Positions 1-63,166 of a stretch of DNA of 63,166 nucleotides are shown in pieces (positions within the stretch are counted from its first letter, which is position 1; each line of letters opens with the position of its first letter). The DNA lies in assembly GCA_944384505.1 (NCBI GenBank), contig CALWTQ010000013.1:1-63166 (forward strand). Direction: 5' to 3'. This DNA is from an uncultured Mediterraneibacter sp. (GTDB lineage: Bacteria > Bacillota > Clostridia > Lachnospirales > Lachnospiraceae). The position numbers were made by a program, and so were the translations under genes. A model generated the notes under the pieces. The model was not told the DNA's origin, did no database searches, and saw only the letters and a list, made by a program, of their open reading frames with translations.

Positions 1-168
1 GTTGCTCTCCGTCTGCCCCTGCTTTTAATCCGTGGCCGGAACTTCATAGTTTCCCTTATTTCCCTGGAGCGAAGCCCTGAGCCGTCCTCCATCCCCGCAG
101 AATACGTTTTTGGAATAGTCGCTGTTTTCGGACGTTTTGCATCCGGGTGTTAGTGAACTAAATAGCTG
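1..168 (+). repeat. Right-end fragment of a foldback repeat element (copy 1 of 3)
   Basis: From about position 50 to 168 this sequence closely matches 53447-53564, including the shared blocks CCCTGGAGCGAAGCCCTGAG and CCATCCCCGCAGAATACG. It ends in the same terminal repeat (TTAGTGAACT...TAGCTG, 147-168). It continues to the left beyond the window. No reading frame is apparent in it. The promoter of the MarR gene begins only 9 bases after the element's end. Confidence 0.75.
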
Positions 169-176
169 CTAGATAG

Positions 177-205
177 TTGCGTGCGCTACAATTTTGTGCT
201 ATAGT
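177..205 (+). promoter_or_regulatory. Probable sigma-A promoter of the MarR/MFS operon
   Basis: TTGCGT (177-182) and TATAGT (200-205) are separated by 17 bases, 35 bases before the MarR start codon. The -35 box lies just outside the repeat element's terminal repeat, so insertion of the element would have set the upstream context of this promoter. No clear operator dyad is seen apart from the terminal repeat itself. Confidence 0.5.
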
Positions 206-239
206 ATTAAACCGGAACGGAATTTAAGGAGGTGTTTTT

Positions 240-719
240 ATGTGTGAGCACTCTTTTCCTGATATTGGCCGCTGGGTTTCTATCTTTGACCGGCTTATGA
301 AGATGTATTATGACAGAGGGCTTGCTGAATTTGAGATTGGCTGGGGACAGCAGTTTTACGTGGAGTATCTTTATCATCATCCGGGCGCGTCGCCCCAGGA
401 GATGGCGGACAGGTTCCGCGTGGACCGGGCCACATTGACTAAGATCATAAAGAAATTGACGGAAGTAGGGTATATGCGCGTGGAAAGCGATGAGAGGGAC
501 CGGCGCATCAAGCACTTATATCTTACGGATAAGGCGGTACCTGCTGCGGAGCAGATTAAGAAGGTCCACCAGGATTTTTACCAGACTTTGAGCTGCGGTA
601 TCTCTCCGGAAGATATGGAGAAGGCAGGGCTTATCCTGCAGCAGATGACGGATAATATTAACAGAAAAGTATGGCACAGAATGGAAAATGGCCACGGGGA
701 GGTACATCATGGAAAATAG
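240..719 (+). CDS. MarR family transcriptional regulator
   Basis: This 159-residue protein has the length and layout of MarR dimers. An N-terminal helix is followed by a winged helix-turn-helix at about residues 45-95, with the typical stretch SPQEMADRFRVDRATLTKII and the wing residues DERDRR. A good ribosome site (AAGGAGG) precedes the ATG. The gene overlaps the following MFS transporter gene by 11 bases. MarR proteins next to drug exporters usually repress the operon and are released by a small phenolic or drug ligand. The ligand here is unknown. Confidence 0.9.
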   Translation: MCEHSFPDIGRWVSIFDRLMKMYYDRGLAEFEIGWGQQFYVEYLYHHPGASPQEMADRFRVDRATLTKIIKKLTEVGYMRVESDERDRRIKHLYLTDKAVPAAEQIKKVHQDFYQTLSCGISPEDMEKAGLILQQMTDNINRKVWHRMENGHGEVHHGK

Positions 720-2106
720 TGAACATATACAGTTAAGCAGCGGGAAGCGGACGATGATTTTTCTCTGTCTTGTTGTTTCCGGTATTGCATCGTCCATTTT
801 ATCAACAGCTATGACGACGGCTCTGCCGAATGTGGTGGATTACTTTGGAATCAGTACTTCGGTCGGACAGTGGATTACAAGCGGATACTCGCTTGCCATG
901 GGTATGATCATGCCGTTTACGGCATTCCTTATCACCCGTTTCCCCACAAAGAAGCTGTATCTGACAGGAATCGGCGGATTTATACTGGGCCTTCTGATCA
1001 GTATCTTTGCCGGGAATTTCGCTCTGATGATGGTGGGAAGGGTTCTCCAGGCCTGCGGGAACGGGATTCTGATGACAGCGGCCCAGGTGATTATCCTGAC
1101 TGTCTATCCGGTAGAGAAAAAAGGGACGATGATGGGGACTTACGGACTGGCGACGACGGCTGCGCCTGTGGTGGCTCCGACGATTGCGGGTCTGATGATT
1201 GACGCGTTTGGGTGGAAATCCATTTTCTATGTAGCGCTGGCTATTATGGCAGTCTCCTTTGTGATATCGTCATTTGTGTTTGAAGACGTGCTTGAACTGC
1301 AGGAGAAGAAGTTTGACGTGGTGTCATTTGTGGAGAGTATCATCGCGTTTGGAGGGATCACCCTGGGAATCGGAAATATCAGCAGCTTTGGGCTGATCAG
1401 TGTGGAAGGCGGGCTGCCGCTTCTGACCGGGGCGGTGGTATGCGTATTCTTTGTGATGCGCCAGTGCGGTCTGGATAAGCCGTTCCTGGACGTGAAGATT
1501 CTGGCCAACCGGAATTACGCAGTCAGCGTGATCGCAAGTATGGTTCTCTATCTGGTGATGATGGGCTCTTCTGTAATGATGCCGCTGTATGTCCAGAGTG
1601 TTATGGGATACTCAGCGGTTGTATCCGGCCTGGTGACACTTCCGGGCTCTCTGGCGACAGCTATCGTCAGTCCGTTTGCGGGACGGCTGTATGACCGGAT
1701 GGGAATTAAAAAGATTTTCGTACTTGGAGCGGCGGCTCTTATTGTGAGCAATGTAGGTATGTATTTTCTTACTTTGGATACTCCGCTCTGGACTGCGGCG
1801 GCGCTTAACGTGATCCGCAATATTTCCATCGGAAGTCTGATGATGCCGCTCCTGACATGGGGAACGAGCAACGTGCGCCCGGAAAAAGTGGCGGATGCTT
1901 CCTCCCTGCTGACCTCGCTGCGGACGATTGCGGGATCTATCGGCTCCGCCGTGTTTGTGGGGATCATGACAGCGGTGAGTGCGGCCTCTGCAGAAACGTG
2001 GGGAGACGGCGCGCTGATGCATGGAATGAATATATCGTTTCTGTGGATGGCAGCCGGGGCTGTCGTACTGTTCCTGATCGCGGTTTTCGCTGTGCGGGAA
2101 AAGTAG
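709..2106 (+). CDS. MFS drug:H+ antiporter, DHA2 (EmrB/QacA-like) type
   Basis: This 465-residue integral membrane protein has about 14 hydrophobic segments. It carries the DHA2 features TTALPNVVDYFGIS in the first segment, a motif-A-like loop and the motif-C-like GTYGLATTAAPVVAPTIAG around residues 140-160. It probably exports toxic organic compounds using the proton gradient. The start at 709 is preferred over an upstream in-frame ATG at 688 because GGGGAGG lies 6 bases before it and it gives the usual short N-terminus. It is translationally coupled to the MarR gene. The substrate cannot be read from the sequence. Confidence 0.88.
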   Translation: MENSEHIQLSSGKRTMIFLCLVVSGIASSILSTAMTTALPNVVDYFGISTSVGQWITSGYSLAMGMIMPFTAFLITRFPTKKLYLTGIGGFILGLLISIFAGNFALMMVGRVLQACGNGILMTAAQVIILTVYPVEKKGTMMGTYGLATTAAPVVAPTIAGLMIDAFGWKSIFYVALAIMAVSFVISSFVFEDVLELQEKKFDVVSFVESIIAFGGITLGIGNISSFGLISVEGGLPLLTGAVVCVFFVMRQCGLDKPFLDVKILANRNYAVSVIASMVLYLVMMGSSVMMPLYVQSVMGYSAVVSGLVTLPGSLATAIVSPFAGRLYDRMGIKKIFVLGAAALIVSNVGMYFLTLDTPLWTAAALNVIRNISIGSLMMPLLTWGTSNVRPEKVADASSLLTSLRTIAGSIGSAVFVGIMTAVSAASAETWGDGALMHGMNISFLWMAAGAVVLFLIAVFAVREK

Positions 2107-2150
2107 CGCCTGAATGCTTTTCGGGCATAAAACTTTATAAAAACTAAGTA

Positions 2151-2247
2151 TTGGATATATTTAAGCCGTGGAACTATACTTTATGGTAACAGCTCAGTCA
2201 GCAGCAAAAGACTGCTGAAATGATCTTTATCCGCAGGGGGAGTTCCA
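2151..2247 (+). promoter_or_regulatory. Putative promoter and folded leader of the MATE remnant
   Basis: TTGGAT (2151-2156) and TATACT (2175-2180) have an 18-base spacer. The following leader can pair TGGAACT (2169-2175) with AGTTCCA (2241-2247), which overlaps the ribosome site. It also contains a small CAGCAG/CTGCTG hairpin (2201-2219). This may be a leftover regulatory leader, but it matches no riboswitch class I recognise. Confidence 0.3.
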
Positions 2248-3120
2248 ATGAAACAGCTGATATACCGGCTTACAGAACCTAAAATGGACATACCTGGCAA
2301 TCGGAAGATCTTCTCAAATCATGATCTTAAGATTTTAATTGTCCCGCTGTTCTTAGAGCAGCTTCTGGAAGTGCTGGTAGGGGTATCCGATACGTTTATG
2401 GTAAGTTACGCAGGGGAGGCGGCCGTATCGGGCGTCTCCCTTGTCAATATGTTCAACACAGTGTTTATCTATCTGTTTTCCGCGCTGGCGGCAGGCGGCG
2501 CCGTAGTGGTGAGCCAGTATATCGGAAGCCGTGATAAGAAGAATGCAGATCTCTCCGCAGGGCAGCTTGTTATGGCGGCGGCAGTATTTTCCGCGGCGGC
2601 AATGATCTTCTCGCTTGTCTGGAACAGGCAGCTTTTAAGGATGCTGTTCGGCGAAGTGGAACGGGATGTGATGGAGGCCTGCGTGACCTATCTGAGGATT
2701 TCTGCCTATTCCTATCCGGCCATAGCTGTTTACAACGCCGGAGTTGCGGGAGTTGCATATCCTTCCCTGATCGCAAGGACGTTCTCAGCGGTGGTGATTC
2801 TGATTTTCTGCTTCCGGAAGGAAACAGGCCGTATGAGAAAAGGAGATTTGTCACGCTATGATCAGGACACCACAGAAGCGGAAGAAAGGGAGAGCAGGGA
2901 AAACAGGGAAGGCCCGGTGCGGGTGAGACTGACAGCAGGAAATATCTTCCGTTTGGATAGACATATGGTGAAGCGCATCCTTGGGATCGCAGTTCCGAAT
3001 GGGATTGAGAACGGCCTGTTTCAGCTGGCCAAAGTGGCGTTGAGCAGTATTACCGCACTTTTCGGGACTGTGCAGGATACCGGCAATTCCCGTGTGCGCA
3101 CAGTCACGCGGTTTATATAG
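2248..3120 (+). pseudogene. MATE family efflux protein, internally deleted and truncated
   Basis: The first 170 residues read as a NorM/DinF-type MATE protein (FLEQLLEVLVGVSDTFMVS, then SALAAGGAVVVSQYIGSR). After YNAGVAG the sequence jumps to GVAYPSLIARTF, a segment that in family members lies about 40 residues further on, so a block of helix has been lost. After LFGTVQ the reading continues as a short unrelated tail (DTGNSRVRTVTRFI) and stops. The product would be 290 residues against about 450 for the family. I infer two deletions, the first possibly between short direct repeats. A working transporter is unlikely. Confidence 0.75.
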
Positions 3121-3151
3121 ATTATTTTTAATATTTCAGGAGGTTTTTGTT

Positions 3152-4324
3152 ATGAGTTATAATTTCTTTAATCCCACAAGAGTGCTGTTCGGCGCAGGAC
3201 AGCTCGGACATCTTCACGAGCAGACTATGCCGGGAAAGAAAGCGATGGTTGTAATTTCAAATGGAAAGTCAACGAGGGAGAACGGCGCCCTTGACAGAAC
3301 GATGGATGAGCTCCATCAGGCGGGCGTGGAGACAGTCCTGTTTGACAAGGTTGGCGCGAATCCGCTGAAATCCGTAGTGGAAGAGGGCGGAAGATTCGCA
3401 AAGGATAATGGATGTGACTTTGTCGTGGCCCTGGGCGGCGGCTCTGTTATGGACGCGGCGAAGATCATGGCGATGTACGCTCTCCAGCCGGGGGATCTCT
3501 GGGACTATGTGGCGGGCGCTACAGGAAAGATGCAGCCCCTCGTTCAGCCGACTCTGCCGATTATCGCAATCACAACTACAGCGGGAACCGGATCTGAGGT
3601 GGATCAGTGGGGCGTTGTGACAAACCCGGAGACGAATGAGAAGATCGGCTGCGGCGGAATGGACAGCCTGTTCCCGGTGATTGCTGTGGTAGACCCGGAG
3701 CTGATGGCCACAGTACCGCCGAAGTTTACGGCATATCAGGGATTTGACGCGCTGTTCCACTCTACAGAGGGATATATGTCGGGAGTTACAAGCCTGATGG
3801 GAGACATGGTACAGCTTGCGGCGATTGAGAATATCGGGAAATACCTGGCTCGGGCAGTGAAGGACGGTAGCGACATGGAGGCCAGGGCGCACGTGGCATT
3901 TGCAAATACAATGTCGGGATATTCTATGGTAGTCGGATCCTGCACAAGCGAGCATGCGATGGAACACGCGATGAGCGCTTACCATCAGGATCTGCCGCAC
4001 GGAGCGGGACTGATTATGATTTCCAGAGAATACTATACTCACTTTATCAATAAGCACTGCTGTGACGAGCGGTTCATCCGCATGGCACAGGCTCTCGGAA
4101 AGACAGACGCAAAAGATCCGATGGACTTTGTGGACGCACTTGTGGAACTGCAGAAAGCTTGCGGCGTGGCGGATCTTAAGATGTCCGATTACGGAATTCA
4201 GAAAGATGAGTGCATGACACTGGCGAAGAATGCCCGCGCTACTATGGGCGGCTTGTTCATGGCGGATCCGGTACAGATGACGGATGAAGAGTGCGCGGCA
4301 ATTTATGAGAAGTCATACCAGTAG
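3152..4324 (+). CDS. Iron-containing alcohol dehydrogenase
   Basis: This 390-residue cytosolic group III alcohol dehydrogenase would interconvert an alcohol and an aldehyde or ketone with NAD(P)H. The nucleotide-binding GGGSVMDAAK is at about residues 93-102. The metal site is suggested by VVDPELMATVPP, DALFHSTEGY and the histidines of EHAMEHAMSAYHQDLPHGAGL. AGGAGG lies 8 bases before ATG 3152, so the upstream in-frame ATG at 3092 is rejected. It is a single gene followed by a strong hairpin and resembles fermentative butanol or propanediol dehydrogenases. The true substrate is uncertain. Confidence 0.9.
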   Translation: MSYNFFNPTRVLFGAGQLGHLHEQTMPGKKAMVVISNGKSTRENGALDRTMDELHQAGVETVLFDKVGANPLKSVVEEGGRFAKDNGCDFVVALGGGSVMDAAKIMAMYALQPGDLWDYVAGATGKMQPLVQPTLPIIAITTTAGTGSEVDQWGVVTNPETNEKIGCGGMDSLFPVIAVVDPELMATVPPKFTAYQGFDALFHSTEGYMSGVTSLMGDMVQLAAIENIGKYLARAVKDGSDMEARAHVAFANTMSGYSMVVGSCTSEHAMEHAMSAYHQDLPHGAGLIMISREYYTHFINKHCCDERFIRMAQALGKTDAKDPMDFVDALVELQKACGVADLKMSDYGIQKDECMTLAKNARATMGGLFMADPVQMTDEECAAIYEKSYQ

Positions 4325-4351
4325 AGTAACAAATACAGTAAAAAGACGGAT

Positions 4352-4398
4352 GCAGACGCTGCTCCCCTCTCCTGCCAGGAGAGGGGAGCAGCGTCTGC
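4352..4398. terminator. Long perfect hairpin after the alcohol dehydrogenase gene
   Basis: A 21-base-pair perfect stem (4352-4372 with 4378-4398) encloses a 5-base loop. A T-run follows at 4411-4416 on the plus strand, and on the minus strand the stem is followed by CCGTCTTTTT, so it could terminate in both directions. The stem is unusually long and GC-rich for this window. Confidence 0.6.
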
Positions 4399-4494
4399 CG
4401 TATTGCCGGCGTTTTTTGTTTGCATGTTTTGAGTTGTGTAGTAAAATAGAAGAGACATCGTGTTTCAGATAGATTACAGGAGGTATGCGGCGGA

Positions 4495-5406
4495 ATGGAG
4501 ATAAGGGTACTGAGATATTTTCTGGCAGTGGCAAGAGAAGAGAGCATTACAAAGGCGGCTGAGATCCTGCATATCACTCAGCCGACGCTCAGCCGCCAGC
4601 TCTCCCAGCTGGAGGATCAGATGGGAGTGAAGCTGTTTATAAGGGGTACAAGAAAGATTGTCCTCACAAACGAGGGGCTTCTTCTCAGACGCCGGGCAGA
4701 GGAGATACTGGAGCTGGTTGATAAGACGGAGAGAGAGCTGACTGCACAGGAAGAGCAGGTTGAAGGAACCGTAGCCATCGGATGCGGGGACTTAAGAGCT
4801 GTTCAGCAGCTCCCTGACTTAATTCGGACATTTCATGAAAAGTATCCCTTAGTGACATTTGACTTGTATACAGCGACCGCGGATCATATCAAGGACCGGA
4901 TGGACCGGGGGCTGACGGATATCGGAATCCTGCTGGAGCCTGTGGATCTGGGAAAATATGATTTTATCCGGATGGAGGGTCATGAGATATGCGTGGTCAG
5001 CATGCATCCGGACGCGCCCCTTGCGGCAAAGGAATATATTACGCCGGAGGATCTTGTGGGCGTGCCGCTGATCCTGCCCAGACGTCAGAGCGTCCAGGGC
5101 CAGATTGCGAACTGGTTCGGTGATTATTATGATAAATTAAATGTCCTGTTTACCAGCAACCTTCCGGCCGGAAGCGCTGTCATGACCAATCAGCGCCTCG
5201 CATATTCTCTGAATACATGCGGTTCTATCGACTACTGGGATCAGACAAAGATTACATACCGGCCGCTGAAACCGGAGCTGATCTCCGCATGCGTCCTGGC
5301 GTGGAAGAGGCAGCAGCCCTTCGGGCTTGCGGCGGAGAAGTTCATAGAACATGTAAAGAAAAGCCTGCACAAAGAGCAGGGCGGCTCAGTGAATGCGGCG
5401 GAGTGA
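4495..5406 (+). CDS. LysR family transcriptional regulator (first of a pair)
   Basis: This 303-residue protein has the standard LysR layout. The N-terminal winged helix-turn-helix covers residues 1-60 (SITKAAEILHITQPTLSRQLSQLE), followed by a linker helix and a periplasmic-binding-like effector domain from about residue 90. The ribosome site AGGAGG is 11 bases before the ATG. It lies in the same direction as a close paralogue 78 bases downstream. Both share the features YPLVTFDLYTATADHIKDRMDRGLTDIGILLEPVD. The target may be the upstream alcohol dehydrogenase gene, but no operator is evident. Confidence 0.9.
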   Translation: MEIRVLRYFLAVAREESITKAAEILHITQPTLSRQLSQLEDQMGVKLFIRGTRKIVLTNEGLLLRRRAEEILELVDKTERELTAQEEQVEGTVAIGCGDLRAVQQLPDLIRTFHEKYPLVTFDLYTATADHIKDRMDRGLTDIGILLEPVDLGKYDFIRMEGHEICVVSMHPDAPLAAKEYITPEDLVGVPLILPRRQSVQGQIANWFGDYYDKLNVLFTSNLPAGSAVMTNQRLAYSLNTCGSIDYWDQTKITYRPLKPELISACVLAWKRQQPFGLAAEKFIEHVKKSLHKEQGGSVNAAE

Positions 5407-5484
5407 ACCGCGTCTGAACTGCCTGCGGGAAGGGCGGAAGAGTGAACGGAGAATCAGGAAGCATTCAGAAAGGAGATATCAGGT

Positions 5485-6381
5485 ATGGAACTGCGGACAC
5501 TGCGCTATTTTCTGACAACTGCTGACGAGGGGAACATCACCAGGGCTGCGGATGTCCTGCATGTGACTCAGCCAACCTTAAGCCGTCAGTTGATGGAACT
5601 GGAACGTGAGCTGGGAACGGAGCTGATGATCAGAGGAAAGAGAGGGATCGAACTGACGGACGACGGGAATTTCTTCAGGCAGAGAGCAGCGGAAATCATT
5701 GAACTGGCGGACCAGACGGAAAAGGCGTTCGTTGAAAAGAAGAACACAGTCAGCGGCGTGGTCTCAATCGGCGCCACAGAGGCAGTGGGGAGTCATATGC
5801 TGGCGAAGATCATCCGCAGATTTTCCGAGAAATATCCGCTCGTTACCTTTAACCTGTATAACGAGATGGCGGATTATATCAAGGAGAGGCTGGACAAGGG
5901 GCTGGTGGATGCAGGACTTCTGCTGGAACCCGTAGATACGGAGAAATATGATTACGTCAGGCTGTCCCAGAAGGAGACGTGGGGTGTGCTCATGAGAAAG
6001 GATCATCCTCTGGCAGAAAGAGAATCTGTTTCTCCACAGGAGATAGCAGAATACCCGCTGATCCTTCCGCTTCGGGAAAAGGTGAGGGCAGAGATACTCA
6101 ACTGGATCGGAAAGGATGAAAAAGATCTTGATATTCCGCTGAACTATACACTTCTGTCAAACTCGGTGCTCATGGTTGAGGAGGGACTGAGGTGCGCGTT
6201 CTGCCTTGACGGAGCCCTGGCGATCCGGAGCAGTGACAGGCTCCGGTTTATTCCGATCTCTCCGGAGCATACGACGAGAAGTGTGCTGATCTGGAAGAAG
6301 AATCATCTGTTCACTCCGGCGGTGTCCCTGTTTATCCAGGAGATCAACCGGTTGAAAGCGGAGCTGAGCGGCAGCATATGA
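5485..6381 (+). CDS. LysR family transcriptional regulator (second of a pair)
   Basis: This 298-residue LysR protein has its DNA-binding helix-turn-helix at residues 15-45 (NITRAADVLHVTQPTLSRQLMELE) and an effector domain close to that of the preceding gene. AAAGGAG precedes the start. The strong similarity of the two neighbours suggests a local duplication followed by divergence of the ligand pocket. Members of this subgroup often sit beside oxidoreductase or short transporter genes. The ligand and targets are unknown. Confidence 0.9.
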   Translation: MELRTLRYFLTTADEGNITRAADVLHVTQPTLSRQLMELERELGTELMIRGKRGIELTDDGNFFRQRAAEIIELADQTEKAFVEKKNTVSGVVSIGATEAVGSHMLAKIIRRFSEKYPLVTFNLYNEMADYIKERLDKGLVDAGLLLEPVDTEKYDYVRLSQKETWGVLMRKDHPLAERESVSPQEIAEYPLILPLREKVRAEILNWIGKDEKDLDIPLNYTLLSNSVLMVEEGLRCAFCLDGALAIRSSDRLRFIPISPEHTTRSVLIWKKNHLFTPAVSLFIQEINRLKAELSGSI

Positions 6382-6446
6382 GGGAAAATTCAGGAGATAT
6401 GACAAAAGAGAGAATAAATTAATCTGTGAAAGTAATTAAATATCTA

Positions 6447-6519
6447 TTGACAAAAACTAAATATTGATTAAAAATAGAATTAAAATATATTTATTTTACT
6501 TAAACAGGAGATACTGACC
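6447..6519 (+). promoter_or_regulatory. Promoter region of the alpha-galactosidase / LacI operon
   Basis: A consensus -35 box TTGACA (6447-6452) lies in a very AT-rich region. Possible -10 boxes are an A-rich stretch at the normal distance, or TAGAAT (6475-6480) at an over-long spacing. The exact -10 cannot be decided. AGGAGA precedes the GH36 start codon. AT-richness here is shared with the region before GH130_2, which suggests common LacI control. Confidence 0.4.
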
Positions 6520-8697
6520 ATGATTCGAGTTGATGAGAAGAATAATGTTTTTTTGCTGAACACCGAGAACACCAGCTATGGAATCGCGATAGTTGACGGG
6601 CGCTATATCGAACATCTTTATTATGGCGCAAAGCTGGAAGAAACTGATATCCGCTATCTGCTGCGTGAGGACGAGGCGCCGTTTACGCCTTCGGTTAATA
6701 AACGGGAAACCGGCGCGTTTCTTGACTTCGCCCCCATGGAATATCCTGAGGCGGGAATGGGAGACTACAGGGAGAGCGCTCTTAGTGTCAGGAGTGTGAA
6801 GGGACACCGGGCAAGTGAATTATGTTATGAGGGGTATGAGATCACACCGGGCAAGCCGGCGCTTGAAGGGCTTCCTGCCACGTGGGGAGAAGATTCGGAG
6901 TGCAGTACACTTAAAATTTTCTGCCGGGACAGCCTGCTCGGCATGAAGGTCACTCTTATGTACTCTGTATTTGAAGGGGTGGATGCACTGACCCGCTCTG
7001 TGCTTATCGAGAATGAGGGGGAGGAGCCATTCTATATAGAAAAGATTCTCTCTGCCTGTCTGGATATGGATGACCGTGATTTTGAGGTGATCAGTCTGAT
7101 CGGTTCCTGGGCGAGAGAGCGGCATATTCAGAGAATGCCTCTTGGATATGGCAGACAGAATATTGCGTCGTTTAAGGGGGAATCCAGCCATCAGGAACAT
7201 CCGTTTCTGGCACTTGTAACTCCGGAGACAACTCAGAGTACCGGAGAGGTTTATGCAATGAATTTTGTGTATTCGGGAAATTTCATCGCTCAGGCGGAAA
7301 AGAGCCAGTTTGATTCGGTGAGAATGAGTATGGGAATCCATCCGGAGGGATTTACGTGGAAGTTAGAACCGGGAGAGCGGTTCACCGCGCCGGAAGTGGT
7401 TATGGTCTATTCTGCCGAAGGTCTCGGGAAGATGACAAGGACATTTCATGATCTGTATAGAGAACATCTGATCAGGAGTCCGTATCTTCATAAAAAGCGC
7501 CCGATCCTGATCAATAACTGGGAGGCGACATATTTTGAGTTTGATGAGAAAAAGCTTCTCGAAATCGCGAAAGATGCTGCAGAACTGGGAATTGAAATGC
7601 TTGTCATGGATGACGGCTGGTTTGGAAAGCGGAATCTTGACGACAGCTCTCTTGGCGACTGGTATGTCAACGAGGAAAAGATAAAGGGCGGTTTACATGA
7701 ACTGGTGGAAAACGTAAAAAAACTGGGCCTGAAGTTTGGAATCTGGATAGAGCCTGAGATGATCTCTCCGGAGTCTGAACTGTACAGAAAACATCCTGAC
7801 TGGGCGATTCAGATTCCGGGCAGGGATATTACCCAGAGCCGCGCTCAATATGTACTTGATTTTTCGAGAAAAGAAGTCGTGGACGGAGTCTATGAAATGA
7901 TCTCGGATGTTCTGAAAAGCGCGGATATTTCTTATGTAAAATGGGATATGAACCGTCAGCTTGCTACGCTTGGAAGCTACGCTCTTCCTGCGGACCGGCA
8001 GGGAGAACTGTCTCACAGATATGTGCTGGGAGTATATCGGATGCAGGAACGCCTGATCACAGATTTCCCGGAGATTCTGCTGGAAAACTGTTCCGGCGGC
8101 GGCGCTCGGTTTGATGCGGGAATGCTTTATTACAGCCCGCAGATCTGGTGCTCGGACGATACGGACGCCATTGAGCGCCTGGCGATTCAGGAAGGAACAG
8201 CACTGGTTTATCCGGTGTCTGCCATGGGAGCGCACGTCAGTGTGTGCCCGAACCATGCGGTGGGAAGAGTAACACCTTTTGAAACAAGAGGGGATGTGGC
8301 TCTTCTGGGAACGTTCGGATACGAGCTGGATATTACTAAGCTCTCGGATGAAGAAAAGGAACAGGTGAAAGTGCAGGTTGAAAAGTATCACAGATATAAT
8401 GATCTGATCCGTGAAGGTGACTATTATCGTCTGGCGTCTGTATCTGATAATGGATATTATGACAGCTGGATGATCGTGGAGAAAGATAAGAGCAGGGCAC
8501 TTGTGTTCTATGTACAGGTGATGGCGCGGGCGAATGCCAAGAGCAGGTTTGTGAGGCTTGCCGGGCTGGATCCGGAGAAACGTTATATTGCCGGAGGGAA
8601 AACGTATGCCGGCAGCACGCTGATGCGGGCGGGTGTGCGCATTCCGTCTGAGTTCGGAGATTTTAAGAGCAGGCTGATTGAGATTATGGAAGCGTGA
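6520..8697 (+). CDS. GH36 alpha-galactosidase
   Basis: This 725-residue cytosolic enzyme of glycoside hydrolase family 36 would remove alpha-1,6-galactose side groups from galacto(gluco)manno-oligosaccharides or raffinose-type sugars. It has an N-terminal beta-sandwich, then a barrel with DDGWFG at residues 364-369. The nucleophile motif KWDMNR has its Asp at 476, ENCSGGGARFDAGM is at about 525-538, and the acid/base motif SDDTDA follows near 545-550. There is no signal peptide. It leads an operon with two LacI genes and faces the GH130 operon, consistent with debranching imported mannan oligomers. Confidence 0.95.
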   Translation: MIRVDEKNNVFLLNTENTSYGIAIVDGRYIEHLYYGAKLEETDIRYLLREDEAPFTPSVNKRETGAFLDFAPMEYPEAGMGDYRESALSVRSVKGHRASELCYEGYEITPGKPALEGLPATWGEDSECSTLKIFCRDSLLGMKVTLMYSVFEGVDALTRSVLIENEGEEPFYIEKILSACLDMDDRDFEVISLIGSWARERHIQRMPLGYGRQNIASFKGESSHQEHPFLALVTPETTQSTGEVYAMNFVYSGNFIAQAEKSQFDSVRMSMGIHPEGFTWKLEPGERFTAPEVVMVYSAEGLGKMTRTFHDLYREHLIRSPYLHKKRPILINNWEATYFEFDEKKLLEIAKDAAELGIEMLVMDDGWFGKRNLDDSSLGDWYVNEEKIKGGLHELVENVKKLGLKFGIWIEPEMISPESELYRKHPDWAIQIPGRDITQSRAQYVLDFSRKEVVDGVYEMISDVLKSADISYVKWDMNRQLATLGSYALPADRQGELSHRYVLGVYRMQERLITDFPEILLENCSGGGARFDAGMLYYSPQIWCSDDTDAIERLAIQEGTALVYPVSAMGAHVSVCPNHAVGRVTPFETRGDVALLGTFGYELDITKLSDEEKEQVKVQVEKYHRYNDLIREGDYYRLASVSDNGYYDSWMIVEKDKSRALVFYVQVMARANAKSRFVRLAGLDPEKRYIAGGKTYAGSTLMRAGVRIPSEFGDFKSRLIEIMEA

Positions 8698-8725
8698 CGG
8701 CGCGGAAAAGAAAGGGGTGAAAGAC

Positions 8726-9760
8726 ATGGGTCAGAAAAAGAAAGTGAAGCTGGAGGACATTGCGGAAAAACTGGGTGTGAGCATTGTCACGGTATCCAAT
8801 GCCCTGAAAGGGAAGAAAGGCGTCAGCGATGAGATGCGGGAGAAGATTACCCGGACAGCTCAGGAGATGGGATACCACAGCGTACAAAGGGAGAAAAAGA
8901 CCCGTGATTCTCACATGATCGGCGCTATTGTGGCGGAACGGTATGTGAGAGAATTTCCGTCTTTCTATATGGAGGTATACAAGAACATTTCCCAGGAGGC
9001 CATGAAGCGGGGGAGTCTGACAATGCTTGAGGTTGCCTCGCAGGAAAAGGAAAATCTGGAGGAAAAATTTTCCGCCTTTCAGGACTGTGAGGTGAAAGGC
9101 GTTATTTTGATCGGCGAAATGAAAAAGGGATATATCGACGCTGTGCGAAGAGAATACAAAAATGTACCGATCGTATGTGTGGATTATTATGACATATATG
9201 AGGATATGGACTACATCGTAACCGACGGGTTCGGCGGGATGGAGCAGATGACAAGACTGATGATCAAAGAAGGGATCAGAGATCTGGCGTTTGTCGGGAC
9301 GATCAACGCTACAAAGAATATTACGGACAGGTATCTCGGATATTGCAAAGCTCTCGACAGAGCGGGAATCGAGGACGCGAAGTACAATATTATACCGGAC
9401 AGAGACAGCGCCGGCGAGGTGTTTGACCTGAATCCTCAGCTGCCGGAAAAACTGCCTCAGGGATTTGTGTGCAACTGTGACAGGACGGCGTTCGTCGTTA
9501 TCCGTAAGCTTAAGGAGCGTGGGATAAGGGTGCCGGAGGATATATCGGTAGTCGGATTTGACGATTATCCGCCTGATGCCAGCGGAGGAAGACGGCTTTC
9601 CACGTATCAGAACGATGAACAGATTCTCGCCCGGCTCAGCATCCATACCATGATCCACCGGATTGAAGGGAAGAAGAAACCGGAAGGAATCCACATTGTG
9701 GAGGGCAGTGTGGTACTCGGGGAAAGCGTGAAGTTCAGAAGGAGGCGGCAGGATGTCTGA
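8726..9760 (+). CDS. LacI family transcriptional regulator (first of an overlapping pair)
   Basis: This 344-residue protein has an N-terminal LacI helix-turn-helix (VKLEDIAEKLGVSIVTVSNALKGKKG, about residues 8-33) and a hinge, then a periplasmic-binding-like sugar domain. The C-terminal half contains the family motif VPEDISVVGFDDYP. The start at 8726 follows AAAGGGGTG. It overlaps the next LacI gene by 8 bases, so the two are made together. It probably senses a mannan-derived oligosaccharide and controls the surrounding locus. Confidence 0.9.
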   Translation: MGQKKKVKLEDIAEKLGVSIVTVSNALKGKKGVSDEMREKITRTAQEMGYHSVQREKKTRDSHMIGAIVAERYVREFPSFYMEVYKNISQEAMKRGSLTMLEVASQEKENLEEKFSAFQDCEVKGVILIGEMKKGYIDAVRREYKNVPIVCVDYYDIYEDMDYIVTDGFGGMEQMTRLMIKEGIRDLAFVGTINATKNITDRYLGYCKALDRAGIEDAKYNIIPDRDSAGEVFDLNPQLPEKLPQGFVCNCDRTAFVVIRKLKERGIRVPEDISVVGFDDYPPDASGGRRLSTYQNDEQILARLSIHTMIHRIEGKKKPEGIHIVEGSVVLGESVKFRRRRQDV

Positions 9761-10799
9761 TGTAAAGCTGAAAGATATTGCGGATGCTGTGGGGGTGAGC
9801 ACGGTTACAGTATCCAATGCTCTTTCCGGGAAAAAAGGAGTCAGCGCAGAGATGCGGGATCGCATTGAAAATTCGGCCCGGGAGATGGGGTATGACTTTT
9901 CGCGATATGAGAAGAAGGAGACAGGCGCCCGGATTGGCGTGATCGCAAGCCATCACTATCTGGAGATTGGGAATTCTTTCTACTGGGCGATGTATCAGCA
10001 GGTCGTCTATGCCGCATCGAAAAGCCAGAGTGTGACGATGCTGGAAGTGCTGGACATGGAGGTACAGAACACGACGGAGCTTCCCAGGCTTCTCAGAGAG
10101 AAGGCTGTGGACGGACTGATTGTGATCGGATGGCTGTTTGAGCCGTATATCAGAAATCTTGTTAAGGTATCTGAGGTTCCGGTTGTGCTTCTTGACTTCC
10201 GTGTAAGAGGGAGCAGGTGTGATACAGTGATGTCAGGAAACTTTGTTGGTATGTATAAAGTGACCCGCTATTTACTGGAAAAAGGGCACAGGGATATTGC
10301 TTTTGTTGGATCTGTTCTTGCAAATGAGAATATAATGGACCGGTATTACGGGTACAAAAAGGCTCTGATGGAAGCAGGCCTCCGGGAGAGAACAGAGTGG
10401 ATCCTTGAAGACAGAGATCTGATCACCGGACATATGCAGCTGACGCTGCCGGAAAATATGCCTACAGCATTTGCCTGCAGCGGAGATCTCACTGCCCAAT
10501 GGGTCTATGAGGCTCTGAAGAAAAAAGGCTACCGTATCCCGCAGGACATTTCCTTGGTGGGGTATGACAATTATCTGCCGTGGCATCATCTCTCTCAGGA
10601 ACTGACTACCTATAATGTAGATATGAAAAGGATGGCAAAAATGGCCGTAAAACGTCTTCTGGGGAAGATAAGAGGTGAGGAAAAGTATTACGGTACAAGG
10701 TATATAGACAGTTATATCGTTGAGAGGAACAGCGTAAAGGAACTGAAGTCTGTCGGTGCCGGACGGAGCAGACATATGGAAAATGCAGACCGCAAATGA
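9753..10799 (+). CDS. LacI family transcriptional regulator (second of an overlapping pair)
   Basis: This 348-residue LacI-type repressor has nearly the same recognition helix as its neighbour (VKLKDIADAVGVSTVTVSNALSGKKG), but a clearly different sugar-binding domain. The family motif IPQDISLVGYDNY is present. The ribosome site AGGAGG lies inside the end of the upstream gene. A matching reading head with a different ligand pocket suggests that both bind the same operators and integrate two signals, or that they form heterodimers. A hairpin terminator follows. Confidence 0.9.
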   Translation: MSDVKLKDIADAVGVSTVTVSNALSGKKGVSAEMRDRIENSAREMGYDFSRYEKKETGARIGVIASHHYLEIGNSFYWAMYQQVVYAASKSQSVTMLEVLDMEVQNTTELPRLLREKAVDGLIVIGWLFEPYIRNLVKVSEVPVVLLDFRVRGSRCDTVMSGNFVGMYKVTRYLLEKGHRDIAFVGSVLANENIMDRYYGYKKALMEAGLRERTEWILEDRDLITGHMQLTLPENMPTAFACSGDLTAQWVYEALKKKGYRIPQDISLVGYDNYLPWHHLSQELTTYNVDMKRMAKMAVKRLLGKIRGEEKYYGTRYIDSYIVERNSVKELKSVGAGRSRHMENADRK

Positions 10800-10803
10800 A
10801 CAA

Positions 10804-10858
10804 TCAGGCTCTCTGAGAAACTGCTGAAAATGCAGAAATTCTTGGAGAGCCTGATATT
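10804..10858 (+). terminator. Terminator-like hairpin after the LacI pair
   Basis: TCAGGCTCTC (10804-10813) pairs with GAGAGCCTGA (10845-10854). An inner CTGC/GCAG hairpin lies in the loop and TATTTTG follows. It lies directly behind the second LacI gene and would separate the GH36 operon from the GH130 operon. Confidence 0.6.
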
Positions 10859-10888
10859 TTGTGCTGCTGGTTTCATTTTAACAAAAAC

Positions 10889-10931
10889 AAGATTAAACAA
10901 AATTTAATTAAATTAAATTTTGTTTAATCTT
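10889..10931. promoter_or_regulatory. Perfect 43-bp palindrome, probable operator
   Basis: Two 21-base arms, AAGATTAAACAAAATTTAATT and its exact reverse complement, meet at a single central A (10910). It lies between the terminator of the LacI genes and the GH130_2 promoter in a 304-base gap. The stem is almost all A/T and has no U-tail, so it is a poor terminator. A DNA-bound regulator, or cruciform extrusion, is more plausible. The rest of the gap is AT-rich with no gene. Confidence 0.6.
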
Positions 10932-11033
10932 ATGATGGAGGAGTGACAAAAGAAAAAATGGCAATAATTTGCACAAAAATTCGTAACTTAAATTAGGAGA
11001 AGTGTAGAAAAGTTAAAGCAATTTAAAAACAAC

Positions 11034-11062
11034 TTGAAATTAAAATAAATTAATGATAAAGT
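11034..11062 (+). promoter_or_regulatory. Probable promoter of the GH130-epimerase-transporter operon
   Basis: TTGAAA (11034-11039) and TAAAGT (11057-11062) have a 17-base spacer. They lie 42 bases before the GH130_2 start, which follows AAGGAGAGG. The region is AT-rich, so alternative boxes exist. Confidence 0.4.
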
Positions 11063-11103
11063 TAAAACAAGTTAAAAATAGCTTTAATAAGGAGAGGATA
11101 GTT

Positions 11104-12132
11104 ATGAGTAATGTAAAAATCATCGGATCAAATGTTCCAAATATGCCATGGCAGGAAAGGCCGGCGGATAACCGCTCAGAACTCCCGGTGTGGAGATACA
11201 GTGAGAACCCTATTATCGGACGCAACCCGGCGAAGGGAGTGGCAAGGATCTTCAACAGTGCGGTCATGCCTTATGGGGATTCGTTCATCGGGGTGTTCCG
11301 CGGGGAGCAGACAAATGGTATCCCATATATCTATCTTGGCAGAAGCAAGGACGCCATTCACTGGGAATTTGAGAAAGAGAGGATCCCGTTTAAGGATGAG
11401 GATGGCAATGATTTCATGCCCAGATACGCGTATGACCCGAGACTGGTAAAGGTGGAGGACACTTACTATATTATATGGTGCCAGGATTTTTACGGGGCTT
11501 CTATCGGTATTGCAAAGACACAGGACTTTAAGACATTTACAAGGATAGAGAATCCGTTTATCCCGTTTAACCGGAACGCAGTCCTCTTCCCGAGAAAGAT
11601 CAACGGAAAATACATGATGATGTCACGTCCGAGTGACAGCGGACATACCCCGTTCGGAGATATCTTTTTGTCAGAGAGTCCGGATATGGTCTACTGGGGA
11701 CGTCACCGTCACCTGATGGGAAATAACAGCGGCAACTGGTGGGAAAATGTCAAGATCGGCGGAGGCGCGGCTCCGATTGAGACGTCAGAGGGGTGGCTGC
11801 TCTTCTATCACGGTGTGACCGGTACGTGCAACGGATATGTGTACAGCATTGGAGGCGCGATCCTCGATATCGACAATCCGTCAGTCGTGAAGTATCGCTG
11901 TGGCACGTTTCTGCTGACTCCGGAGGAGTGGTATGAGGAACGCGGATTTGTGCCGAATGTTACATTTCCGTGCGCGACAATTCACGATGCAGAAAGCGGG
12001 AAAATCGCGATTTACTACGGATGCGCGGATACTTATGTGGGACTTGCGTTTACAACAGTGGATGAGGTTGTCGCCTATATCAAAGACTACAGCACTGCTT
12101 CTGAGACAGATACTGAGATCGGAATCCGGTAA
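11104..12132 (+). CDS. GH130 beta-1,4-mannooligosaccharide phosphorylase (GH130_2 type)
   Basis: This 342-residue cytosolic five-bladed beta-propeller phosphorylase would split beta-1,4-mannooligosaccharides with phosphate to alpha-mannose-1-phosphate and a shortened chain. It has the GH130 features VFRGEQTNGIPYIYLGRS and YDPRL, whose Asp (about 111) is the family's proton donor, plus the phosphate-binding Arg/His cluster near SRPSDSGHTPFGD. It begins the import operon. The pairing with an epimerase and a second GH130 matches the RaMP1/RaMP2 and RiGH130_1/RiGH130_2 systems of Ruminococcus and Roseburia. Subfamily assignment is by sequence resemblance. Confidence 0.88.
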   Translation: MSNVKIIGSNVPNMPWQERPADNRSELPVWRYSENPIIGRNPAKGVARIFNSAVMPYGDSFIGVFRGEQTNGIPYIYLGRSKDAIHWEFEKERIPFKDEDGNDFMPRYAYDPRLVKVEDTYYIIWCQDFYGASIGIAKTQDFKTFTRIENPFIPFNRNAVLFPRKINGKYMMMSRPSDSGHTPFGDIFLSESPDMVYWGRHRHLMGNNSGNWWENVKIGGGAAPIETSEGWLLFYHGVTGTCNGYVYSIGGAILDIDNPSVVKYRCGTFLLTPEEWYEERGFVPNVTFPCATIHDAESGKIAIYYGCADTYVGLAFTTVDEVVAYIKDYSTASETDTEIGIR

Positions 12133-12143
12133 GGAGGAGAACA

Positions 12144-13316
12144 ATGTTTGTACAGGAAGTAAAAGATCATCTTACCCATAAGATCCTTCCTTTCTGGGAA
12201 GGGCTGAAAGATGAAGAATTCGGCGGATATTACGGATACAAGGGCTATGACCTTGTGACAGATAAAAAGGCGGTAAAAGGCTGTATATTAAACAGCCGGA
12301 TCCTCTGGTTTTTCTCAAACTGTTATATGACGCTTGGAGAAGAAGAACTTCTGGAGTATGCCCGCCATGCTTACTGCTTCTTAAAGGAGCACTGCGTGGA
12401 CAGGACAAACGGAGGGATCTACTGGTCCCTGACTTATGACGGGAGACCGGAGGACACGACAAAGCATACATACAATCAGGCGTTCGCCATCTATGCTCTT
12501 GCTTCCTATTATGACGCGTCAAAGGACGAAGAGGCACTGGAGCTGGCTCTGGCGCTTCGGCGCATTATAGAAGAAAAGTGTAAAGATGAGTACGGATATC
12601 TGGAAGCGTTCAATGTCTGCTTTGAACCTGAGGACAATGAAAAACTTTCTGAGAACGGGGTTATTGCAGAGAAGACCATGAACACACTTCTTCATGTGTT
12701 TGAGGCTTATACAGAGCTTTACCGTGTGACGAAGCTTGATGAGGTGGGAGATAATATCCGATTTATGCTTGATATCATTGCCGATAAAGTATATAACCCT
12801 CAGCTCGGGCGCCAGGAAGTGTTCTTTGACCGGACATGGCATACGCTGATTGATCTGTATTCCTACGGCCATGATATTGAGACATCCTGGCTTGTAGACC
12901 GCGGGCTGGAGATACTTGGAGATCAGGCTTACACAGAAAAGCTGTCTCCCATCACAAAGACCATTACAAAGAACATTTATGACAGGGCGTATATCGATCA
13001 TTCGCTTGTAAATGAAGCGGAGAACAGCGTCGTAGATACTACCCGCATCTGGTGGGTGCAGGCGGAGGCTGTGGTCGGATTCTTAAACGGCTGGCAGAAG
13101 AGCCCGGAGCATACGGAATATCTGGACGCGGCAAAAGACATATGGAACTATATCCGTACATATCTTGTGGACAGCAGGGAAGGCTCCGAGTGGTACTGGG
13201 CGCTGGACAAAGACAGAAAGCCCCTGGAGAAACCGATCGTGGAGCCTTGGAAATGCCCGTATCATAACGGCAGGATGTGTATGGAAGTGATCAGGAGGAT
13301 GCAGGAGAATGCATAA
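12144..13316 (+). CDS. Mannobiose (cellobiose) 2-epimerase, AGE family
   Basis: This 390-residue (alpha/alpha)6-barrel enzyme of the N-acylglucosamine/cellobiose 2-epimerase family is expected to convert beta-1,4-mannobiose to mannosyl-glucose. Family motifs include [33 protein letters not shown] and [13 protein letters not shown], with conserved histidines and tryptophans lining the pocket, and [13 protein letters not shown] near the end. AAGGAGG precedes the start. It sits between two GH130 genes and overlaps the next by 8 bases. The product is exactly the substrate of the following mannosylglucose phosphorylase. Confidence 0.92.
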
Positions 13317-14475
13317 ACAGTATTACATAGAGCAGGCAAAAGTTGAGAAGCTGATCAGCAGAAAGAATCAGAAGACGGATTTTTATAACGGCATCTATGA
13401 CCGCTATGAATATCCGGTGCTGACAAGGGAATTCGCGCCGGTGCACTGGAGGTACGACCTGAATGAAGAGACGAATCCGTATTTTATGGAACGGCTCGGC
13501 ATCAATGCGGTCATGAACTCCGGGGCGATCGAACTGAACGGAAAGTATTATCTTGTTGTTCGGGTAGAGGGCAATGACAGAAAGTCCTTCTTCGCAGTGG
13601 CGGAGAGCGAGACCGGGATAGACGGATTCTGTTTCTGGGATTATCCGGTTGTCCTTCCGGATACGTGCCCGGAGGAGACGAACGTATATGATATGCGTCT
13701 GACAAAACATGAGGACGGATGGATCTATGGAGTGTTCTGCTCTGAGAGCAAAGATAAGGAGAATCCGGATCTGTCTGCCGCTGTAGCGGCTGCCGGGATT
13801 GTCAGGACAAAAGATCTCAGGACATGGGAGCGCCTGGACAATCTGACCACATTACATTCTCCGCAGCAGAGAAATGTAGTGCTCCATCCGGAGTTTGTAG
13901 ACGGCAAATACGCATTTTATACAAGACCGATGGACGGGTTTATTGAGACCGGAAGCGGCGGCGGAATCGGATTCGGCTTGTGTGACGACATCGGGCATGC
14001 AGTGATCGATGAAGAGAAGATTATCAGCCGAAGGATCTACCACACGCTGACAGAATCAAAGAACGGCGCGGGCGCGGTGCCTGTCAGAGGAAAGAAGTGC
14101 TGGATCCACATTGCCCACGGCGTGCGCAATACGGCGGCGGGATTGAGATATGTGCTCTATGCGTTCGGTACGGATCTGAATGATCCGTCGAGAGTAATCG
14201 CACAGCCGTCAGGCGTATTTCTTGTACCTCTCGGAAACGAGAGGGTGGGAGACGTCTCCAATGTAGTATTTATAAACGGAGCGATCGCGAAGGAGAACGG
14301 CGATGTATATATCTATTATGCTTCCTGCGATACACGGATGCACGTGGCGACGACTACGATAGACAAGCTTGAGGATTATCTGTTCAATACGCCGGAAGAT
14401 CCGCTGCGCTCGCCGGACTGCGTGAAACAGAGATGCAGATTGATTCAAAATAATCTTGAACTTATGCGGCCATAA
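13309..14475 (+). CDS. 4-O-beta-D-mannosyl-D-glucose phosphorylase (GH130_1 type)
   Basis: This 388-residue GH130 protein has the subfamily 1 signature near its N-terminus ([18 protein letters not shown]), followed by [18 protein letters not shown] and NVYDMRL. The Asp of YDMR (about 128) is the expected proton donor. It would phosphorolyse mannosyl-glucose to mannose-1-phosphate and glucose. Coupling to the epimerase gene by an 8-base overlap suggests matched production. It differs strongly from the GH130_2 enzyme upstream, so the two are not a recent duplication. Confidence 0.92.
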
Positions 14476-14500
14476 ATCTCAGAGAAAAGGAGGAGAGAAA

Positions 14501-16384
14501 ATGAAAAAGAGGAAGAGCAGTGTGAAAAGAGCGGTCAGTCTGATTCTGGCAGCAGCTATGATGGCAGGGGTGGTGACCGGCTGTCAGGAAAAGGGAACTG
14601 AGAGTGATGGAGGAAAAATAAAAACCGCACTCGATGTGGAAACAAAGTTGACAAATACAAAACTTGAGGGGGAAATCGATGATTCCAAAACAACGATTAC
14701 AACTCTTTTGTCTTTTACTCCGGAACCGGCAGGACATGGGCATCCGTATATAGAGGGCGGGCCGGACTGGTCGATCCAGCCTTTGATCTATGATACTTTG
14801 TGTGATTATGCGACACAGCCGGAGACGGAATTTAAGCCGGTGCTGCTTGAAAGCTATACATGGGAAGACAAAGTGCTGACTATGAAGCTGAAAGAAGGTT
14901 TGATGTACAGTGATGGGACGCCTATTAATGCAGATGAGCTGATCAATAATATGTATATGGATCTGTCAAATCTTCAGCTTCTTATTTATGCAGAATCAAT
15001 AGAGAAGGTGGATGATCTTACTGTAAGCGTTAAATATACAAAAGACTCTAGTCTGATTATTACATATCTACTTAAGTCGCAGCTCATGTTCCCGTCTTCT
15101 CAATATAGCGAGTGGGCAGCCGTCTACAAGGACATTTTTGAGAATATGCGCGAACTGAACGAAGAAGGCGATTATGATATGACAGAAGAAGGGCAGAAGC
15201 TGTTTGATGAAACTACTCTTGACTGTAATAATTACCTTCCGAAAATGACGGAGATTAAAACATCCGGTGCATATTATATTGATACTGTGACATCGGACGA
15301 AATTACCTTAAAAGAAAATCCAAATTACAGAGACGATCTTGTTATAGATACGATTGTTGGTATCCGCCAGTCAAGTACAGAGGCATTCCAGATCGCTGTT
15401 CAGAATGGGGAAATGGATCTGGAGGCAGGAGGATTATCCACAGACCTCGCGCTGCAGGTTGCAGAATCAAATAAGGATACGATCCGTCAGGTTGCATATC
15501 CGGCGTTTTCACAGTGGGGATTCTGTATGAACGTGAATAAGGCTCCGACGGATAAGCTTGAAGTTCGCCAGGCTATTGCATATCTGGTTGACACGGAATC
15601 CATTGCTCCCGCGACAGAGCCGGGAATGATGGCGGCGGATGAGTACGCGACAGCGCTGCCTTTTGCCCTGCGTGATAAGTATCTCTCAGACGAAGATAAG
15701 GCTGAACTGACTTCATATAAGTACAATGAGGAAAAAGCAACGGAACTTCTGGAATCCATAGGATGGACAAAGCAGGGAGGCCAGTGGATTGACGAGACGG
15801 GAGCAGTTCCGGAAATTGAAATTACAGGAATCGGAGCATACCAGGTATGTCTGATCATGGGCGAAGCAGTGGCGAATAAACTCCAGGAATTCGGAATCAA
15901 TGCTTCGTTTGTTTCAAAGGAAGTCAGCGCATACAGTGATTACTCACAGTCCGGGCAGGCCCATATGGTTATTGACGGTTTCGGAAGTTCCCAGACAGTA
16001 CAGCATCCGTATGAAGCATATTCCGGAATCTGGTGGTACGGAAAACGTATGAATCTTACATTCCCGACAGAAGGAAAACTTGTCTGGAAGGATGATGTGA
16101 CTGGGGAGGATTTCCACTACGAGGAGGTGCTTAATGACCTGAAGCTTGCAAATTCGGATGAGGAAGCTTCAGAATATGTGAAAGAAATCGCGACTTTCTT
16201 TAATCACAATGTATGGTATATCCCTGTAACAGATCAATCAATCATTTACAGAATTCATAATGATAAGCTTTCACTTCCGTCAGTTCCGACAGGAGAAGTA
16301 GTATACGATTTTTACTGGTCAGGCAATTCCAGTATGGTGCTGGCGAAACTGATTCACAGCGGTGAAGTTTATTATGTGAAATAG
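14501..16384 (+). CDS. Oligosaccharide-binding lipoprotein of an Opp/Dpp-type ABC importer
   Basis: This is a 627-residue solute-binding protein of family 5 (SBP_bac_5). It has a signal peptide with lipobox VVTGC (Cys 28), so it is anchored outside the membrane. The mature part shows the family pattern DTLCDYA, EGLMYSDGTPINADELINNMYMD and RQAIAYLVDTESIAP. ATG 14501 follows AGGAGG and is preferred over the upstream in-frame 14456. Most family 5 proteins bind peptides, but its place among GH130, epimerase and esterase genes points to manno-oligosaccharides. A hairpin behind the gene separates it from the permeases. Confidence 0.88.
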   Translation: MKKRKSSVKRAVSLILAAAMMAGVVTGCQEKGTESDGGKIKTALDVETKLTNTKLEGEIDDSKTTITTLLSFTPEPAGHGHPYIEGGPDWSIQPLIYDTLCDYATQPETEFKPVLLESYTWEDKVLTMKLKEGLMYSDGTPINADELINNMYMDLSNLQLLIYAESIEKVDDLTVSVKYTKDSSLIITYLLKSQLMFPSSQYSEWAAVYKDIFENMRELNEEGDYDMTEEGQKLFDETTLDCNNYLPKMTEIKTSGAYYIDTVTSDEITLKENPNYRDDLVIDTIVGIRQSSTEAFQIAVQNGEMDLEAGGLSTDLALQVAESNKDTIRQVAYPAFSQWGFCMNVNKAPTDKLEVRQAIAYLVDTESIAPATEPGMMAADEYATALPFALRDKYLSDEDKAELTSYKYNEEKATELLESIGWTKQGGQWIDETGAVPEIEITGIGAYQVCLIMGEAVANKLQEFGINASFVSKEVSAYSDYSQSGQAHMVIDGFGSSQTVQHPYEAYSGIWWYGKRMNLTFPTEGKLVWKDDVTGEDFHYEEVLNDLKLANSDEEASEYVKEIATFFNHNVWYIPVTDQSIIYRIHNDKLSLPSVPTGEVVYDFYWSGNSSMVLAKLIHSGEVYYVK

Positions 16385-16405
16385 ATAAGGTATAAAGATG
16401 GCTTG

Positions 16406-16435
16406 ACAGGGACTGCGATAAACAGTCCCTGTTTT
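16406..16435 (+). terminator. Intra-operon hairpin between the binding protein and permeases
   Basis: A 10-base-pair perfect stem (ACAGGGACTG 16406-16415 with CAGTCCCTGT 16423-16432) is followed by TTTG. The T-run is short, so it is probably a leaky terminator or an RNA-stability element. That would yield more binding protein than permease, a common arrangement in ABC importers. Confidence 0.6.
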
Positions 16436-16452
16436 GAAATAAGGAGTTTGTT

Positions 16453-17433
16453 ATGGCAAAAAAAATATTGAGAATGGCTTTAACATTGATAATTTCGCTT
16501 GTATTGGTTTTCTTTATTGTAAAGGCAATGCCGGGGGATCCGGTACAGACCCTGACACAGCAGTATATGACAACCGACAAGCTTCCGTATGAACAGGCAT
16601 ATGAGAGGGCAAAAGTTGCGTTAAACTACGATCCGGAAGTGCCGGTGATGGAACAGTTTCTTACCTACATTAACCAGCTGCTCCATGGTGATATGGGACA
16701 GTCCATGTCTTATAAAGACTCGGTGGTGAACATTGTGCTTGGTGCGCTGCCGTGGACACTTCTGGTCTGTTCCATATCTCTGCTTCTATCATTTGCTGTG
16801 GGAAACATTGTAGGTCTTTTTATTGCATGGAAGAGAAGCAGGCTATGGGACGGTATTATGAGCGGTTATCAGGCGGTTTTTGGGTCGATTCCGGATTATA
16901 TTGTAGCGTATTTGCTGGTTGTAATATTTTCGATCAGCCTGGGACTCTTCCCGGCAAGAGGAGCTTACAGCTCGGAGACTGTGCCGGGATGGAATCTGGA
17001 CTTTATCCTTGATGTAATGTATCATGCAGCGCTTCCTGTACTCTGTTATTTCCTGACCACAGTAGCTTCGTGGGTTATGGGTATGAAAGCAATCTGCGTA
17101 GGGCTTCTGGGAGAAGACTATATGAATTATGCAAGGGCACGAGGTCTTTCACGTAAGAGGATCCTTTTTACATACTTGGGAAGAAATGCAATGCTTCCAC
17201 AGATCACAAGTCTTGCGATTACCTTTGGACTGCTTTTTGGAGGGTCGCCTGTCATAGAAAACCTGTTTGTTTATCCTGGAGTAGGGTTTTATCTTAATTC
17301 GGCCATAAGCAGAAGGGACTACCCGTTAATGCAGGGAATGTTTCTTATGATCATCATCATGGTATTGATATCGGGGCTTGTCGCAGACGCGCTGAATAAG
17401 TGGCTGAATCCAAGACTCAGGGAAAAGAGGTGA
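16453..17433 (+). CDS. ABC importer permease, OppB/DppB type
   Basis: This 326-residue inner-membrane permease has six predicted segments. It has the OppB-type N-terminus (a single helix followed by a large external loop, AMPGDPVQTL) and the cytoplasmic EAA-like loop DYMNYARARGLSRKRILFTY, which contacts the ATPases. AAGGAG precedes the start. It forms the translocation channel with the next gene. Its C-terminal end overlaps alternative upstream starts of OppC. Confidence 0.92.
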   Translation: MAKKILRMALTLIISLVLVFFIVKAMPGDPVQTLTQQYMTTDKLPYEQAYERAKVALNYDPEVPVMEQFLTYINQLLHGDMGQSMSYKDSVVNIVLGALPWTLLVCSISLLLSFAVGNIVGLFIAWKRSRLWDGIMSGYQAVFGSIPDYIVAYLLVVIFSISLGLFPARGAYSSETVPGWNLDFILDVMYHAALPVLCYFLTTVASWVMGMKAICVGLLGEDYMNYARARGLSRKRILFTYLGRNAMLPQITSLAITFGLLFGGSPVIENLFVYPGVGFYLNSAISRRDYPLMQGMFLMIIIMVLISGLVADALNKWLNPRLREKR

Positions 17434-17438
17434 GCATA

Positions 17439-18341
17439 GTGAGCGGAAAGACTTTAATGAAAGAAAAAACATTGGAAAAGGGATCGTTGGTAAGCGGAAT
17501 ACAGGATTTTTTTAGAGTTATCTGGAGGAATAAGATGTCCAGGGTTGGCCTGGTGATTGTATCTATATTTATTTTGGTTGCGATTTTTGGTCCGGCGTTA
17601 GTTCAGGAACCGGAAAGTGATTTCCTGGTCAGGCTAAAGGCTCCGTCTTCCGAGCACTGGCTTGGAACAGATTATGCAGGACGGGACATTTTCAGTATGT
17701 TTATCATGGGAACCCGGACTGTCCTTATGGTAGCTCTTTATGCGGGAGTATTCGCGGTTATTGTGGCGTGTGCCGTAGGAATAACATCCGGACTTTTAGG
17801 AGGAAAAGCTGATGCGGTCTTAATGATGATTACGGATATTGTCCTTACAATGCCGCAGTTCCCTGTGATTATGGTTCTATCTATGGTAATTAATGTGAGC
17901 AATAATCTTTTGTTTGGCTTTGTACTGGGAATCTGGTCATGGGCTGCTCTGGCTAAGGCGATCCGGACGCAGGTTCTGACTCTGAAAGACAAAGATTTTA
18001 TTGAAGCAAGCAGGATTATGGGGATCAGCAATATAAACATTATTACAAAAGATATATTGCCTAATATTGTCTCCTTTGTAGCAATTAATTTTATTTCCAT
18101 CATGAGAGGGGCGATTCTTTCCTCTGTAAACCTTATGGTACTTGGCCTTGTACCGATCAACGGAACCCATTGGGGAATGATGCTCCAGATGGCGATCGGG
18201 CAGACTTCCCTCCTGTATGGCGGAATACAGCCTATTGTCAATTTCGCTACACCGATAATGGGAATCCTGCTGTTTCAGCTGGGATGTTATTTGTTTGCAA
18301 TGGGTCTGGATGAAGCGATGAATCCGAGACTGCGCAGATAG
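17439..18341 (+). CDS. ABC importer permease, OppC/DppC type
   Basis: This 300-residue permease has the OppC N-terminal helix (VGLVIVSIFILVAIFGPALV), the sequence HWLGTDYAGRDIFSMFIMG, and the EAA loop KDFIEASRIMGISNINIITKDILPN. The GTG at 17439 is preferred because the AAAAGAGGTGA ribosome site lies about 10 bases before it. Another in-frame GTG (17400) or an ATG (17457) is possible. It would pair with OppB to form the channel. Confidence 0.9.
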   Translation: MSGKTLMKEKTLEKGSLVSGIQDFFRVIWRNKMSRVGLVIVSIFILVAIFGPALVQEPESDFLVRLKAPSSEHWLGTDYAGRDIFSMFIMGTRTVLMVALYAGVFAVIVACAVGITSGLLGGKADAVLMMITDIVLTMPQFPVIMVLSMVINVSNNLLFGFVLGIWSWAALAKAIRTQVLTLKDKDFIEASRIMGISNINIITKDILPNIVSFVAINFISIMRGAILSSVNLMVLGLVPINGTHWGMMLQMAIGQTSLLYGGIQPIVNFATPIMGILLFQLGCYLFAMGLDEAMNPRLRR

Positions 18342-18354
18342 AGGAGGAAGTCAG

Positions 18355-19395
18355 ATGGAACAAAATATAAAAGAAAACACAATTATTGAAGTGAAAGATT
18401 TGACAATAGATTTTAAAGTAGAGAATGGGATTCTCAGGGCGTGTGACCATACCTCGTTTGATATTCGCCGGAACGAGACCGTAGCAATTATCGGCGAGAG
18501 CGGAAGCGGGAAGTCTACACTATGCTCAGGGATTCTCAATATGGTGAATGTTCCGGGGAAAGTGACATCGGGAACAGTGACTTACTTTTCGGAATATCAG
18601 CATGCGAAGGCTGATATTTTAAAAATGAGCCCTCAGGAAGAGACACAGTTCAGATGGAAAGAAATATCAACGGTATTCCAGGCGGCACAGAATGCCCTGA
18701 ATCCGGTGCTTAAGATAAAAGAGCATTTCTATGAAACGATACTTGCCCATCAGCATAATGCAAAAGCAGAAGAGATGGATGAAAAGATAAAAAAAGTACT
18801 GGGATATGTAAGGCTGGATCCGGCAGTGATGGAATATTATCCGCACCATCTGAGCGGCGGAATGAAGCAGAGGGTGCTCATCGCGCTGAGTCTTGTCCTT
18901 GATCCAAAAGTAATTATACTGGATGAACCTACAACTGCGCTGGATGTGGTAACACAATACTATATTTTGCAGCTTCTCTCCAATATACAGAAGGGATTTA
19001 AAATTACAATGGTGTTTCTGACCCATGATATCGCAGTGGTCTCGAATATTGCGGACCGGATTGCCGTTATGTATGGCGGCGAAATTGTAGAATATGGAAG
19101 GACAGAAGATGTTCTTGGCAATCCAAAACATCCGTATACAAAAGGCCTGGTAGATGCGATACCAACGCTTCATGATGATGTGACAAAGAGAAAAGCCATC
19201 CATGGAACCCCTCCTGACCTGACGCAGAAATTTGAATATTGTAAGTTTAAAGACAGGTGTCCGGTTTATCAGGAAGGAAAGTGCGAGGCTGACTATGAAA
19301 GGACAAGAACGATGTATAAAACTGGAGATGACAGATATTCCAGATGCTATACCTGGGCAGAACAAGATACCCCGAATATGAACGGAGGGAAGTAG
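18355..19395 (+). CDS. ABC importer ATPase, OppD/DppD type
   Basis: This 346-residue cytoplasmic ATPase has the Walker A motif GESGSGKST at about residue 46, signature LSGGMKQR, Walker B IILDEPTTALD and switch His (FLTHD). The C-terminal oligopeptide-transporter extension has the Cys-rich stretch CKFKDRCPVYQEGKC. It begins 13 bases after OppC behind GAGGAAG and is followed after one base by OppF. With OppF it would power the importer as a heterodimer. Confidence 0.93.
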   Translation: MEQNIKENTIIEVKDLTIDFKVENGILRACDHTSFDIRRNETVAIIGESGSGKSTLCSGILNMVNVPGKVTSGTVTYFSEYQHAKADILKMSPQEETQFRWKEISTVFQAAQNALNPVLKIKEHFYETILAHQHNAKAEEMDEKIKKVLGYVRLDPAVMEYYPHHLSGGMKQRVLIALSLVLDPKVIILDEPTTALDVVTQYYILQLLSNIQKGFKITMVFLTHDIAVVSNIADRIAVMYGGEIVEYGRTEDVLGNPKHPYTKGLVDAIPTLHDDVTKRKAIHGTPPDLTQKFEYCKFKDRCPVYQEGKCEADYERTRTMYKTGDDRYSRCYTWAEQDTPNMNGGK

Positions 19396-19396
19396 T

Positions 19397-20377
19397 ATGG
19401 AGTTAATTAAAATAGAACATTTGGGAATTTCTTTTGACAGCAGAACAAAGAAAAAAGAAAAGGTAAAAATACTACAGGATATTAATCTTTCCATCGAGGA
19501 AGGAGAAGTTATCGCCCTGGTTGGGGAAAGCGGATGCGGCAAAACAACTCTTGGAAAAACGATAGTAGGTCTTTATCCTCCTTCAGAGGGAGTTATCAGC
19601 TATAAGGGAAAGGATATAACCAAACTGAACAAAAAAGAATATATGGATTACAGACTGGGTGTGCAGATGGTTCATCAGGATTCTTTTGCGGCGCTTAATC
19701 CGAACCGGACGATTTTTCAGTCACTTTCCATGCCGCTTCTTCAGAACCATATCGCAAAAAACAAAAAGGAAGCGGAGGATATTCTGAGAGAATACTTTAC
19801 AGAAGTGGGGTTAACGCCCCCGGAGCAGTTTCTCTATAAGTATCCGCATCAACTGAGCGGCGGACAGCGTCAGAGAATTCTTCTTGCCAGAGCGTTGTCT
19901 GTGAAACCAAGGGTAATCGTGGCGGATGAACCGGTATCGATGGTAGACGTATCCCTGAGAATCGCGCTTATTGATCTGATGACCAGGATGAATCAGAAGT
20001 ACAGGATTTCATTTGTATATATAACTCATGATCTTGCAACGGCTCGCTATGTGGCAAAGGATGGAAGACTTGCAGTTATGTATCTGGGAAGAATCGTAGA
20101 GCTTAATAATATACGTGAAGCAATTGACAATCCCAGACATCCGTATTTTAAAGCTTTGATTGCCGCAGTTCCAAGTGATATCGGACGGGGGAAAAGCGAG
20201 ATGAAGGACCTTCCGCTGAGATCCCTTGATATGCCAAGCGTTAATAATCCCCCGACCGGATGCAGCTTTCACACACGCTGCCCATATTATCAGGAACGGT
20301 GTGAAAAAGAAACGCCGAAACTTCGTGAATTTGAAGGAGGTATGATCGCATGTCATTTCGCAGAAGAGATACCGTAA
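19397..20377 (+). CDS. ABC importer ATPase, OppF/DppF type
   Basis: This 326-residue cytoplasmic ATPase has Walker A GESGCGKTT, signature LSGGQRQR, Walker B VIVADEPVSMVD and the switch region YITHD. The C-terminal Cys cluster CSFHTRCPYYQERC is typical of the Opp family. It is the partner of OppD. Its 3' end overlaps the start of a small membrane protein gene by 28 bases, showing tight coupling. Confidence 0.93.
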   Translation: MELIKIEHLGISFDSRTKKKEKVKILQDINLSIEEGEVIALVGESGCGKTTLGKTIVGLYPPSEGVISYKGKDITKLNKKEYMDYRLGVQMVHQDSFAALNPNRTIFQSLSMPLLQNHIAKNKKEAEDILREYFTEVGLTPPEQFLYKYPHQLSGGQRQRILLARALSVKPRVIVADEPVSMVDVSLRIALIDLMTRMNQKYRISFVYITHDLATARYVAKDGRLAVMYLGRIVELNNIREAIDNPRHPYFKALIAAVPSDIGRGKSEMKDLPLRSLDMPSVNNPPTGCSFHTRCPYYQERCEKETPKLREFEGGMIACHFAEEIP

Positions 20378-20652
20378 ACCATGAGATGGATCTTGAAGCT
20401 GTACTTTCATTTCTCCGTATACTCCTGTGTATGTCCGCGGGGATCACGGCTCTGGTGATTATAGGAATGATTCTGTCGGTCTGTACGGGAAGAGATTCTG
20501 TCATTTACCAGATGACGCTGGCGGTTAATCTGATCCTGTTGATCTGCGGAGGCTTTTCTTTTACAAGGTTAAGGAAGAAATTTGAAATACTTGAAAAAAA
20601 GAAAGAACAGAATGCTGAATATAATAACGGCAGAGAGGAAGCAAAAGCATGA
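20350..20652 (+). CDS. Small two-helix membrane protein of the mannoside operon
   Basis: This 100-residue protein has two hydrophobic helices (about 20-43 and 52-68) and a highly charged C-terminal tail (KKFEILEKKKEQNAEYNNGREE). A strong AAGGAGG site lies inside OppF, before the ATG. It overlaps both OppF (28 bases) and the following esterase gene (4 bases). I do not recognise the family. The position suggests a helper of the importer or a membrane-bound regulator, but this is inference. Confidence 0.7.
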   Translation: MSFRRRDTVNHEMDLEAVLSFLRILLCMSAGITALVIIGMILSVCTGRDSVIYQMTLAVNLILLICGGFSFTRLRKKFEILEKKKEQNAEYNNGREEAKA

Positions 20653-21683
20653 TAATAAAACCGGATAACAATAAACTTATCTATAGCGGGAGAATAGACT
20701 GGAGCAATAAACAGGCGCCTGTTTTTGTGTTTCCGTGTACTTCTGTGAAAATGAAATTTTCGGGTGACAAGGTTAAAGTACATGTCAGAAATAAAAAAGC
20801 TTACTGGGATAATTATCTCGGATGTATACTGGATGGAAAACAGACAGCAGTGCTGCTTCCTGATGAGGGGGAGGATATCATTGAAATCAGTGCGGAGTCG
20901 CCGGGCATTCATGAAATTCTCCTGTTTAAACGCCAGGACTCCTGTCATGAACTGACATTTCTCGGTTTTGAGCTTGGAGAAGGAGAAGAAATCTTTGATC
21001 TTCCGCCGAAAACAAAACGAAAAATAGAAGTATACGGAGATTCTGTATCTGCGGGCGAGGTGTCTGAAGCGCTGGAATATGTAGGGAAAGAAGATCCGGA
21101 GCATAACGGGCAGTATTCAAACAGCTGGTATTCTTACGCGTGGATGACGGCGAGGAAGCTGGGGGCAGAAATCCATGATATAGCTCAGGGAGGCATTGCT
21201 CTGCTGAATGATACTGGATGGTTCTATGAGCCGGATGCAGTGGGAATGGAATCTGTGTGGAATAAAATTCATTACAATCCGTTGTTTGGAAGTGCGACAG
21301 ATTGGGATTTTAACCGGTATATACCGCAGCTTGTAATCGTGGCAATCGGTCAGAATGACAGCCATCCCGAGGATTATATGAAGGAAGATTATAACTGTGA
21401 CCGCGCTGTGCGCTGGAGAAGCGGCTACAAAGATCTGCTGAAAAAGATACGCGGTCAGTATCCGGATGCATGGATCGTGTGCATCACTACATTGTTGGAA
21501 CATGATCCGTCATGGGATCAGGCCATTGATGAAGTATGCCGCGGAATGCAGGACGGGAAGCTGAGGCATTTTATATTCCGCAGGAACGGCAGCGGTACGC
21601 CGGGTCACTTAAGGATCCCAGAGGCGGAGGAGATGGCGGAGGAGTTGTCCGCATATATTGAGGGACTGGATATCAAGTGGTAA
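20649..21683 (+). CDS. CE2-like acetyl esterase (SGNH hydrolase)
   Basis: This 344-residue cytosolic esterase has the two-domain CE2 layout. An N-terminal beta-sandwich covers residues 1-120, followed by an SGNH domain with YGDSVSAGE (nucleophile Ser 132), AQGGI, IGQNDSH and the C-terminal PGHLRIPE with His about 320. It would remove acetyl groups from manno-oligosaccharides. Together with the next gene it resembles the RiCE2/RiCE17 pair of Roseburia intestinalis, which clears acetyl groups from all positions of mannan oligomers. It overlaps the small membrane protein gene by 4 bases. Confidence 0.88.
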   Translation: MIIKPDNNKLIYSGRIDWSNKQAPVFVFPCTSVKMKFSGDKVKVHVRNKKAYWDNYLGCILDGKQTAVLLPDEGEDIIEISAESPGIHEILLFKRQDSCHELTFLGFELGEGEEIFDLPPKTKRKIEVYGDSVSAGEVSEALEYVGKEDPEHNGQYSNSWYSYAWMTARKLGAEIHDIAQGGIALLNDTGWFYEPDAVGMESVWNKIHYNPLFGSATDWDFNRYIPQLVIVAIGQNDSHPEDYMKEDYNCDRAVRWRSGYKDLLKKIRGQYPDAWIVCITTLLEHDPSWDQAIDEVCRGMQDGKLRHFIFRRNGSGTPGHLRIPEAEEMAEELSAYIEGLDIKW

Positions 21684-21740
21684 TAAACAGAAAATACCGG
21701 TGCCTGCGGGAAAGGCATGGGAGAAAGGCAGGAAATACAG

Positions 21741-22817
21741 ATGAACAAACCAGATCTTACCAGATTGAAATCATGCATGAGACGGGCGGAGGCCGGTGAA
21801 GAACTGACGATCGGATTTTTCGGCGGTTCTATTACACAGGACAGCCTTGCTACAAAGCACGAGAACTGTTATGCATACAGAGTGTTCCGGTGGTGGGAAG
21901 AGACCTTCCCGAAAGCTGCGTTCCATTATGTAAACGGAGGAATCGGCGGAACAACCTCTCACTATGGAGTTTCCCGCGTAGTGACTGATATGCTGATGTA
22001 TCAGCCGGATTTTGTGGTAGTGGACTTTTCCGTAAATGATGATCCGAATGAATTTTTTCAGGAAACCTATGAGGGATTGATCCGAAAGATGCTGACATGG
22101 AGTTCAAAACCGGCCGTACTGCTTCTTAACAATGTATTTTATGATACAGGGGAAAATGCGCAGGAATACCACAATCGAGTGGGAGACTGGTATCATCTGC
22201 CCCATGTGAGTATAAAGGATACGGTGTGGCCGAGAATGAAAGCCGGAGAGTTTACAAGAGAAGAGATTACACCTGACGGGCTTCACCCGAATGATAAGGG
22301 ACACGGACTTGTGGCGGCGGAGATCACGGCATATCTGGAACAGGTAAAAGAGCATATGCGGGAGGATGAGCCGGAGCAGTCCATCCCTTCAGCAATGACG
22401 GAAAATGCCTATGAGGAAGCCCGAAGGATTACAATCCGGGAGAGCTGTCCGAAGCTTGACGGATTCCGGGCGGATACGGAAGAAAAGAAAGGACATCTTG
22501 ACCACTTTAAGAACGGCTGGCTCGGGAAAAAGGCAGGTGACCGGATCTTATTTGAGGCTGACGCATCCTGCATTGCGGTGCAGTACCGGAAGACAATTCA
22601 TCAACCTGCAAGAAAAGCAGAGCTTATTCTGGACGGCGACACAGAACATTCTGTACTGCTGGACGGAAATTTCGATGAAGACTGGGGAGACTGCCTGTAT
22701 CTGGAACCGGTGCTCCACCACGGAAAAAGCGGAAGACATACGGTGGAAATCAAAGTGCTTCCGGACGGGCTTGAGACAGCGGAGCCTTTCTATCTGATGG
22801 CTCTGATCACAGCATAG
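21741..22817 (+). CDS. CE17-like mannan acetyl esterase with a C-terminal carbohydrate-binding-like domain
   Basis: This 358-residue protein is an SGNH esterase with FFGGSIT (Ser about 30), NGGIGGTTS, DFSVNDD and DGLHPND (Asp 179, His 182). A beta-rich domain follows from about residue 240 and is likely the CBM35-like module of the CE17 type. No signal peptide is present. It complements the CE2-like enzyme. The start at 21741 is chosen from family-like length, and an in-frame ATG at 21717 also has a possible ribosome site. Family placement is by resemblance to RiCE17. Confidence 0.85.
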   Translation: MNKPDLTRLKSCMRRAEAGEELTIGFFGGSITQDSLATKHENCYAYRVFRWWEETFPKAAFHYVNGGIGGTTSHYGVSRVVTDMLMYQPDFVVVDFSVNDDPNEFFQETYEGLIRKMLTWSSKPAVLLLNNVFYDTGENAQEYHNRVGDWYHLPHVSIKDTVWPRMKAGEFTREEITPDGLHPNDKGHGLVAAEITAYLEQVKEHMREDEPEQSIPSAMTENAYEEARRITIRESCPKLDGFRADTEEKKGHLDHFKNGWLGKKAGDRILFEADASCIAVQYRKTIHQPARKAELILDGDTEHSVLLDGNFDEDWGDCLYLEPVLHHGKSGRHTVEIKVLPDGLETAEPFYLMALITA

Positions 22818-22842
22818 AGAAGAGAAAAAGGAGAAAAGTAGA

Positions 22843-24567
22843 ATGGATGCAAAGAAAAGATATGAAGAGTGGCTTGAGAACCCGTACTTTGATGAAGCTA
22901 CAAAATCCGAATTAAAAAGCATAGCAGACGATGATAAAGAAATCGAGGAAAGATTTTACCGTGACCTGGAATTCGGAACAGGAGGTCTCCGCGGAATTAT
23001 TGGAGCAGGAACCAACCGGATGAATATCTATACGGTGAGAAAGGCAACCCAGGGGCTTTCCAATTTCATCCTGAAAGAAAAGGCGGAGAAAAAGGGAGTG
23101 GCCATTGCGTTTGACTCGAGAAATATGTCTCCTGAGTTTGCCGAAGAAGCGGCGCTCTGCCTCGCTGCAAACGGGATCAAGGCCTATATCTTCCCGTCGC
23201 TTCGTCCTACCCCTATGCTCTCCTTTGCGCTCAGAGAGCTGGGATGCACAGCCGGAATCGTGGTGACTGCCAGCCATAATCCGCCGGAGTATAACGGGTA
23301 CAAAGTATACTGGGAGGACGGCGCCCAGATCACATACCCGAAGGATGAGCAGATTATCGGAGAGGTCAACGCGGTGACAGATTATGCCAGCGTGAAGACA
23401 ATGAGCCGGGAAGAGGCGGAAAAAGCCGGACTGTATCAGGTGATCGGACCAGAGATAGACGATAAATATATCGAGGCATTGAAATCTCTTGTTATTCATC
23501 CGGAGATCATCCGCGAGGAGGCAAATAACTTAAAGATCGTCTATACACCGCTCCACGGAACAGGAAATATTCCGGTCAGGAGAATCCTGAAAGAGCTGGG
23601 ATTTGAAAAGGTCTATGTTGTCAAAGAGCAGGAGCTCCCGGACGGGGATTTCCCGACGGTATCCTATCCGAATCCAGAGGATAAAAACGCGTTCGCGCTG
23701 GCGCTGAATCTCGCCAAAGAAGTGGATGCGGATATTGTTCTCGCTACAGATCCGGATGCGGACCGTCTCGGCGTATATGCGAAAGATGCGAAGACAGGCG
23801 AATACATGAGCTTCACCGGGAATATGTCCGGCATGCTCATTCTGGAATATATCCTTTCCCAGAGAAAAGCACTGGGAACGCTTCCGAAAAACGGAGCAGT
23901 GGTTACCACTATTGTATCCGGAAAGATGTCGAAGGAGATTACAAAGGAGTACGGCATGACGCTCATCGAGACGCTTACCGGATTCAAATACATCGGGGAG
24001 CAGATCAAGTTCTTTGAGCAGACAGGCAGCCATGAGTATGTGTTCGGCTATGAGGAAAGCTATGGTTGCCTTGTAGGAACTCATGCAAGAGACAAGGACG
24101 CGGTCGTTGCCGTGATGGCGCTCTGCGAAGTGGCGGCATACTGCAGACATCAGGGCATCACCCTGTGCGATCAGATGGAAGCGCTCTTTAAGAAATACGG
24201 ATACTACAAGGAAGGTCTCTGCACCGTGACACTGAAGGGACAGGAAGGAGCGAAGAAGATTCAGTCCATGATGGAGCAGATCCGGACAAACGTACCGGAC
24301 GCAGTCGGCGGGCTGAAGGTACTGCGGTTCCGGGATTACAGAGAAAATATTATAAGAGACTGCGCGACAGGCGAAGAGACGGCTACGGGACTTCCGAGGT
24401 CAAACGTGCTCTACTTTGAGCTGGAAAATGACGCATGGTGCTGTATCCGTCCGTCAGGGACAGAGCCAAAGATCAAGTTTTACATCGGTGTAAAGGGTTC
24501 GGATGACGCGGACGCGCAGGAGAAGCTGGATACACTGACAAAAGCTGTGGAAGCGCTGGCGGAGTAA
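22843..24567 (+). CDS. Phosphohexomutase (phosphomannomutase/phosphoglucomutase)
   Basis: This 574-residue alpha-D-phosphohexomutase has four domains. It carries the phosphoserine loop VTASHNPPEYNGYK (Ser 144), metal loop DPDADR (from about 303), sugar-specificity loop GYEESYG and the phosphate-binding RPSGTEPKIK near the C-terminus. In this locus it would turn mannose-1-phosphate from the GH130 enzymes into mannose-6-phosphate. Glucose-1-phosphate could also be used. It lies 25 bases behind the esterase gene with its own ribosome site. Confidence 0.93.
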   Translation: MDAKKRYEEWLENPYFDEATKSELKSIADDDKEIEERFYRDLEFGTGGLRGIIGAGTNRMNIYTVRKATQGLSNFILKEKAEKKGVAIAFDSRNMSPEFAEEAALCLAANGIKAYIFPSLRPTPMLSFALRELGCTAGIVVTASHNPPEYNGYKVYWEDGAQITYPKDEQIIGEVNAVTDYASVKTMSREEAEKAGLYQVIGPEIDDKYIEALKSLVIHPEIIREEANNLKIVYTPLHGTGNIPVRRILKELGFEKVYVVKEQELPDGDFPTVSYPNPEDKNAFALALNLAKEVDADIVLATDPDADRLGVYAKDAKTGEYMSFTGNMSGMLILEYILSQRKALGTLPKNGAVVTTIVSGKMSKEITKEYGMTLIETLTGFKYIGEQIKFFEQTGSHEYVFGYEESYGCLVGTHARDKDAVVAVMALCEVAAYCRHQGITLCDQMEALFKKYGYYKEGLCTVTLKGQEGAKKIQSMMEQIRTNVPDAVGGLKVLRFRDYRENIIRDCATGEETATGLPRSNVLYFELENDAWCCIRPSGTEPKIKFYIGVKGSDDADAQEKLDTLTKAVEALAE

Positions 24568-24640
24568 TCCTGAGGTGAAGCCGGACGATGCGGCAGGAAG
24601 GATTTGACAGAAGATTTTGACATACAGGAGGATTTTAGAT

Positions 24641-25999
24641 ATGGGATTTTCGAAGGATTTTGTGTGGGGCGCCGCTACCAGCGCCTATCAGATTGAAGGC
24701 GGCGTTTATGGTACAGGAAAGGGGATGCATATCTGGGATGTGTATACGAAAGAGCCGGGAAGAGTCTATGGAGGACATACAGGCGATACGGCCTGTGATC
24801 ACTATCACCGTTTCCGTGATGACGTGCAGATTATGAAAGAGATCGGGCTGAAAGCGTACCGTTTTTCTATCGACTGGTCCCGTGTCCTGCCCGAGGGGAC
24901 AGGTAGGGTGAATGAGGAAGGCATCCGGTTTTACAGTGATCTGATCGACGAACTTCTGAAGAACGGGATCGAACCGTATATCACATTGTTCCACTGGGAG
25001 CTGCCTTATGAGCTGTATAAGAAGGGCGGATGGATGAACAGGGATATAGCGGAGTGGTTCGGAGAATATGCCCGTCTTATCGCGGAAAAGTTCAGCGACA
25101 GGGTAACGCATTTCTTTACGCTGAACGAACCTCAGTGCTTTGTGGGCCTTGGATTTCTGACAGGGGTTCACGCGCCGGGGCTGAAATGTCCCCTGAGGGA
25201 TACATTCGAAATGGCTCACAATGCCCTTCGCGCTCACGGCAGAGCGGTACAGATGTTAAGGCAGTATGCAAAGCAGCCACTGACTATCGGTTATGCGCCT
25301 ACAAGCGGCATTATCTATCCGGCGTCTGACCGGCCGGAAGATGTAGAGGCGGCGCGCCAGAAATATTTCTCCATGCAGGATGACGATTCGGACTGGACAT
25401 GGAATGTGGCATGGTGGTCGGATCCGGTTCTGTTGGGACATTATCCGGAAGAAGGGCTTGCGCGATATGAGAAATATCTGCCAAGGATCACGGAGGAGGA
25501 TATGAGACTTATCTCCGAACCTATCGATGTATACGGACAGAATATCTATAACGGCAGGGCGTTCCGTATGGGAGCGGACGGAAGACCGGAGGAAACAGAC
25601 CGTGTACCCGGATATGCAAAAACTGCAGTGAACTGGCCGGTAACCCCGGAGTGCCTGTACTGGGGACCGAAGTTCCTCTATGAGAGATATCACAAGCCGA
25701 TCTATATTACGGAGAACGGTATGGCCTGCCATGATACTGTCTCGCTGGACGGAAAGGTCCATGATCCGAACCGTATTGATTTTCTGGCGAGATATCTGCA
25801 TGAACTGAAGCGGGCGGCGGATGAGGTTGACCTGCGGGGATATTTCCAGTGGTCACTTATGGATAACTTTGAATGGGAGAAAGGATATGCAGAGAGGTTC
25901 GGCATTGTCTATGTGGATTTTGAGACTCAGAAGCGCATCCTGAAAGACTCGGCGTATTGGTACGGAGAAGTGATCCGGTCAAACGGAGCCGGGATTTAG
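24641..25999 (+). CDS. GH1 beta-glucosidase/beta-glycosidase
   Basis: This 452-residue cytosolic GH1 enzyme has the N-terminal signature FVWGAATSAYQIEGG, acid/base motif TLNEPQ (Glu 163) and nucleophile motif YITENG (Glu 358). The C-terminal QWSLMDNFEWEKGY marks the glycone pocket of a non-phospho glucosidase. It would release beta-linked glucose from gluco-manno-oligosaccharides. AGGAGG lies before ATG 24641, so the upstream in-frame ATG at 24617 is rejected. Confidence 0.93.
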   Translation: MGFSKDFVWGAATSAYQIEGGVYGTGKGMHIWDVYTKEPGRVYGGHTGDTACDHYHRFRDDVQIMKEIGLKAYRFSIDWSRVLPEGTGRVNEEGIRFYSDLIDELLKNGIEPYITLFHWELPYELYKKGGWMNRDIAEWFGEYARLIAEKFSDRVTHFFTLNEPQCFVGLGFLTGVHAPGLKCPLRDTFEMAHNALRAHGRAVQMLRQYAKQPLTIGYAPTSGIIYPASDRPEDVEAARQKYFSMQDDDSDWTWNVAWWSDPVLLGHYPEEGLARYEKYLPRITEEDMRLISEPIDVYGQNIYNGRAFRMGADGRPEETDRVPGYAKTAVNWPVTPECLYWGPKFLYERYHKPIYITENGMACHDTVSLDGKVHDPNRIDFLARYLHELKRAADEVDLRGYFQWSLMDNFEWEKGYAERFGIVYVDFETQKRILKDSAYWYGEVIRSNGAGI

Positions 26000-26045
26000 T
26001 TATAAAAGAGCAGTATAAATATGGAGAACAGGAGAGTACAGGCAT

Positions 26046-26990
26046 ATGGATTTTGAGTACATCAGAGGGATCACATTTGCTCCGTTTGCAGAACGCGGAG
26101 TGCTTTCCCGGGAGACAGCAAAAGAAAGCCTGCGCGCCATGAAAGAGAGGACCGGTGCGGATACGGTGCTTCTGGCCCCGGGAGGAGTGCAGAAAACCGC
26201 TCAGTCGGTGGAAATCCGTTATGATACGGAACGTACGATGTCTGACCGGGAACTGATGGAATTTATCAGTTATGCGAAAAGTCTGGAACTTAAAGTTTTT
26301 ATAAAACCCACTGTAAACTGCCTGAACGGAACGTGGCGGGCACATATCAATTTCTTTGATGAAGCTGTGCCGTGCGAACCGAAATGGTCAGAGTGGTTTG
26401 CCTCTTATACGCAGTTCCAGATCCATTATGCACAAATCGCGGAAAGAATGCACTGTGAGATGTTTATCGCGGGATGTGAGATGGTGATGGCGGAACGCCG
26501 GGAGCAGGAATGGAGAAAACTGATTGCAGACATAAGGACAGTCTATCACGGTCCGGTCAGCTACAATACTGATAAATATCAGGAGCACAATGTGAAATGG
26601 TGGGACTGTGTGGACGTGATCTCATCCAGCGGTTATTATCCGGCGGATGACTGGGAAAACCAGCTTGACCGGATCGAGAAAGTTGTTGAGAAATACCGCA
26701 AGCCGTTCTTCTTTGCAGAGACGGGATGTATGTCCACCGCCGGTTCATCCCTGCGTCCGAACGACTGGGAAATGGAGGGAAATGTCAGCCTTTCTGAGCA
26801 GGAAGAATGGTATAAAAAAGCATTCCATGCTATGGAAAAACGTCCGTGGATAAGGGGCGCGGTTCTCTGGTCGTGGAATCCAAGCCTTGGTTCGGAAGAA
26901 GAGGCAAAGCGGCACAGATATTATGAAATATACGGGAAACCTGCAGAAGCAGTCGTGAAGCAGTTTTTTGAAGGAGGAGGGAGATTATGA
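26046..26990 (+). CDS. GH113-like beta-mannosidase/mannanase
   Basis: This 314-residue cytosolic TIM-barrel protein resembles GH113. It has an N-terminal RGITFAPF, the basic substrate loop NGTWRAHINF, GCEMV with the likely acid/base Glu 145, and FFAETGC with the likely nucleophile Glu 225. GH113 enzymes act on beta-1,4-mannan chains, and a Roseburia homologue is described as releasing mannose from chain ends. There is no signal peptide, so it acts on imported oligomers. Its last codons overlap the next gene by 4 bases (ATGA). Confidence 0.82.
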   Translation: MDFEYIRGITFAPFAERGVLSRETAKESLRAMKERTGADTVLLAPGGVQKTAQSVEIRYDTERTMSDRELMEFISYAKSLELKVFIKPTVNCLNGTWRAHINFFDEAVPCEPKWSEWFASYTQFQIHYAQIAERMHCEMFIAGCEMVMAERREQEWRKLIADIRTVYHGPVSYNTDKYQEHNVKWWDCVDVISSSGYYPADDWENQLDRIEKVVEKYRKPFFFAETGCMSTAGSSLRPNDWEMEGNVSLSEQEEWYKKAFHAMEKRPWIRGAVLWSWNPSLGSEEEAKRHRYYEIYGKPAEAVVKQFFEGGGRL

Positions 26991-28882
26991 GCGTTTATAA
27001 GCTGAAACCAAGCTGCAAGGACTATCTCTGGGGAGGGCACAGGCTGGTGGATGAGTACGGGAAAGAATATGACGGTGATGTACTTGCGGAGACATGGGAA
27101 CTGTCCTGCCATCCGGATGGCCCCTCTACGATCGTAAATGGTCCGTATGCCGGAAAGACGCTGGAGCAGTATATAGAGGAGGCAGGCAAAGAAGTTCTGG
27201 GAACCAACTGCAGAAGGTTTCGTGAATTTCCGATCCTGATTAAATTTATTGATGCAAAGCAGGATCTGTCGATTCAGGTTCATCCGGATAATCGATACGC
27301 CCTGAAAAATGAAGGGCAGTACGGAAAGACAGAGATGTGGTATGTAGTGGATGCCCAGAAGGATGCCTTTCTCTATTATGGATTTAAAAAAGAGATCAGT
27401 AAGGAGGAATTTGCCAGAAGAATTCAGGAGGATACACTTCTGGAGGTGCTTAATGCAGTACCGGTGCAGAAAGGAGATATCCTTTTTATTGAGTCCGGTA
27501 CGATCCACGCCATCGGAGCCGGCATCCTGATCGCGGAGATCCAGCAGAATTCCAATGTGACCTACAGGGTTTATGATTACGGAAGAGTTGGAAAAGACGG
27601 GAAAAAGCGCGACCTCCATATCGAGAAAGCACTTGCTGTCACGAACCGGGTTCCGCTGATTAAGAGCAAGAGCAGCTATCCCCATGTGGCGGACTGTGAT
27701 TATTTCACTGTGGACAAGCTGAATCTGGACGGGCGGATGATGCGCAGGATGGAAGGGTATGTATCGGAAGAGTCATTTGTCAGCATTCTGATCCTTGACG
27801 GTGAGGGAACTGTCTCCTGCGGCGGAAAGGAAGCGGAAATAAGTCAGGAAAAAGATACCGCGGCGGATATGCGGATTTCATATAAGAAAGGCGACAGTCT
27901 GTTCCTTCCGGCAGGCAGCGGAGACTATGTGATCGAAGGAAGCTGTGATGCATTGATCACTACGATTCGTGAGAAAGCGGCGCCTGTCAGGATTGGCATT
28001 GATATCGGGGGAACGGACACGAAGATCGGCCTTGTGGATGTGCACCAGAAGCTGATTGACTCTGTGTGTATTCCAACGGCTGCGGAGCGTCCGGCCAAGG
28101 AAGTGATTCGCACCGCCGGAGAGACGGCGCTGGCTCTTCTGGAGAAGAACGGAATCGCCATGGATCAGTGTGTGGGAGCGGGGATCGGCGTTCCGGGTAC
28201 CGTGGACCGTAAGAATGGCGTTGTCCGCTATTCCAATAATATCCGCTGGGAAGATGTGCCGCTGGCAAAAGAGATGGGCACTTATCTCCCGATTCCGGTG
28301 GAGATCGCAAATGACGCAGACTGTGCAGCGCTGGGGGAAGCTGTTGCGGGGGCGGGAAAGGACTGCAGCGATGTGGTTATGCTGACTCTGGGAACCGGCG
28401 TCGGCGGCGGGATTATTCTGGACGGCGAAATCTATGAAGGAAGAGGAATCGGCGGCAGCGAGCTGGGACATATGGTTATTGTGGAGAACGGGGAACCCTG
28501 CACCTGCGGAAGGCGGGGATGTCTGGAGGCCTATGCTTCCGCGACTGCTTTAAAGCGAGATGCGCGCCGTGCTTCTGGAAAGGATCTGGATCCGGAAGAG
28601 ATCTTTGCACTTGCGGAACAGGGAGATGCCGTGATGAAGGCAGTTGTGGATACCTATATCCGCAGACTGGGACTGGGGATCGTGAATATTGTGAATATTT
28701 TCCGACCGCAGCTCGTGCTGCTTGGTGGCGGTATTTCCAGACAGGGTGAGACACTTCTTGCCCCGCTTCGAGAGATCGTGAAAAAAGAGTGCTTTGGCGG
28801 AGAAAAAGGAGATGTGCCGGAGATCGAAGCGGCAGTGCTCGGCAATGACGCCGGAATGATCGGCGCGGCAGGACTTTTGTAA
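26987..28882 (+). CDS. Fused mannose-6-phosphate isomerase - ROK family sugar kinase
   Basis: This 631-residue protein combines two enzymes. Residues 1-325 form a class I mannose-6-phosphate isomerase with zinc-site motifs IQVHPDN, TEMWYVV and SGTIHAIGAGILIAE. From about residue 333 a complete ROK kinase follows, with the ATP loop GIDIGGTDTKIG, GIGVPGTVD, NDADCAALGEA and the zinc motif CTCGRRGCLEAYAS. The two activities match the two products of the pathway, mannose-6-phosphate (via the mutase) and free glucose. The isomerase domain still has both zinc-binding regions and the kinase Asp, so both halves look functional. Confidence 0.9.
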   Translation: MSVYKLKPSCKDYLWGGHRLVDEYGKEYDGDVLAETWELSCHPDGPSTIVNGPYAGKTLEQYIEEAGKEVLGTNCRRFREFPILIKFIDAKQDLSIQVHPDNRYALKNEGQYGKTEMWYVVDAQKDAFLYYGFKKEISKEEFARRIQEDTLLEVLNAVPVQKGDILFIESGTIHAIGAGILIAEIQQNSNVTYRVYDYGRVGKDGKKRDLHIEKALAVTNRVPLIKSKSSYPHVADCDYFTVDKLNLDGRMMRRMEGYVSEESFVSILILDGEGTVSCGGKEAEISQEKDTAADMRISYKKGDSLFLPAGSGDYVIEGSCDALITTIREKAAPVRIGIDIGGTDTKIGLVDVHQKLIDSVCIPTAAERPAKEVIRTAGETALALLEKNGIAMDQCVGAGIGVPGTVDRKNGVVRYSNNIRWEDVPLAKEMGTYLPIPVEIANDADCAALGEAVAGAGKDCSDVVMLTLGTGVGGGIILDGEIYEGRGIGGSELGHMVIVENGEPCTCGRRGCLEAYASATALKRDARRASGKDLDPEEIFALAEQGDAVMKAVVDTYIRRLGLGIVNIVNIFRPQLVLLGGGISRQGETLLAPLREIVKKECFGGEKGDVPEIEAAVLGNDAGMIGAAGLL

Positions 28883-28906
28883 AAGATACTGATAATGTCT
28901 GCAATC

Positions 28907-28953
28907 GGGGCAGCCCCTTTGGTTAGAAGGAACTGCCCCTTGCTGTATTTTTG
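28907..28953 (+). terminator. Probable terminator after the isomerase-kinase gene
   Basis: GGGGCAG (28907-28913) pairs with CTGCCCC (28933-28939), followed by TTGCTGTATTTTT. The tail is imperfect, so partial read-through into the NUDIX and GH9 genes is likely. Confidence 0.45.
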
Positions 28954-28964
28954 GAGGGTTTGGA

Positions 28965-29531
28965 ATGGAGAAAAAAATACCGTTTGAGACACTGGAGTCA
29001 AAGAAGATAAAAGCAGGCCGTTTCACGATCGTTCAGGACCGTGTGCGTGTGAACGGTCATGAACAGCCGTATGATTATCTGGAGATCAGGGAGGGCGTGA
29101 GCATCCTTCCGATCCGGAATGGAAATATACTTTTACAGAGGCAGTACCGCTATCCTGTGCGCTCCTGGCAGTGGGAACTTCCGGGCGGCTTCGTTGATCC
29201 GGGGGAGACCCCGGATGAGGCGGCCAGAAGAGAACTCAAGGAAGAGACAGGATACAGCATAAAAAAACTGTATCCTCTCGGGGCGTTTTACCCGTCGTTC
29301 GGGTCGACGAATGAGAAGATCTGGCTTTTTGCGGCAGAGTGCGGCGAAGCGGGAAATACGGACAGAGAACCTGGGGAGATTATTTGGATGGAGGAAGTAA
29401 CGGAGGAGCAGTTCAGAGAACTTGTGGCTGCGGGAGAGTTCATGCACGGCGCCGGACTTGCGGCGTGGGCAAGATATATCTCTCTACGGCCCGGAGCCGA
29501 GAAGGATCGTATACAGGCGCGACAGACTTGA
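28965..29531 (+). CDS. NUDIX hydrolase, ADP-ribose/ADP-sugar pyrophosphatase type
   Basis: This 188-residue cytosolic hydrolase has a full Nudix box ([24 protein letters not shown], residues about 72-95) and a preceding QRQYRYPVR stretch typical of the ADP-ribose pyrophosphatase group. It probably cleaves nucleotide-sugar diphosphates. TGGAGG precedes the start. Its place between sugar kinase and GH9 genes may be incidental housekeeping. Confidence 0.88.
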
Positions 29532-29555
29532 AAAAGAGAGAAAGGAAACTGCAAA

Positions 29556-31283
29556 ATGAGGATGTATATAAATCAGGCAGGATATTTGCCCGGAGAAAAG
29601 AAGACTATTCTTCTGGCGGAAGCGGCAGAGGAGGAGATAAGCAAACTCCAAAGCGGAAAATATCCGCCGGAGACGGTGAAAGTGTTTGACAGGGATGGAA
29701 AATGCATACTGGAAAAGGAGGCGGCATATCAGGGGTATGACCGTGAAGCGGGCGATCTTGTGTGGCTGGCTGATATTACCGAATTATCGGATCCGGGAGA
29801 GTACAGAGCCGAGTATGAGAAAGAGCATATAGCGTGCAGGATTAATATATCCGGACAGATATACGCCGGATTGTGTAAGGTCTTGAGTAAAGCATATTAT
29901 TTTCAAAGATGCGGAACAGAGCTGGAAGCGCAGTATGCAGGCAAGTTTAAGCGGGAGTGCTGTCATACGGGAAAAGCAGTCAGGCTGGAAGATTATAAGA
30001 AAATAACAGAAGGTGCAGGAACAGGGGATATCCGGTTTTATGATGTCCGCGGCGGATGGCATGATGCGGGGGATTACGGAAGGTATCCTACGGCAGCTGC
30101 GGCCGCACTGGCTCATATTATGTATGCGTACCGCTTTTTCCCGGACGCTTTTTCGGTAAATTTGAATATTCCGGAGAGTGGGAACGGGATACCGGACATC
30201 CTGAACGAATGCCTCTATGAGCTGAAGTGGCTGCTTAAAATGCAGCTTCAGGACGGAAGTGTCTGCCATAAACTTACATCCATGCGTCATGCTAATTTTG
30301 TCATGCCGGCCAGGGACAAAAGACAGTTTATCCTTTTCCCGCCATCTTCTATGGCAACGGCTGATTTTGCGGCTGTAATGGCGCTTGCGTCACGCGTTTA
30401 TGCAGAATATGACGTGGAGTTTTCCCGTATGGCTCTCAATGCGGCCAAGCGTGCGTGGAGCTGGCTGGAAAGCCACCCGGAGTTTACAGGCTTTGCAAAT
30501 CCGGAAGAATGCAATACCGGTGATTATGCGGATACGGACGACCGTGATGAGAGATTGTGGGCGGCGGCAGAAATGTATCGTGCCGTGAAAGATGACATAT
30601 ACATGGAAGAGGCAGAGAGAATCTATGCGGAGCTGGAACGCGAAGGAACAGACGTGGTATCCATGGGATGGGGGAATGTATCCGGTTTTGCGGGATGGTG
30701 CCTGCTGGAGCAGAGTCTGCGCCGTACCGGTTCGGATGGAGAAAAAGATACCGGTAGGAAGGCGGAACTCTCAGAAAAATACCGCGCTGCATTTATAAGT
30801 GAGGCTGATCGAATTGTCGCTCTGAGCAGGGAGAGCAGGTACGGAGTGGCTCTGGACGCACGGGAATATGAGTGGGGGAGCAATATGACGGTTTTGAACC
30901 GGGCAATGATACTGGAAACCGCATATTTGCTTGTACCGGATGACAGGTATATAGAGTGCGCAGCAGAGCAGATGAATTATATTCTGGGAGTGAATGCGGT
31001 CGGATATAGTTATGTTACCGGTGTCGGGGAGCATTCTTTCCGGAATCCGCATAACCGGGTGACTGTAGCGGACGGGATTGAGGAGACAATCCCGGGATTC
31101 GTAGCCGGAGGACCGAATGCATACCCGGTGGATGAAAAGGCGGAGTGGCTCATTGAGCCGGGAACACCGCCGATGAAATGCTATCTGGATATATGGGAAT
31201 GCTATTCGCTCAACGAGATCACCATTTACTGGAATTCACCCGCGATTTTCGTCTCCTCATTTCTTCATGTAAAGTTAAAATAG
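29556..31283 (+). CDS. GH9 family glycoside hydrolase, cytosolic
   Basis: This 575-residue protein has an N-terminal immunoglobulin-like CelD_N domain (residues 1-90) and a GH9 (alpha/alpha)6 barrel. The catalytic motif GGWHDAGDYGRY is at about 166-177. The general acid Glu lies in the C-terminal SLNEITIYWNSP (about 552). It has no signal peptide, dockerin or binding module, so it is not a secreted cellulase. A cytosolic beta-glucosidase or cellodextrinase acting on glucosyl residues of imported glucomannan fragments is likely. Ribosome site GAAAGGA. Confidence 0.85.
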   Translation: MRMYINQAGYLPGEKKTILLAEAAEEEISKLQSGKYPPETVKVFDRDGKCILEKEAAYQGYDREAGDLVWLADITELSDPGEYRAEYEKEHIACRINISGQIYAGLCKVLSKAYYFQRCGTELEAQYAGKFKRECCHTGKAVRLEDYKKITEGAGTGDIRFYDVRGGWHDAGDYGRYPTAAAAALAHIMYAYRFFPDAFSVNLNIPESGNGIPDILNECLYELKWLLKMQLQDGSVCHKLTSMRHANFVMPARDKRQFILFPPSSMATADFAAVMALASRVYAEYDVEFSRMALNAAKRAWSWLESHPEFTGFANPEECNTGDYADTDDRDERLWAAAEMYRAVKDDIYMEEAERIYAELEREGTDVVSMGWGNVSGFAGWCLLEQSLRRTGSDGEKDTGRKAELSEKYRAAFISEADRIVALSRESRYGVALDAREYEWGSNMTVLNRAMILETAYLLVPDDRYIECAAEQMNYILGVNAVGYSYVTGVGEHSFRNPHNRVTVADGIEETIPGFVAGGPNAYPVDEKAEWLIEPGTPPMKCYLDIWECYSLNEITIYWNSPAIFVSSFLHVKLK

Positions 31284-31299
31284 ATATCGCAATGATTCT

Positions 31300-32150
31300 A
31301 TGATATACTATGTGGCAAAAGAATCAAAAAATGCACAGGGAATTATATATCGGGAGACAGATGCCGTGCCGCTATTTGACAATGAAAAGAGAATCATGCA
31401 GCTCGAAACGGAAAAAAGGGAAATCTTTAAACATATGGAAAATCCTCTGATCAGTCGGCCGTTTACCGAGGATTTTGCCAGGAGGTTTTCATGGAGTACG
31501 AACGCAATTGAGGGAAATACATTGTCACTGGAAGAAACAATTGCAGTGATCGATTACGATGAAGTGAGATCGAATCATACCTATTCCGAATATACAGACG
31601 CAAAAAATGCCTACTATGCGATTCAGAAAATGCTGATTCCTTTTGAGAAGGCAGTTATCGATGAAGAGTGGATAAAGAAGGCAAACGGTTATATCAGACA
31701 TATGCAGGGAGAGTACAGAGATACCACGGTTTATATTGGAAATCTGTCCGAAGCAGTATACTATCCGCCGGATCCGCAGGATGTCCCGGCGCTTATGAAA
31801 AACTGGACCAGGGAGGCCAATGAGGCCAATATAGATGCAGTGGCAGTGAAAGAGATTTTTGAAAGAATTGCAGCCAGTCATGTCCGGTTTGAACGGATCC
31901 ACCCTTTTTCAGACGGGAACGGGAGAACCGGGAGGATGATCATGAACCAGCAGCTGATCAATAACGGGTTGCTGCCGTCTCAATCCAGCCGGACGGAAAG
32001 TACAGAGAAGCATTCAGAAGATATGACAAAAGAGAAGACCTTTCAGAAATGATCTATGTTTTGCTGAAAAGTGAACTGGACTCTTTTGACAGAGTCCGCA
32101 GCCTGGCTTTGAAACTTTCCAAAGACCGGGAGAAACAGAAGGGGAAATGA
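31300..32150 (+). pseudogene. Fic family AMP-transferase with a frameshift near its C-terminus
   Basis: The first 226 residues are a class II Fic protein, with the inhibitory helix motif STNAIEGN at about 65-72 and the active-site motif HPFSDGNGRTGR at about 201-212. Shortly after NNGLLP the frame shifts. The family sequence continues in another frame from about 31982 (IQPDGKYREAFRRYDKREDLSEMIYVLLKSEL) to a stop at 32148-32150. A single-base loss at about 31974-31982 explains this. The catalytic motif lies before the break, so a shortened active product is conceivable. No clear ribosome site precedes the ATG. Confidence 0.75.
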
Positions 32151-32215
32151 AGCATATTCAAAATGGAGAGAATTAAGAATCGAAGAAAAGCGGGGACTGT
32201 CGGAAATCTTTAATT

Positions 32216-32253
32216 ATTCCGAAATAGTGCATGCGTGCACTTTTTTTCGGAAT
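32216..32253. promoter_or_regulatory. 38-nt dyad upstream of the ATPase promoter
   Basis: ATTCCGAAA (32216-32224) pairs with TTTCGGAAT (32245-32253), enclosing a second stem GTGCA/TGCAC. The same outer half-sites recur 50 bases downstream in another 38-nt dyad. This one could also act as a terminator for the Fic gene on the plus strand, because T7 lies inside its right arm. Confidence 0.5.
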
Positions 32254-32270
32254 AAAACGGGATGTACCAC

Positions 32271-32340
32271 TTGACTGGAAAATTTCTTTTTGGGTATAAT
32301 ATATTCCGAACACAAGTGCCTATACACCTATATTCGGAAT
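32271..32340 (+). promoter_or_regulatory. Promoter and downstream operator of the DUF4143 ATPase
   Basis: TTGACT (32271-32276) and TATAAT (32295-32300) with an 18-base spacer make a good promoter. Immediately after it, ATTCCGAA (32303-32310) and TTCGGAAT (32333-32340) form a dyad covering the transcription start. The ribosome site TGGAGGA follows directly. The layout suggests autorepression. Confidence 0.6.
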
Positions 32341-32351
32341 GGAGGATTCTT

Positions 32352-33605
32352 ATGGAAATCAAGCGTGATGTGTATCTGAAAAAATTGATTCGCAAGAAGA
32401 AAAATGGTCTGATTAAAGTGGTGACCGGTGTACGGCGGTGTGGGAAATCCTATCTGCTCTTTCATTTGTTCCATAATTATTTGCTGGAAGAAGGCGTTTC
32501 GGAAGACCACATGATCGAAGTTGCTCTGGATGACCGGAGAAACAGAGCACTCCGCGATCCGGATGCCATACTCCAGTATATAGAGGAAAGGATGCAGGAT
32601 AAAAGTGACTACTACATTATTCTTGATGAAGTGCAGTATATGGATGAATTTGAGGATGTGCTGAACAGCTTGATGCATATTCCTAATGCAGATGTATATG
32701 TCACCGGCAGTAATTCTAAATTTCTTTCTTCAGATGTCATTACAGAGTTCCGTGGGCGTGGCGATGAGATCCGTGTCTATCCGTTGAGCTTCCAGGAATA
32801 CACTTCTGTTTATTCGGGAACACTGGACGAGGCTTGGGATGATTATGTAGTATATGGGGGATTGCCGCTGACTCTCTCCATGGAAGCACCGGAAGATAAA
32901 GCAGAATATCTGACCACACTGTTTCAAAAAGTTTATCTCTCGGATATCGTGGAGCGGCACAAAGTACGAAATAAGGCGGAACTGGATGAACTGGTGGATG
33001 TGCTTGCCTCTTCTACTGGCAGCTATACCAGCCTGAACAAATTAACGAAGACATTTAAAAGCATCAAGAATAAGACACTCAGTGACAAGACGATAAAAAA
33101 CTATATTGACTATCTGATGGATTCTTTTCTTATCAGTAAAGCGATGCGCTTTGATATTAAGGGAAAAAAGTATATTGGTTCCCCGGCAAAATATTACTTT
33201 GAGGATGTGGGCCTTCGGAACGCCCGTCTGGGATTCCGGCAAGTGGAGGAAAATCACCTTATGGAGAACATCATCTATAACGAACTTCGGATTCGGGGTT
33301 ACCATGTTGATGTAGGTGTTGTTGAACATTACAGCACCAACAGAGCAGGGGAGCGGAAAAAAAAGCAGCTGGAAGTTGATTTTGTTGCCACTATGGGAAG
33401 TGAAAAATACTACATTCAATCTGCATTTGCTATGCCAACCTCTGATAAGATCGCTCAGGAGCAGCGTAGTTTGCTCAGTATCTCTGATTCTTTTCGGAAA
33501 ATCATTGTAGTAGGAAGTAACCAGAAAGTCCGACGTGATGAAAACGGGATTGCAACGATAGGATTACGGAATTTTTTACTGGATAAGGACAGTTTGAGGC
33601 TGTGA
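32352..33605 (+). CDS. AAA ATPase with DUF4143 C-terminal domain
   Basis: This 417-residue protein has an AAA_14-type ATPase domain with Walker A TGVRRCGKSYLL (about 24-35) and Walker B YIILDEVQYMD (about 93-103). The C-terminal DUF4143 domain carries the family features KNYIDYLMDSFLI, KYYFEDVGLRNAR and NIIYNELRIRGY, and ends with EVDFVA, which resembles a nuclease-like strand. The start at 32352 is chosen because of the TGGAGGA site. Members of this family are common, often scattered and of unknown role. Links to stress or defence have been proposed. Confidence 0.9.
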   Translation: MEIKRDVYLKKLIRKKKNGLIKVVTGVRRCGKSYLLFHLFHNYLLEEGVSEDHMIEVALDDRRNRALRDPDAILQYIEERMQDKSDYYIILDEVQYMDEFEDVLNSLMHIPNADVYVTGSNSKFLSSDVITEFRGRGDEIRVYPLSFQEYTSVYSGTLDEAWDDYVVYGGLPLTLSMEAPEDKAEYLTTLFQKVYLSDIVERHKVRNKAELDELVDVLASSTGSYTSLNKLTKTFKSIKNKTLSDKTIKNYIDYLMDSFLISKAMRFDIKGKKYIGSPAKYYFEDVGLRNARLGFRQVEENHLMENIIYNELRIRGYHVDVGVVEHYSTNRAGERKKKQLEVDFVATMGSEKYYIQSAFAMPTSDKIAQEQRSLLSISDSFRKIIVVGSNQKVRRDENGIATIGLRNFLLDKDSLRL

Positions 33606-33701
33606 ATCAAGATTTGATAGGATATATCGTTTCAGAAATGGCGCGCAATGCGCGTAACACTCCGGGGATCATAAAATGGCGAATATTGCAGTCAGTTACC
33701 A

Positions 33702-33731
33702 GGCGTGTCCAAAAGCGGACACGCCCTTTTT
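33702..33731 (+). terminator. Intrinsic terminator after the DUF4143 ATPase gene
   Basis: A 9-base-pair perfect stem GGCGTGTCC (33702-33710) / GGACACGCC (33717-33725) is followed by CTTTTT. Confidence 0.85.
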
Positions 33732-33775
33732 CTATGTATTCGTTTTTCGAATTGTTCTCTATACGATCTAAGTAT

Positions 33776-33803
33776 TTGTCTGTTGGAAATCCAAAAGTAT
33801 AAT
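33776..33803 (+). promoter_or_regulatory. Promoter of the redox island
   Basis: TTGTCT (33776-33781) and TATAAT (33798-33803) have a 16-base spacer, 80 bases before the first aldo/keto reductase gene. Three direct repeats lie just behind the expected transcription start. Confidence 0.55.
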
Positions 33804-33820
33804 AAAAAGTGTAAGCATAA

Positions 33821-33859
33821 CAGTGTGATTGCAGTGTAATTACAGTGTAATTGCACTGC
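33821..33859. repeat. Three 11-bp direct repeats, probable operator array
   Basis: CAGTGTGATTG, CAGTGTAATTA and CAGTGTAATTG occupy 33821-33853 without gaps. They are followed by the inverted half GCACTGC, with a perfect 10-bp palindrome TGTAATTACA (33835-33844) in the middle. The 11-base period puts each unit on the same face of the DNA helix, immediately downstream of the promoter. This fits cooperative binding of a regulator. Confidence 0.55.
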
Positions 33860-33883
33860 GATAGAATGAGTGAGGTGATAGAA

Positions 33884-34735
33884 ATGGATTCGATTATATT
33901 GAATAATGGCGTAAAGATGCCGCTTCTGGGACTTGGGGTGTTTCAGATCACGGACCAGGACGTCTGCGAGGATACGGTCTGCCATGCACTGAAAACAGGA
34001 TACCGTCTGATTGATACGGCAGCCTGTTATGGAAATGAAAGGGCAGTAGGCAGAGCCATACAGAAAAGCGGAATATCAAGAGATGAGATATTCATCGTGT
34101 CAAAGGTGTGGATTCAGGATGCGGGATATGAGAGGACGAAACAGTCTTTTGAAAAGACGCTTGAGAATCTGCAGACAGATTATCTGGACCTGTATTTGAT
34201 CCATATGCCATATGGCGATTATCACGGGAGCTGGCGGGCAATGGAGGAGCTGTATGACCAGGGGAAGATCCGGGCGGCAGGCGTGTGCAATTTCCTTGAG
34301 GACCGTCTCGTAGATCTGATTCTCAGCCACCGCATGGTTCCCGCGGTCAACCAGATGGAGCTCCATCCTTTCTGCCAGCAGAGGCGTCTCAGGGAGACCA
34401 TGGATAAATATCAGATACAGATGATGGCGTGGGCGCCCTTTGCGGAAGGGAGAAATAATATTTTCGCAGACTCCCTTCTTACTGAAATCGGAAGAAAGTA
34501 CGATAAGACCCCGGCTCAGACTGTACTGAGATGGCTGATGCAGAGCCGGATTATTACGATTCCGAAATCCGTCCATCCGAAGCGCATAGAGGAGAATTTT
34601 GCCATAGATGATTTCAGCCTTTCAGATATGGATATGGAACAGATCGGGCGCATGGATATGAAGGAGAGCCTGATCCTGGATATTACAAGCCTGGATGAGG
34701 TTTACCGTCTGCATGGGATCCGCTTTGAACAGTAA
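33884..34735 (+). CDS. Aldo/keto reductase (AKR5-like)
   Basis: This 283-residue cytosolic NADPH-dependent reductase has all four catalytic positions visible: Asp in DTAACYGNE, the Tyr of the same stretch, Lys in IVSKVW and His in LIHMP. The C-terminal NADPH-binding motif IPKSVHPKRIEENF is present. The start at 33884 follows GAGGTG. It heads a run of redox genes. 2,5-diketogluconate or methylglyoxal reductase-like activity is typical for the group, but the substrate is unknown. Confidence 0.92.
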   Translation: MDSIILNNGVKMPLLGLGVFQITDQDVCEDTVCHALKTGYRLIDTAACYGNERAVGRAIQKSGISRDEIFIVSKVWIQDAGYERTKQSFEKTLENLQTDYLDLYLIHMPYGDYHGSWRAMEELYDQGKIRAAGVCNFLEDRLVDLILSHRMVPAVNQMELHPFCQQRRLRETMDKYQIQMMAWAPFAEGRNNIFADSLLTEIGRKYDKTPAQTVLRWLMQSRIITIPKSVHPKRIEENFAIDDFSLSDMDMEQIGRMDMKESLILDITSLDEVYRLHGIRFEQ

Positions 34736-34782
34736 GGGGCAGACGGGAGAGCGAGTCTTGAATGAATGAAACGGAGGGGATT

Positions 34783-35520
34783 ATGAAGAGATTTTTAGCT
34801 GGCGTTACGGCATTTACTCTGGTTTTCGCACTGGCAGGGTGCGGCGGGCAGAGTGAAAGCGGCGGAAGCGCGCAGGAGAACGAACAGGAAAACACGCAGG
34901 AAGAAGTGCAGGAAGAAGTACAGGAGGAGAGCCCGGAAAACAGCGGCGCTGTGTCTGCGCCGGAAGGGGATACGGATGGAAACAGCAGGGTGCTTGTAGC
35001 GTATTTCTCATGGGCGGATAATGCCATTCTGGAGGACGATGTGGATGCAGTGGCTTCTCCAAGTGTCATTCCTCCAGGCAATGTGCAGGAGCTGGCAGAG
35101 TGGGTGCAGGAGGAGACGGGAGGGGATCTGTTTTCTATCCGGGTAACTGATCCCTATCCCAGCGACTGGGACGACTGCCTGGCACGGGCGAACGAGGAGC
35201 GCGGCGACGACGCCCGGCCGGAACTGGAAGAAAGAGTGGAGAACCTGGAGGAATATGACACAGTGTTCCTGGGATACCCGAACTGGTGGTACGGAGTGCC
35301 GATGGCACTGCTCACCTTCCTGGATGAAAACGATCTGTCGGGGAAACAGGTATATCTGTTCTGCTCCCATGGGACAGGCGGCCTTGCAAACAGTGTGGAG
35401 ATCATAGAGGAAGCGGCTCCGGGAGCAAATATTTCAGACAATATATTTGACTGCTATGAGGAGGACGCCCACTCCTCGCAGGAAGCGGTTCAGAGCTGGG
35501 CTGCCGGGCTGGGATTTTAA
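34783..35520 (+). CDS. Lipid-anchored flavodoxin-like protein
   Basis: This 245-residue protein has a lipoprotein signal peptide (MKRFLAGVTAFTLVFALAGC, Cys 20), then a Gln/Glu-rich linker to about residue 65. A flavodoxin fold follows (VLVAYFSWADNA, FLGYPNWWYGVPMALLTFLDENDLSGK, FCSHGTGGLANS). The usual phosphate loop TGNT is replaced by a longer insertion. It would carry electrons through FMN on the outer face of the membrane. ATG 34783 follows CGGAGGGG. A second protein of this build is encoded at 42088. Confidence 0.87.
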   Translation: MKRFLAGVTAFTLVFALAGCGGQSESGGSAQENEQENTQEEVQEEVQEESPENSGAVSAPEGDTDGNSRVLVAYFSWADNAILEDDVDAVASPSVIPPGNVQELAEWVQEETGGDLFSIRVTDPYPSDWDDCLARANEERGDDARPELEERVENLEEYDTVFLGYPNWWYGVPMALLTFLDENDLSGKQVYLFCSHGTGGLANSVEIIEEAAPGANISDNIFDCYEEDAHSSQEAVQSWAAGLGF

Positions 35521-35538
35521 GAAGGGAGAGACTATAAG

Positions 35539-36075
35539 ATGAAAATCATTGTACTGGAAGGAAGTCCGAACAGGAACGGATCATCAAATATGCTGGCGGA
35601 GCAGTTCTGCCAGGGCGCGGAGGAAGCCGGGCACAGCGTGGAAATTGTGGACACTGCCCATGCTCAAATCCATCCGTGCACAGGGTGCATTCACTGCGGC
35701 TACGAAGGTCCGTGCGTGCAGAAGGATGACGTGGAAGAAATCAGAGCGAAAATTCTTGGCGCGGATATGATTGTGTTTGTGACGCCGCTGTATTACTATG
35801 GAGTGTCTGCTCAGCTTAAGACGATGATCGACCGATTCTGCGCCTTCAACAGCAGTATACAGAGGAAGCATATGAAGTCGGCCATGATTTCTGCGGCATG
35901 GAACAGCGATGACTGGACCTTTGACGCTCTGGAAGCCCATTATCAGACGCTGGTGAAATACCTGAATCTAAGAGACATGGGCGCGGTCTGGGGGAAAGGC
36001 TGCGGGAGTCCGGAGATTACCAGGCATTCAAAGTATATGAAGGCCGCGTATGAGCTTGGCAGGACGCTTAGCTGA
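35539..36075 (+). CDS. NADPH-dependent FMN reductase / iron-sulfur flavoprotein-like
   Basis: This 178-residue flavodoxin-fold enzyme has an FMN phosphate loop (LEGSPNRNGSSNMLAEQF, residues 4-21). The Cys-rich segment CTGCIHCGYEGPC (about 48-60) is typical of the iron-sulfur flavoprotein group. TPLYYYGVSAQLKTMIDRF is the second flavin contact. It is 18 bases behind the flavodoxin gene with GAAGGGAG. It likely transfers electrons between nicotinamide, FMN and partners of this island. Confidence 0.88.
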   Translation: MKIIVLEGSPNRNGSSNMLAEQFCQGAEEAGHSVEIVDTAHAQIHPCTGCIHCGYEGPCVQKDDVEEIRAKILGADMIVFVTPLYYYGVSAQLKTMIDRFCAFNSSIQRKHMKSAMISAAWNSDDWTFDALEAHYQTLVKYLNLRDMGAVWGKGCGSPEITRHSKYMKAAYELGRTLS

Positions 36076-36168
36076 ACCGGCGGATTCATCACGGAAGATA
36101 CACTGTAAAAATGTATAATGGAACAGGAACAAAAGATGAAGAAACAAAAAGATCAGGAGGAGATAACA

Positions 36169-37113
36169 ATGCAGAATAACAGTGGAAATTTACCAAAGAT
36201 TGCTCTCGGGGCATGGGCCTGGGGGAATGACGGCACATTCGGCGGAAAACTTACGGCAGAAGAGCTCAGGCCTGTATTTGACGCGGCTATGGAAGAAGGA
36301 TTAAACCTGTGGGATACGGCGTATGTCTATGGCATGGGCGCGTCAGAGACGGTTCTGGGAGAATTTTTAAGTACAGTGCCGAGAGAGAAATATTTTATCT
36401 CAGATAAGTTCACGCCTCAGTGTGCGGATCCTTCAGCAGAAAACGCGGTGACGGAGATGTATAAAATCAGCGCGGGCCTTCTCGGAACGGATTATATGGA
36501 TTTCTACTGGATTCACAATCCTGTGGGGGCTCCGGAGTGGGTGAGAAAGCTGATTCCCCTTGCAAAGAGCGGGAAGATAGGAAAGATCGGCCTGTCAAAT
36601 CATAGTCTGGCTGAGTTAAAAGAGGCTGCGGCTATTCTGGAAAAGGAAGGGCTGAGGATTTCAGCGGTTCAGAATCATTACAGCCTGCTGAACAGATCTT
36701 CTGAGACGTCCGGAATCCTGGATTATTGTAAGGAGAATGGAATTATATTCTTTTCCTATATGGTGCTTGAGCAGGGCGCACTGACAGGAAAGTATGACGC
36801 GCAGCATCCTTTCCCCGAAGGGTCGGACAGAGGGAACACTTATAATCCCATGCTTCCACAGCTTGAGAAACTGAACGCGGGCATAAAGGAAATCGCGGAC
36901 AGTCACGGCGCAACAGTGGCGCAGACTGCAATCGCGTGGGCGATGGCAAAGGGAACTCTTCCGATCATCGGTGTGACGAAGCCGTATCAGGTACAGGACG
37001 CAGCCGCGGCGGCAAGAATTGAACTCACTGAGGGAGAGATGGAAAAGATGGAAAAAATGGCGGACGAAGCGCAGCTTAATGTGATCCGCTACTGGGAGAA
37101 AGAAATGAAATAA
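36169..37113 (+). CDS. Aldo/keto reductase
   Basis: This 314-residue NADPH-dependent oxidoreductase has the catalytic positions in LWDTAYVYGMGASE and YFISDKF, and His in FYWIHNP. NADPH contacts are in VTKPYQVQDAAAAAR. ATG 36169 follows AGGAGG, so the upstream in-frame ATG at 36118 is not used. It lies in the same direction as its neighbours and differs from the two other reductases of the island. Confidence 0.9.
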   Translation: MQNNSGNLPKIALGAWAWGNDGTFGGKLTAEELRPVFDAAMEEGLNLWDTAYVYGMGASETVLGEFLSTVPREKYFISDKFTPQCADPSAENAVTEMYKISAGLLGTDYMDFYWIHNPVGAPEWVRKLIPLAKSGKIGKIGLSNHSLAELKEAAAILEKEGLRISAVQNHYSLLNRSSETSGILDYCKENGIIFFSYMVLEQGALTGKYDAQHPFPEGSDRGNTYNPMLPQLEKLNAGIKEIADSHGATVAQTAIAWAMAKGTLPIIGVTKPYQVQDAAAAARIELTEGEMEKMEKMADEAQLNVIRYWEKEMK

Positions 37114-37168
37114 AAGAAACACAAAACAGGAAGAAGCCGCAAAGGCAGAATGAGAAATGGGTGTTGAT

Positions 37169-38224
37169 ATGAAAAAGAAAGTTTCAATCGGATTATCCGT
37201 ATTACTGATGGCAGCGCTTCTTGCGGGATGCAGTTCCGCAGAAGATCAGCAGGGCGTGGACGGCGGGGCGTCCGGCACTGCACAGGATGAAAGCAGTGCC
37301 GGAACAGGCAGTGAGAATCCGTCTGATCCGGCCGGCGGCACTCCCGATGGAGAACCGGCAGACGGAGCTCCGGCTGTCTATATGACCACAGATATCAGCC
37401 CGGAAGGACTGATGGCGGCTTATGAGGCGCTGGGGGCCAAGATCCCGGAGTCAAATGTGGCGGTGAAGATCAGCACAGGAGAAACAGGAAGCAATTATTT
37501 GCGTCCGGAGCTGATCGCGGATCTGGTTCACGCGGTGAATGGTACGATCGTTGAGTGCAATACTGCCTACGGCGGAGAACGAGCGAGTACGGCTTACCAT
37601 ATGCAGCTTGCGGAAGACCACGGATACACGGATATCGCGGAGGTGGATATCATGGATGCGGACGGCTCCATGACCCTTCCGGTAACAGGAGGAAGCCGCA
37701 TCACTGAAAACTATGTGGGATCACATTTTGAAAATTATGATTATTACGTGGTTCTGTCCCATTTTAAGGGACACGCGATGTCAGGCTACGGAGGAGCGAT
37801 TAAGAATATCTCAATCGGAATCGCTTCTTCGGAGGGCAAGTCGCATATCCATTCCGGAGGAACCGGCGGAAATATGTGGAGCGGTGAGCAGGACGCCTTC
37901 CTGGAATCAATGGCGGAAGCGGGGAAATCTGTCAGTGATTACATGGACGGAAATATGCTTTATATCAATGTGATGAACCGGCTGTCTGTTGACTGCGACT
38001 GCGACGGGAATCCCGCAGAGCCCGATATGCATGATATAGGGATACTGGCGTCCTTTGATCCTGTGGCGCTGGACCAGGCGTGCATTGATCTCGTCTATTC
38101 GGCGGAAGACGGAGACTCTCTGATTCAGAGGATCGAATCGCGGAATGGGCTTCTGACGCTGGAACATGCAGAAGAGATCGGACTGGGAAGCAGAGACTAT
38201 ACGCTGGTCCGTATTGATGAATAG
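37169..38224 (+). CDS. DUF362 domain lipoprotein
   Basis: This 351-residue protein has a lipoprotein signal (MKKKVSIGLSVLLMAALLAGC, Cys 21). A low-complexity Gly/Asp/Glu linker follows to about residue 65, then a DUF362 domain (VAVKISTGETGSNYLRPELIADLV, SHFKGHAMSGYGGAIKNISIGIAS). Conserved His, Cys and Asp residues near DCDCDGNPAEPDMHDIG could bind a metal. DUF362 is normally cytosolic and often fused to ferredoxin, so an exported version is unusual. Function unknown, but a redox role beside flavodoxins is plausible. Confidence 0.85.
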   Translation: MKKKVSIGLSVLLMAALLAGCSSAEDQQGVDGGASGTAQDESSAGTGSENPSDPAGGTPDGEPADGAPAVYMTTDISPEGLMAAYEALGAKIPESNVAVKISTGETGSNYLRPELIADLVHAVNGTIVECNTAYGGERASTAYHMQLAEDHGYTDIAEVDIMDADGSMTLPVTGGSRITENYVGSHFENYDYYVVLSHFKGHAMSGYGGAIKNISIGIASSEGKSHIHSGGTGGNMWSGEQDAFLESMAEAGKSVSDYMDGNMLYINVMNRLSVDCDCDGNPAEPDMHDIGILASFDPVALDQACIDLVYSAEDGDSLIQRIESRNGLLTLEHAEEIGLGSRDYTLVRIDE

Positions 38225-38259
38225 GGAAATACAGCAACAGTTCAGCAGGAGGAAAACGG

Positions 38260-38826
38260 ATGGGAAAGATCTTGATTGTGGCGTATTCTTACACAGGGAA
38301 TACGTACCGGATTGCAAGGGGGATTCAGACGCTGACAGAAGGAGACCTGTATGATATCTATCCGTCACAGCCTTATCCCATGACCTATGAGGAACTGCTT
38401 GAGCAGGTGAAAAGAGAGATCAGGGCAAAATACAGGCCGGGACTGCTTCCCCTGACAGTATCGCCCAGGGGGTATGATATTGTGTGCGCCGGATCACCGA
38501 ACTGGTGCGGGACCATTGCGCCGCCGCTCTATTCCTGGCTGTGCAGGAATGACCTGTCGGGGAAAGTGATACTGCCTTTCTGCTCCCACTGCGGGGGCGA
38601 ACCCGGAGACATGCAGCGGGATATCAGGAAGCTGTGTCCCAGATCCGATGTGAGAGAGGCCCTGCAGGTGCTCAATGACGGCGGGGGCGGGCTGAAAGAA
38701 AGAATCCGGGAATGGCTGGAAGGAAATAATATAGAATGGAACGGCTCAGCCATGGCGCAGGCTGAACTGTTGCCGGAACAGAGAAAAAAGGAGGCAGACA
38801 AAGATGAAATATACAAAGCTGGGTAA
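38260..38826 (+). CDS. Cytosolic flavodoxin
   Basis: This 188-residue protein has the classical FMN phosphate loop SYTGNTYRIA (about 10-19) and the aromatic flavin contacts SPNWCGTIAPPLYSWL and FCSHCGGEPG. No signal peptide is present, unlike the two other flavodoxins nearby. It overlaps the next aldo/keto reductase gene by 23 bases. It could supply electrons within the cell to partners of the same operon. Confidence 0.88.
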   Translation: MGKILIVAYSYTGNTYRIARGIQTLTEGDLYDIYPSQPYPMTYEELLEQVKREIRAKYRPGLLPLTVSPRGYDIVCAGSPNWCGTIAPPLYSWLCRNDLSGKVILPFCSHCGGEPGDMQRDIRKLCPRSDVREALQVLNDGGGGLKERIREWLEGNNIEWNGSAMAQAELLPEQRKKEADKDEIYKAG

Positions 38827-39850
38827 TTCAGAACTGAATGTGTCCCGTATCTGTATGGGGTGCATGGGATTCGGGGATGCGAAGAACGGACAGCACAGCT
38901 GGACGCTTGATGAGGAACATTCCAGGGAAATCATAAAAAGAGGGCTGGATCTGGGAATCAATTTCTATGATACGGCGATCGGCTACCAGAGCGGCACCAG
39001 CGAGCAGTATGTGGGAAGAGCGATTAAGGATTTCGCAAAGAGAGAGGACGTAGTTGTGGCGACAAAATTCCTCCCGCGCACGCCGGAGGAGATTGAGTCC
39101 GGGATTACAGGGCAGCAGCATATTGAGCGGATGATCAACACGAGCCTGTCAAACCTGGGCCTGGACTATGTGGATCTTTATATTTACCATATGTGGGACT
39201 ATCAGACCCCGCTCTACGATATCATGGACGGGCTGAACCGGATCGTAAAGGCCGGTAAGGCGCGGTATATCGGCATTTCAAACTGCTTCGCGTGGCAGCT
39301 CGCCAAAGCGAATGATCTGGCGGAGAAGGAAGGCTTTGCAAAATTTGTCTCCGTACAGAGCCACTATAATCTGATCTTCCGTGAGGAGGAGCGGGAGATG
39401 GCAAAACTCTGCGCGGAGGATAATATTGCAATGACGCCCTACAGCGCCCTGGCAAGCGGCAGACTGTCCAAACATCCGGGGGAGACGTCCAAACGGCTCG
39501 AGGAGGACAGCTACGCCAGACTGAAGTATGACTCCACGGCAGAGCAGGACGATGTGATCATCCGCCGCGTGGCAGAGCTAGCAGAAAGGCACGGAGTCAC
39601 TATGACCGAGGTATCTCTGGCATGGCTCCTGACAAAGGTGGCTGCTCCGGTGGTCGGGGCGACAAAAATGCACCATGTCGAGGGCGCGGCAAAATCAGTG
39701 GATCTTGTCCTGTCAGAGGAGGAAATCCAGTATCTTGAGGAGATGTATGTCCCGCACAGGCTGGTGGGCGTTATGGCTCAGAATACACCTGCCGCATCGA
39801 AGGATAAGCATGTGTGGACTACGGGAAACCAGAAGATTGAGACGGAGTGA
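38804..39850 (+). CDS. Aldo/keto reductase (YajO/Tas-like)
   Basis: This 348-residue reductase has N-terminal YTKLGNSELNVSRICMGCMGFG, catalytic Asp/Tyr in FYDTAIGYQSGTSEQ, Lys in VVATKFLPR, His in IYHMWDY and NADPH-site residues GATKMHHVEGAAK. It belongs to the larger YajO/YccK-like subgroup. Its own AAAGGAGG lies inside the flavodoxin gene. It overlaps the next permease gene at GTGA. Confidence 0.9.
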   Translation: MKYTKLGNSELNVSRICMGCMGFGDAKNGQHSWTLDEEHSREIIKRGLDLGINFYDTAIGYQSGTSEQYVGRAIKDFAKREDVVVATKFLPRTPEEIESGITGQQHIERMINTSLSNLGLDYVDLYIYHMWDYQTPLYDIMDGLNRIVKAGKARYIGISNCFAWQLAKANDLAEKEGFAKFVSVQSHYNLIFREEEREMAKLCAEDNIAMTPYSALASGRLSKHPGETSKRLEEDSYARLKYDSTAEQDDVIIRRVAELAERHGVTMTEVSLAWLLTKVAAPVVGATKMHHVEGAAKSVDLVLSEEEIQYLEEMYVPHRLVGVMAQNTPAASKDKHVWTTGNQKIETE

Positions 39851-40767
39851 GAGAAATGGAGCCGGCAATGGAAGCTCTGCATCGTGAATTTATTTATATC
39901 TGGTATTATTTCAGTGTCCAGTTTGAGCAGATATTCGGATACTGGGTGCTTGGAATGGCGCTTGGATCAGCGGTATCCGTGTTCGCCAAAGATTATATTC
40001 ACAGGGCATTTGCCTCGCTTAAGGGGAAAAAGGCGGGAGGATTCGGGATCATCGCGGCGAGCGTGCTGGGCATCGCGTCACCTCTGTGTATGTACGGCAC
40101 GATTCCCCTCGCCGCGTCCTTTTCAAAAAGCGGGATCAAAGATGATTATCTGGCGGCATTTATGATGTCGTCAATCCTGCTCAACCCTCAGCTGATTGTA
40201 TACAGCGCGGCTCTCGGAGGAGCCGTGATGGCTGTGCGGATCGTATCATGCTTTTTATGCGGAGTTTCAGCGGGACTGATGATCCGGATTTTCTGTAAGG
40301 GAAGCGCCTTTTTCGACTTTCACAGCTTTGCTGAACCGGAAAGCAGGGACACGGATCCGCGCATTCTTATGAGATACCTGAAAAACCTCGGGAGGAATGT
40401 CCGGGCGACGGGAGGATATTTCCTGATCGGGATACTGCTCTCAGCGCTGTTCCAGAGATATGTCCCGGCAGACATGATGACAGCGCTGTTTGGAGGAAAT
40501 GAAGCTCTGGGCGTGCTGATGGCGGCAACGGTCGGAGTCCCGCTCTACGCCTGCGGCGGAGGGACGATCCCTCTGCTGCAGCAATGGCTCTGGAACGGTA
40601 TGAGCGTGGGGAGCGCCGCGTCCTTTATGCTGACAGGCCCGGCGACGAAGATCACGAATCTCGGCGCATTGAAGATCGTGCTGGGCGTCCGGCGGTTCAT
40701 TGTGTATCTGGCATATGTAATGCTGTTTTCACTGATCACAGGCATCATAGTGAATCTGATATTGTAG
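39847..40767 (+). CDS. ArsP/DUF318-like membrane permease
   Basis: This 306-residue protein has about eight membrane segments in two similar halves. Each half has the family Gly/Pro/Cys motif: GIASPLCMYGTIPLAASF (about 76-93) and VGVPLYACGGGTIPLLQQW (about 229-247). Family members such as ArsP export organic arsenicals, but others have unknown substrates. It starts with GTG inside the stop region of the reductase gene. It is the last gene of the plus-strand run. Confidence 0.82.
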   Translation: MREMEPAMEALHREFIYIWYYFSVQFEQIFGYWVLGMALGSAVSVFAKDYIHRAFASLKGKKAGGFGIIAASVLGIASPLCMYGTIPLAASFSKSGIKDDYLAAFMMSSILLNPQLIVYSAALGGAVMAVRIVSCFLCGVSAGLMIRIFCKGSAFFDFHSFAEPESRDTDPRILMRYLKNLGRNVRATGGYFLIGILLSALFQRYVPADMMTALFGGNEALGVLMAATVGVPLYACGGGTIPLLQQWLWNGMSVGSAASFMLTGPATKITNLGALKIVLGVRRFIVYLAYVMLFSLITGIIVNLIL

Positions 40768-40855
40768 ACTTGTGTGTCAGATGACACGGTATCTGTATCT
40801 TTTTCGCCGGTAGCTGTGTCAGATTCATCCGGGGCTGGGCTGCTGCGGCACTGGT

Positions 40856-41257
40856 TCAGCCAACGCAGAACATATTCAGTGTGGCGTCAGCCATCAATGT
40901 TCCGTTTTCATCGGAAACGGTGACGCGCACAACGGCTACAGTCCTGCCTCTGTGAAGGACTTTTCCGTCTGCAAAGATCCGGCCACCCTTTATATTAGAG
41001 ATGAAAGACATACTGATATTCTGAGTCACATACTGCCGGCCGTCTGCTTTCGCGGCGAGTCCGGCGGCGCAGTCCGCCATGGCCATGAGCAGCCCGCCGT
41101 GGGCGTATCCGCTGAGGTTGCGGCCGTTATCATCGAGGACAGTTACGATCTGGCTGCTGTCCGCGTCAACGGACAGGGGCTCGATTGCATTGTGGGTCAT
41201 AAAGTGTTTTTTTATTTTACACGTTTCCATCATTTGGCGGAAGTCGTTCTGCTCCAT
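40856..41257 (-). CDS. PaaI-type hotdog-fold thioesterase
   Basis: This 133-residue acyl-CoA thioesterase-like protein has the hotdog helix and catalytic region GYAHGGLLMAMADCAAGLA (about 50-68) and the beta-sheet segment TQNISMSFISNIKGGRIFADG. It lies on the opposite strand, ending against the permease gene and divergent from the MerR gene. GGGAG precedes the start. The substrate acyl group is unknown. Confidence 0.88.
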   Translation of the reverse strand: MEQNDFRQMMETCKIKKHFMTHNAIEPLSVDADSSQIVTVLDDNGRNLSGYAHGGLLMAMADCAAGLAAKADGRQYVTQNISMSFISNIKGGRIFADGKVLHRGRTVAVVRVTVSDENGTLMADATLNMFCVG

Positions 41258-41595
41258 AGTGATCTGTCTCCCTTGTTTTTTTGTTTTCGGAAAGGTCTGT
41301 TTTATCAGACGTAAAAATCCCCCTTTTATTCATAATTTTAGCAAATTTTATGCCAGAATCTCCGGCATTATATATTTGATGTCACACTGCTTGTAGCGGA
41401 GACGTTTCTTTTAGAGAGTAAAAGGGGCATACCGAACAGGCATATTCCAAAAGAGAAAACAGGTATTAGACATACCGTCTGCGGGAGGCTATGATTATGG
41501 TAACAGCAAAGTGGAAACCAGAAAAATTCAGCAGCCTGGCCCGTGCATTCCCGGCAGCGGGCTGTCTGAAAAATGAAGAAAGGCGGTTTATATAT
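41258..41595. other. 338-base gap between the thioesterase and MerR genes
   Basis: This gap must hold the divergent promoters. The stretch GCCAGAATCTCCGGC (about 41350-41365) is a loose dyad. The first part of the MerR reading frame (41491-41595) is open but has no MerR homology and no ribosome site, so it is treated as leader. No RNA gene or repeat was seen. Confidence 0.4.
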
Positions 41596-41952
41596 ATGAC
41601 GATCAATGAGGCGAGCGAGCGGTATCAGATTCCGATAGACGTGCTGAAGGAGTACGAGAGCTGGGGGCTGTGTGGCTCTGTAAAGAAAGTGATGGGAGCG
41701 TGGCAGTATGACGACCAGGATCTGGAGCGGCTGGGTATGATCATGACGCTTCACGACATCGGTTTTGAGATCGGCGAAGTGGAAGAGTATATGAGACTCC
41801 TCCTGGAGGGGGACGGGACAAAGGAACAGCGGCTTAAGATGCTGAACCGCAGGAGAGATACTGCATTGGATGAGATTCATTTCAGGGAAAAGCAGCTGGA
41901 GCGCGTGGATTACCTGAGATATAAGATCAGGGAAAGCAAAGGCATAGACTAA
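41596..41952 (+). CDS. MerR family transcriptional regulator
   Basis: This 118-residue protein has the MerR winged helix-turn-helix at its N-terminus (MTINEASERYQIPIDVLKEYESWGL), a second half with DDQDLERLGMIMTLHDIGF, and a dimerising coiled coil. No Cys-rich metal loop is present. The start at 41596 is preferred because the MerR domain begins there and GAAAGGCGG precedes it. A MerR-type promoter with a 19-base spacer lies directly downstream, upstream of a flavodoxin gene, so that operon is its likely target. Confidence 0.85.
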   Translation: MTINEASERYQIPIDVLKEYESWGLCGSVKKVMGAWQYDDQDLERLGMIMTLHDIGFEIGEVEEYMRLLLEGDGTKEQRLKMLNRRRDTALDEIHFREKQLERVDYLRYKIRESKGID

Positions 41953-41980
41953 ATGTATAGATTAACATGAGATTTAAGTA

Positions 41981-42011
41981 TTAGACGAAATTTCAAATTC
42001 CGGATTATACT
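41981..42011 (+). promoter_or_regulatory. MerR-type promoter with 19-bp spacer
   Basis: TTAGAC (41981-41986) and TATACT (42006-42011) are 19 bases apart. This over-long spacing is characteristic of promoters that MerR proteins activate by twisting the DNA. The spacer contains GAAATTTC and TTCCGGA, a weak dyad. The MerR gene ends 29 bases upstream. Confidence 0.6.
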
Positions 42012-42087
42012 GTTACCTGTAAGTATAGAAACAGACAGATGGAAAGCTGCCTGGGGCAGTGAAGATGAAGCGGGAGGCATGGAATAA

Positions 42088-42849
42088 ATGAAAAAGAGAT
42101 TGTTAATGAGCCTGCTGGCGGGAATGGTCATGATATCCGTGAGCGCGTGTCAGGCAGAAGAACCGGCAGAAAACAGCGCGGCGCAGGAGTCCGGGGAGGA
42201 TGATGGGGCCGCGGGACAGGATCAGGCAGAGGAGCAGGATGGCCAGGACCAGGCCGCGGACAGTGGGAACGAAGCGCAGGCGGATGGAGCACAGGGAGGA
42301 TCCGATATCCTTGTGGCGTACTTTACCTATGCGGAGAACGCGGATCTTCCGGATGGCGTGGACGCATCGGCCAGCGCCAGTATCCAGGTATGGAATGGAG
42401 ATGTCACAGGGAATACAGGGGCGATTGCCCGTATGATCAGTGAGAAAACCGGTGCGGATCTTTTTTCGATCCAGACAGTGGAAAAATATCCGGATAACTA
42501 TAATGATACCCTTGATCAGGGGCAGGAAGAGCAAAGCGAGGGCGCAAGACCGGAGCTGTCCTCACAGATCGAAGATATCAGCGCGTATAATACAGTTTTC
42601 CTCGGATATCCGAACTGGTGGGGAGATATGCCGATGGCGGTATATAGTTTCCTGGACGAATATGACCTGTCGGGAAAGACGGTTATCCCCTTTGTTACAT
42701 CCGGGGGCAGCGGCTTCTCGGGAACTTTGGGAGAGATAGAAAGCATGGAACCGGGAGCGGATGTACAGGAAGGAATCTCCGTCAGTGCGTCCGGCGCGGC
42801 AAATGCACAGGAAGAAGTCAGTTCGTGGCTTAGTGAGCTGGGGTACTGA
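42088..42849 (+). CDS. Lipid-anchored flavodoxin-like protein (second)
   Basis: This 253-residue protein has a lipoprotein signal peptide (MKKRLLMSLLAGMVMISVSAC, Cys 21). An acidic Gln/Asp/Glu/Ala linker extends to about residue 70, then a flavodoxin fold (DILVAYFTYAEN, TGNTGAIARMISEKTGADLF, FLGYPNWWGDMPMAVYSFLDEYDLSGK, FVTSGGSGFSG). A TGNT loop is present here after an insertion, unlike in the 34783 protein. It is probably driven by the 19-bp-spacer promoter. It may exchange electrons with the membrane protein that follows. Confidence 0.87.
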   Translation: MKKRLLMSLLAGMVMISVSACQAEEPAENSAAQESGEDDGAAGQDQAEEQDGQDQAADSGNEAQADGAQGGSDILVAYFTYAENADLPDGVDASASASIQVWNGDVTGNTGAIARMISEKTGADLFSIQTVEKYPDNYNDTLDQGQEEQSEGARPELSSQIEDISAYNTVFLGYPNWWGDMPMAVYSFLDEYDLSGKTVIPFVTSGGSGFSGTLGEIESMEPGADVQEGISVSASGAANAQEEVSSWLSELGY

Positions 42850-42850
42850 T

Positions 42851-43534
42851 ATGAAGCCGGTAATGAAGATAAAGCTGCTGACAGATTTGGTGATGACGGT
42901 CATCCTGCTCTGCCAGATGGGGTATATGCTGGTGGGAGAGGCGTCTCATGAGTGGATGGGCGCGGCAATGTTTCTTTTATTTATCCTTCATCATGTGTTA
43001 AACTTAAGGTGGTACAAGAATCTGATCCGGGGGAAATATACGCCGCTGCGCATTTTTCAGACCATTGTCAATTTTATCATGCTTATCTGTATGCTTGGCC
43101 TGATGATAAGCGGGATTATGATGTCGAGGCATGTATTTGCTTTTCTGGATCTCAGGAGTCATATGGGATTTGCCAGAATCCTTCATATGCTTTGCTCTTA
43201 CTGGGGCTTCCTGTTTATGAGCATACACATCGGCCTGCACTGGGGCATGGTGATGAACATGGCGGGCAGGCTGACAGGGAAGGACAGAAAGGCGGCGGGC
43301 ATGCGGACGTGGGTGTTGCGCGCTCTCGCCTTTGCGGTTGGAATCTGTGGGATCTGTGCATTTATCAAACATGATATCGCATCGTACTTGTTCCTTAGAA
43401 GTATGTTTGTGTTTTTTGACGTGTCGCAGCCTTTGGCTCAGTTTCTGGCAGAATACCTGTCGATAATGGGCCTGTGGGCAGAGATTTCGTACTATGCAGC
43501 GAGAGGGTTACAGAAGATAACAGCAAAGAGGTAA
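42851..43534 (+). CDS. DUF4405 membrane protein, likely b-type haem protein
   Basis: This 227-residue membrane protein has about five to six helices. Conserved histidines lie within or near the helices (FILHHVLNLRW, RSHMGFARILHMLCSYWGFLFMSIHIGLHWGMV), as in DUF4405 and cytochrome b-like proteins. The start at 42851 lies one base behind the flavodoxin stop codon. I infer electron transfer between the membrane and the extracytoplasmic flavodoxin. Haem binding is not proven by sequence alone. Confidence 0.8.
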   Translation: MKPVMKIKLLTDLVMTVILLCQMGYMLVGEASHEWMGAAMFLLFILHHVLNLRWYKNLIRGKYTPLRIFQTIVNFIMLICMLGLMISGIMMSRHVFAFLDLRSHMGFARILHMLCSYWGFLFMSIHIGLHWGMVMNMAGRLTGKDRKAAGMRTWVLRALAFAVGICGICAFIKHDIASYLFLRSMFVFFDVSQPLAQFLAEYLSIMGLWAEISYYAARGLQKITAKR

Positions 43535-43537
43535 AAT

Positions 43538-44350
43538 ATGAAACGAAAGATAGTATCCGGGGGGATTTTAAGTCTGATGATTGTGGGCCTCAGCCTTTCC
43601 GCGTGGAAGTACCGAGTGTGTGCGCTTCCGGAGGATGGAAAAGAGGCGGTTCAGATCAGCTATTTGACAGAAAACGGTGAAGAGGGTGCATCGGCTGACA
43701 GCTCTGAGGGAAGCGCCTCCGGAATACAGGAGGAGATCCCGCCGTCTTATCAGATTGAAGGTTTCCCTATTATCCTGCAGATGCCTGAGCTTCCAACCGG
43801 ATGCGAGATTACGGCGCTGACCATGACGCTCAATTACTATGGGTATCCGGTGGACAAGACGGTGATGGCTTCAGAGTATCTCCCCACTGCGCCGGCCGCT
43901 TTCTACTATAGAGAAGACGGCAGTATGTATGGAAATGATATGGATGAGTACTTTATAGGGGATCCGTTCACAGAGGAAGGCATCATATGCGGGACAGGAG
44001 CCATCGTCACTGCGGCGGATGATTATCTTGCAGATGAAGGGAGTTCCCTGCGGGCGGTGAACCTGACCGGAAGTACGGCAGAAGACCTTTACAGGAGGGT
44101 GAGCATGGACCAGCCCGTGATCGTGTGGGTGACTATCTCCATGGCCGACAGGGGGTGGACAAGCGGATGGTATACAGAGGACGGCGATTATGTAGAGTGG
44201 AGCCAGGGAGACCATGGGGCAGTCCTGATCGGATATACAGATACCACAGTGACGATCGCAGATCCCATTGCCGGGAAGGCAGAATATGACAGGGCGCAGT
44301 TTGAAGAAGTGTTCGCGTCCAGAGGAAATCAGTGTGTAGTGTTGGTTTGA
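43538..44350 (+). CDS. Secreted C39-like (papain-fold) peptidase
   Basis: This 270-residue protein has one N-terminal membrane helix or signal (about 5-22) and a C39_2 domain. The catalytic Cys is in ELPTGCEITALTMTLNYYG (about 89), followed by His in QGDHGAVLIGYTD and Asp in VTIADPI. It acts outside the membrane. The gene starts 3 bases after the DUF4405 gene with AAAGAGG. Exported C39-like proteases commonly process peptides or cell wall-bound proteins, but the target is unknown. Confidence 0.85.
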   Translation: MKRKIVSGGILSLMIVGLSLSAWKYRVCALPEDGKEAVQISYLTENGEEGASADSSEGSASGIQEEIPPSYQIEGFPIILQMPELPTGCEITALTMTLNYYGYPVDKTVMASEYLPTAPAAFYYREDGSMYGNDMDEYFIGDPFTEEGIICGTGAIVTAADDYLADEGSSLRAVNLTGSTAEDLYRRVSMDQPVIVWVTISMADRGWTSGWYTEDGDYVEWSQGDHGAVLIGYTDTTVTIADPIAGKAEYDRAQFEEVFASRGNQCVVLV

Positions 44351-44375
44351 CAAATGAAAAATGATATGCTAGACT
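44347..44375 (+). promoter_or_regulatory. Promoter of the riboswitch-controlled MATE operon
   Basis: TTGACA (44347-44352) overlaps the stop of the C39 gene, and TAGACT (44370-44375) follows after 17 bases. Transcription would begin at about 44382, exactly where the first aptamer starts. Confidence 0.65.
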
Positions 44376-44379
44376 ATGC

Positions 44380-44490
44380 ATTGCTCGGAGGGCCAGCCAT
44401 CGTAAATCAGGCTGGCCGGATAAGAGGCAGGCTGAAATACCTGTTCCTCGGAGGGGATATCATTCGGAAGAAATGATGAACCGGATAAGA
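44380..44490 (+). ncRNA. Tandem guanidine-IV (mepA)-like riboswitch aptamers
   Basis: Two copies of a bipartite core occur. CTCGGAGGG, a hairpin and CCGGATAAGAG span 44384-44426 and again 44447-44490. The first copy's hairpin is CCAGCC/GGCTGG, the second's is ATCATT/AATGAT. A GAGGCAGG...CCTGTTCCTC stem links the copies. The core and its place ahead of a MATE exporter gene match what I know of the guanidine-IV class. Two aptamers in series before one terminator are unusual. The class is assigned from memory. Confidence 0.72.
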
Positions 44491-44526
44491 GATAAGCTGA
44501 GAGGCTTATTGCTTATCCGGTTTTTT
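44481..44526 (+). terminator. Riboswitch-controlled terminator before the MATE gene
   Basis: CCGGATAAG (44481-44489), part of the second aptamer core, pairs with CTTATCCGG (44512-44520), with an inner ATAAGC/GCTTAT stem and a T6 tail. Because the aptamer's 3' core is one arm of the terminator, ligand binding should prevent termination, giving an ON switch. Confidence 0.82.
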
Positions 44527-44592
44527 GCTGTTTTTTAGGAACCGGGATGGAAGCATGCGTTACTGATTTTATATACTCAGGAGGATGGGAAG

Positions 44593-45924
44593 ATGGACTT
44601 TTTAAATGGCAGAATCAAAACACTCTACTTCAAGTATCTGTCGGCAGCGTTTGGAAGTGCTCTGATTACTTCTATTTATTCAATTGTGGATATGGCGATG
44701 GTGGGGCAGTACCACGGGCCGGAAGGATCTGCGGCTCTGGCCGTGGTGGCCCCAGTCTGGAATATTATCTATAGTTTCGGGCTTCTGATGGGAATCGGCG
44801 GCTCTGTCCTGTTCAGCACAATACGCGGAAAGGCGGACGGAAATATAAGGAAATCAAATGAATATTTTACTGCATCGGTGATTGGCTCTGTGATTCTGGC
44901 GGCGGTTATATGGATGATTATCATTTTCTTTGACCGGAACCTGCTGATTGTGTTTGGGGCGCAGGATAATACGCTTACGCTGGCGAGGGAGTACGTGCTT
45001 CCGATTAAATCCGCCATACCGTTTTTCCTGTTTAATCAGATGCTGGCGGCATATCTGAGAAATGATAAGAATCCTGCGCTGGCGACAGGGGCAGTGCTGG
45101 CAGGAGGTATTTTTAACATATTCGGGGACTATTTCTTTGTGTTCATATGTGATATGGGCGCGTTCGGAGCCGGGCTTGCGACCGCCATCGGGTCTGCAAT
45201 CAGCTTCCTGGCGATGCTGTCTCATTTCTTTATGAAAAAGAACACGCTGAGGCTTGTAAAACCGGAAGGACTTGTGAGAAAATTAAGGGAGATTACAGCA
45301 ACCGGATTTTCTACGTTTTTTATTGATGTTGCCATGGGAATCCTGACGATCCTGTTTAACCGTCAGATCATGGTATATCTCGGGACGAATGCCCTGTCGG
45401 TTTACGGAGTGATCGTTAATATCAGCACTTTTGTGCAGTGCTGCGCCTACAGTGTGGGACAGGCTTCCCAGCCGGTTATTTCTACCAACTTTGGAGCGGG
45501 AAGAGGAGACCGGATAAAAGAAACTCTGAAATACGCGCTTGGAACAGTGGCGGCATTCAGCCTGTTCTGGACGGTTTTAAGCATGCTGATTCCCAATACG
45601 TTTATCCGGCTTTTCATGGCGCCTACGGAGGAAGTGCTCCGGATCGCGCCGGCGATTATCCGGTGCTACGGGATTTCCTTCCTGCTCCTGCCGCTGAATA
45701 TCTTTTCCACGTATTATTTCCAGGCGCTGATGAAGCCGAAAGCGGCTTTTGTGGCGTCTGTGGCCAGAGGACTTGTGATCAGCGGCGTGCTGATCTATCT
45801 GCTCCCGGCGGTGTTCGAGGGAAATGCGATCTGGTTTGCGATGCCGGTTACAGAAGCAGTTGTAGCGGTATATGTCATCACTGAGATGATAAAATATACA
45901 AAGCAGCTTACCGTAAAGGTATGA
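44593..45924 (+). CDS. MATE family multidrug exporter (MepA-like)
   Basis: This 443-residue protein has twelve membrane segments in two six-helix halves, with MATE features SIVDMAMVGQYHG, GGSVLFSTIRGK and GQASQPVISTNFGAG. AGGAGG precedes the ATG. Expression is controlled by the tandem aptamers directly upstream, so guanidinium or a related cation is the expected substrate or signal. In contrast to the MATE remnant at 2248, this copy is intact. Confidence 0.93.
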   Translation: MDFLNGRIKTLYFKYLSAAFGSALITSIYSIVDMAMVGQYHGPEGSAALAVVAPVWNIIYSFGLLMGIGGSVLFSTIRGKADGNIRKSNEYFTASVIGSVILAAVIWMIIIFFDRNLLIVFGAQDNTLTLAREYVLPIKSAIPFFLFNQMLAAYLRNDKNPALATGAVLAGGIFNIFGDYFFVFICDMGAFGAGLATAIGSAISFLAMLSHFFMKKNTLRLVKPEGLVRKLREITATGFSTFFIDVAMGILTILFNRQIMVYLGTNALSVYGVIVNISTFVQCCAYSVGQASQPVISTNFGAGRGDRIKETLKYALGTVAAFSLFWTVLSMLIPNTFIRLFMAPTEEVLRIAPAIIRCYGISFLLLPLNIFSTYYFQALMKPKAAFVASVARGLVISGVLIYLLPAVFEGNAIWFAMPVTEAVVAVYVITEMIKYTKQLTVKV

Positions 45925-45946
45925 GTATCACAAGGGAGGTATAAAC

Positions 45947-46552
45947 ATGAACAGAATCATTACGATCGGACGTGAATTCGGAAGCGGAGGAAGGGAACTG
46001 GGACGCAGGCTCTCAGAAGAGCTGGGCATTGCCTATTATGACCAGGAGATTGTAAGCGAGATCGCCCGGCGGACCGAACTGTCAGAACAGTATGTTCAGT
46101 CTGTTGTGGAGCATCAGCCGTCATTCTCCTTTCCGATTCATATCGGCAGGAGTTTTTATCCGGCTCCGTCCCCGGTGCTTGACCAGAGCATGACGGTCTA
46201 TCAGGAACAGTCACGGATTATCACGGAGATGGCGCAGAAATCGGACTGTGTGATCGTGGGGCGCTGCGGCGATTATATTCTGCGGGAATATGAGCCCTTC
46301 CGCATGTTCGTGTATGCGGATATGGACAGCAAGATGAAACGCTGCCGCGAAAAAGCCCCGGAGGATGAGAAGATGACAGACCGGGAGTTAAAGCAGCATA
46401 TTCTGGGGATTGATAAGAAGCGGGCGAAGTATTACGAATTCTATACCGGGCACAGGTGGGGGGATAAGCTCAATTTTGACTTGTGCATCAACACTTCCCG
46501 CACAGTGATCAAGGAGATTGTCCCGGCAGTGGCAAAACTCTTCCAGGGGTGA
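45947..46552 (+). CDS. Cytidylate kinase-like family protein
   Basis: This 201-residue P-loop protein of the cytidylate-kinase-like family has an N-terminal TIGREFGSGGRELGRRL in place of a strict Walker A, followed by YYDQEIV, SDCVIVGRCGDYIL and the lid region RCREKAPEDEKMTDREL. True nucleotide kinase activity is unproven for this group. It lies 22 bases behind the MATE gene behind GGGAGG and may share its mRNA. Confidence 0.88.
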   Translation: MNRIITIGREFGSGGRELGRRLSEELGIAYYDQEIVSEIARRTELSEQYVQSVVEHQPSFSFPIHIGRSFYPAPSPVLDQSMTVYQEQSRIITEMAQKSDCVIVGRCGDYILREYEPFRMFVYADMDSKMKRCREKAPEDEKMTDRELKQHILGIDKKRAKYYEFYTGHRWGDKLNFDLCINTSRTVIKEIVPAVAKLFQG

Positions 46553-46596
46553 TCAGGGAGCTTCAAAAGTGATAAAGCTCTTCCGGGAGCGGATGA

Positions 46597-46643
46597 TTAA
46601 AAAGGGGCTGCCGGTTAATACCGGTTTTTCAGCCCCTTTTTAA
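46597..46643. terminator. Bidirectional terminator between convergent genes
   Basis: AAAAAGGGGCTG (46599-46610) pairs with CAGCCCCTTTTT (46630-46641), enclosing a CCGGT/ACCGG inner stem. A-tracts and T-tracts on both sides allow termination of the kinase-like gene and of the opposing transporter gene. Confidence 0.85.
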
Positions 46644-46656
46644 TGAATCAGTATGA

Positions 46657-47934
46657 TCAGAACAAATTTACAATGGAATTGATCAGTGCGGGAACTGAAT
46701 TTTTCAGTGCGAAAAATGTCATAACCAGCACGAAAATATAGCTGATAAGCATACAGATCTTGAGCACGTTAGGGGTCGGATACCCTTCAAAAATATCTTT
46801 TCTGAAGATCATCCGTGTGATAAAGAAACCTGCCACAGGGGTTGCGATCGCAGTTGCGACATTCGCTATGTAGATCAGCTGTGTCGGTGAACCGCCGTAT
46901 GCAAAACAGATTACACAGGCGATGGCGATACAGATCATACATCCCCACTGGATTGATTTTGATTCCAGTCCGACTTCTTTGTCAAATCCTGCATTGAGAA
47001 GAACCATACCCCTCTGCGTATTGCCGAGCAGAGAAGAAAAACCGGCTCCGACCAGAGCGATTCCCATCATATATTTGGCGGTATTTCCCATAAATGGTAC
47101 GAGCAGTTCAGCCAGCTGCTGCGGAGCAGTGATGGAGATCCCCTGCGGGAACAGGACGATTGCGCCCACGAGAACGACCGCGCCGGAGATCAGGATTACA
47201 CTGACTACATGTGCGATTGCGTCCGCCAGCATGGCGCCGTTAAAGAGGTCTTCTTTCTTCCATTTCTTCTCTGCGCCAAGGTATGTGCCGTATATTCCGG
47301 ATGTAACAGCCGCGTTCGTGCTGATATATCCAAGAGCTGTGGCAAAGCTGCCCGCCGCGAATCCCCAGTGAGTGAGACCGTATCCCATCTCGCCCCAGTC
47401 AGGGCCTCCTGCTGATATTAAGGTTGCGTAAAACGCAAGAATCATGGCGAGAATACAGAGGAGAATCCCTTTTTCCACTTTGGAGTATACTCCTTTTGAA
47501 AAATAGCAGTAGGCTAGTACTGCCAGCATAATCAGTGCGCCCAGTTTCCAGTTGATGCCAAAGATCAGCGTCATTCCTGTTCCTGTTCCGGTGATGTTTC
47601 CGAGAGTAAAAAAGAAGCAGGCGAGAAAAGTGGCGATTCCGACAAAGGCCGCCGCGACTTTTCCGTAATAATGGCGGATTGCATGGATGATCGGCATCCC
47701 GGAGAGCATTCCGATTCTGTACGTAGTGAGCATAAAGGTGATCCCCATAAATGCGATGGGGATGATCAGCCAGATCATCCGGTACCCGTAATCTGCCCCC
47801 AGCATGGCTGATGTCGTGATGTTCCCCGGTCCGATGACGACTCCGGTTAAGATGATTCCGGGGCCTATTCTCTTGATTATTTCAAGGAAAGAAAGCTTTT
47901 TCACTTCCTTTCCGTCTATCATTACTTTACCCAT
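46657..47934 (-). CDS. NRAMP-fold transporter lacking the canonical metal ligands
   Basis: This 425-residue membrane protein has about 11 helices of the NRAMP/APC fold. The first helix reads IGPGIILTGVVIGPGNITT. Position 35, where metal-transporting NRAMPs have the Asp of DPGN, is Gly. Helix 6 reads ATALGYISTNAAVTSGIYG, without the MPH-type Met. Both metal-site residues are therefore missing, so manganese or iron uptake is doubtful. It follows an aldolase gene 85 bases upstream in the same operon under LacI control. I infer transport of an organic acid. Confidence 0.82.
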   Translation of the reverse strand: MGKVMIDGKEVKKLSFLEIIKRIGPGIILTGVVIGPGNITTSAMLGADYGYRMIWLIIPIAFMGITFMLTTYRIGMLSGMPIIHAIRHYYGKVAAAFVGIATFLACFFFTLGNITGTGTGMTLIFGINWKLGALIMLAVLAYCYFSKGVYSKVEKGILLCILAMILAFYATLISAGGPDWGEMGYGLTHWGFAAGSFATALGYISTNAAVTSGIYGTYLGAEKKWKKEDLFNGAMLADAIAHVVSVILISGAVVLVGAIVLFPQGISITAPQQLAELLVPFMGNTAKYMMGIALVGAGFSSLLGNTQRGMVLLNAGFDKEVGLESKSIQWGCMICIAIACVICFAYGGSPTQLIYIANVATAIATPVAGFFITRMIFRKDIFEGYPTPNVLKICMLISYIFVLVMTFFALKNSVPALINSIVNLF

Positions 47935-48019
47935 GTCATACCTCCTGATATGAAACCGGCTGTGGATGCCGGATGGAAATAGTCGTTTCCTTTTCTGACA
48001 GCCACAGCCTTAATTACAT

Positions 48020-48994
48020 TTAGTCTTCGTACTGGCTCATGTCAACTTTCGGAAGTCCGCTGCGCTCAATTCCAAGTGCAACCCAGTCTTTCTCTTCCTG
48101 ATTCAGCGGGAGAACCGGTCTGCGCATCAGTGCGGATTTGAATACACCGCGCTGTACAAGGGCTTCTTTCAGGCGCGCATGCGCCTCGCCGGAAGGCTGG
48201 CCGCCGCCGTAGATCGCCTGGGAGATATGATAGATCCGGTCGGACCAGTCCTGCGCCTCTTTCAGAGTGTGTTTCTCCGGGTTTTTGAATACATCCCATG
48301 CCGGGCAGATCAGCTCCGGTACACAGCCTGCGAAACCGATCAGGGCGCCGTCCATACCCGGGAACCAGCTTACGCACAGTGTCTCGTCATGGCAGGTGAT
48401 AAGAGAGATATCCGGGCACTCTTCACGGAGCAGCCTTACGTCATGCTCATAGATTGAAGTAACGCGAGTTCCCATTTTGATGCATTTCACATGGTCGATT
48501 TCTTTGCACATCCTGATCAGTGTCTCAACCGGATAGAATGCTTTGCTTGTAGCCGGATACAGGTGGATGATGATATCAATGTCAGCACCTTCCGCGACAT
48601 CTTTTATATATTCAAACGGAGCGTTCTCGTTCATGCCGAAGCGCAGCCACATGTGAGGCGGCATCAGAAGGATTCCGTCAGCGCCTGCTTCTTTCGCCTC
48701 TTTTGCCATCTCGATGCTCTCGATCGTGTTCTCGCAGTTGATTCCGGAAATGATTGTCATAACATCTCCGCATTCCTCGGAGCAGATCTCTACAACACGT
48801 TTGCGCTCTGCGCGGTTTAAGCCGGTAATTTCTCCGGTGTGTCCGTTACATACAAGACCTTCAATTCCCTTTCCGTAGAAACTCTTGATCCAGCGGAGAT
48901 AAGTGCGGAATTCTTTTTCGTTGATTGTGTAGTCGTCGTTAAGCGGAACAGAAACTGCCGGGAAGATTGTTTTAAATGTTTTTACTTTAGCCAT
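48020..48994 (-). CDS. Dihydrodipicolinate synthase/N-acetylneuraminate lyase family aldolase
   Basis: This 324-residue TIM-barrel class I aldolase has AVSVPLNDDYTIN, the carboxylate-binding GHTGEI (about 45-50), the Tyr in IIIHLYPATS and the Schiff-base Lys in VKCIKMGTRV. The start at 48994 follows AAGGAG, so the in-frame extension to 49078 is rejected. The family includes DapA, sialic acid lyase and keto-deoxy sugar acid aldolases. A dedicated LacI regulator and transporter suggest a catabolic role rather than lysine synthesis. Confidence 0.88.
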   Translation of the reverse strand: MAKVKTFKTIFPAVSVPLNDDYTINEKEFRTYLRWIKSFYGKGIEGLVCNGHTGEITGLNRAERKRVVEICSEECGDVMTIISGINCENTIESIEMAKEAKEAGADGILLMPPHMWLRFGMNENAPFEYIKDVAEGADIDIIIHLYPATSKAFYPVETLIRMCKEIDHVKCIKMGTRVTSIYEHDVRLLREECPDISLITCHDETLCVSWFPGMDGALIGFAGCVPELICPAWDVFKNPEKHTLKEAQDWSDRIYHISQAIYGGGQPSGEAHARLKEALVQRGVFKSALMRRPVLPLNQEEKDWVALGIERSGLPKVDMSQYED

Positions 48995-49072
48995 GATAAA
49001 TACTCCTTTTTGATCGATTTTATAGTTGTAACAAATGTTTTGGCCGGGCCTGCGCGTTGCCCGTTTATGTAG

Positions 49073-49130
49073 ATACAAACGTTTGTATATCTTGTGATTC
49101 TTTTATAGCATGTATGTTTTTTGACGTCAA
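49073..49130 (-). promoter_or_regulatory. Promoter and LacI operator of the aldolase operon
   Basis: On the minus strand, TTGACG (49130-49125) and TATAAA (49107-49102) have a 17-base spacer. The perfect 16-base palindrome ATACAAACGTTTGTAT (49073-49088), with the CG centre typical of LacI operators, lies just behind the transcription start. Upstream (49138-49181) TGCA recurs five times about 10 bases apart. Confidence 0.75.
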
Positions 49131-49242
49131 TAATTTGTGCAATCTCTGCAATGTTTTGCATATGGACTGCAATAAATTGCATAAAACAGAGAAAATAGAA
49201 GGTGATTTTTTAACATATTTATGATTTTTTACATGAAATAAA

Positions 49243-49294
49243 TTGACGTACACAGCAGAAACTGTATATAATTTCTATATGCAAACCTTTGCAT
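49243..49294 (+). promoter_or_regulatory. Promoter and operator of the LacI gene
   Basis: TTGACG (49243-49248) and TATAAT (49267-49272) have an 18-base spacer. The 16-base palindrome ATGCAAACCTTTGCAT (49279-49294, centre CC with one mismatch) covers the start of transcription, consistent with autoregulation by LacI. Confidence 0.75.
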
Positions 49295-49314
49295 ACGGAT
49301 CGGAGGTGATTGAA

Positions 49315-50310
49315 ATGGCAACACTGAAAGATGTTGCGAAACTGGCGGATGTGGATGTAAGCACGGTTTCCCGTGCGCTGAATAATACTTCTTATGTACA
49401 TCCGGAGACAAAAGCACGCATCCTTGCGGCAGTGAAAGAATTGAGCTATACCCCTAATGTGCTTGCGCAGGGGCTGAGGCAGGGAAAGCGCCATACGATC
49501 GGAGTCATTGTCCCACGTCTTCATATGACTGTATTCGCGGCGACTACACAGGGAATTGAGGAAGAAGCGCGTAAACGGGGGTATGCGACCCTGATATGCA
49601 GCACAGAGGATGACGCGAAGATAGAGAGAGAAAGTCTGAACCGGTTGAGGAACGGTTTTGTAGACGGAATTATTATCACCGGGACCGGGCGGAACAGCCG
49701 CATTATCCGGGACATTAAAACGAGCGGGCTTGCGGTCACGCAGGTGATGAGAAAGCAGATAGACAATATCAGCAGCGTTACAGTAGATTACGAGGCATGC
49801 GGGTACGAAGCTGTAAAATATCTGTCAGGAAAAGGATGCCGTGAGATCGGGCTTATCAATGGATCTATGAAACTCTCTCCATATAAAGGAAGATATGACG
49901 GATACCAGCGGGCCCTGAAGGAACTGGGACTCACAGCAACGTGCGCTGAGTCAGAGTCATCCGTACACAGCGTCGAATATGGGTACCAGTGCGCTATGGA
50001 GCTGATGGTGCGGAATCCGCACCTGGATGCGATCATGGCGGCAACAGATATCCAGGGGATTGGCGCTATGCGCGCGCTGAAAGAAAGTGAGATCAGGGTT
50101 CCGGATGAAGTGAGGCTGATCAGTCTTACCGGCGATGTTATCAGCGGGATGCTGGAGACTTCCATGACTTCTCTTGAGATGCCCGCCCACGAGATGGGAG
50201 TGAAGGCTGCTGCCATGACGATCGAAGAGATTGAGGCGCCATCCGAGCAGAAGCCGACGCCGCAGCATCTGGTATTCTACTCGCAGCTAGTGGAGCGGGA
50301 GAGCGGCTGA
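49315..50310 (+). CDS. LacI family regulator of the aldolase operon
   Basis: This 331-residue repressor has the helix-turn-helix ATLKDVAKLADVDVSTVSRALNN (about 2-24) and the hinge region with LAQGLRQGKRHTIGVIVP. The sugar-binding-type domain follows, with VPDEVRLISLTGDVISG near the C-terminus. CGGAGG precedes ATG 49315. It is divergent from the aldolase operon, and matching operators lie at both promoters. The effector is probably the imported substrate of the operon. Confidence 0.92.
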   Translation: MATLKDVAKLADVDVSTVSRALNNTSYVHPETKARILAAVKELSYTPNVLAQGLRQGKRHTIGVIVPRLHMTVFAATTQGIEEEARKRGYATLICSTEDDAKIERESLNRLRNGFVDGIIITGTGRNSRIIRDIKTSGLAVTQVMRKQIDNISSVTVDYEACGYEAVKYLSGKGCREIGLINGSMKLSPYKGRYDGYQRALKELGLTATCAESESSVHSVEYGYQCAMELMVRNPHLDAIMAATDIQGIGAMRALKESEIRVPDEVRLISLTGDVISGMLETSMTSLEMPAHEMGVKAAAMTIEEIEAPSEQKPTPQHLVFYSQLVERESG

Positions 50311-50348
50311 ACTGTTACGATATTTTTGTCAGGAATAATGAAAATATC

Positions 50349-50377
50349 TTCTCAATGGCTGACAGAAAAGGTATAAT
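50349..50377 (+). promoter_or_regulatory. Promoter of the AAA-ATPase/nuclease gene
   Basis: TTCTCA (50349-50354) and TATAAT (50372-50377) with a 17-base spacer lie 58 bases before the start codon. Confidence 0.5.
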
Positions 50378-50435
50378 TAAGAAGCGACATTTAGCAACAG
50401 AAAATCTCAGCAGCCGGAAATAGAGGTGAACTCGC

Positions 50436-52148
50436 ATGAAAAAAGCCATGCCGATCGGAGTAGACAATTTTGAAAAACTGATGACAGAAGGTTATTACTA
50501 TGTGGATAAAACCATGTTTATAAAGGAACTTCTTGACTTAAAAGGAGAAGTGAATCTGTTTACACGTCCGCGCCGGTTTGGGAAAACTTTGAATCTGAGT
50601 ATGCTCCGGTGCTTTTTTGAGGATACCGGAGATGACGGAAAAAACGCGGAAAAGAAGAATCTGTTTGAAGGTCTGCGGATCATGTCGGCAGGAGAAGAAT
50701 ATGTTGGACAGATGGGAAAATATCCTGTGATAAATGTGACGTTGAAGTCCGCGAAGCAGGATTCCTTTGAGTCGGCGTATTATAAGATAAAAGAAGAGAT
50801 CGCAAGGGAATTTAAAAGGCATGACAGCCTTCTGGGTTCGGAGGCGCTTTCGGAAGCAGATAAGCAGATGTTCCAGGATATTATGGACAGAAATGCATCT
50901 TATGATGTATATTCCGGCGCACTTAAGTTCCTCAGCGAGTGTCTGTGTGCGGCGATGCATCAGCCTGTTATTATTCTCATCGATGAGTATGATGTTCCGC
51001 TCGAGAATGCATATTTCTCCGGTTTTTATGATAAAATGGCAGGACTGATCCGCTCACTTTTCGAGTCCGCTCTGAAAACAAATTCCTGCCTGAAATTTGC
51101 AGTGATTACCGGCTGTCTCAGAATATCGAGGGAGAGTATTTTTACGGGACTGAATCACCTGAATATTATCTCTGTGCTGAACAGGAATTACAGCGAACAT
51201 TTCGGATTTACCGAGCCGGAGGTGCGCCGGGCAATGGAATATTACGGCGTGGAAAAACGGTTTGATGATATGAAAGAGTGGTATGACGGATACAGGTTCG
51301 GCGATACAGAGGTGTATAACCCATGGAGTGTGCTGAAGTTTATGTACGATCTGGATGCAAGCATAAGCGCATTCCCGCGCCCTTACTGGGTGAATACAAG
51401 TTCAAACGAGATCATTAAAGATATGATCAGCCGTGCAGACCGGGAAATGAGAGGACAGATTGAAACGCTTCTGGAAGGAAACACAATGGACATACCGATT
51501 CAGGAAGAGGTTACGTATGAAGATATGTATGCAAACGGTGATAATCTGTGGAATGTCCTGTATTATACCGGGTATCTCACAAAAGAAGAGGAATACTTTA
51601 AAGAATCTACGGTTTTTTTGAAAGTGCGGATTCCGAACACAGAGGTAAAGACAATCTATCAGAATACGATACTGAACTGGTTCCGTGAAAATATAAAAAA
51701 GAGGGATTTCCGGGATCTTTATCAGGCAATGGAATCCGGTGACGCCGGAAAGATGAGAGAAATCCTGAGCGAACAGCTTTTATCTACGATCAGTTTTTAT
51801 GACAGTGCTGAGAATTTTTATCATGGATTTCTTGCCGGAATTTTGAGCCAGAGCGACCGGTATCTTGTAAAATCAAACCGTGAGTCCGGAAACGGACGGT
51901 CGGATCTGACAGTAAAAAGCCTCTCGCTTCGGGGAAAAGCTTTTATTGTGGAAGTCAAAGTATCTGAAAGCATTGATGATCTGGAAAAGGATGCCGAAGC
52001 AGCTGTGAAGCAGATCTATGACAAGGGCTATATGGAGGAGCTGCGGATAGAAGGATACCGTGATATTGCATGCTATGGAATTGCATTTTACCGGAAGGAC
52101 TGTGAAGTCCGGGGAGAGGAAAAAGATGAAAGAGCTGTCGGACATTAA
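50436..52148 (+). CDS. AAA-ATPase-like protein with C-terminal PD-(D/E)XK nuclease domain
   Basis: This 570-residue protein has an N-terminal AAA-ATPase-like domain with Walker [10 protein letters not shown] (43-51) and Walker [12 protein letters not shown]. The middle part has [19 protein letters not shown] and YWVNTSSN. The C-terminal nuclease-like domain carries GNGRSDLTV and FIVEVKVS, giving the Asp and Glu-x-Lys of the PD-(D/E)XK fold. This family is abundant in gut Firmicutes and Bacteroidetes. Its role is unknown. A terminator overlaps its 3' end. Confidence 0.9.
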
Positions 52149-52169
52149 AAACTGTCCGACAGCTCTTTT
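52129..52169. terminator. Terminator overlapping the end of the ATPase/nuclease gene
   Basis: AAAGAGCTGTCGGAC (52129-52143) pairs perfectly with GTCCGACAGCTCTTT (52154-52168), followed by TT. The left A-rich side allows termination of the opposing nitroreductase gene too. Confidence 0.88.
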
Positions 52170-52186
52170 CCTGACGAAAAAGAAGG

Positions 52187-52853
52187 CTATTTCCATGAGA
52201 AATTTTCTTTGCCCGCTCCGATTTCAAAATGGTATTTTGCAATACCAAGATCTATTTTTGTATAAAACCCGAATCCGGCTTTGGCGGAAACGCCGTCTTT
52301 TCCCAGCGTGAACTGGAATTTCTGCTGATTCATCGCGGTCGGCGCAAGCAGAGCCGCCTCGGCGCCGGCGCGGAACCAGCCGGGAAAAGGTTCGTCTGCT
52401 TTTGCTATATCTTCCATTGATTTAGACTTATGGGAGGCCCCCCTGATTTTTTCCGTATCCCACGGAGATGACGATGCAGAGTTTCTCGCCTTCGCTGATG
52501 GTAAAAGCAGATTTTATTTTGCTGTAAGTCATGGCGACCCAGCATGTGTTTAAGCCGAGCTGCTGGGCTTTTAAGACAAGACGCTCTCCGTAGTAGCCGC
52601 ATTTTTCTTCCAGATCGGGTCCTTTTTTCCCGATCATGGCGATATAGCTGGAGACACCGCTGAACTTCCCGTAATGTGCCATAAAACTGTCAAATGCTTT
52701 TGGCTCGTTTGTTACGAGCTGGATGTGAAGGCCGCTCTCCTGATTGCAGGAATCAATCTCTGCAAGGAGTTCGGCTTTCGTATCTCTTTCAAGTGGTATG
52801 TCTTTGTACTGGCGCACGCTGTGGCGCGATTTCATTGCTTCTGTTAAATTCAT
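52187..52853 (-). pseudogene. Nitroreductase family protein, frameshifted at a C6/G6 tract
   Basis: The first 141 residues are a nitroreductase (MNLTEAMKSRHSVRQY, GYYGERLVLKAQQLGLNTCWVA). At the run of six C (52438-52443, G on the coding strand) the frame shifts and a stop follows at 52428. The remaining domain continues in the neighbouring frame (HKSKSMEDIAKADEPFPGWFRAGAEAALLAPTAMNQQKFQF) to 52187. One extra base in the G-tract explains it. This could be a true mutation, a phase-variable tract or a sequencing error. Confidence 0.75.
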
Positions 52854-53016
52854 TTTTTTCTTCCTCCGTTTGATTTATTCCTGCAAGCCGGCTGATTTCT
52901 TTCTGATGGTCTGTCAGAGACACACCTCCTTTTGGTTTATCAGATTGAACCATTGTACCATACTTTTTTGCTTGCAGCACATTGGTAAAGAAAATCAAGG
53001 TGATTGATTAACAGTT

Positions 53017-53564
53017 CAGCTATTTAGCGCACTAACATTTCCTGTGACTCACGTCCGGAAGCGGAGCGGATGGTTTGCGATACGTATTCTGTGAAAGGGG
53101 ACAGCCGTGCGATGTTCCGTTCCAGAATCCGGAAAATCTAGCAGGCCGGAGAGATGTTTAAGGGCAAAGCGGCGCTCCGGGCAACTCGCTCCGCTCAGAC
53201 AATCCCTGCGCGCCGCTTAACAACATCTCTCCGCCCTTCAAGATTTTCAGCGGATTCCTCCAAAGTCACATCTCCCGGCTGTCCTCTTCCCCAGAAAGTA
53301 TACTCAAACCATCCGCTCCGTTTCCTGCGTATTTCCTGTCGGAAATGTCATTGCCTAAATAGGCTGAACCGCGAAGTTAGCGCGGCTTGAGGGCTTTTCG
53401 ACTATGAAAGTCTTCCGGCCGCGCCTGCTTCTCGCCGCAGCTTTTAATTTCCCTTATCCCCTGGAGCGAAGCCCTGAGCCGTCCTCCATCCCCGCAGAAT
53501 ACGTCTTGGCAAAGGTACTGTTTTCGGTCGTCTCTCATCCGGACGTTAGTGAACTTTATAGCTG
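53017..53564. mobile_element. 548-bp foldback element with terminal inverted repeats (copy 2 of 3)
   Basis: The ends CAGCTATTTAGCGCACTAAC (53017-53036) and GTTAGTGAACTTTATAGCTG (53545-53564) are imperfect inverted repeats. Inside, 53057-53325 folds into a 269-nt imperfect hairpin. GGAAGCGGAGCGGATGGTTTG pairs with 53305-53325 at 20 of 21 positions, and further arms pair down to AAGCGGCGC/GCGCCGCTT. The right part (53326-53543) has several small stems and is shared with both other copies. No credible protein is encoded. It fits a non-autonomous mobile element or a large structured RNA gene. Target-site duplication was not found. Confidence 0.7.
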
Positions 53565-54481
53565 TAGAGATCCTTCCGGTACTCTGTCGGACTTACTCCC
53601 ATCATCCGGCGGAACGTCTCTGCGTAATAGCTTCCGCTGCCAAAACCGCAGGACAGTGCGATTTCTGTAACAGGTGCATCTGTATTTCTCAGCATTTCCA
53701 TGCTTTTGCCCAGACGGTACCGGTTCAGATACTCGTTGGGAGACTGGGAAAAATATCTTGCAAACAGCTTGCAGCATTTGCTCTGTCCAACGGCCCCAGA
53801 GGCAGCAATTTCTGCAAGCGTTATTTTTTGTCTATAGTTTTTCTGGATAAAGCCCACCATATTTTTCACGATCAGAAGATCCTGGCCGGGACGGGCCGGT
53901 TTTTCAGTCTCGCCGGGCGCGTGTTCGGTTAAGAGGGACCAGACCAGAGCAAGGGAAGATAACGCCCGCATAGGGATTGTGGGCAGCTCCCTGTACTGAT
54001 ACAGCCGGTAAAGTTCGGATATGATTTCATTCTGCCATGTTACTTCGGGACAGAGTTTCAGGAAAGGCATCCTGCTGTTCTGAATCAGAGGAGTGACAAA
54101 GTCACTCTCAAACGGAAATACGGAGCAGAGCAGCATAGGGTGAAGAATGATGCACAGGAAATCGCAGTCCTGTGCAGGAGTGTGATGCGGCGCAGCCGAA
54201 TTCTCCGCATCCTGAGAATCATCGGAAAATCCAAAGTGCATCTGCCCGGAATTTACAAAAAGCCCGTCCCCGGTTTTTAGTTCCGTGATCTCGCCGTTTA
54301 CATTATATTTCATCTGACCGGACAGAACGCAGATGAATTCGACGTCATTATGCCAGTGATTGAGTGCGCGGAAGTCCGGATAAAGAGATAGAAGACCCCG
54401 GCGCATATAGACCGGATAGTCCGGATTGTTGTACCGGATGCGTTCTGATCGATCATCATTTAACATCATCGAAGACATCAT
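53546..54481 (-). CDS. AraC family transcriptional regulator
   Basis: This 311-residue protein has an N-terminal cupin (NHWHNDVEFICVLSGQMKYNVNGE), with the Asp/Glu and His residues of a sugar-binding pocket. The C-terminal AraC double helix-turn-helix has ITLAEIAASGAVGQSKCCKLFARYF and APVTEIALSCGFGSGSYYAETFRRMMG. The last codons (YSYKVH and the TAA stop) lie inside the terminal repeat of the foldback element, so the natural C-terminus may have been replaced. The gene is divergent from the PHP phosphatase gene. Confidence 0.88.
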   Translation of the reverse strand: MMSSMMLNDDRSERIRYNNPDYPVYMRRGLLSLYPDFRALNHWHNDVEFICVLSGQMKYNVNGEITELKTGDGLFVNSGQMHFGFSDDSQDAENSAAPHHTPAQDCDFLCIILHPMLLCSVFPFESDFVTPLIQNSRMPFLKLCPEVTWQNEIISELYRLYQYRELPTIPMRALSSLALVWSLLTEHAPGETEKPARPGQDLLIVKNMVGFIQKNYRQKITLAEIAASGAVGQSKCCKLFARYFSQSPNEYLNRYRLGKSMEMLRNTDAPVTEIALSCGFGSGSYYAETFRRMMGVSPTEYRKDLYSYKVH

Positions 54482-54638
54482 ATCAGCCTGTCACCTCATT
54501 TCAACAAATTAAAAATGGAATAGCTACACTCATTTCGCAGGATTGTTATAATAATATGCAGATATTTGGTAGAAAAACTGCGAAACATACAGTAAAATTA
54601 TATTCTGAAAGAGATATAAAATCAAGGGAGGAAGAGGA

Positions 54639-55472
54639 ATGTTTGCAGACTATCATGTACATACAGAATTCAGTGACGACTCTGTCTACCCGATGGAAGA
54701 CGTGATAAGAGACGCGGTAAATATGGGGATAGACGAGATCTGTATCACTGACCATGTGGATTATGGAATAAAAGAGGACTGGGATTCGGGGGCGGAGATC
54801 CGCTATAGAGGAGGAGAACCGCTGGCAAATGTGGATTATCCCAGATATATGGAGAAGATTCACAGTCTTCGGAACGAGTACAGAGGCAGAATAAATATTA
54901 AAACGGGAATGGAATTCGGAGTTCAGACGCATACGATTCCATGCTTTGAAGCCCTTTTTGCGCGCTATGATTTTGACTTTATCATTCTGTCGGTTCATCA
55001 GGTTGAAAATAAGGAATTCTGGACGCAGGATTTCCAGAAAGGGCGAACCCAGGAAGAGTACAATAACAGGTATTATGATGAAATGCTCTCAGTGGTGAAG
55101 CAGTACAAGAATTATTCGGTCCTCGGACATATGGATCTGATCAAGCGGTACGATGAAGCAGGAATTTATCCTTTTGAGAAGGTAAGGCCGGTGATCGAAG
55201 AGATTCTGAAAATTGTGATAGCGGACGGAAAGGGAATTGAAATCAACACTTCCTCCCACAGATACGGACTGACTGACAGCATGCCGTCCCGTGATATTCT
55301 GAAATTATACCGCAGTCTTGGCGGCGAGATTGTCACAATCGGCAGCGACAGCCATAAGCCGGAGCACCTGGGAACTTATATCAAAGAAGCAGAAGAACTG
55401 TTAAAAGAGCTGGGATTTGAGGGATTCTGCACCTATGATAAAATGAAGCCCGTTTTTCATAAATTCCGATAG
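54639..55472 (+). CDS. PHP-domain histidinol-phosphatase-like protein (HisJ family)
   Basis: This 277-residue metal-dependent phosphoesterase has all four PHP metal-binding motifs: DYHVHTEFS (about 4-12), TDHVD, LGHMDL and GSDSHKP. It has the length of HisJ-type L-histidinol phosphate phosphatases, but no histidine biosynthesis genes lie nearby, so the substrate is uncertain. GGGAGG precedes the start. Confidence 0.88.
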   Translation: MFADYHVHTEFSDDSVYPMEDVIRDAVNMGIDEICITDHVDYGIKEDWDSGAEIRYRGGEPLANVDYPRYMEKIHSLRNEYRGRINIKTGMEFGVQTHTIPCFEALFARYDFDFIILSVHQVENKEFWTQDFQKGRTQEEYNNRYYDEMLSVVKQYKNYSVLGHMDLIKRYDEAGIYPFEKVRPVIEEILKIVIADGKGIEINTSSHRYGLTDSMPSRDILKLYRSLGGEIVTIGSDSHKPEHLGTYIKEAEELLKELGFEGFCTYDKMKPVFHKFR

Positions 55473-55594
55473 AATGACAGGGCAATAGAGAAATGCAGAT
55501 TCAGAAGGAAAACGCCGGATCTGGCAAAAAGATCTGACAGACAGCAGGGCAGTGTCAAATGAGTTATGAAAAAACAGAGGAAGGAGGAAACACC

Positions 55595-55753
55595 ATGAAA
55601 CAGGGGAAAAGAAACAGGGGAAAATTAAGAGATATGATCGTGCAGGCTGTTATGAATAATCTGATCTGGTGGATAGAATTCGATGAAAGCGAAATGTTTA
55701 GGGATATGTATAAAAATTATTATATAAAGCTGGATTCCGGGAGGAATAGATAA
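55595..55753 (+). CDS. Small hypothetical protein
   Basis: This 52-residue basic protein (MKQGKRNRGKL..., C-terminal ...YYIKLDSGRNR) has a strong AAGGAGG site 8 bases before its ATG. It lies between the PHP gene and a decayed AraC gene. I do not recognise the family. The start at 55559 in the same frame has no ribosome site. It may be real or the remnant of a larger gene. Confidence 0.4.
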   Translation: MKQGKRNRGKLRDMIVQAVMNNLIWWIEFDESEMFRDMYKNYYIKLDSGRNR

Positions 55754-55755
55754 GA

Positions 55756-56496
55756 TTGTGCTCATTTTCACAGATGCCCCGGACGGAGAATCTTTATCTG
55801 TATGTGGCAGCTGCCGGTTCCATGCGGCTCTATACTCCGTCCGGGATTATGGAGTATATGGAAGGTTAGTACAGTGAATAATAAATAACCGGCCATATCA
55901 CTTGCCTGATTTTTCATCTGCTACGTTGTCGTCAATCGACGATGCCACCGCATCGCCTCATTCCTCCGCCTTGCATATGAAGAAATCATTCTGCGTGATA
56001 TAGCCAGATATTTATTTTTCACTGTACTAGTATTCTATATCTGAGATCGACACCCCGCTTTCCGGGCATGTGCTGACATTTTTGGAGGCGGGAGATTATA
56101 TTTCATATGCTCCGCGGCTTCTGCGGCGGGCAGTTCCTGACCAGTGTGATCAATATCTCCCAGGCCGGGGAAATCTATGAGGTCAACAGCTGGATTAAGA
56201 AGAATTTCCGCAGTTCATTTACTGTGGAGGAGCTGGCGGAACAGAAGAATATGAGCGTCTCCCTGTTCCACCAGAAGTTCAAGAGCGCAGTTGGAATGGG
56301 ACCGCTGCAGTGCCAGAAGCGCCTGCGTCTCACTGAAGCAAGGCGACTGATGCTGGATGAGAACCGTAATGCAACAGAAGCGGCGCTTGAAGTGGGATAT
56401 GAGAGCACTTCACAGTTTACAAGGGATTACAGGAAGATGTTCGGGTCGTCACCTAAGGAGGACGTGATAAATCTTAAGCGCCAGATGGGAAAATGA
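55756..56496 (+). pseudogene. AraC-family regulator split by a MITE-like element
   Basis: The 5' part (frame from 55756) reads MPRTENLYLYVAAAGSMRLYTPSGIMEYMEG, typical of AraC_N cupin domains. After the inserted element the same domain continues with YSISEIDTPLSGHVLTFLEAGDYISY. A further change drops the middle of the cupin. The DNA-binding part (56107-56496) is open: FTVEELAEQKNMSVSLFHQKFK and ATEAALEVGYESTSQFTRDYRKMFG. It cannot make a full regulator. Such AraC_N regulators often control aldo/keto reductase or flavodoxin genes like those at 33-43 kb. Confidence 0.75.
55867..56029. mobile_element. 163-bp MITE-like element inside an AraC gene
   Basis: The ends form inverted repeats of about 35 bases (TAGTACAGTGAATAATAAAT at the left, its near-complement TTTATTTTTCACTGTACTA at the right, then ATATCAC/GTGATAT inside). 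TA occurs at both outer edges, as in Tc1/mariner-type targets. The inner region is itself palindromic (TGATTTTTCATCTGC/GCATATGAAGAAATCA). No coding capacity. The interrupted gene sequence resumes on the other side. Confidence 0.78.
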
Positions 56497-56660
56497 GACG
56501 TCCGGATGGAACCCGGCAGGACGGAAGGAGTACAGCATACCGAGGGAAAAACCGGCTGCCGGACTGCAGGATCAGGCAATTTTTTTGGAGAAACGGGCAA
56601 GCAGAGAGAAAAATTCACTGTTAAAATAATCATCAGAAAACAGAAATGGAGGGACTTCAG

Positions 56661-57071
56661 ATGATTTTAACAGATGAATTGTGTGACAAACTGTGTGCGG
56701 CTGCACGGGAAAAGAGCAGAGAAATTGGGATTGATATCAGTTTCGCAGTGTGCGATGAGAACGGTCTTCCAAGGGGATACCGGCGTTACGGCGAGGCGCT
56801 TGTCCTAAGCATTACACTTGTGCCTGGCAAGGCATATACTGCGGCTGTGACCCAGTGTAAGACAAAGGACGTGGCCGCGTGCGCCGCGGAAGGGGCCTCC
56901 CTTATGGCGATTCAGACGAATGACCCGAGGATCACCCTTGTAGCAGGCGGCTACCCTCTGTTCGCTGACGGAAAGATCGCCGGCGGCATCGGAGTGGGCG
57001 GCGGAACAGAGGAGCAGGACTGCGAGATCGCTGAGTATGTCGTATCTGTATTTGAGAAGGAAGTAAGCTGA
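56661..57071 (+). CDS. GlcG/HbpS family protein (DUF336)
   Basis: This 136-residue cytosolic protein has the GlcG-like pattern ISFAVCDENGLPRGYRRYG, GKAYTAAVTQCKTKDVA and the glycine-rich end GGYPLFADGKIAGGIGVGGGTEEQD. The ATG at 56661 is chosen because TGGAGGG lies 8 bases before it. Family members bind haem or small cofactors, or accompany diol-utilisation and glycolate operons. The function here is not established. Confidence 0.85.
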   Translation: MILTDELCDKLCAAAREKSREIGIDISFAVCDENGLPRGYRRYGEALVLSITLVPGKAYTAAVTQCKTKDVAACAAEGASLMAIQTNDPRITLVAGGYPLFADGKIAGGIGVGGGTEEQDCEIAEYVVSVFEKEVS

Positions 57072-57210
57072 ACTGCTGTTAATGGAGAGCGGTCTTCTGA
57101 AAAAGCGCTTGCAGAAGATACCTGTTAATGCTATGCTTTTTTGTAAATACTACTGATTATTGATGTTCAGCGGTACAAAGTGACCGCTTTATAGAAAGGG
57201 CTGGATATAA

Positions 57211-58407
57211 ATGGGGATTTACCTGAACAGTGAAAGCGCATATACTCTGTACAGGAGTGAAACGCAGAAGCCTTATTTTGTGGACAAATCACAGATGCTC
57301 ACAGAGCTTTTCCCGCTGGTTGAAGAGGGGGCAAATCATATCTGTATTACCCGCCCGCGTCGTTTCGGAAAAACAGTGACAGCGAATATGATAGCGGCCT
57401 TTTTTTCACAGGCAAGGGATGCTTCCGATATTTTTGACTCTCTTTCGATCAGCCGTGCCGGAGAATACAGAAAGCATCTGAACCATTATGCAGTGATCCA
57501 TATTTCTCTGAATGATATTTCAAGGCAGTGTACTTCCTATGAGGAATATATCACCAGGATAGAAGGACGTCTTGTGAAGGATCTGAAAAAAGCATATCCA
57601 AAGGCTGAATTTGAAGAAGGGGATTCCGCAGTTGATGCATTGCTTGAGATCTATGCAGAAAATCAAGAGGCCAGATTTATATTTATTCTTGATGAATGGG
57701 ATTTCCTGTTCCATCAGCCTTTTGTAACAGAGAATGAGAAGAGAGCATATTTGGGATTCCTGCGCAGTTTGTTAAAGGACCGCCCCTATGTACTGCTTGC
57801 CTATATGACGGGGATTCTTCCAATTGCAAAATATTCAAGCGGGTCAGAGCTGAATATGTTTTCTGAATACACAATGCTTACAGAAGAAAAGTTCAGCGAT
57901 GTTTTTGGATTTACGGATATGGAAGTGGATGAATTGTATGAGAGATTCATCAGAAATACAGAAAATGCACATGTTACCCGGGAGGGACTGAGATATTGGT
58001 ATAACGGTTATCATATATGTTCCGGGGAAAGGGTATATAATCCTCGCTCTGTGGTGTGTGCGCTGCGCAATAATAATCTGGGAAACTACTGGACGTCCGC
58101 AGGCCCTTATGATGAAATCTATTACTATATCGAAAATAATGTGGCAGCGGTAAGGGACGATCTGGCGCTTATGGTTTCAGGCATCCCTGTTCCTGCAAAA
58201 GTCCGGGAATATGCAGCGACTTCTATGAATTTGAAAACAAAGGACGAAATATTCTCATCTATGGTAGTATATGGTTTCTTAAGCTATGAGAACGGTAAGG
58301 TGTCGATCCCGAATAAAGAACTGATGGACCGCTTTGACGAGATGCTGCAGAGAGAGCCTTCGCTGGGATATGTATACCAGTTGTCGCAGAACGCCGCACC
58401 AATATAA
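57211..58407 (+). CDS. AAA-ATPase-like protein lacking the nuclease domain
   Basis: This 398-residue protein has the same ATPase domain family as the gene at 50436: YFVDKSQMLTEL, Walker [11 protein letters not shown] (about 50-59), Walker B FIFILDEWDFLF and the conserved WYNGYHI...YNPRSVV. It ends before the PD-(D/E)XK domain, about 170 residues short of its relative. A clean terminator follows. It may be a natural short form or an old truncation. Role unknown. Confidence 0.85.
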   Translation: MGIYLNSESAYTLYRSETQKPYFVDKSQMLTELFPLVEEGANHICITRPRRFGKTVTANMIAAFFSQARDASDIFDSLSISRAGEYRKHLNHYAVIHISLNDISRQCTSYEEYITRIEGRLVKDLKKAYPKAEFEEGDSAVDALLEIYAENQEARFIFILDEWDFLFHQPFVTENEKRAYLGFLRSLLKDRPYVLLAYMTGILPIAKYSSGSELNMFSEYTMLTEEKFSDVFGFTDMEVDELYERFIRNTENAHVTREGLRYWYNGYHICSGERVYNPRSVVCALRNNNLGNYWTSAGPYDEIYYYIENNVAAVRDDLALMVSGIPVPAKVREYAATSMNLKTKDEIFSSMVVYGFLSYENGKVSIPNKELMDRFDEMLQREPSLGYVYQLSQNAAPI

Positions 58408-58424
58408 AAACGGTGCGGCGTTTT
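58391..58424 (+). terminator. Terminator overlapping the ATPase stop codon
   Basis: ACGCCGCACC (58391-58400) pairs with GGTGCGGCGT (58412-58421), followed by TTTG. The stop codon lies in the loop. Confidence 0.85.
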
Positions 58425-58453
58425 GCTGCTTCGGACATGCTTTATTCCGCATC

Positions 58454-60705
58454 TTAGTCCACATTTCTGATTCTTTCCACAAGTGGAACTTTATTCTGTG
58501 TTTTTATGCATAAGACAGCGACCAGCAGTGGTACGAGTATCATACAAAGGCAGTAGAGAAGCGCCGGGATCACCGGGAAGCAATGCTGCTGATCACGGTG
58601 TTGATCAGGTTGAAGACGCCAAAAAGTATGAGAAAGATGGAGATCCCGTATATCTGGGTTTTATTCTGGGCGATCATTCCGAAGTCCTCGATTTTCTGTT
58701 CACGAAGCGTCCAGAGGGAGAGATCGCTGTAAGAGTCAGTAATACTTCTTATGGCGTTTTCTACTGCGTCTCCGTTTTCTTCGTAATTCTCGACAGTGAC
58801 ATAGAATGAATCGGCCGTGTTCATGTCACCCCACAGCTTTTTCATAGTCTGGTTTGTCATAAAAAATGTAGGACGGTCCACATCAGTATGGACATTCTCA
58901 GCGGATACTGCCGCGATCTCCAGTTCTGCGGTACGTTCTTTGCCGTCAAAATAGTTCAGCGTGATTTTTTCACCGGGGATAAAGCTGATCCCGTTGACAT
59001 TCTCACTAAAATCCTTATTCGTGATTAATATGGCGTCATGCTCCGCCATGTATTCATATGAGTTATTTCCTGCCGCGTCAAGCTGGAAATATTCCTCCGA
59101 CTCAGCAGTGAGAGGACAGAAGCTCTGCAGAAATGTGGTGCCCTGATATGCGATGCTTCCGGTGGCTGTGTGTTCCACGTGCACTTTTTTTACGTGAGGG
59201 ATGGCTTCAATCTCTTCTTTGAGCTCCCGGCTTAGATGACCGGTAAGCTGCATGTCAGTGATCCCGTATGCCTGCGGATTACTGTGGTCATACAGATAGG
59301 AAATATAGTATTCGCTGTCCCGGAATAAGTTCTACCTTGAATAGGCTTCGTCATCCCACGCGCTCATCCAGACAGCCGCGATCATGAACAGGATACCGCC
59401 AAATGACAGAGAGACGGCGGTAAAGCGCCATTTTCTGCGGCTGTCCCGGTTTGTCATTTCAGCCAGACGAAGAGGCGTCAGACTGCGCCGGGGATTAACA
59501 GGTGTTCTGTCTGAATGCTTTAAAGAAGCTTTTTTTCTGCAGCCCGTCCGGCGGTTCGAAGCGGAGCCCTGTCCGGAAAAGCTGCTTCTGGAAGCCTCGA
59601 TGGGCGATACCTTTGAGGCGATGGACGCGGGTTTTCCGATGGCGAGCTGTACAACGGCAACAGAGAAAATGCAGAATACAGCTCCAAGGAGAAAGTAGTT
59701 TTTCAGATCCCATCCGTCAGGGAGCAGAAGCCGGGAGAGGATTCCGCTGATCAGAAGACTGACCGGAACGGAAACAATGTTCAGCAGAAGCCCCTCTCTG
59801 CGAATCATCTTCTTTACCTGCCGCTGGGTCATGCCTATAGTGAGGAACTGCCCGATCTGCTGCACCCTTGATGTAACGGAGAGATAGAAAATGCTGTAAA
59901 TCACGATCCCGCAGGCAAGGGCGATGACAGTGGAGAGCACAAGGGTCACATAGAAGGAGACACCGCCATTCTGGAGGGACTCTTCAAATTTCCCGTTTAT
60001 ATTCACATCAGCCCGGTTGACGCCGCAGTCCAGCGCAATCTGATAAACAGCGGTTGTAAAGGTGGAGACAGGCATATCGGAAGCGTCTTTTAAGCGGACG
60101 AGCGCAGTATAGGGCAGATCCTTCATTTCCGGACTCTGATCAGCAAATGCCCTGGACACGCGAACCGGATGGGTCAGCATCGTGTAGTGGTCATCCGTAT
60201 ATCCGCAGATGATAAAATCCTCTGTTCTGCCGTTCAGACTGAGGGAGAGGGAGGCGCCGACGACAGCGTCTTTTCCGAGAGCATCCATAAACGCCTTATC
60301 AACGACGATCTCATTATATTCCTCAGGGACAGTGCCCTCTGAGACAATGTAGGTTTTAATGCCCTCTTTTATGCTGTCATAATAGACAAAACTGAAACGT
60401 ACTCCGTCTGTCTCAAACTCCGTCTCACAGGGCTTGTAAGGAACAGTCATTTCCGTTTTTTCATCGGCGGCGATTTCAGCAACCTGTTCCTCTGTCACAT
60501 TCATGTACATGACGTGCTGCATATTGTCGAGAGTTCTTTTTTCTGCCTCTTTTGTCCCGGTCAGATAGAGCGTGACAGTAAGCGCAAGGGTTGTGGCGAG
60601 GATGATGGAAAGCAGGGAAAAGATGCTTGCCAGAGGACGGGAGATGAGATTGTTTTTCGCAATGCGAAGGAGAATTTTCCCGTTATTATTTCTATCAAGT
60701 TTCAT
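58454..60705 (-). pseudogene. FtsX-type ABC transporter permease with nonsense mutation and deletion
   Basis: The N-terminal part has helices and a large extracellular loop (LLRIAKNNLISRPLASIFSLLSIILATTLAL, then SSIFYLSVTSRVQQIGQFLTIGMTQRQ). After AYSR an in-frame TAG (59334-59332) interrupts, and the same frame continues with NLFRDSEYYISYLYDHSNPQAYG to 58570. A third piece (ALLYCLCMILVPLLVAV, ending VPLVERIRNVD) is in another frame, with the region between missing. The ATG at 60705 follows AGGTGG. Partner of the ATPase upstream. Unlikely to function. Confidence 0.75.
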
Positions 60706-60707
60706 GA

Positions 60708-61382
60708 TTACCACCTGCTTTCTGCGATCCTGCCGTCTTCGATGCGGATCGTGCGGTCTGCAGCCTGGGCAATCTCATCATTGTGAGTGATCATTACAAT
60801 CGTCTGATGGAACTGCTTCCCTGTCGCTTTTAAAAGTCCGACTACTTCCTGGCTGGTATGGCTGTCAAGATTCCCGGTGGGCTCATCGGCAAGGATAATG
60901 GCGGGCTTTGCCGCAAGAGCGCGGGCAATGGCAACCCTCTGCTGCTGGCCTCCGGAGAGTTTATCCGGCTTTCGGCCGAGCTTATCAGACAGCCCCAGAG
61001 TATCTGTGATTTCGCGGAAATAGATCCGGTCCACCGTTCTGCCGTCCAGCTCCACGGGAAGCACGATATTATCGCAGACGGTGAGATTGGGAATAAGATT
61101 ATAATTCTGAAAGATAAATCCAATCTTTCTCCTGCGGAAGATGGCAAGTTCGTTTGGATCCATACTGCTTAATTCCTGTCCGTCTACGCAGACACTTCCG
61201 CTTGTCGGAGTATCCAGACCGCCCAGCATGTGGAGCAGAGTGCTCTTTCCAGAACCGGAGGTCCCTACGATGGCGGTAAAGCTGCCCTGCTCGATTTCAA
61301 GAGTGATTCCGTCAAGCGCTTTGACAAGTGACGGGCCAGCGCCGTAGTATTTGGTCAGGCCGTTTGTGCTTAAAATATTCAT
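60708..61382 (-). CDS. ABC exporter ATPase (MacB/BceA-like)
   Basis: This 224-residue ATPase has Walker [10 protein letters not shown] (40-48), Q-loop [13 protein letters not shown], signature LSGGQQQR, Walker [15 protein letters not shown] and switch MITHND. It is of the lipoprotein/antimicrobial-peptide exporter group that works with FtsX-type permeases, but the neighbouring permease is broken. It has its own promoter upstream, TTGATC (61498-61493) and TATAGT (61475-61470) with a 17-base spacer. Confidence 0.92.
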
Positions 61383-61469
61383 AGCTTGCTATCCTTTCTT
61401 TTCTCCGTTTAAGGAGAGGGAAATTTTAGAAACAGTTCAGCTGCCGGAAACGGCATGTGCTGAACATAT

Positions 61470-61498
61470 ACTATAAGTATAGAAAAGAAAAGGATCAA
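61470..61498 (-). promoter_or_regulatory. Promoter of the ABC exporter operon
   Basis: On the minus strand, TTGATC (61498-61493) and TATAGT (61475-61470) are 17 bases apart. It lies between the terminator of the two-component genes and the ATPase gene, where control by the neighbouring response regulator would be expected. Confidence 0.55.
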
Positions 61499-61509
61499 TC
61501 TGGTATCAG

Positions 61510-61542
61510 ACGGAAAAGAAAAAGTATCGGTTTCGATACTTT
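61510..61542 (-). terminator. Terminator after the histidine kinase gene
   Basis: AAAGTATCG (61521-61529) pairs with CGATACTTT (61534-61542). On the minus strand the stem is followed by TTCTTTTCC. Confidence 0.7.
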
Positions 61543-61602
61543 CCCAATAAAATGACGCCTGGGCCGCTGCAGAGCAGAACTTCCAGTGGTGTCCCGGTAA
61601 GA

Positions 61603-62490
61603 TTATTTCTTCAGATGAACGGAGAAACAGCTTCCTTTTCCCGGCTCGGAGCGGGAGGAAATAAAGCCGCCCTGCAGGACAATGATCTTTTTTGCAAGAT
61701 ACAGACCCAGGCCGAGCCCCTCTGCCCCGGATGCGTTCCGGCCGCGGCAGAAACGTTTGAATATCTGGTTGATTTCGTCCGGCTCAATTCCGCAACCTGT
61801 ATCTTTGACCTGTATCTCTGTGTACATTTCGCCGGGGACAACGCTGATTTGGATGAGGCCGTTTTCAGGAGTATATTTTACTGCGTTGTCCAGCAGGTTT
61901 TCAATCGCTTCAGCTGTCCATTTCGGATCGTGGGACACCTCAATTGTGGAGCGGCAGTCCACCCGGATCTCTATCTTTTTATTTTCCGCTTTCTGGAATA
62001 TATTATTTACGGCGATGGCGATGGTGTGAATCACTTTATTCTGCCCCGGATTCAGACGGATCATAGAAGTCTCCAGCCGCGAGGAGCGAATTAGTGCGTT
62101 CAGGAGGAAATCAAGCCGGTCCAGCTGATCTTTGACTGTGGAGCTGCCTGGAACCATCTGGCCGTCGAGCATCTCACAGTACATATGGATATTGAAAAGA
62201 GGCGTTTTGATCTGATGAGTGATCTCAGAGATCATTTCCTGAAGCTCCTGCTTTTCTTTTTCGTTTTCCGCAAGCCGGTATCTGACAATGTCTTCTACCT
62301 TTTCGAGCTCTGTGATCATCTTGAAGGTCAGCGTCTCTTCGTTTAAGCCTTCTCTTACAGGTTGCCCGTGCAGGATACGTTCTGTGCTCTGGCATACACT
62401 GTCTGAAAAAGCAGTGAATTTCCTGCGGAAATACAGCCAGATAAGGCAGCACAGACTGAGCTGTACAAGCAGTATAATTAAAATATTCAT
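61603..62490 (-). CDS. Sensor histidine kinase
   Basis: This 295-residue kinase has one N-terminal membrane helix (about 3-20). The phospho-acceptor His is at about 92 in SEITHQIKTPLFN, the N-box region is ENLLDNAVKYT, the G1 box DTGCGIEPDE and the G2 box GLGLGLYLAKK. It overlaps the response regulator gene by 4 bases (ATGA). It probably senses a membrane or drug signal and controls the ABC exporter next to it. Confidence 0.9.
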   Translation of the reverse strand: MNILIILLVQLSLCCLIWLYFRRKFTAFSDSVCQSTERILHGQPVREGLNEETLTFKMITELEKVEDIVRYRLAENEKEKQELQEMISEITHQIKTPLFNIHMYCEMLDGQMVPGSSTVKDQLDRLDFLLNALIRSSRLETSMIRLNPGQNKVIHTIAIAVNNIFQKAENKKIEIRVDCRSTIEVSHDPKWTAEAIENLLDNAVKYTPENGLIQISVVPGEMYTEIQVKDTGCGIEPDEINQIFKRFCRGRNASGAEGLGLGLYLAKKIIVLQGGFISSRSEPGKGSCFSVHLKK

Positions 62491-63040
62491 GAATACATCT
62501 CCTTATCTCCGATCCATTTATATCCCAGCCCGTAAATGGTTCTGATATATTCGCAGTGTTCATCGGCAATTTTATTTCTGAGGCGGCTGACATTCAGAGA
62601 AACTGTGTGTCCATTCACATAGTTTCCCCTGGAATCCCAGATGCGCTCCATAAGAAAATCTTTCGTCAGAAGCTTAGTACGGTTTTTGAGAAAAAGGGCA
62701 AGGAGATCAAACTCCGTCGGCGTAAGAGAGATGACCTCACCATTCTTCCTTACCGTATGATCGGTCATGCTGATATCCAGATTTCCGCAGTGAATGATTT
62801 CCAGATCCCGCGGATCGAAATATCGTTTTAGAATGGTCTTTACCTTCTCAATCACAACCCGGAGACTGAACGGCTTGGTGATATAGTCGTCCGCTCCAAT
62901 GCGAAGACCGGCGATAATTTCCTCTTCCAGATTGTGGCCGGTAATAAAAAGAAATGGAATGGAAGATCCGTCAGCAAGCTCCGTTGCAAAATCGAATCCA
63001 TTGCCGTCCGGCATGTTCACATCAAGAAGAATTGAAACGT
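62487..63040 (-). pseudogene. OmpR-family response regulator, 5' end replaced by a repeat element
   Basis: The C-terminal winged helix domain is complete (SLTPTEFDLLALFLKNRTKLLTKDFLMERIW, ending YIRTIYGLGYKWIGDKEMYS). The receiver domain begins only at SILLDVNMPDGNGFDF. The phospho-acceptor Asp is just retained, but the first half of the receiver (about 45 residues) is absent. Upstream of about 63034 the sequence is the foldback repeat, with a stop (TAG) in frame. Only a truncated protein from ATG 63020 could be made, which lacks the phosphorylation site. Confidence 0.78.
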
Positions 63041-63166
63041 CCGAAAACAGAGGCTATTTCTGAGACGTATTCTGCGAGGATGAAGGATAGCTCTGGATTC
63101 CGCTCCAGGGATATAAGTGAAACTAAGAGTTCCAGTGACGGACTAAATACAAGGACTGACGGTGGA
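63034..63166 (-). repeat. Foldback element fragment (copy 3 of 3) at the response regulator start
   Basis: The reverse complement matches the right half of the element at 53450-53540, with the shared blocks CCCTGGAGCG, CGCAGAATACGTC and CTGTTTTCGGACGTTT. The terminal repeat seen in the other two copies is missing, so the end was lost at the junction with the gene. It continues beyond the window. Confidence 0.7.

Follow-up and report, generated by a model that had tools for sequence, protein, structure and literature searches.

A high-copy, gene-less foldback repeat of two opposed hairpin units in Mediterraneibacter, with ends close to stop codons

The long inverted repeats of eukaryotic foldback (FB) transposons are themselves structured, and the element described here resembles them in this respect, a likeness that does not imply relatedness. 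YPAL (RU-2) of Yersinia, which like our element is palindromic and intergenic, reportedly lies “closely downstream of stop codons”, in words attributed to De Gregorio in 2006. YPAL is described as an intergenic palindromic repeat that is co-expressed with upstream genes, measures approximately 168 bp, has no terminal inverted repeats, generates target duplications of 3–26 nt and has open reading frames listed (PMC2229807), whereas the element is approximately 760–960 bp long, has inverted ends and shows no surplus of target duplications at lengths of 5 nt and above. In the REPIN/BIME systems, REPs lie near genes and can supply a stop codon, and an inverted pair of palindromes forms one high-copy, gene-less, intergenic repeat, as is the case here (PMC3733652; PMC3116915). 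However, the units of the element are of approximately 340 nt and REPs of 20–40 nt, no GTAG/CGTC tag is seen at the element ends, which across families are of the CAGCTATTT or AATCTGKATTTG type, and there is no linked RAYT (TnpA-REP) gene, the Y1 genes not tracking the units.

Prokaryotic MITEs (RUP, NEMIS, QMITE) are usually shorter than 500 bp, with direct repeats and AT-rich targets (PMC10969869; PMC2229807). Like them, the element has terminal inverted repeats and a high copy number, codes for little or nothing and lies at AT-rich sites; it differs from them in its greater length, the lack of a target duplication and its conserved internal loops; unlike IS200/IS605, it has no tnpA as a part of it and no fixed short target. 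Ribosome termination structures (RTS) are stable structures directly after stop codons, where they have been proposed to act as a barrier (PMC7518266). The element likewise places a stable structure immediately behind a stop codon, but RTS are a general feature of mRNA and the element is a repeat family. It is best read as REPIN/MITE-like and a member of neither group, because the tag, the size and the RAYT link fail for REPIN and the target duplication fails for MITE. Within the open-access library searched, the titles and abstract openings listed show nothing on it, and its loop sequence occurs in none of the papers there. The explanation that we regard as probable, with the rivals weighed below, is a non-autonomous foldback DNA mobile element, high in copy number and without genes of its own, that is moved in trans.

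Architecture of the element and its copies in the host genome

The window, that is, the whole stretch of 63,166 nt that was analysed, belongs to a draft Mediterraneibacter genome (Lachnospiraceae; G000) of 3.95 Mb in 141 contigs, many of which end within copies of the element. A sample of 74 fragments (409 kb) of this genome holds 95 copies or pieces, and 30 of these run from end to end over about 757–765 bp, in the order hairpin A (approximately 350 nt), small hairpin B (approximately 65 nt) and inverted hairpin C (approximately 340 nt). The copy in the window (53017..53564, plus strand, 548 bp) is an internally deleted derivative of this element and corresponds to positions 1-422 plus 626-757 of a 757-bp copy (L022:1501-2257).

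The derivative begins with the left terminal inverted repeat CAGCTATTTAGCGCACTAAC (53017..53036, plus strand) and finishes with the right one, CAGCTATAAAGTTCACTAAC, read on the minus strand (53545..53564); the two are imperfect, being alike at 16 of 20 positions. Hairpin A (53017..53367, plus strand) is an end-to-end imperfect palindrome, CAGCTATTTAG...CTAAATAGGCTG, with covariation, and contains the 269-nt foldback stem that a sequence-only reading of this DNA had recognised at 53057-53325, with arms at 53057-53077 and 53305-53325 and further nested arms inside. Folded alone it reaches -172.4 kcal/mol, and the complete 548-nt strand reaches -240.5 kcal/mol, compared with -165.6 for shuffled versions, none of which, in a set of 100, went as low (z -11.6). 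Hairpin B (53370..53434, plus strand), around GCGCGGCTTG..CGGCCGCGCC at the centre of the element, has a fold of -36.6 kcal/mol. It is followed by the deletion junction GCAGCT (53437..53442, plus strand), where comparison with full copies shows the left arm of hairpin C to be absent, apparently lost between two GCAGCT hexamers; a similar junction is present in the copy of fragment C1:132500. What is left of C is an orphan right arm (53443..53564, minus strand), 53434-53564 matching positions 626-757 of the full element. This arm is the “right domain” of the earlier reading, because the window copy is without the left arm of C. The competing fold then proposed, in which this domain pairs with left-arm sequence, is possible (duplex -21.7 kcal/mol) and is what an orphan arm would find once its own partner is deleted, but in a full copy the segment pairs with the left arm of C (-28.5 kcal/mol).

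Pieces of further copies lie at both ends of the window, as had been noticed: the right part of a second copy, cut by the contig end (1..168, plus strand), and a piece of a third near the other contig end (63035..63156, minus strand). The “at least three places” of the same reading proved an understatement, since the left end has 206 matches in its own genome (103 per strand, at up to three mismatches; reversed-pattern control, 0), and the repeats are estimated to make up 3–4 % of it (206 ends, with 0.55–0.76 kb of element counted for each). The absence of an encoded protein also held: the longest ATG-started open reading frame in the window copy has 78 codons and none keeps a constant length among full copies, the longest one varying from 28 to 160 codons across the 30, so that no conserved protein is apparent. 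Identity among these 30 copies has a median of 0.842 over all pairs and of 0.913 to the nearest neighbour (maximum 0.983), and C modules are 98 % identical at four loci. The flanks are AT-rich with a weak symmetric bias. Outside some ends, at approximately 16 nt, a second CAGCTATTTAG-type terminal sequence is found (G000 C46:1, C78:6000, C7:1, C1:3161, C71:6492). To the left of the window copy there is a nitroreductase-type frame (52428-52853), which may be truncated, as it matches only 1-137 of the 215 positions of PF14512.

Conserved units, families and range

Hairpins A and C are homologous units of approximately 340 nt in inverted orientation. The reversed C-consensus aligns to A with a score of 41 vs 24 for shuffles (better than any of 100), and in direct orientation it scores no better than shuffles (16 vs 26); a profile of A also picks up the C hairpins of other species, with weak scores (26–28 bits) and on the opposite strand. 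A covariance model (R1), built from C-type units and their relatives in a second clade (family F2, see below) without any A, recovers the core of the window A (53110..53272, plus strand; 93.8 bits, E 3.2e-20) as well as both window-end pieces, and when 118,836 bases, comprising the window and another 15 loci, were searched with it at E up to 1, one other match appeared, a weak one (E 0.067) within the same element. The loops of the core in the window are CTAG, TTTAA..GCAAA, CAACTCGCTCCGCTCAGACAATC, TTAACA and AAAGTCAC. Near-invariant among copies are the unpaired blocks TTCCGTTCCA, AAAGTCAC and TTAACA, together with much of the apical AACTC..CAGACAATC in A.

The stems, on the other hand, change in a compensatory manner. 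Across 11 full elements from five genomes, 79 of 169 pairs show at least one double compensatory change; in 20 matches from 18 loci of other genera, 50 of 52 pairs do so, and the same-model alignment has 91.2 % of paired cells, vs 54.3 when shuffled and 36–50 when slid, figures that lean towards structure because the alignment was fitted to the model. Long palindromes can stay matched through template switching, and for this reason the covariation is not proof of RNA function. Departures of the G.T and A.C kinds are similar in number for the A units of the genome (22 v 28) and for the set drawn from the whole family (33 v 30), but unbalanced in C (79 v 29) and B (19 v 2); the imbalance could speak for RNA in these two, and neither strand as a whole is singled out as a functional RNA, the balance holding in A and the family set and not in C and B. 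As to known RNA families, Rfam 15 gave no match at gathering score in the window, and such a family was rejected as the identity of the element; by E-value, four matches appeared in 13 loci, all below gathering score. One was a T-box in a flank, and the others were three microRNA hairpin models on the palindromes, the best of them RF04119, which reached 58.5 of 137 bits on hairpin C. A “structured RNA gene that travels” may be compatible with the strongly conserved structure and its compensatory changes, but agrees less well with the opposed units and with the two element ends being about equally gene-adjacent.

Families of the same architecture, each specific to its lineage, occur in other species, and modules are exchanged between elements. 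G026 also has forms of the type C'-B'-hairpin-B-C, and in G029 a different left hairpin is joined to either C or A (by eye). A third hairpin module of the CAGTTGTTCCCGG...GGCGGTGTGTTGTC type was also seen by eye to replace A or C at one end in this genome (L064, L073, L082). The second clade (G062, G078, G030 and others) carries the family F2, with AATCTGNATTTGNGGG ends that match 102, 71 and 96 times, respectively, when one mismatch is allowed (control, 0). The consensus of 14 full F2 copies is 957 nt long and folds into a unit, a centre and an inverted unit, both unit types being matched in order in L293, and 14 further copies are single-unit forms of 345–361 nt. The building block is an imperfect hairpin unit of approximately 340 nt, in which the internal and apical loops are conserved and the stems vary freely, and the element consists of two such units in opposite orientation around a central hairpin.

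An exact core pattern is present at 12 or more loci of the genome collection, the named relatives being all Mediterraneibacter; the sequence they share identifies G026 as Candidatus M. vanvlietii, G029 as Ca. M. stercoripullorum and G005 as an uncultured Mediterraneibacter sp. R1 units were found in 47 of 58 genomes of the genus, with at least 50 scored matches each in G000 and G026, and the other 11 gave no match at the model threshold. In the family, 21 of 299 genomes have matches (the own one and 20 of 298 others, each of another genus), and with at most nine candidates scored per genome the counts in the others, from at least one to at least seven, are lower bounds. In the order, they occur in seven of 246 genomes: the own one, one of the same family and five of other families with weak scores (best 55.7 bits). 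Viral carriage is unsupported, as three pattern scans of viral contigs gave no match. Two side observations belong here. Most of one unit-bearing locus is letter-identical (33 of 50 60-mers) between L241 (G366) and L242 (G120), labelled as different genera, and we make no choice between transfer, contamination and a classification issue; in L229, L231 and L237, from other genera, the outer stems of single units have tandemly repeated arms that differ per genome (by eye).

This range bears on a reading in which the repeats are a matter of DNA architecture, that is, cruciform-forming sites for a host protein that were spread by recombination. Stems well paired on both strands, the G.T/A.C balance in A and in the family set and the intergenic placement agree with it; the 11 of 58 genus species without a match at threshold and a copy number that is very different between species do not, and we consider it very improbable.

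Evidence of mobility and the search for a partner enzyme

Filled and empty orthologous spacers both exist. The earlier reading had named copies with neither compensatory changes nor empty sites as its refutation, and here both are present. At the 3' end of the araC gene, the window species and G026 each have a copy, the two being alike in orientation and approximately 7 nt apart (by eye), and no unit was found there in G080 and G066. In the uvrC-ftsH spacer, G000 has a 403-bp derivative of the A-B-C family and 6 of 29 other loci have F2-like hairpins (two of them weak and truncated) in both orientations; the other 23 of the 29 gave no match, 12 of all 30 loci not being bridged to ftsH. G000 and G062 have four filled spacers in common, each genome with its own family there (L302/L042, L333/L020, L343/L023, L355/L041), where a rough estimate expects about one; this could point to hot spots, or to copies that are anciently resident and evolve in concert. 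When 145 gene ends beside copies were compared between G026 and G000, four G026 loci had the same gene by a copy; for araC and a 478-aa gene the 3' end was the shared one, and in the other two loci the copy lay at the opposite end of the gene. Most G026 sites examined are not common to the window species.

The relatives are too distant (about 70–85 % DNA identity) for the exact insertion point to be reconstructed to base level, and comparison among these distant species showed neither excision nor new insertion. Current activity is unproven because most full copies have no near-identical partner. Amplified deletion variants were dropped as a proof of mobility, since the recurrent deletions lie at micro-homologies beside hairpins, where each could have an independent origin.

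“MITE-like element” was the better half of the two earlier readings and is partly supported: copy number, conserved ends, lineage families, filled and empty spacers and the C modules of 98 % identity speak for it, the missing target-site duplication and the unusual length against it; a search for partners among Y1 genes and among frames beside copies brought up no parent IS, though one may exist. That the element is simply the MITE of some DDE insertion sequence, with its duplications decayed, seems to us improbable. Imperfect terminal inverted repeats, AT-rich flanks, high copy number and the lack of a conserved reading frame are what such a MITE would show, but 0 of 30 copies in G000 and 0 of 49 F2 copies have a target-site duplication of 5 nt or more although their ends are well kept, the length (approximately 760–960 bp) is unfavourable, and internal loops are kept between species, which a MITE does not need. 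Exact 4-mer duplications occur in 1 of 30 and 2 of 49 copies (expected, 0.17 and 0.33), and there is no fixed target motif at the element ends.

The favoured foldback element would most likely spread as DNA, by a putative enzyme supplied in trans that may recognise the folded units and/or the CAGCTATTT-type ends. Among 943 open reading frames of the loci compared, no family recurs across genera beside copies; the largest clusters are frames inside the element and, by eye, ABC-transporter-like genes. The genome-wide search for transposases covered the Y1 family: Y1 transposases are present in 41 of 47 genomes with units vs 8 of 11 without (Fisher p 0.35). A Y1/RAYT transposase is thus unsupported as the partner, since its presence does not track the units and the RAYT-like Y1 gene of the host (G000:C50:19666-19992, L195) has no unit within 1.5 kb. 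This locus encodes a protein of 255 aa and has small inverted repeats of its own of the GGGACGTAGTAAAATC type (by eye), and similar open frames of 250–310 aa occur in many genomes of the genus. Three of the five Y1 matches in G000 lie in or beside copies. These are IS200-like tnpA genes, at L193 (G000:C15, about 49.2–50.2 kb), L194 (C73) and L196 (C54); in the C15 copy the IS sits between hairpins A and B. The idea that such copies are the autonomous form was rejected, as the one that was read through simply shows an IS interrupting the element.

Position relative to stop codons

In the window, the TAA at the inner end of the right terminal repeat (53546-53548) is the stop codon of an AraC-type regulator gene (53546..54481, minus strand; Pfam PF12833, PF00165), the last codons of which lie inside the right end of the element. 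This arrangement recurs. In the counts that follow, genes are our own ORF picks and not annotation, and copies within 400 nt of a fragment end, uncallable flanking frames and frames more than 600 nt away are left out. In G000, 28 of 45 3' gene ends beside copies have their stop within -18..+10 of the element end (1 being adjacent), whereas the 59 5' gene ends begin at 28 with a median of 115, a distance count that includes a few short pieces and both halves of the IS-interrupted copy. Of the copies between tandem genes with both ends, 18 of 25 have stops within 10 nt, while uniform placement in the same 25 spacers gives a mean of 2.4 and at most 10 in 20,000 simulations. The G026 genome shows the same (14 of 21 3' ends within -11..+14), and the abutment is weaker where the ends are less sharply delimited: in a set of G081 and six F2 loci, -14..+14 takes in 10 of 27 3' ends, and in other genera -38..+13 takes in 15 of 32.

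The second family abuts stops more tightly still. The F2 set comprises 49 copies with both ends matching the pattern at up to one mismatch, 36 from G062 and the rest from sister species, some being one site in two species, and its stops are those of frames of at least 80 open codons. Of the 98 ends, 36 lie at -1 and 16 at 0 nt from a stop, 65 at -2..+3 and 63 at -1..+3, vs 4 of 490 control positions in the last interval; G062 alone gives 47 of 72 at -2..+3. On both sides, 36 of the 49 copies have a frame end within -36..+50 nt and 21 have stops within -2..+3, which means that convergent genes are separated by hardly more than the element. Genes without an intact F2 end after them, at 60 % identity or more, stop at the same codon in 16 of 20 comparisons by our own count, or in 19 of 29 without an identity limit, so that filled sites have kept a native stop codon. 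Behind the stop, five of these 16 genes have an element of the window family, two have degenerate F2-like ends and nine have no clear element end. At filled F2 sites the spacer is largely gone.

Insertion would accordingly seem to take place between genes, with the ends against stop codons and, by eye, near a promoter on the 5' side, where promoter-like sequences were seen and left uncounted; after settling, there would often be little or nothing of the original spacer. Three mechanisms remain for the abutment: insertion may be guided, deletions next to the ends may proceed until they reach a base that cannot be lost, or a barrier behind the stop codon may be selected for.

The second of these, erosion, supposes that copies land between genes without a target and that deletions starting at their ends eat into the flanks until selection halts them at a stop codon or a promoter. 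It is compatible with the foldback-element explanation, and we take it to be a serious possibility, if somewhat short of an even chance. It would explain jointly why duplications are missing, why many convergent pairs have almost no spacer left, why promoter-like sequences lie close to the far end and why several orthologues without an element have ordinary-looking sequence behind the same stop; end-adjacent deletions are known from IS elements. However, older copies should then have shorter residual spacers, and the divergence of 35 ends in the window species correlates with the spacer at rho +0.23 (p 0.18); the lack of a negative correlation speaks, as weak evidence, against erosion.

Selection in place is the core of another rival, a host-maintained structured 3'-end element, the RNA hairpins of which end transcription or insulate translation, their spread being old and secondary. 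The abutment in two families, the strong covariation with conserved loops and the presence in 20 other genomes of the family (at least one to at least seven matches each) argue for it. Set against them are the opposed units, the nearly equal use of the two ends next to genes (16 left and 14 right among 30 ends within 12 nt), the G.T/A.C balance in A and the family set, though not in C or B, and more than 200 left ends in one species when 11 of 58 have no match, and we find it doubtful. A possible replacement of native terminators was examined with a terminator score on the flanks, outside the element; it was positive at 2 of 30 filled ends vs 4 of 64 controls, the latter from crude gene calls, and did not tell the two groups apart.

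As regards guided insertion, it is conceivable, and in our judgement unlikely, that the repeats are a Lachnospiraceae-wide hairpin replicator with constant loops and free stems, which would be steered to stop codons on insertion, perhaps via translating ribosomes or mRNA ends, and would replace whole spacers, leaving convergent genes with the element alone between them. A resident copy of the foldback element probably forms a two-sided structured barrier behind stop codons, and the element may be retained because the host benefits from it. The repeats define an unlisted, family-wide structured element, and in one clade its ends meet stop codons with single-nucleotide precision, a placement that simple models of transposition do not predict. 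If insertion is truly guided to stop codons, it would represent a novel form of targeting and a “safe harbour” rule found in nature.
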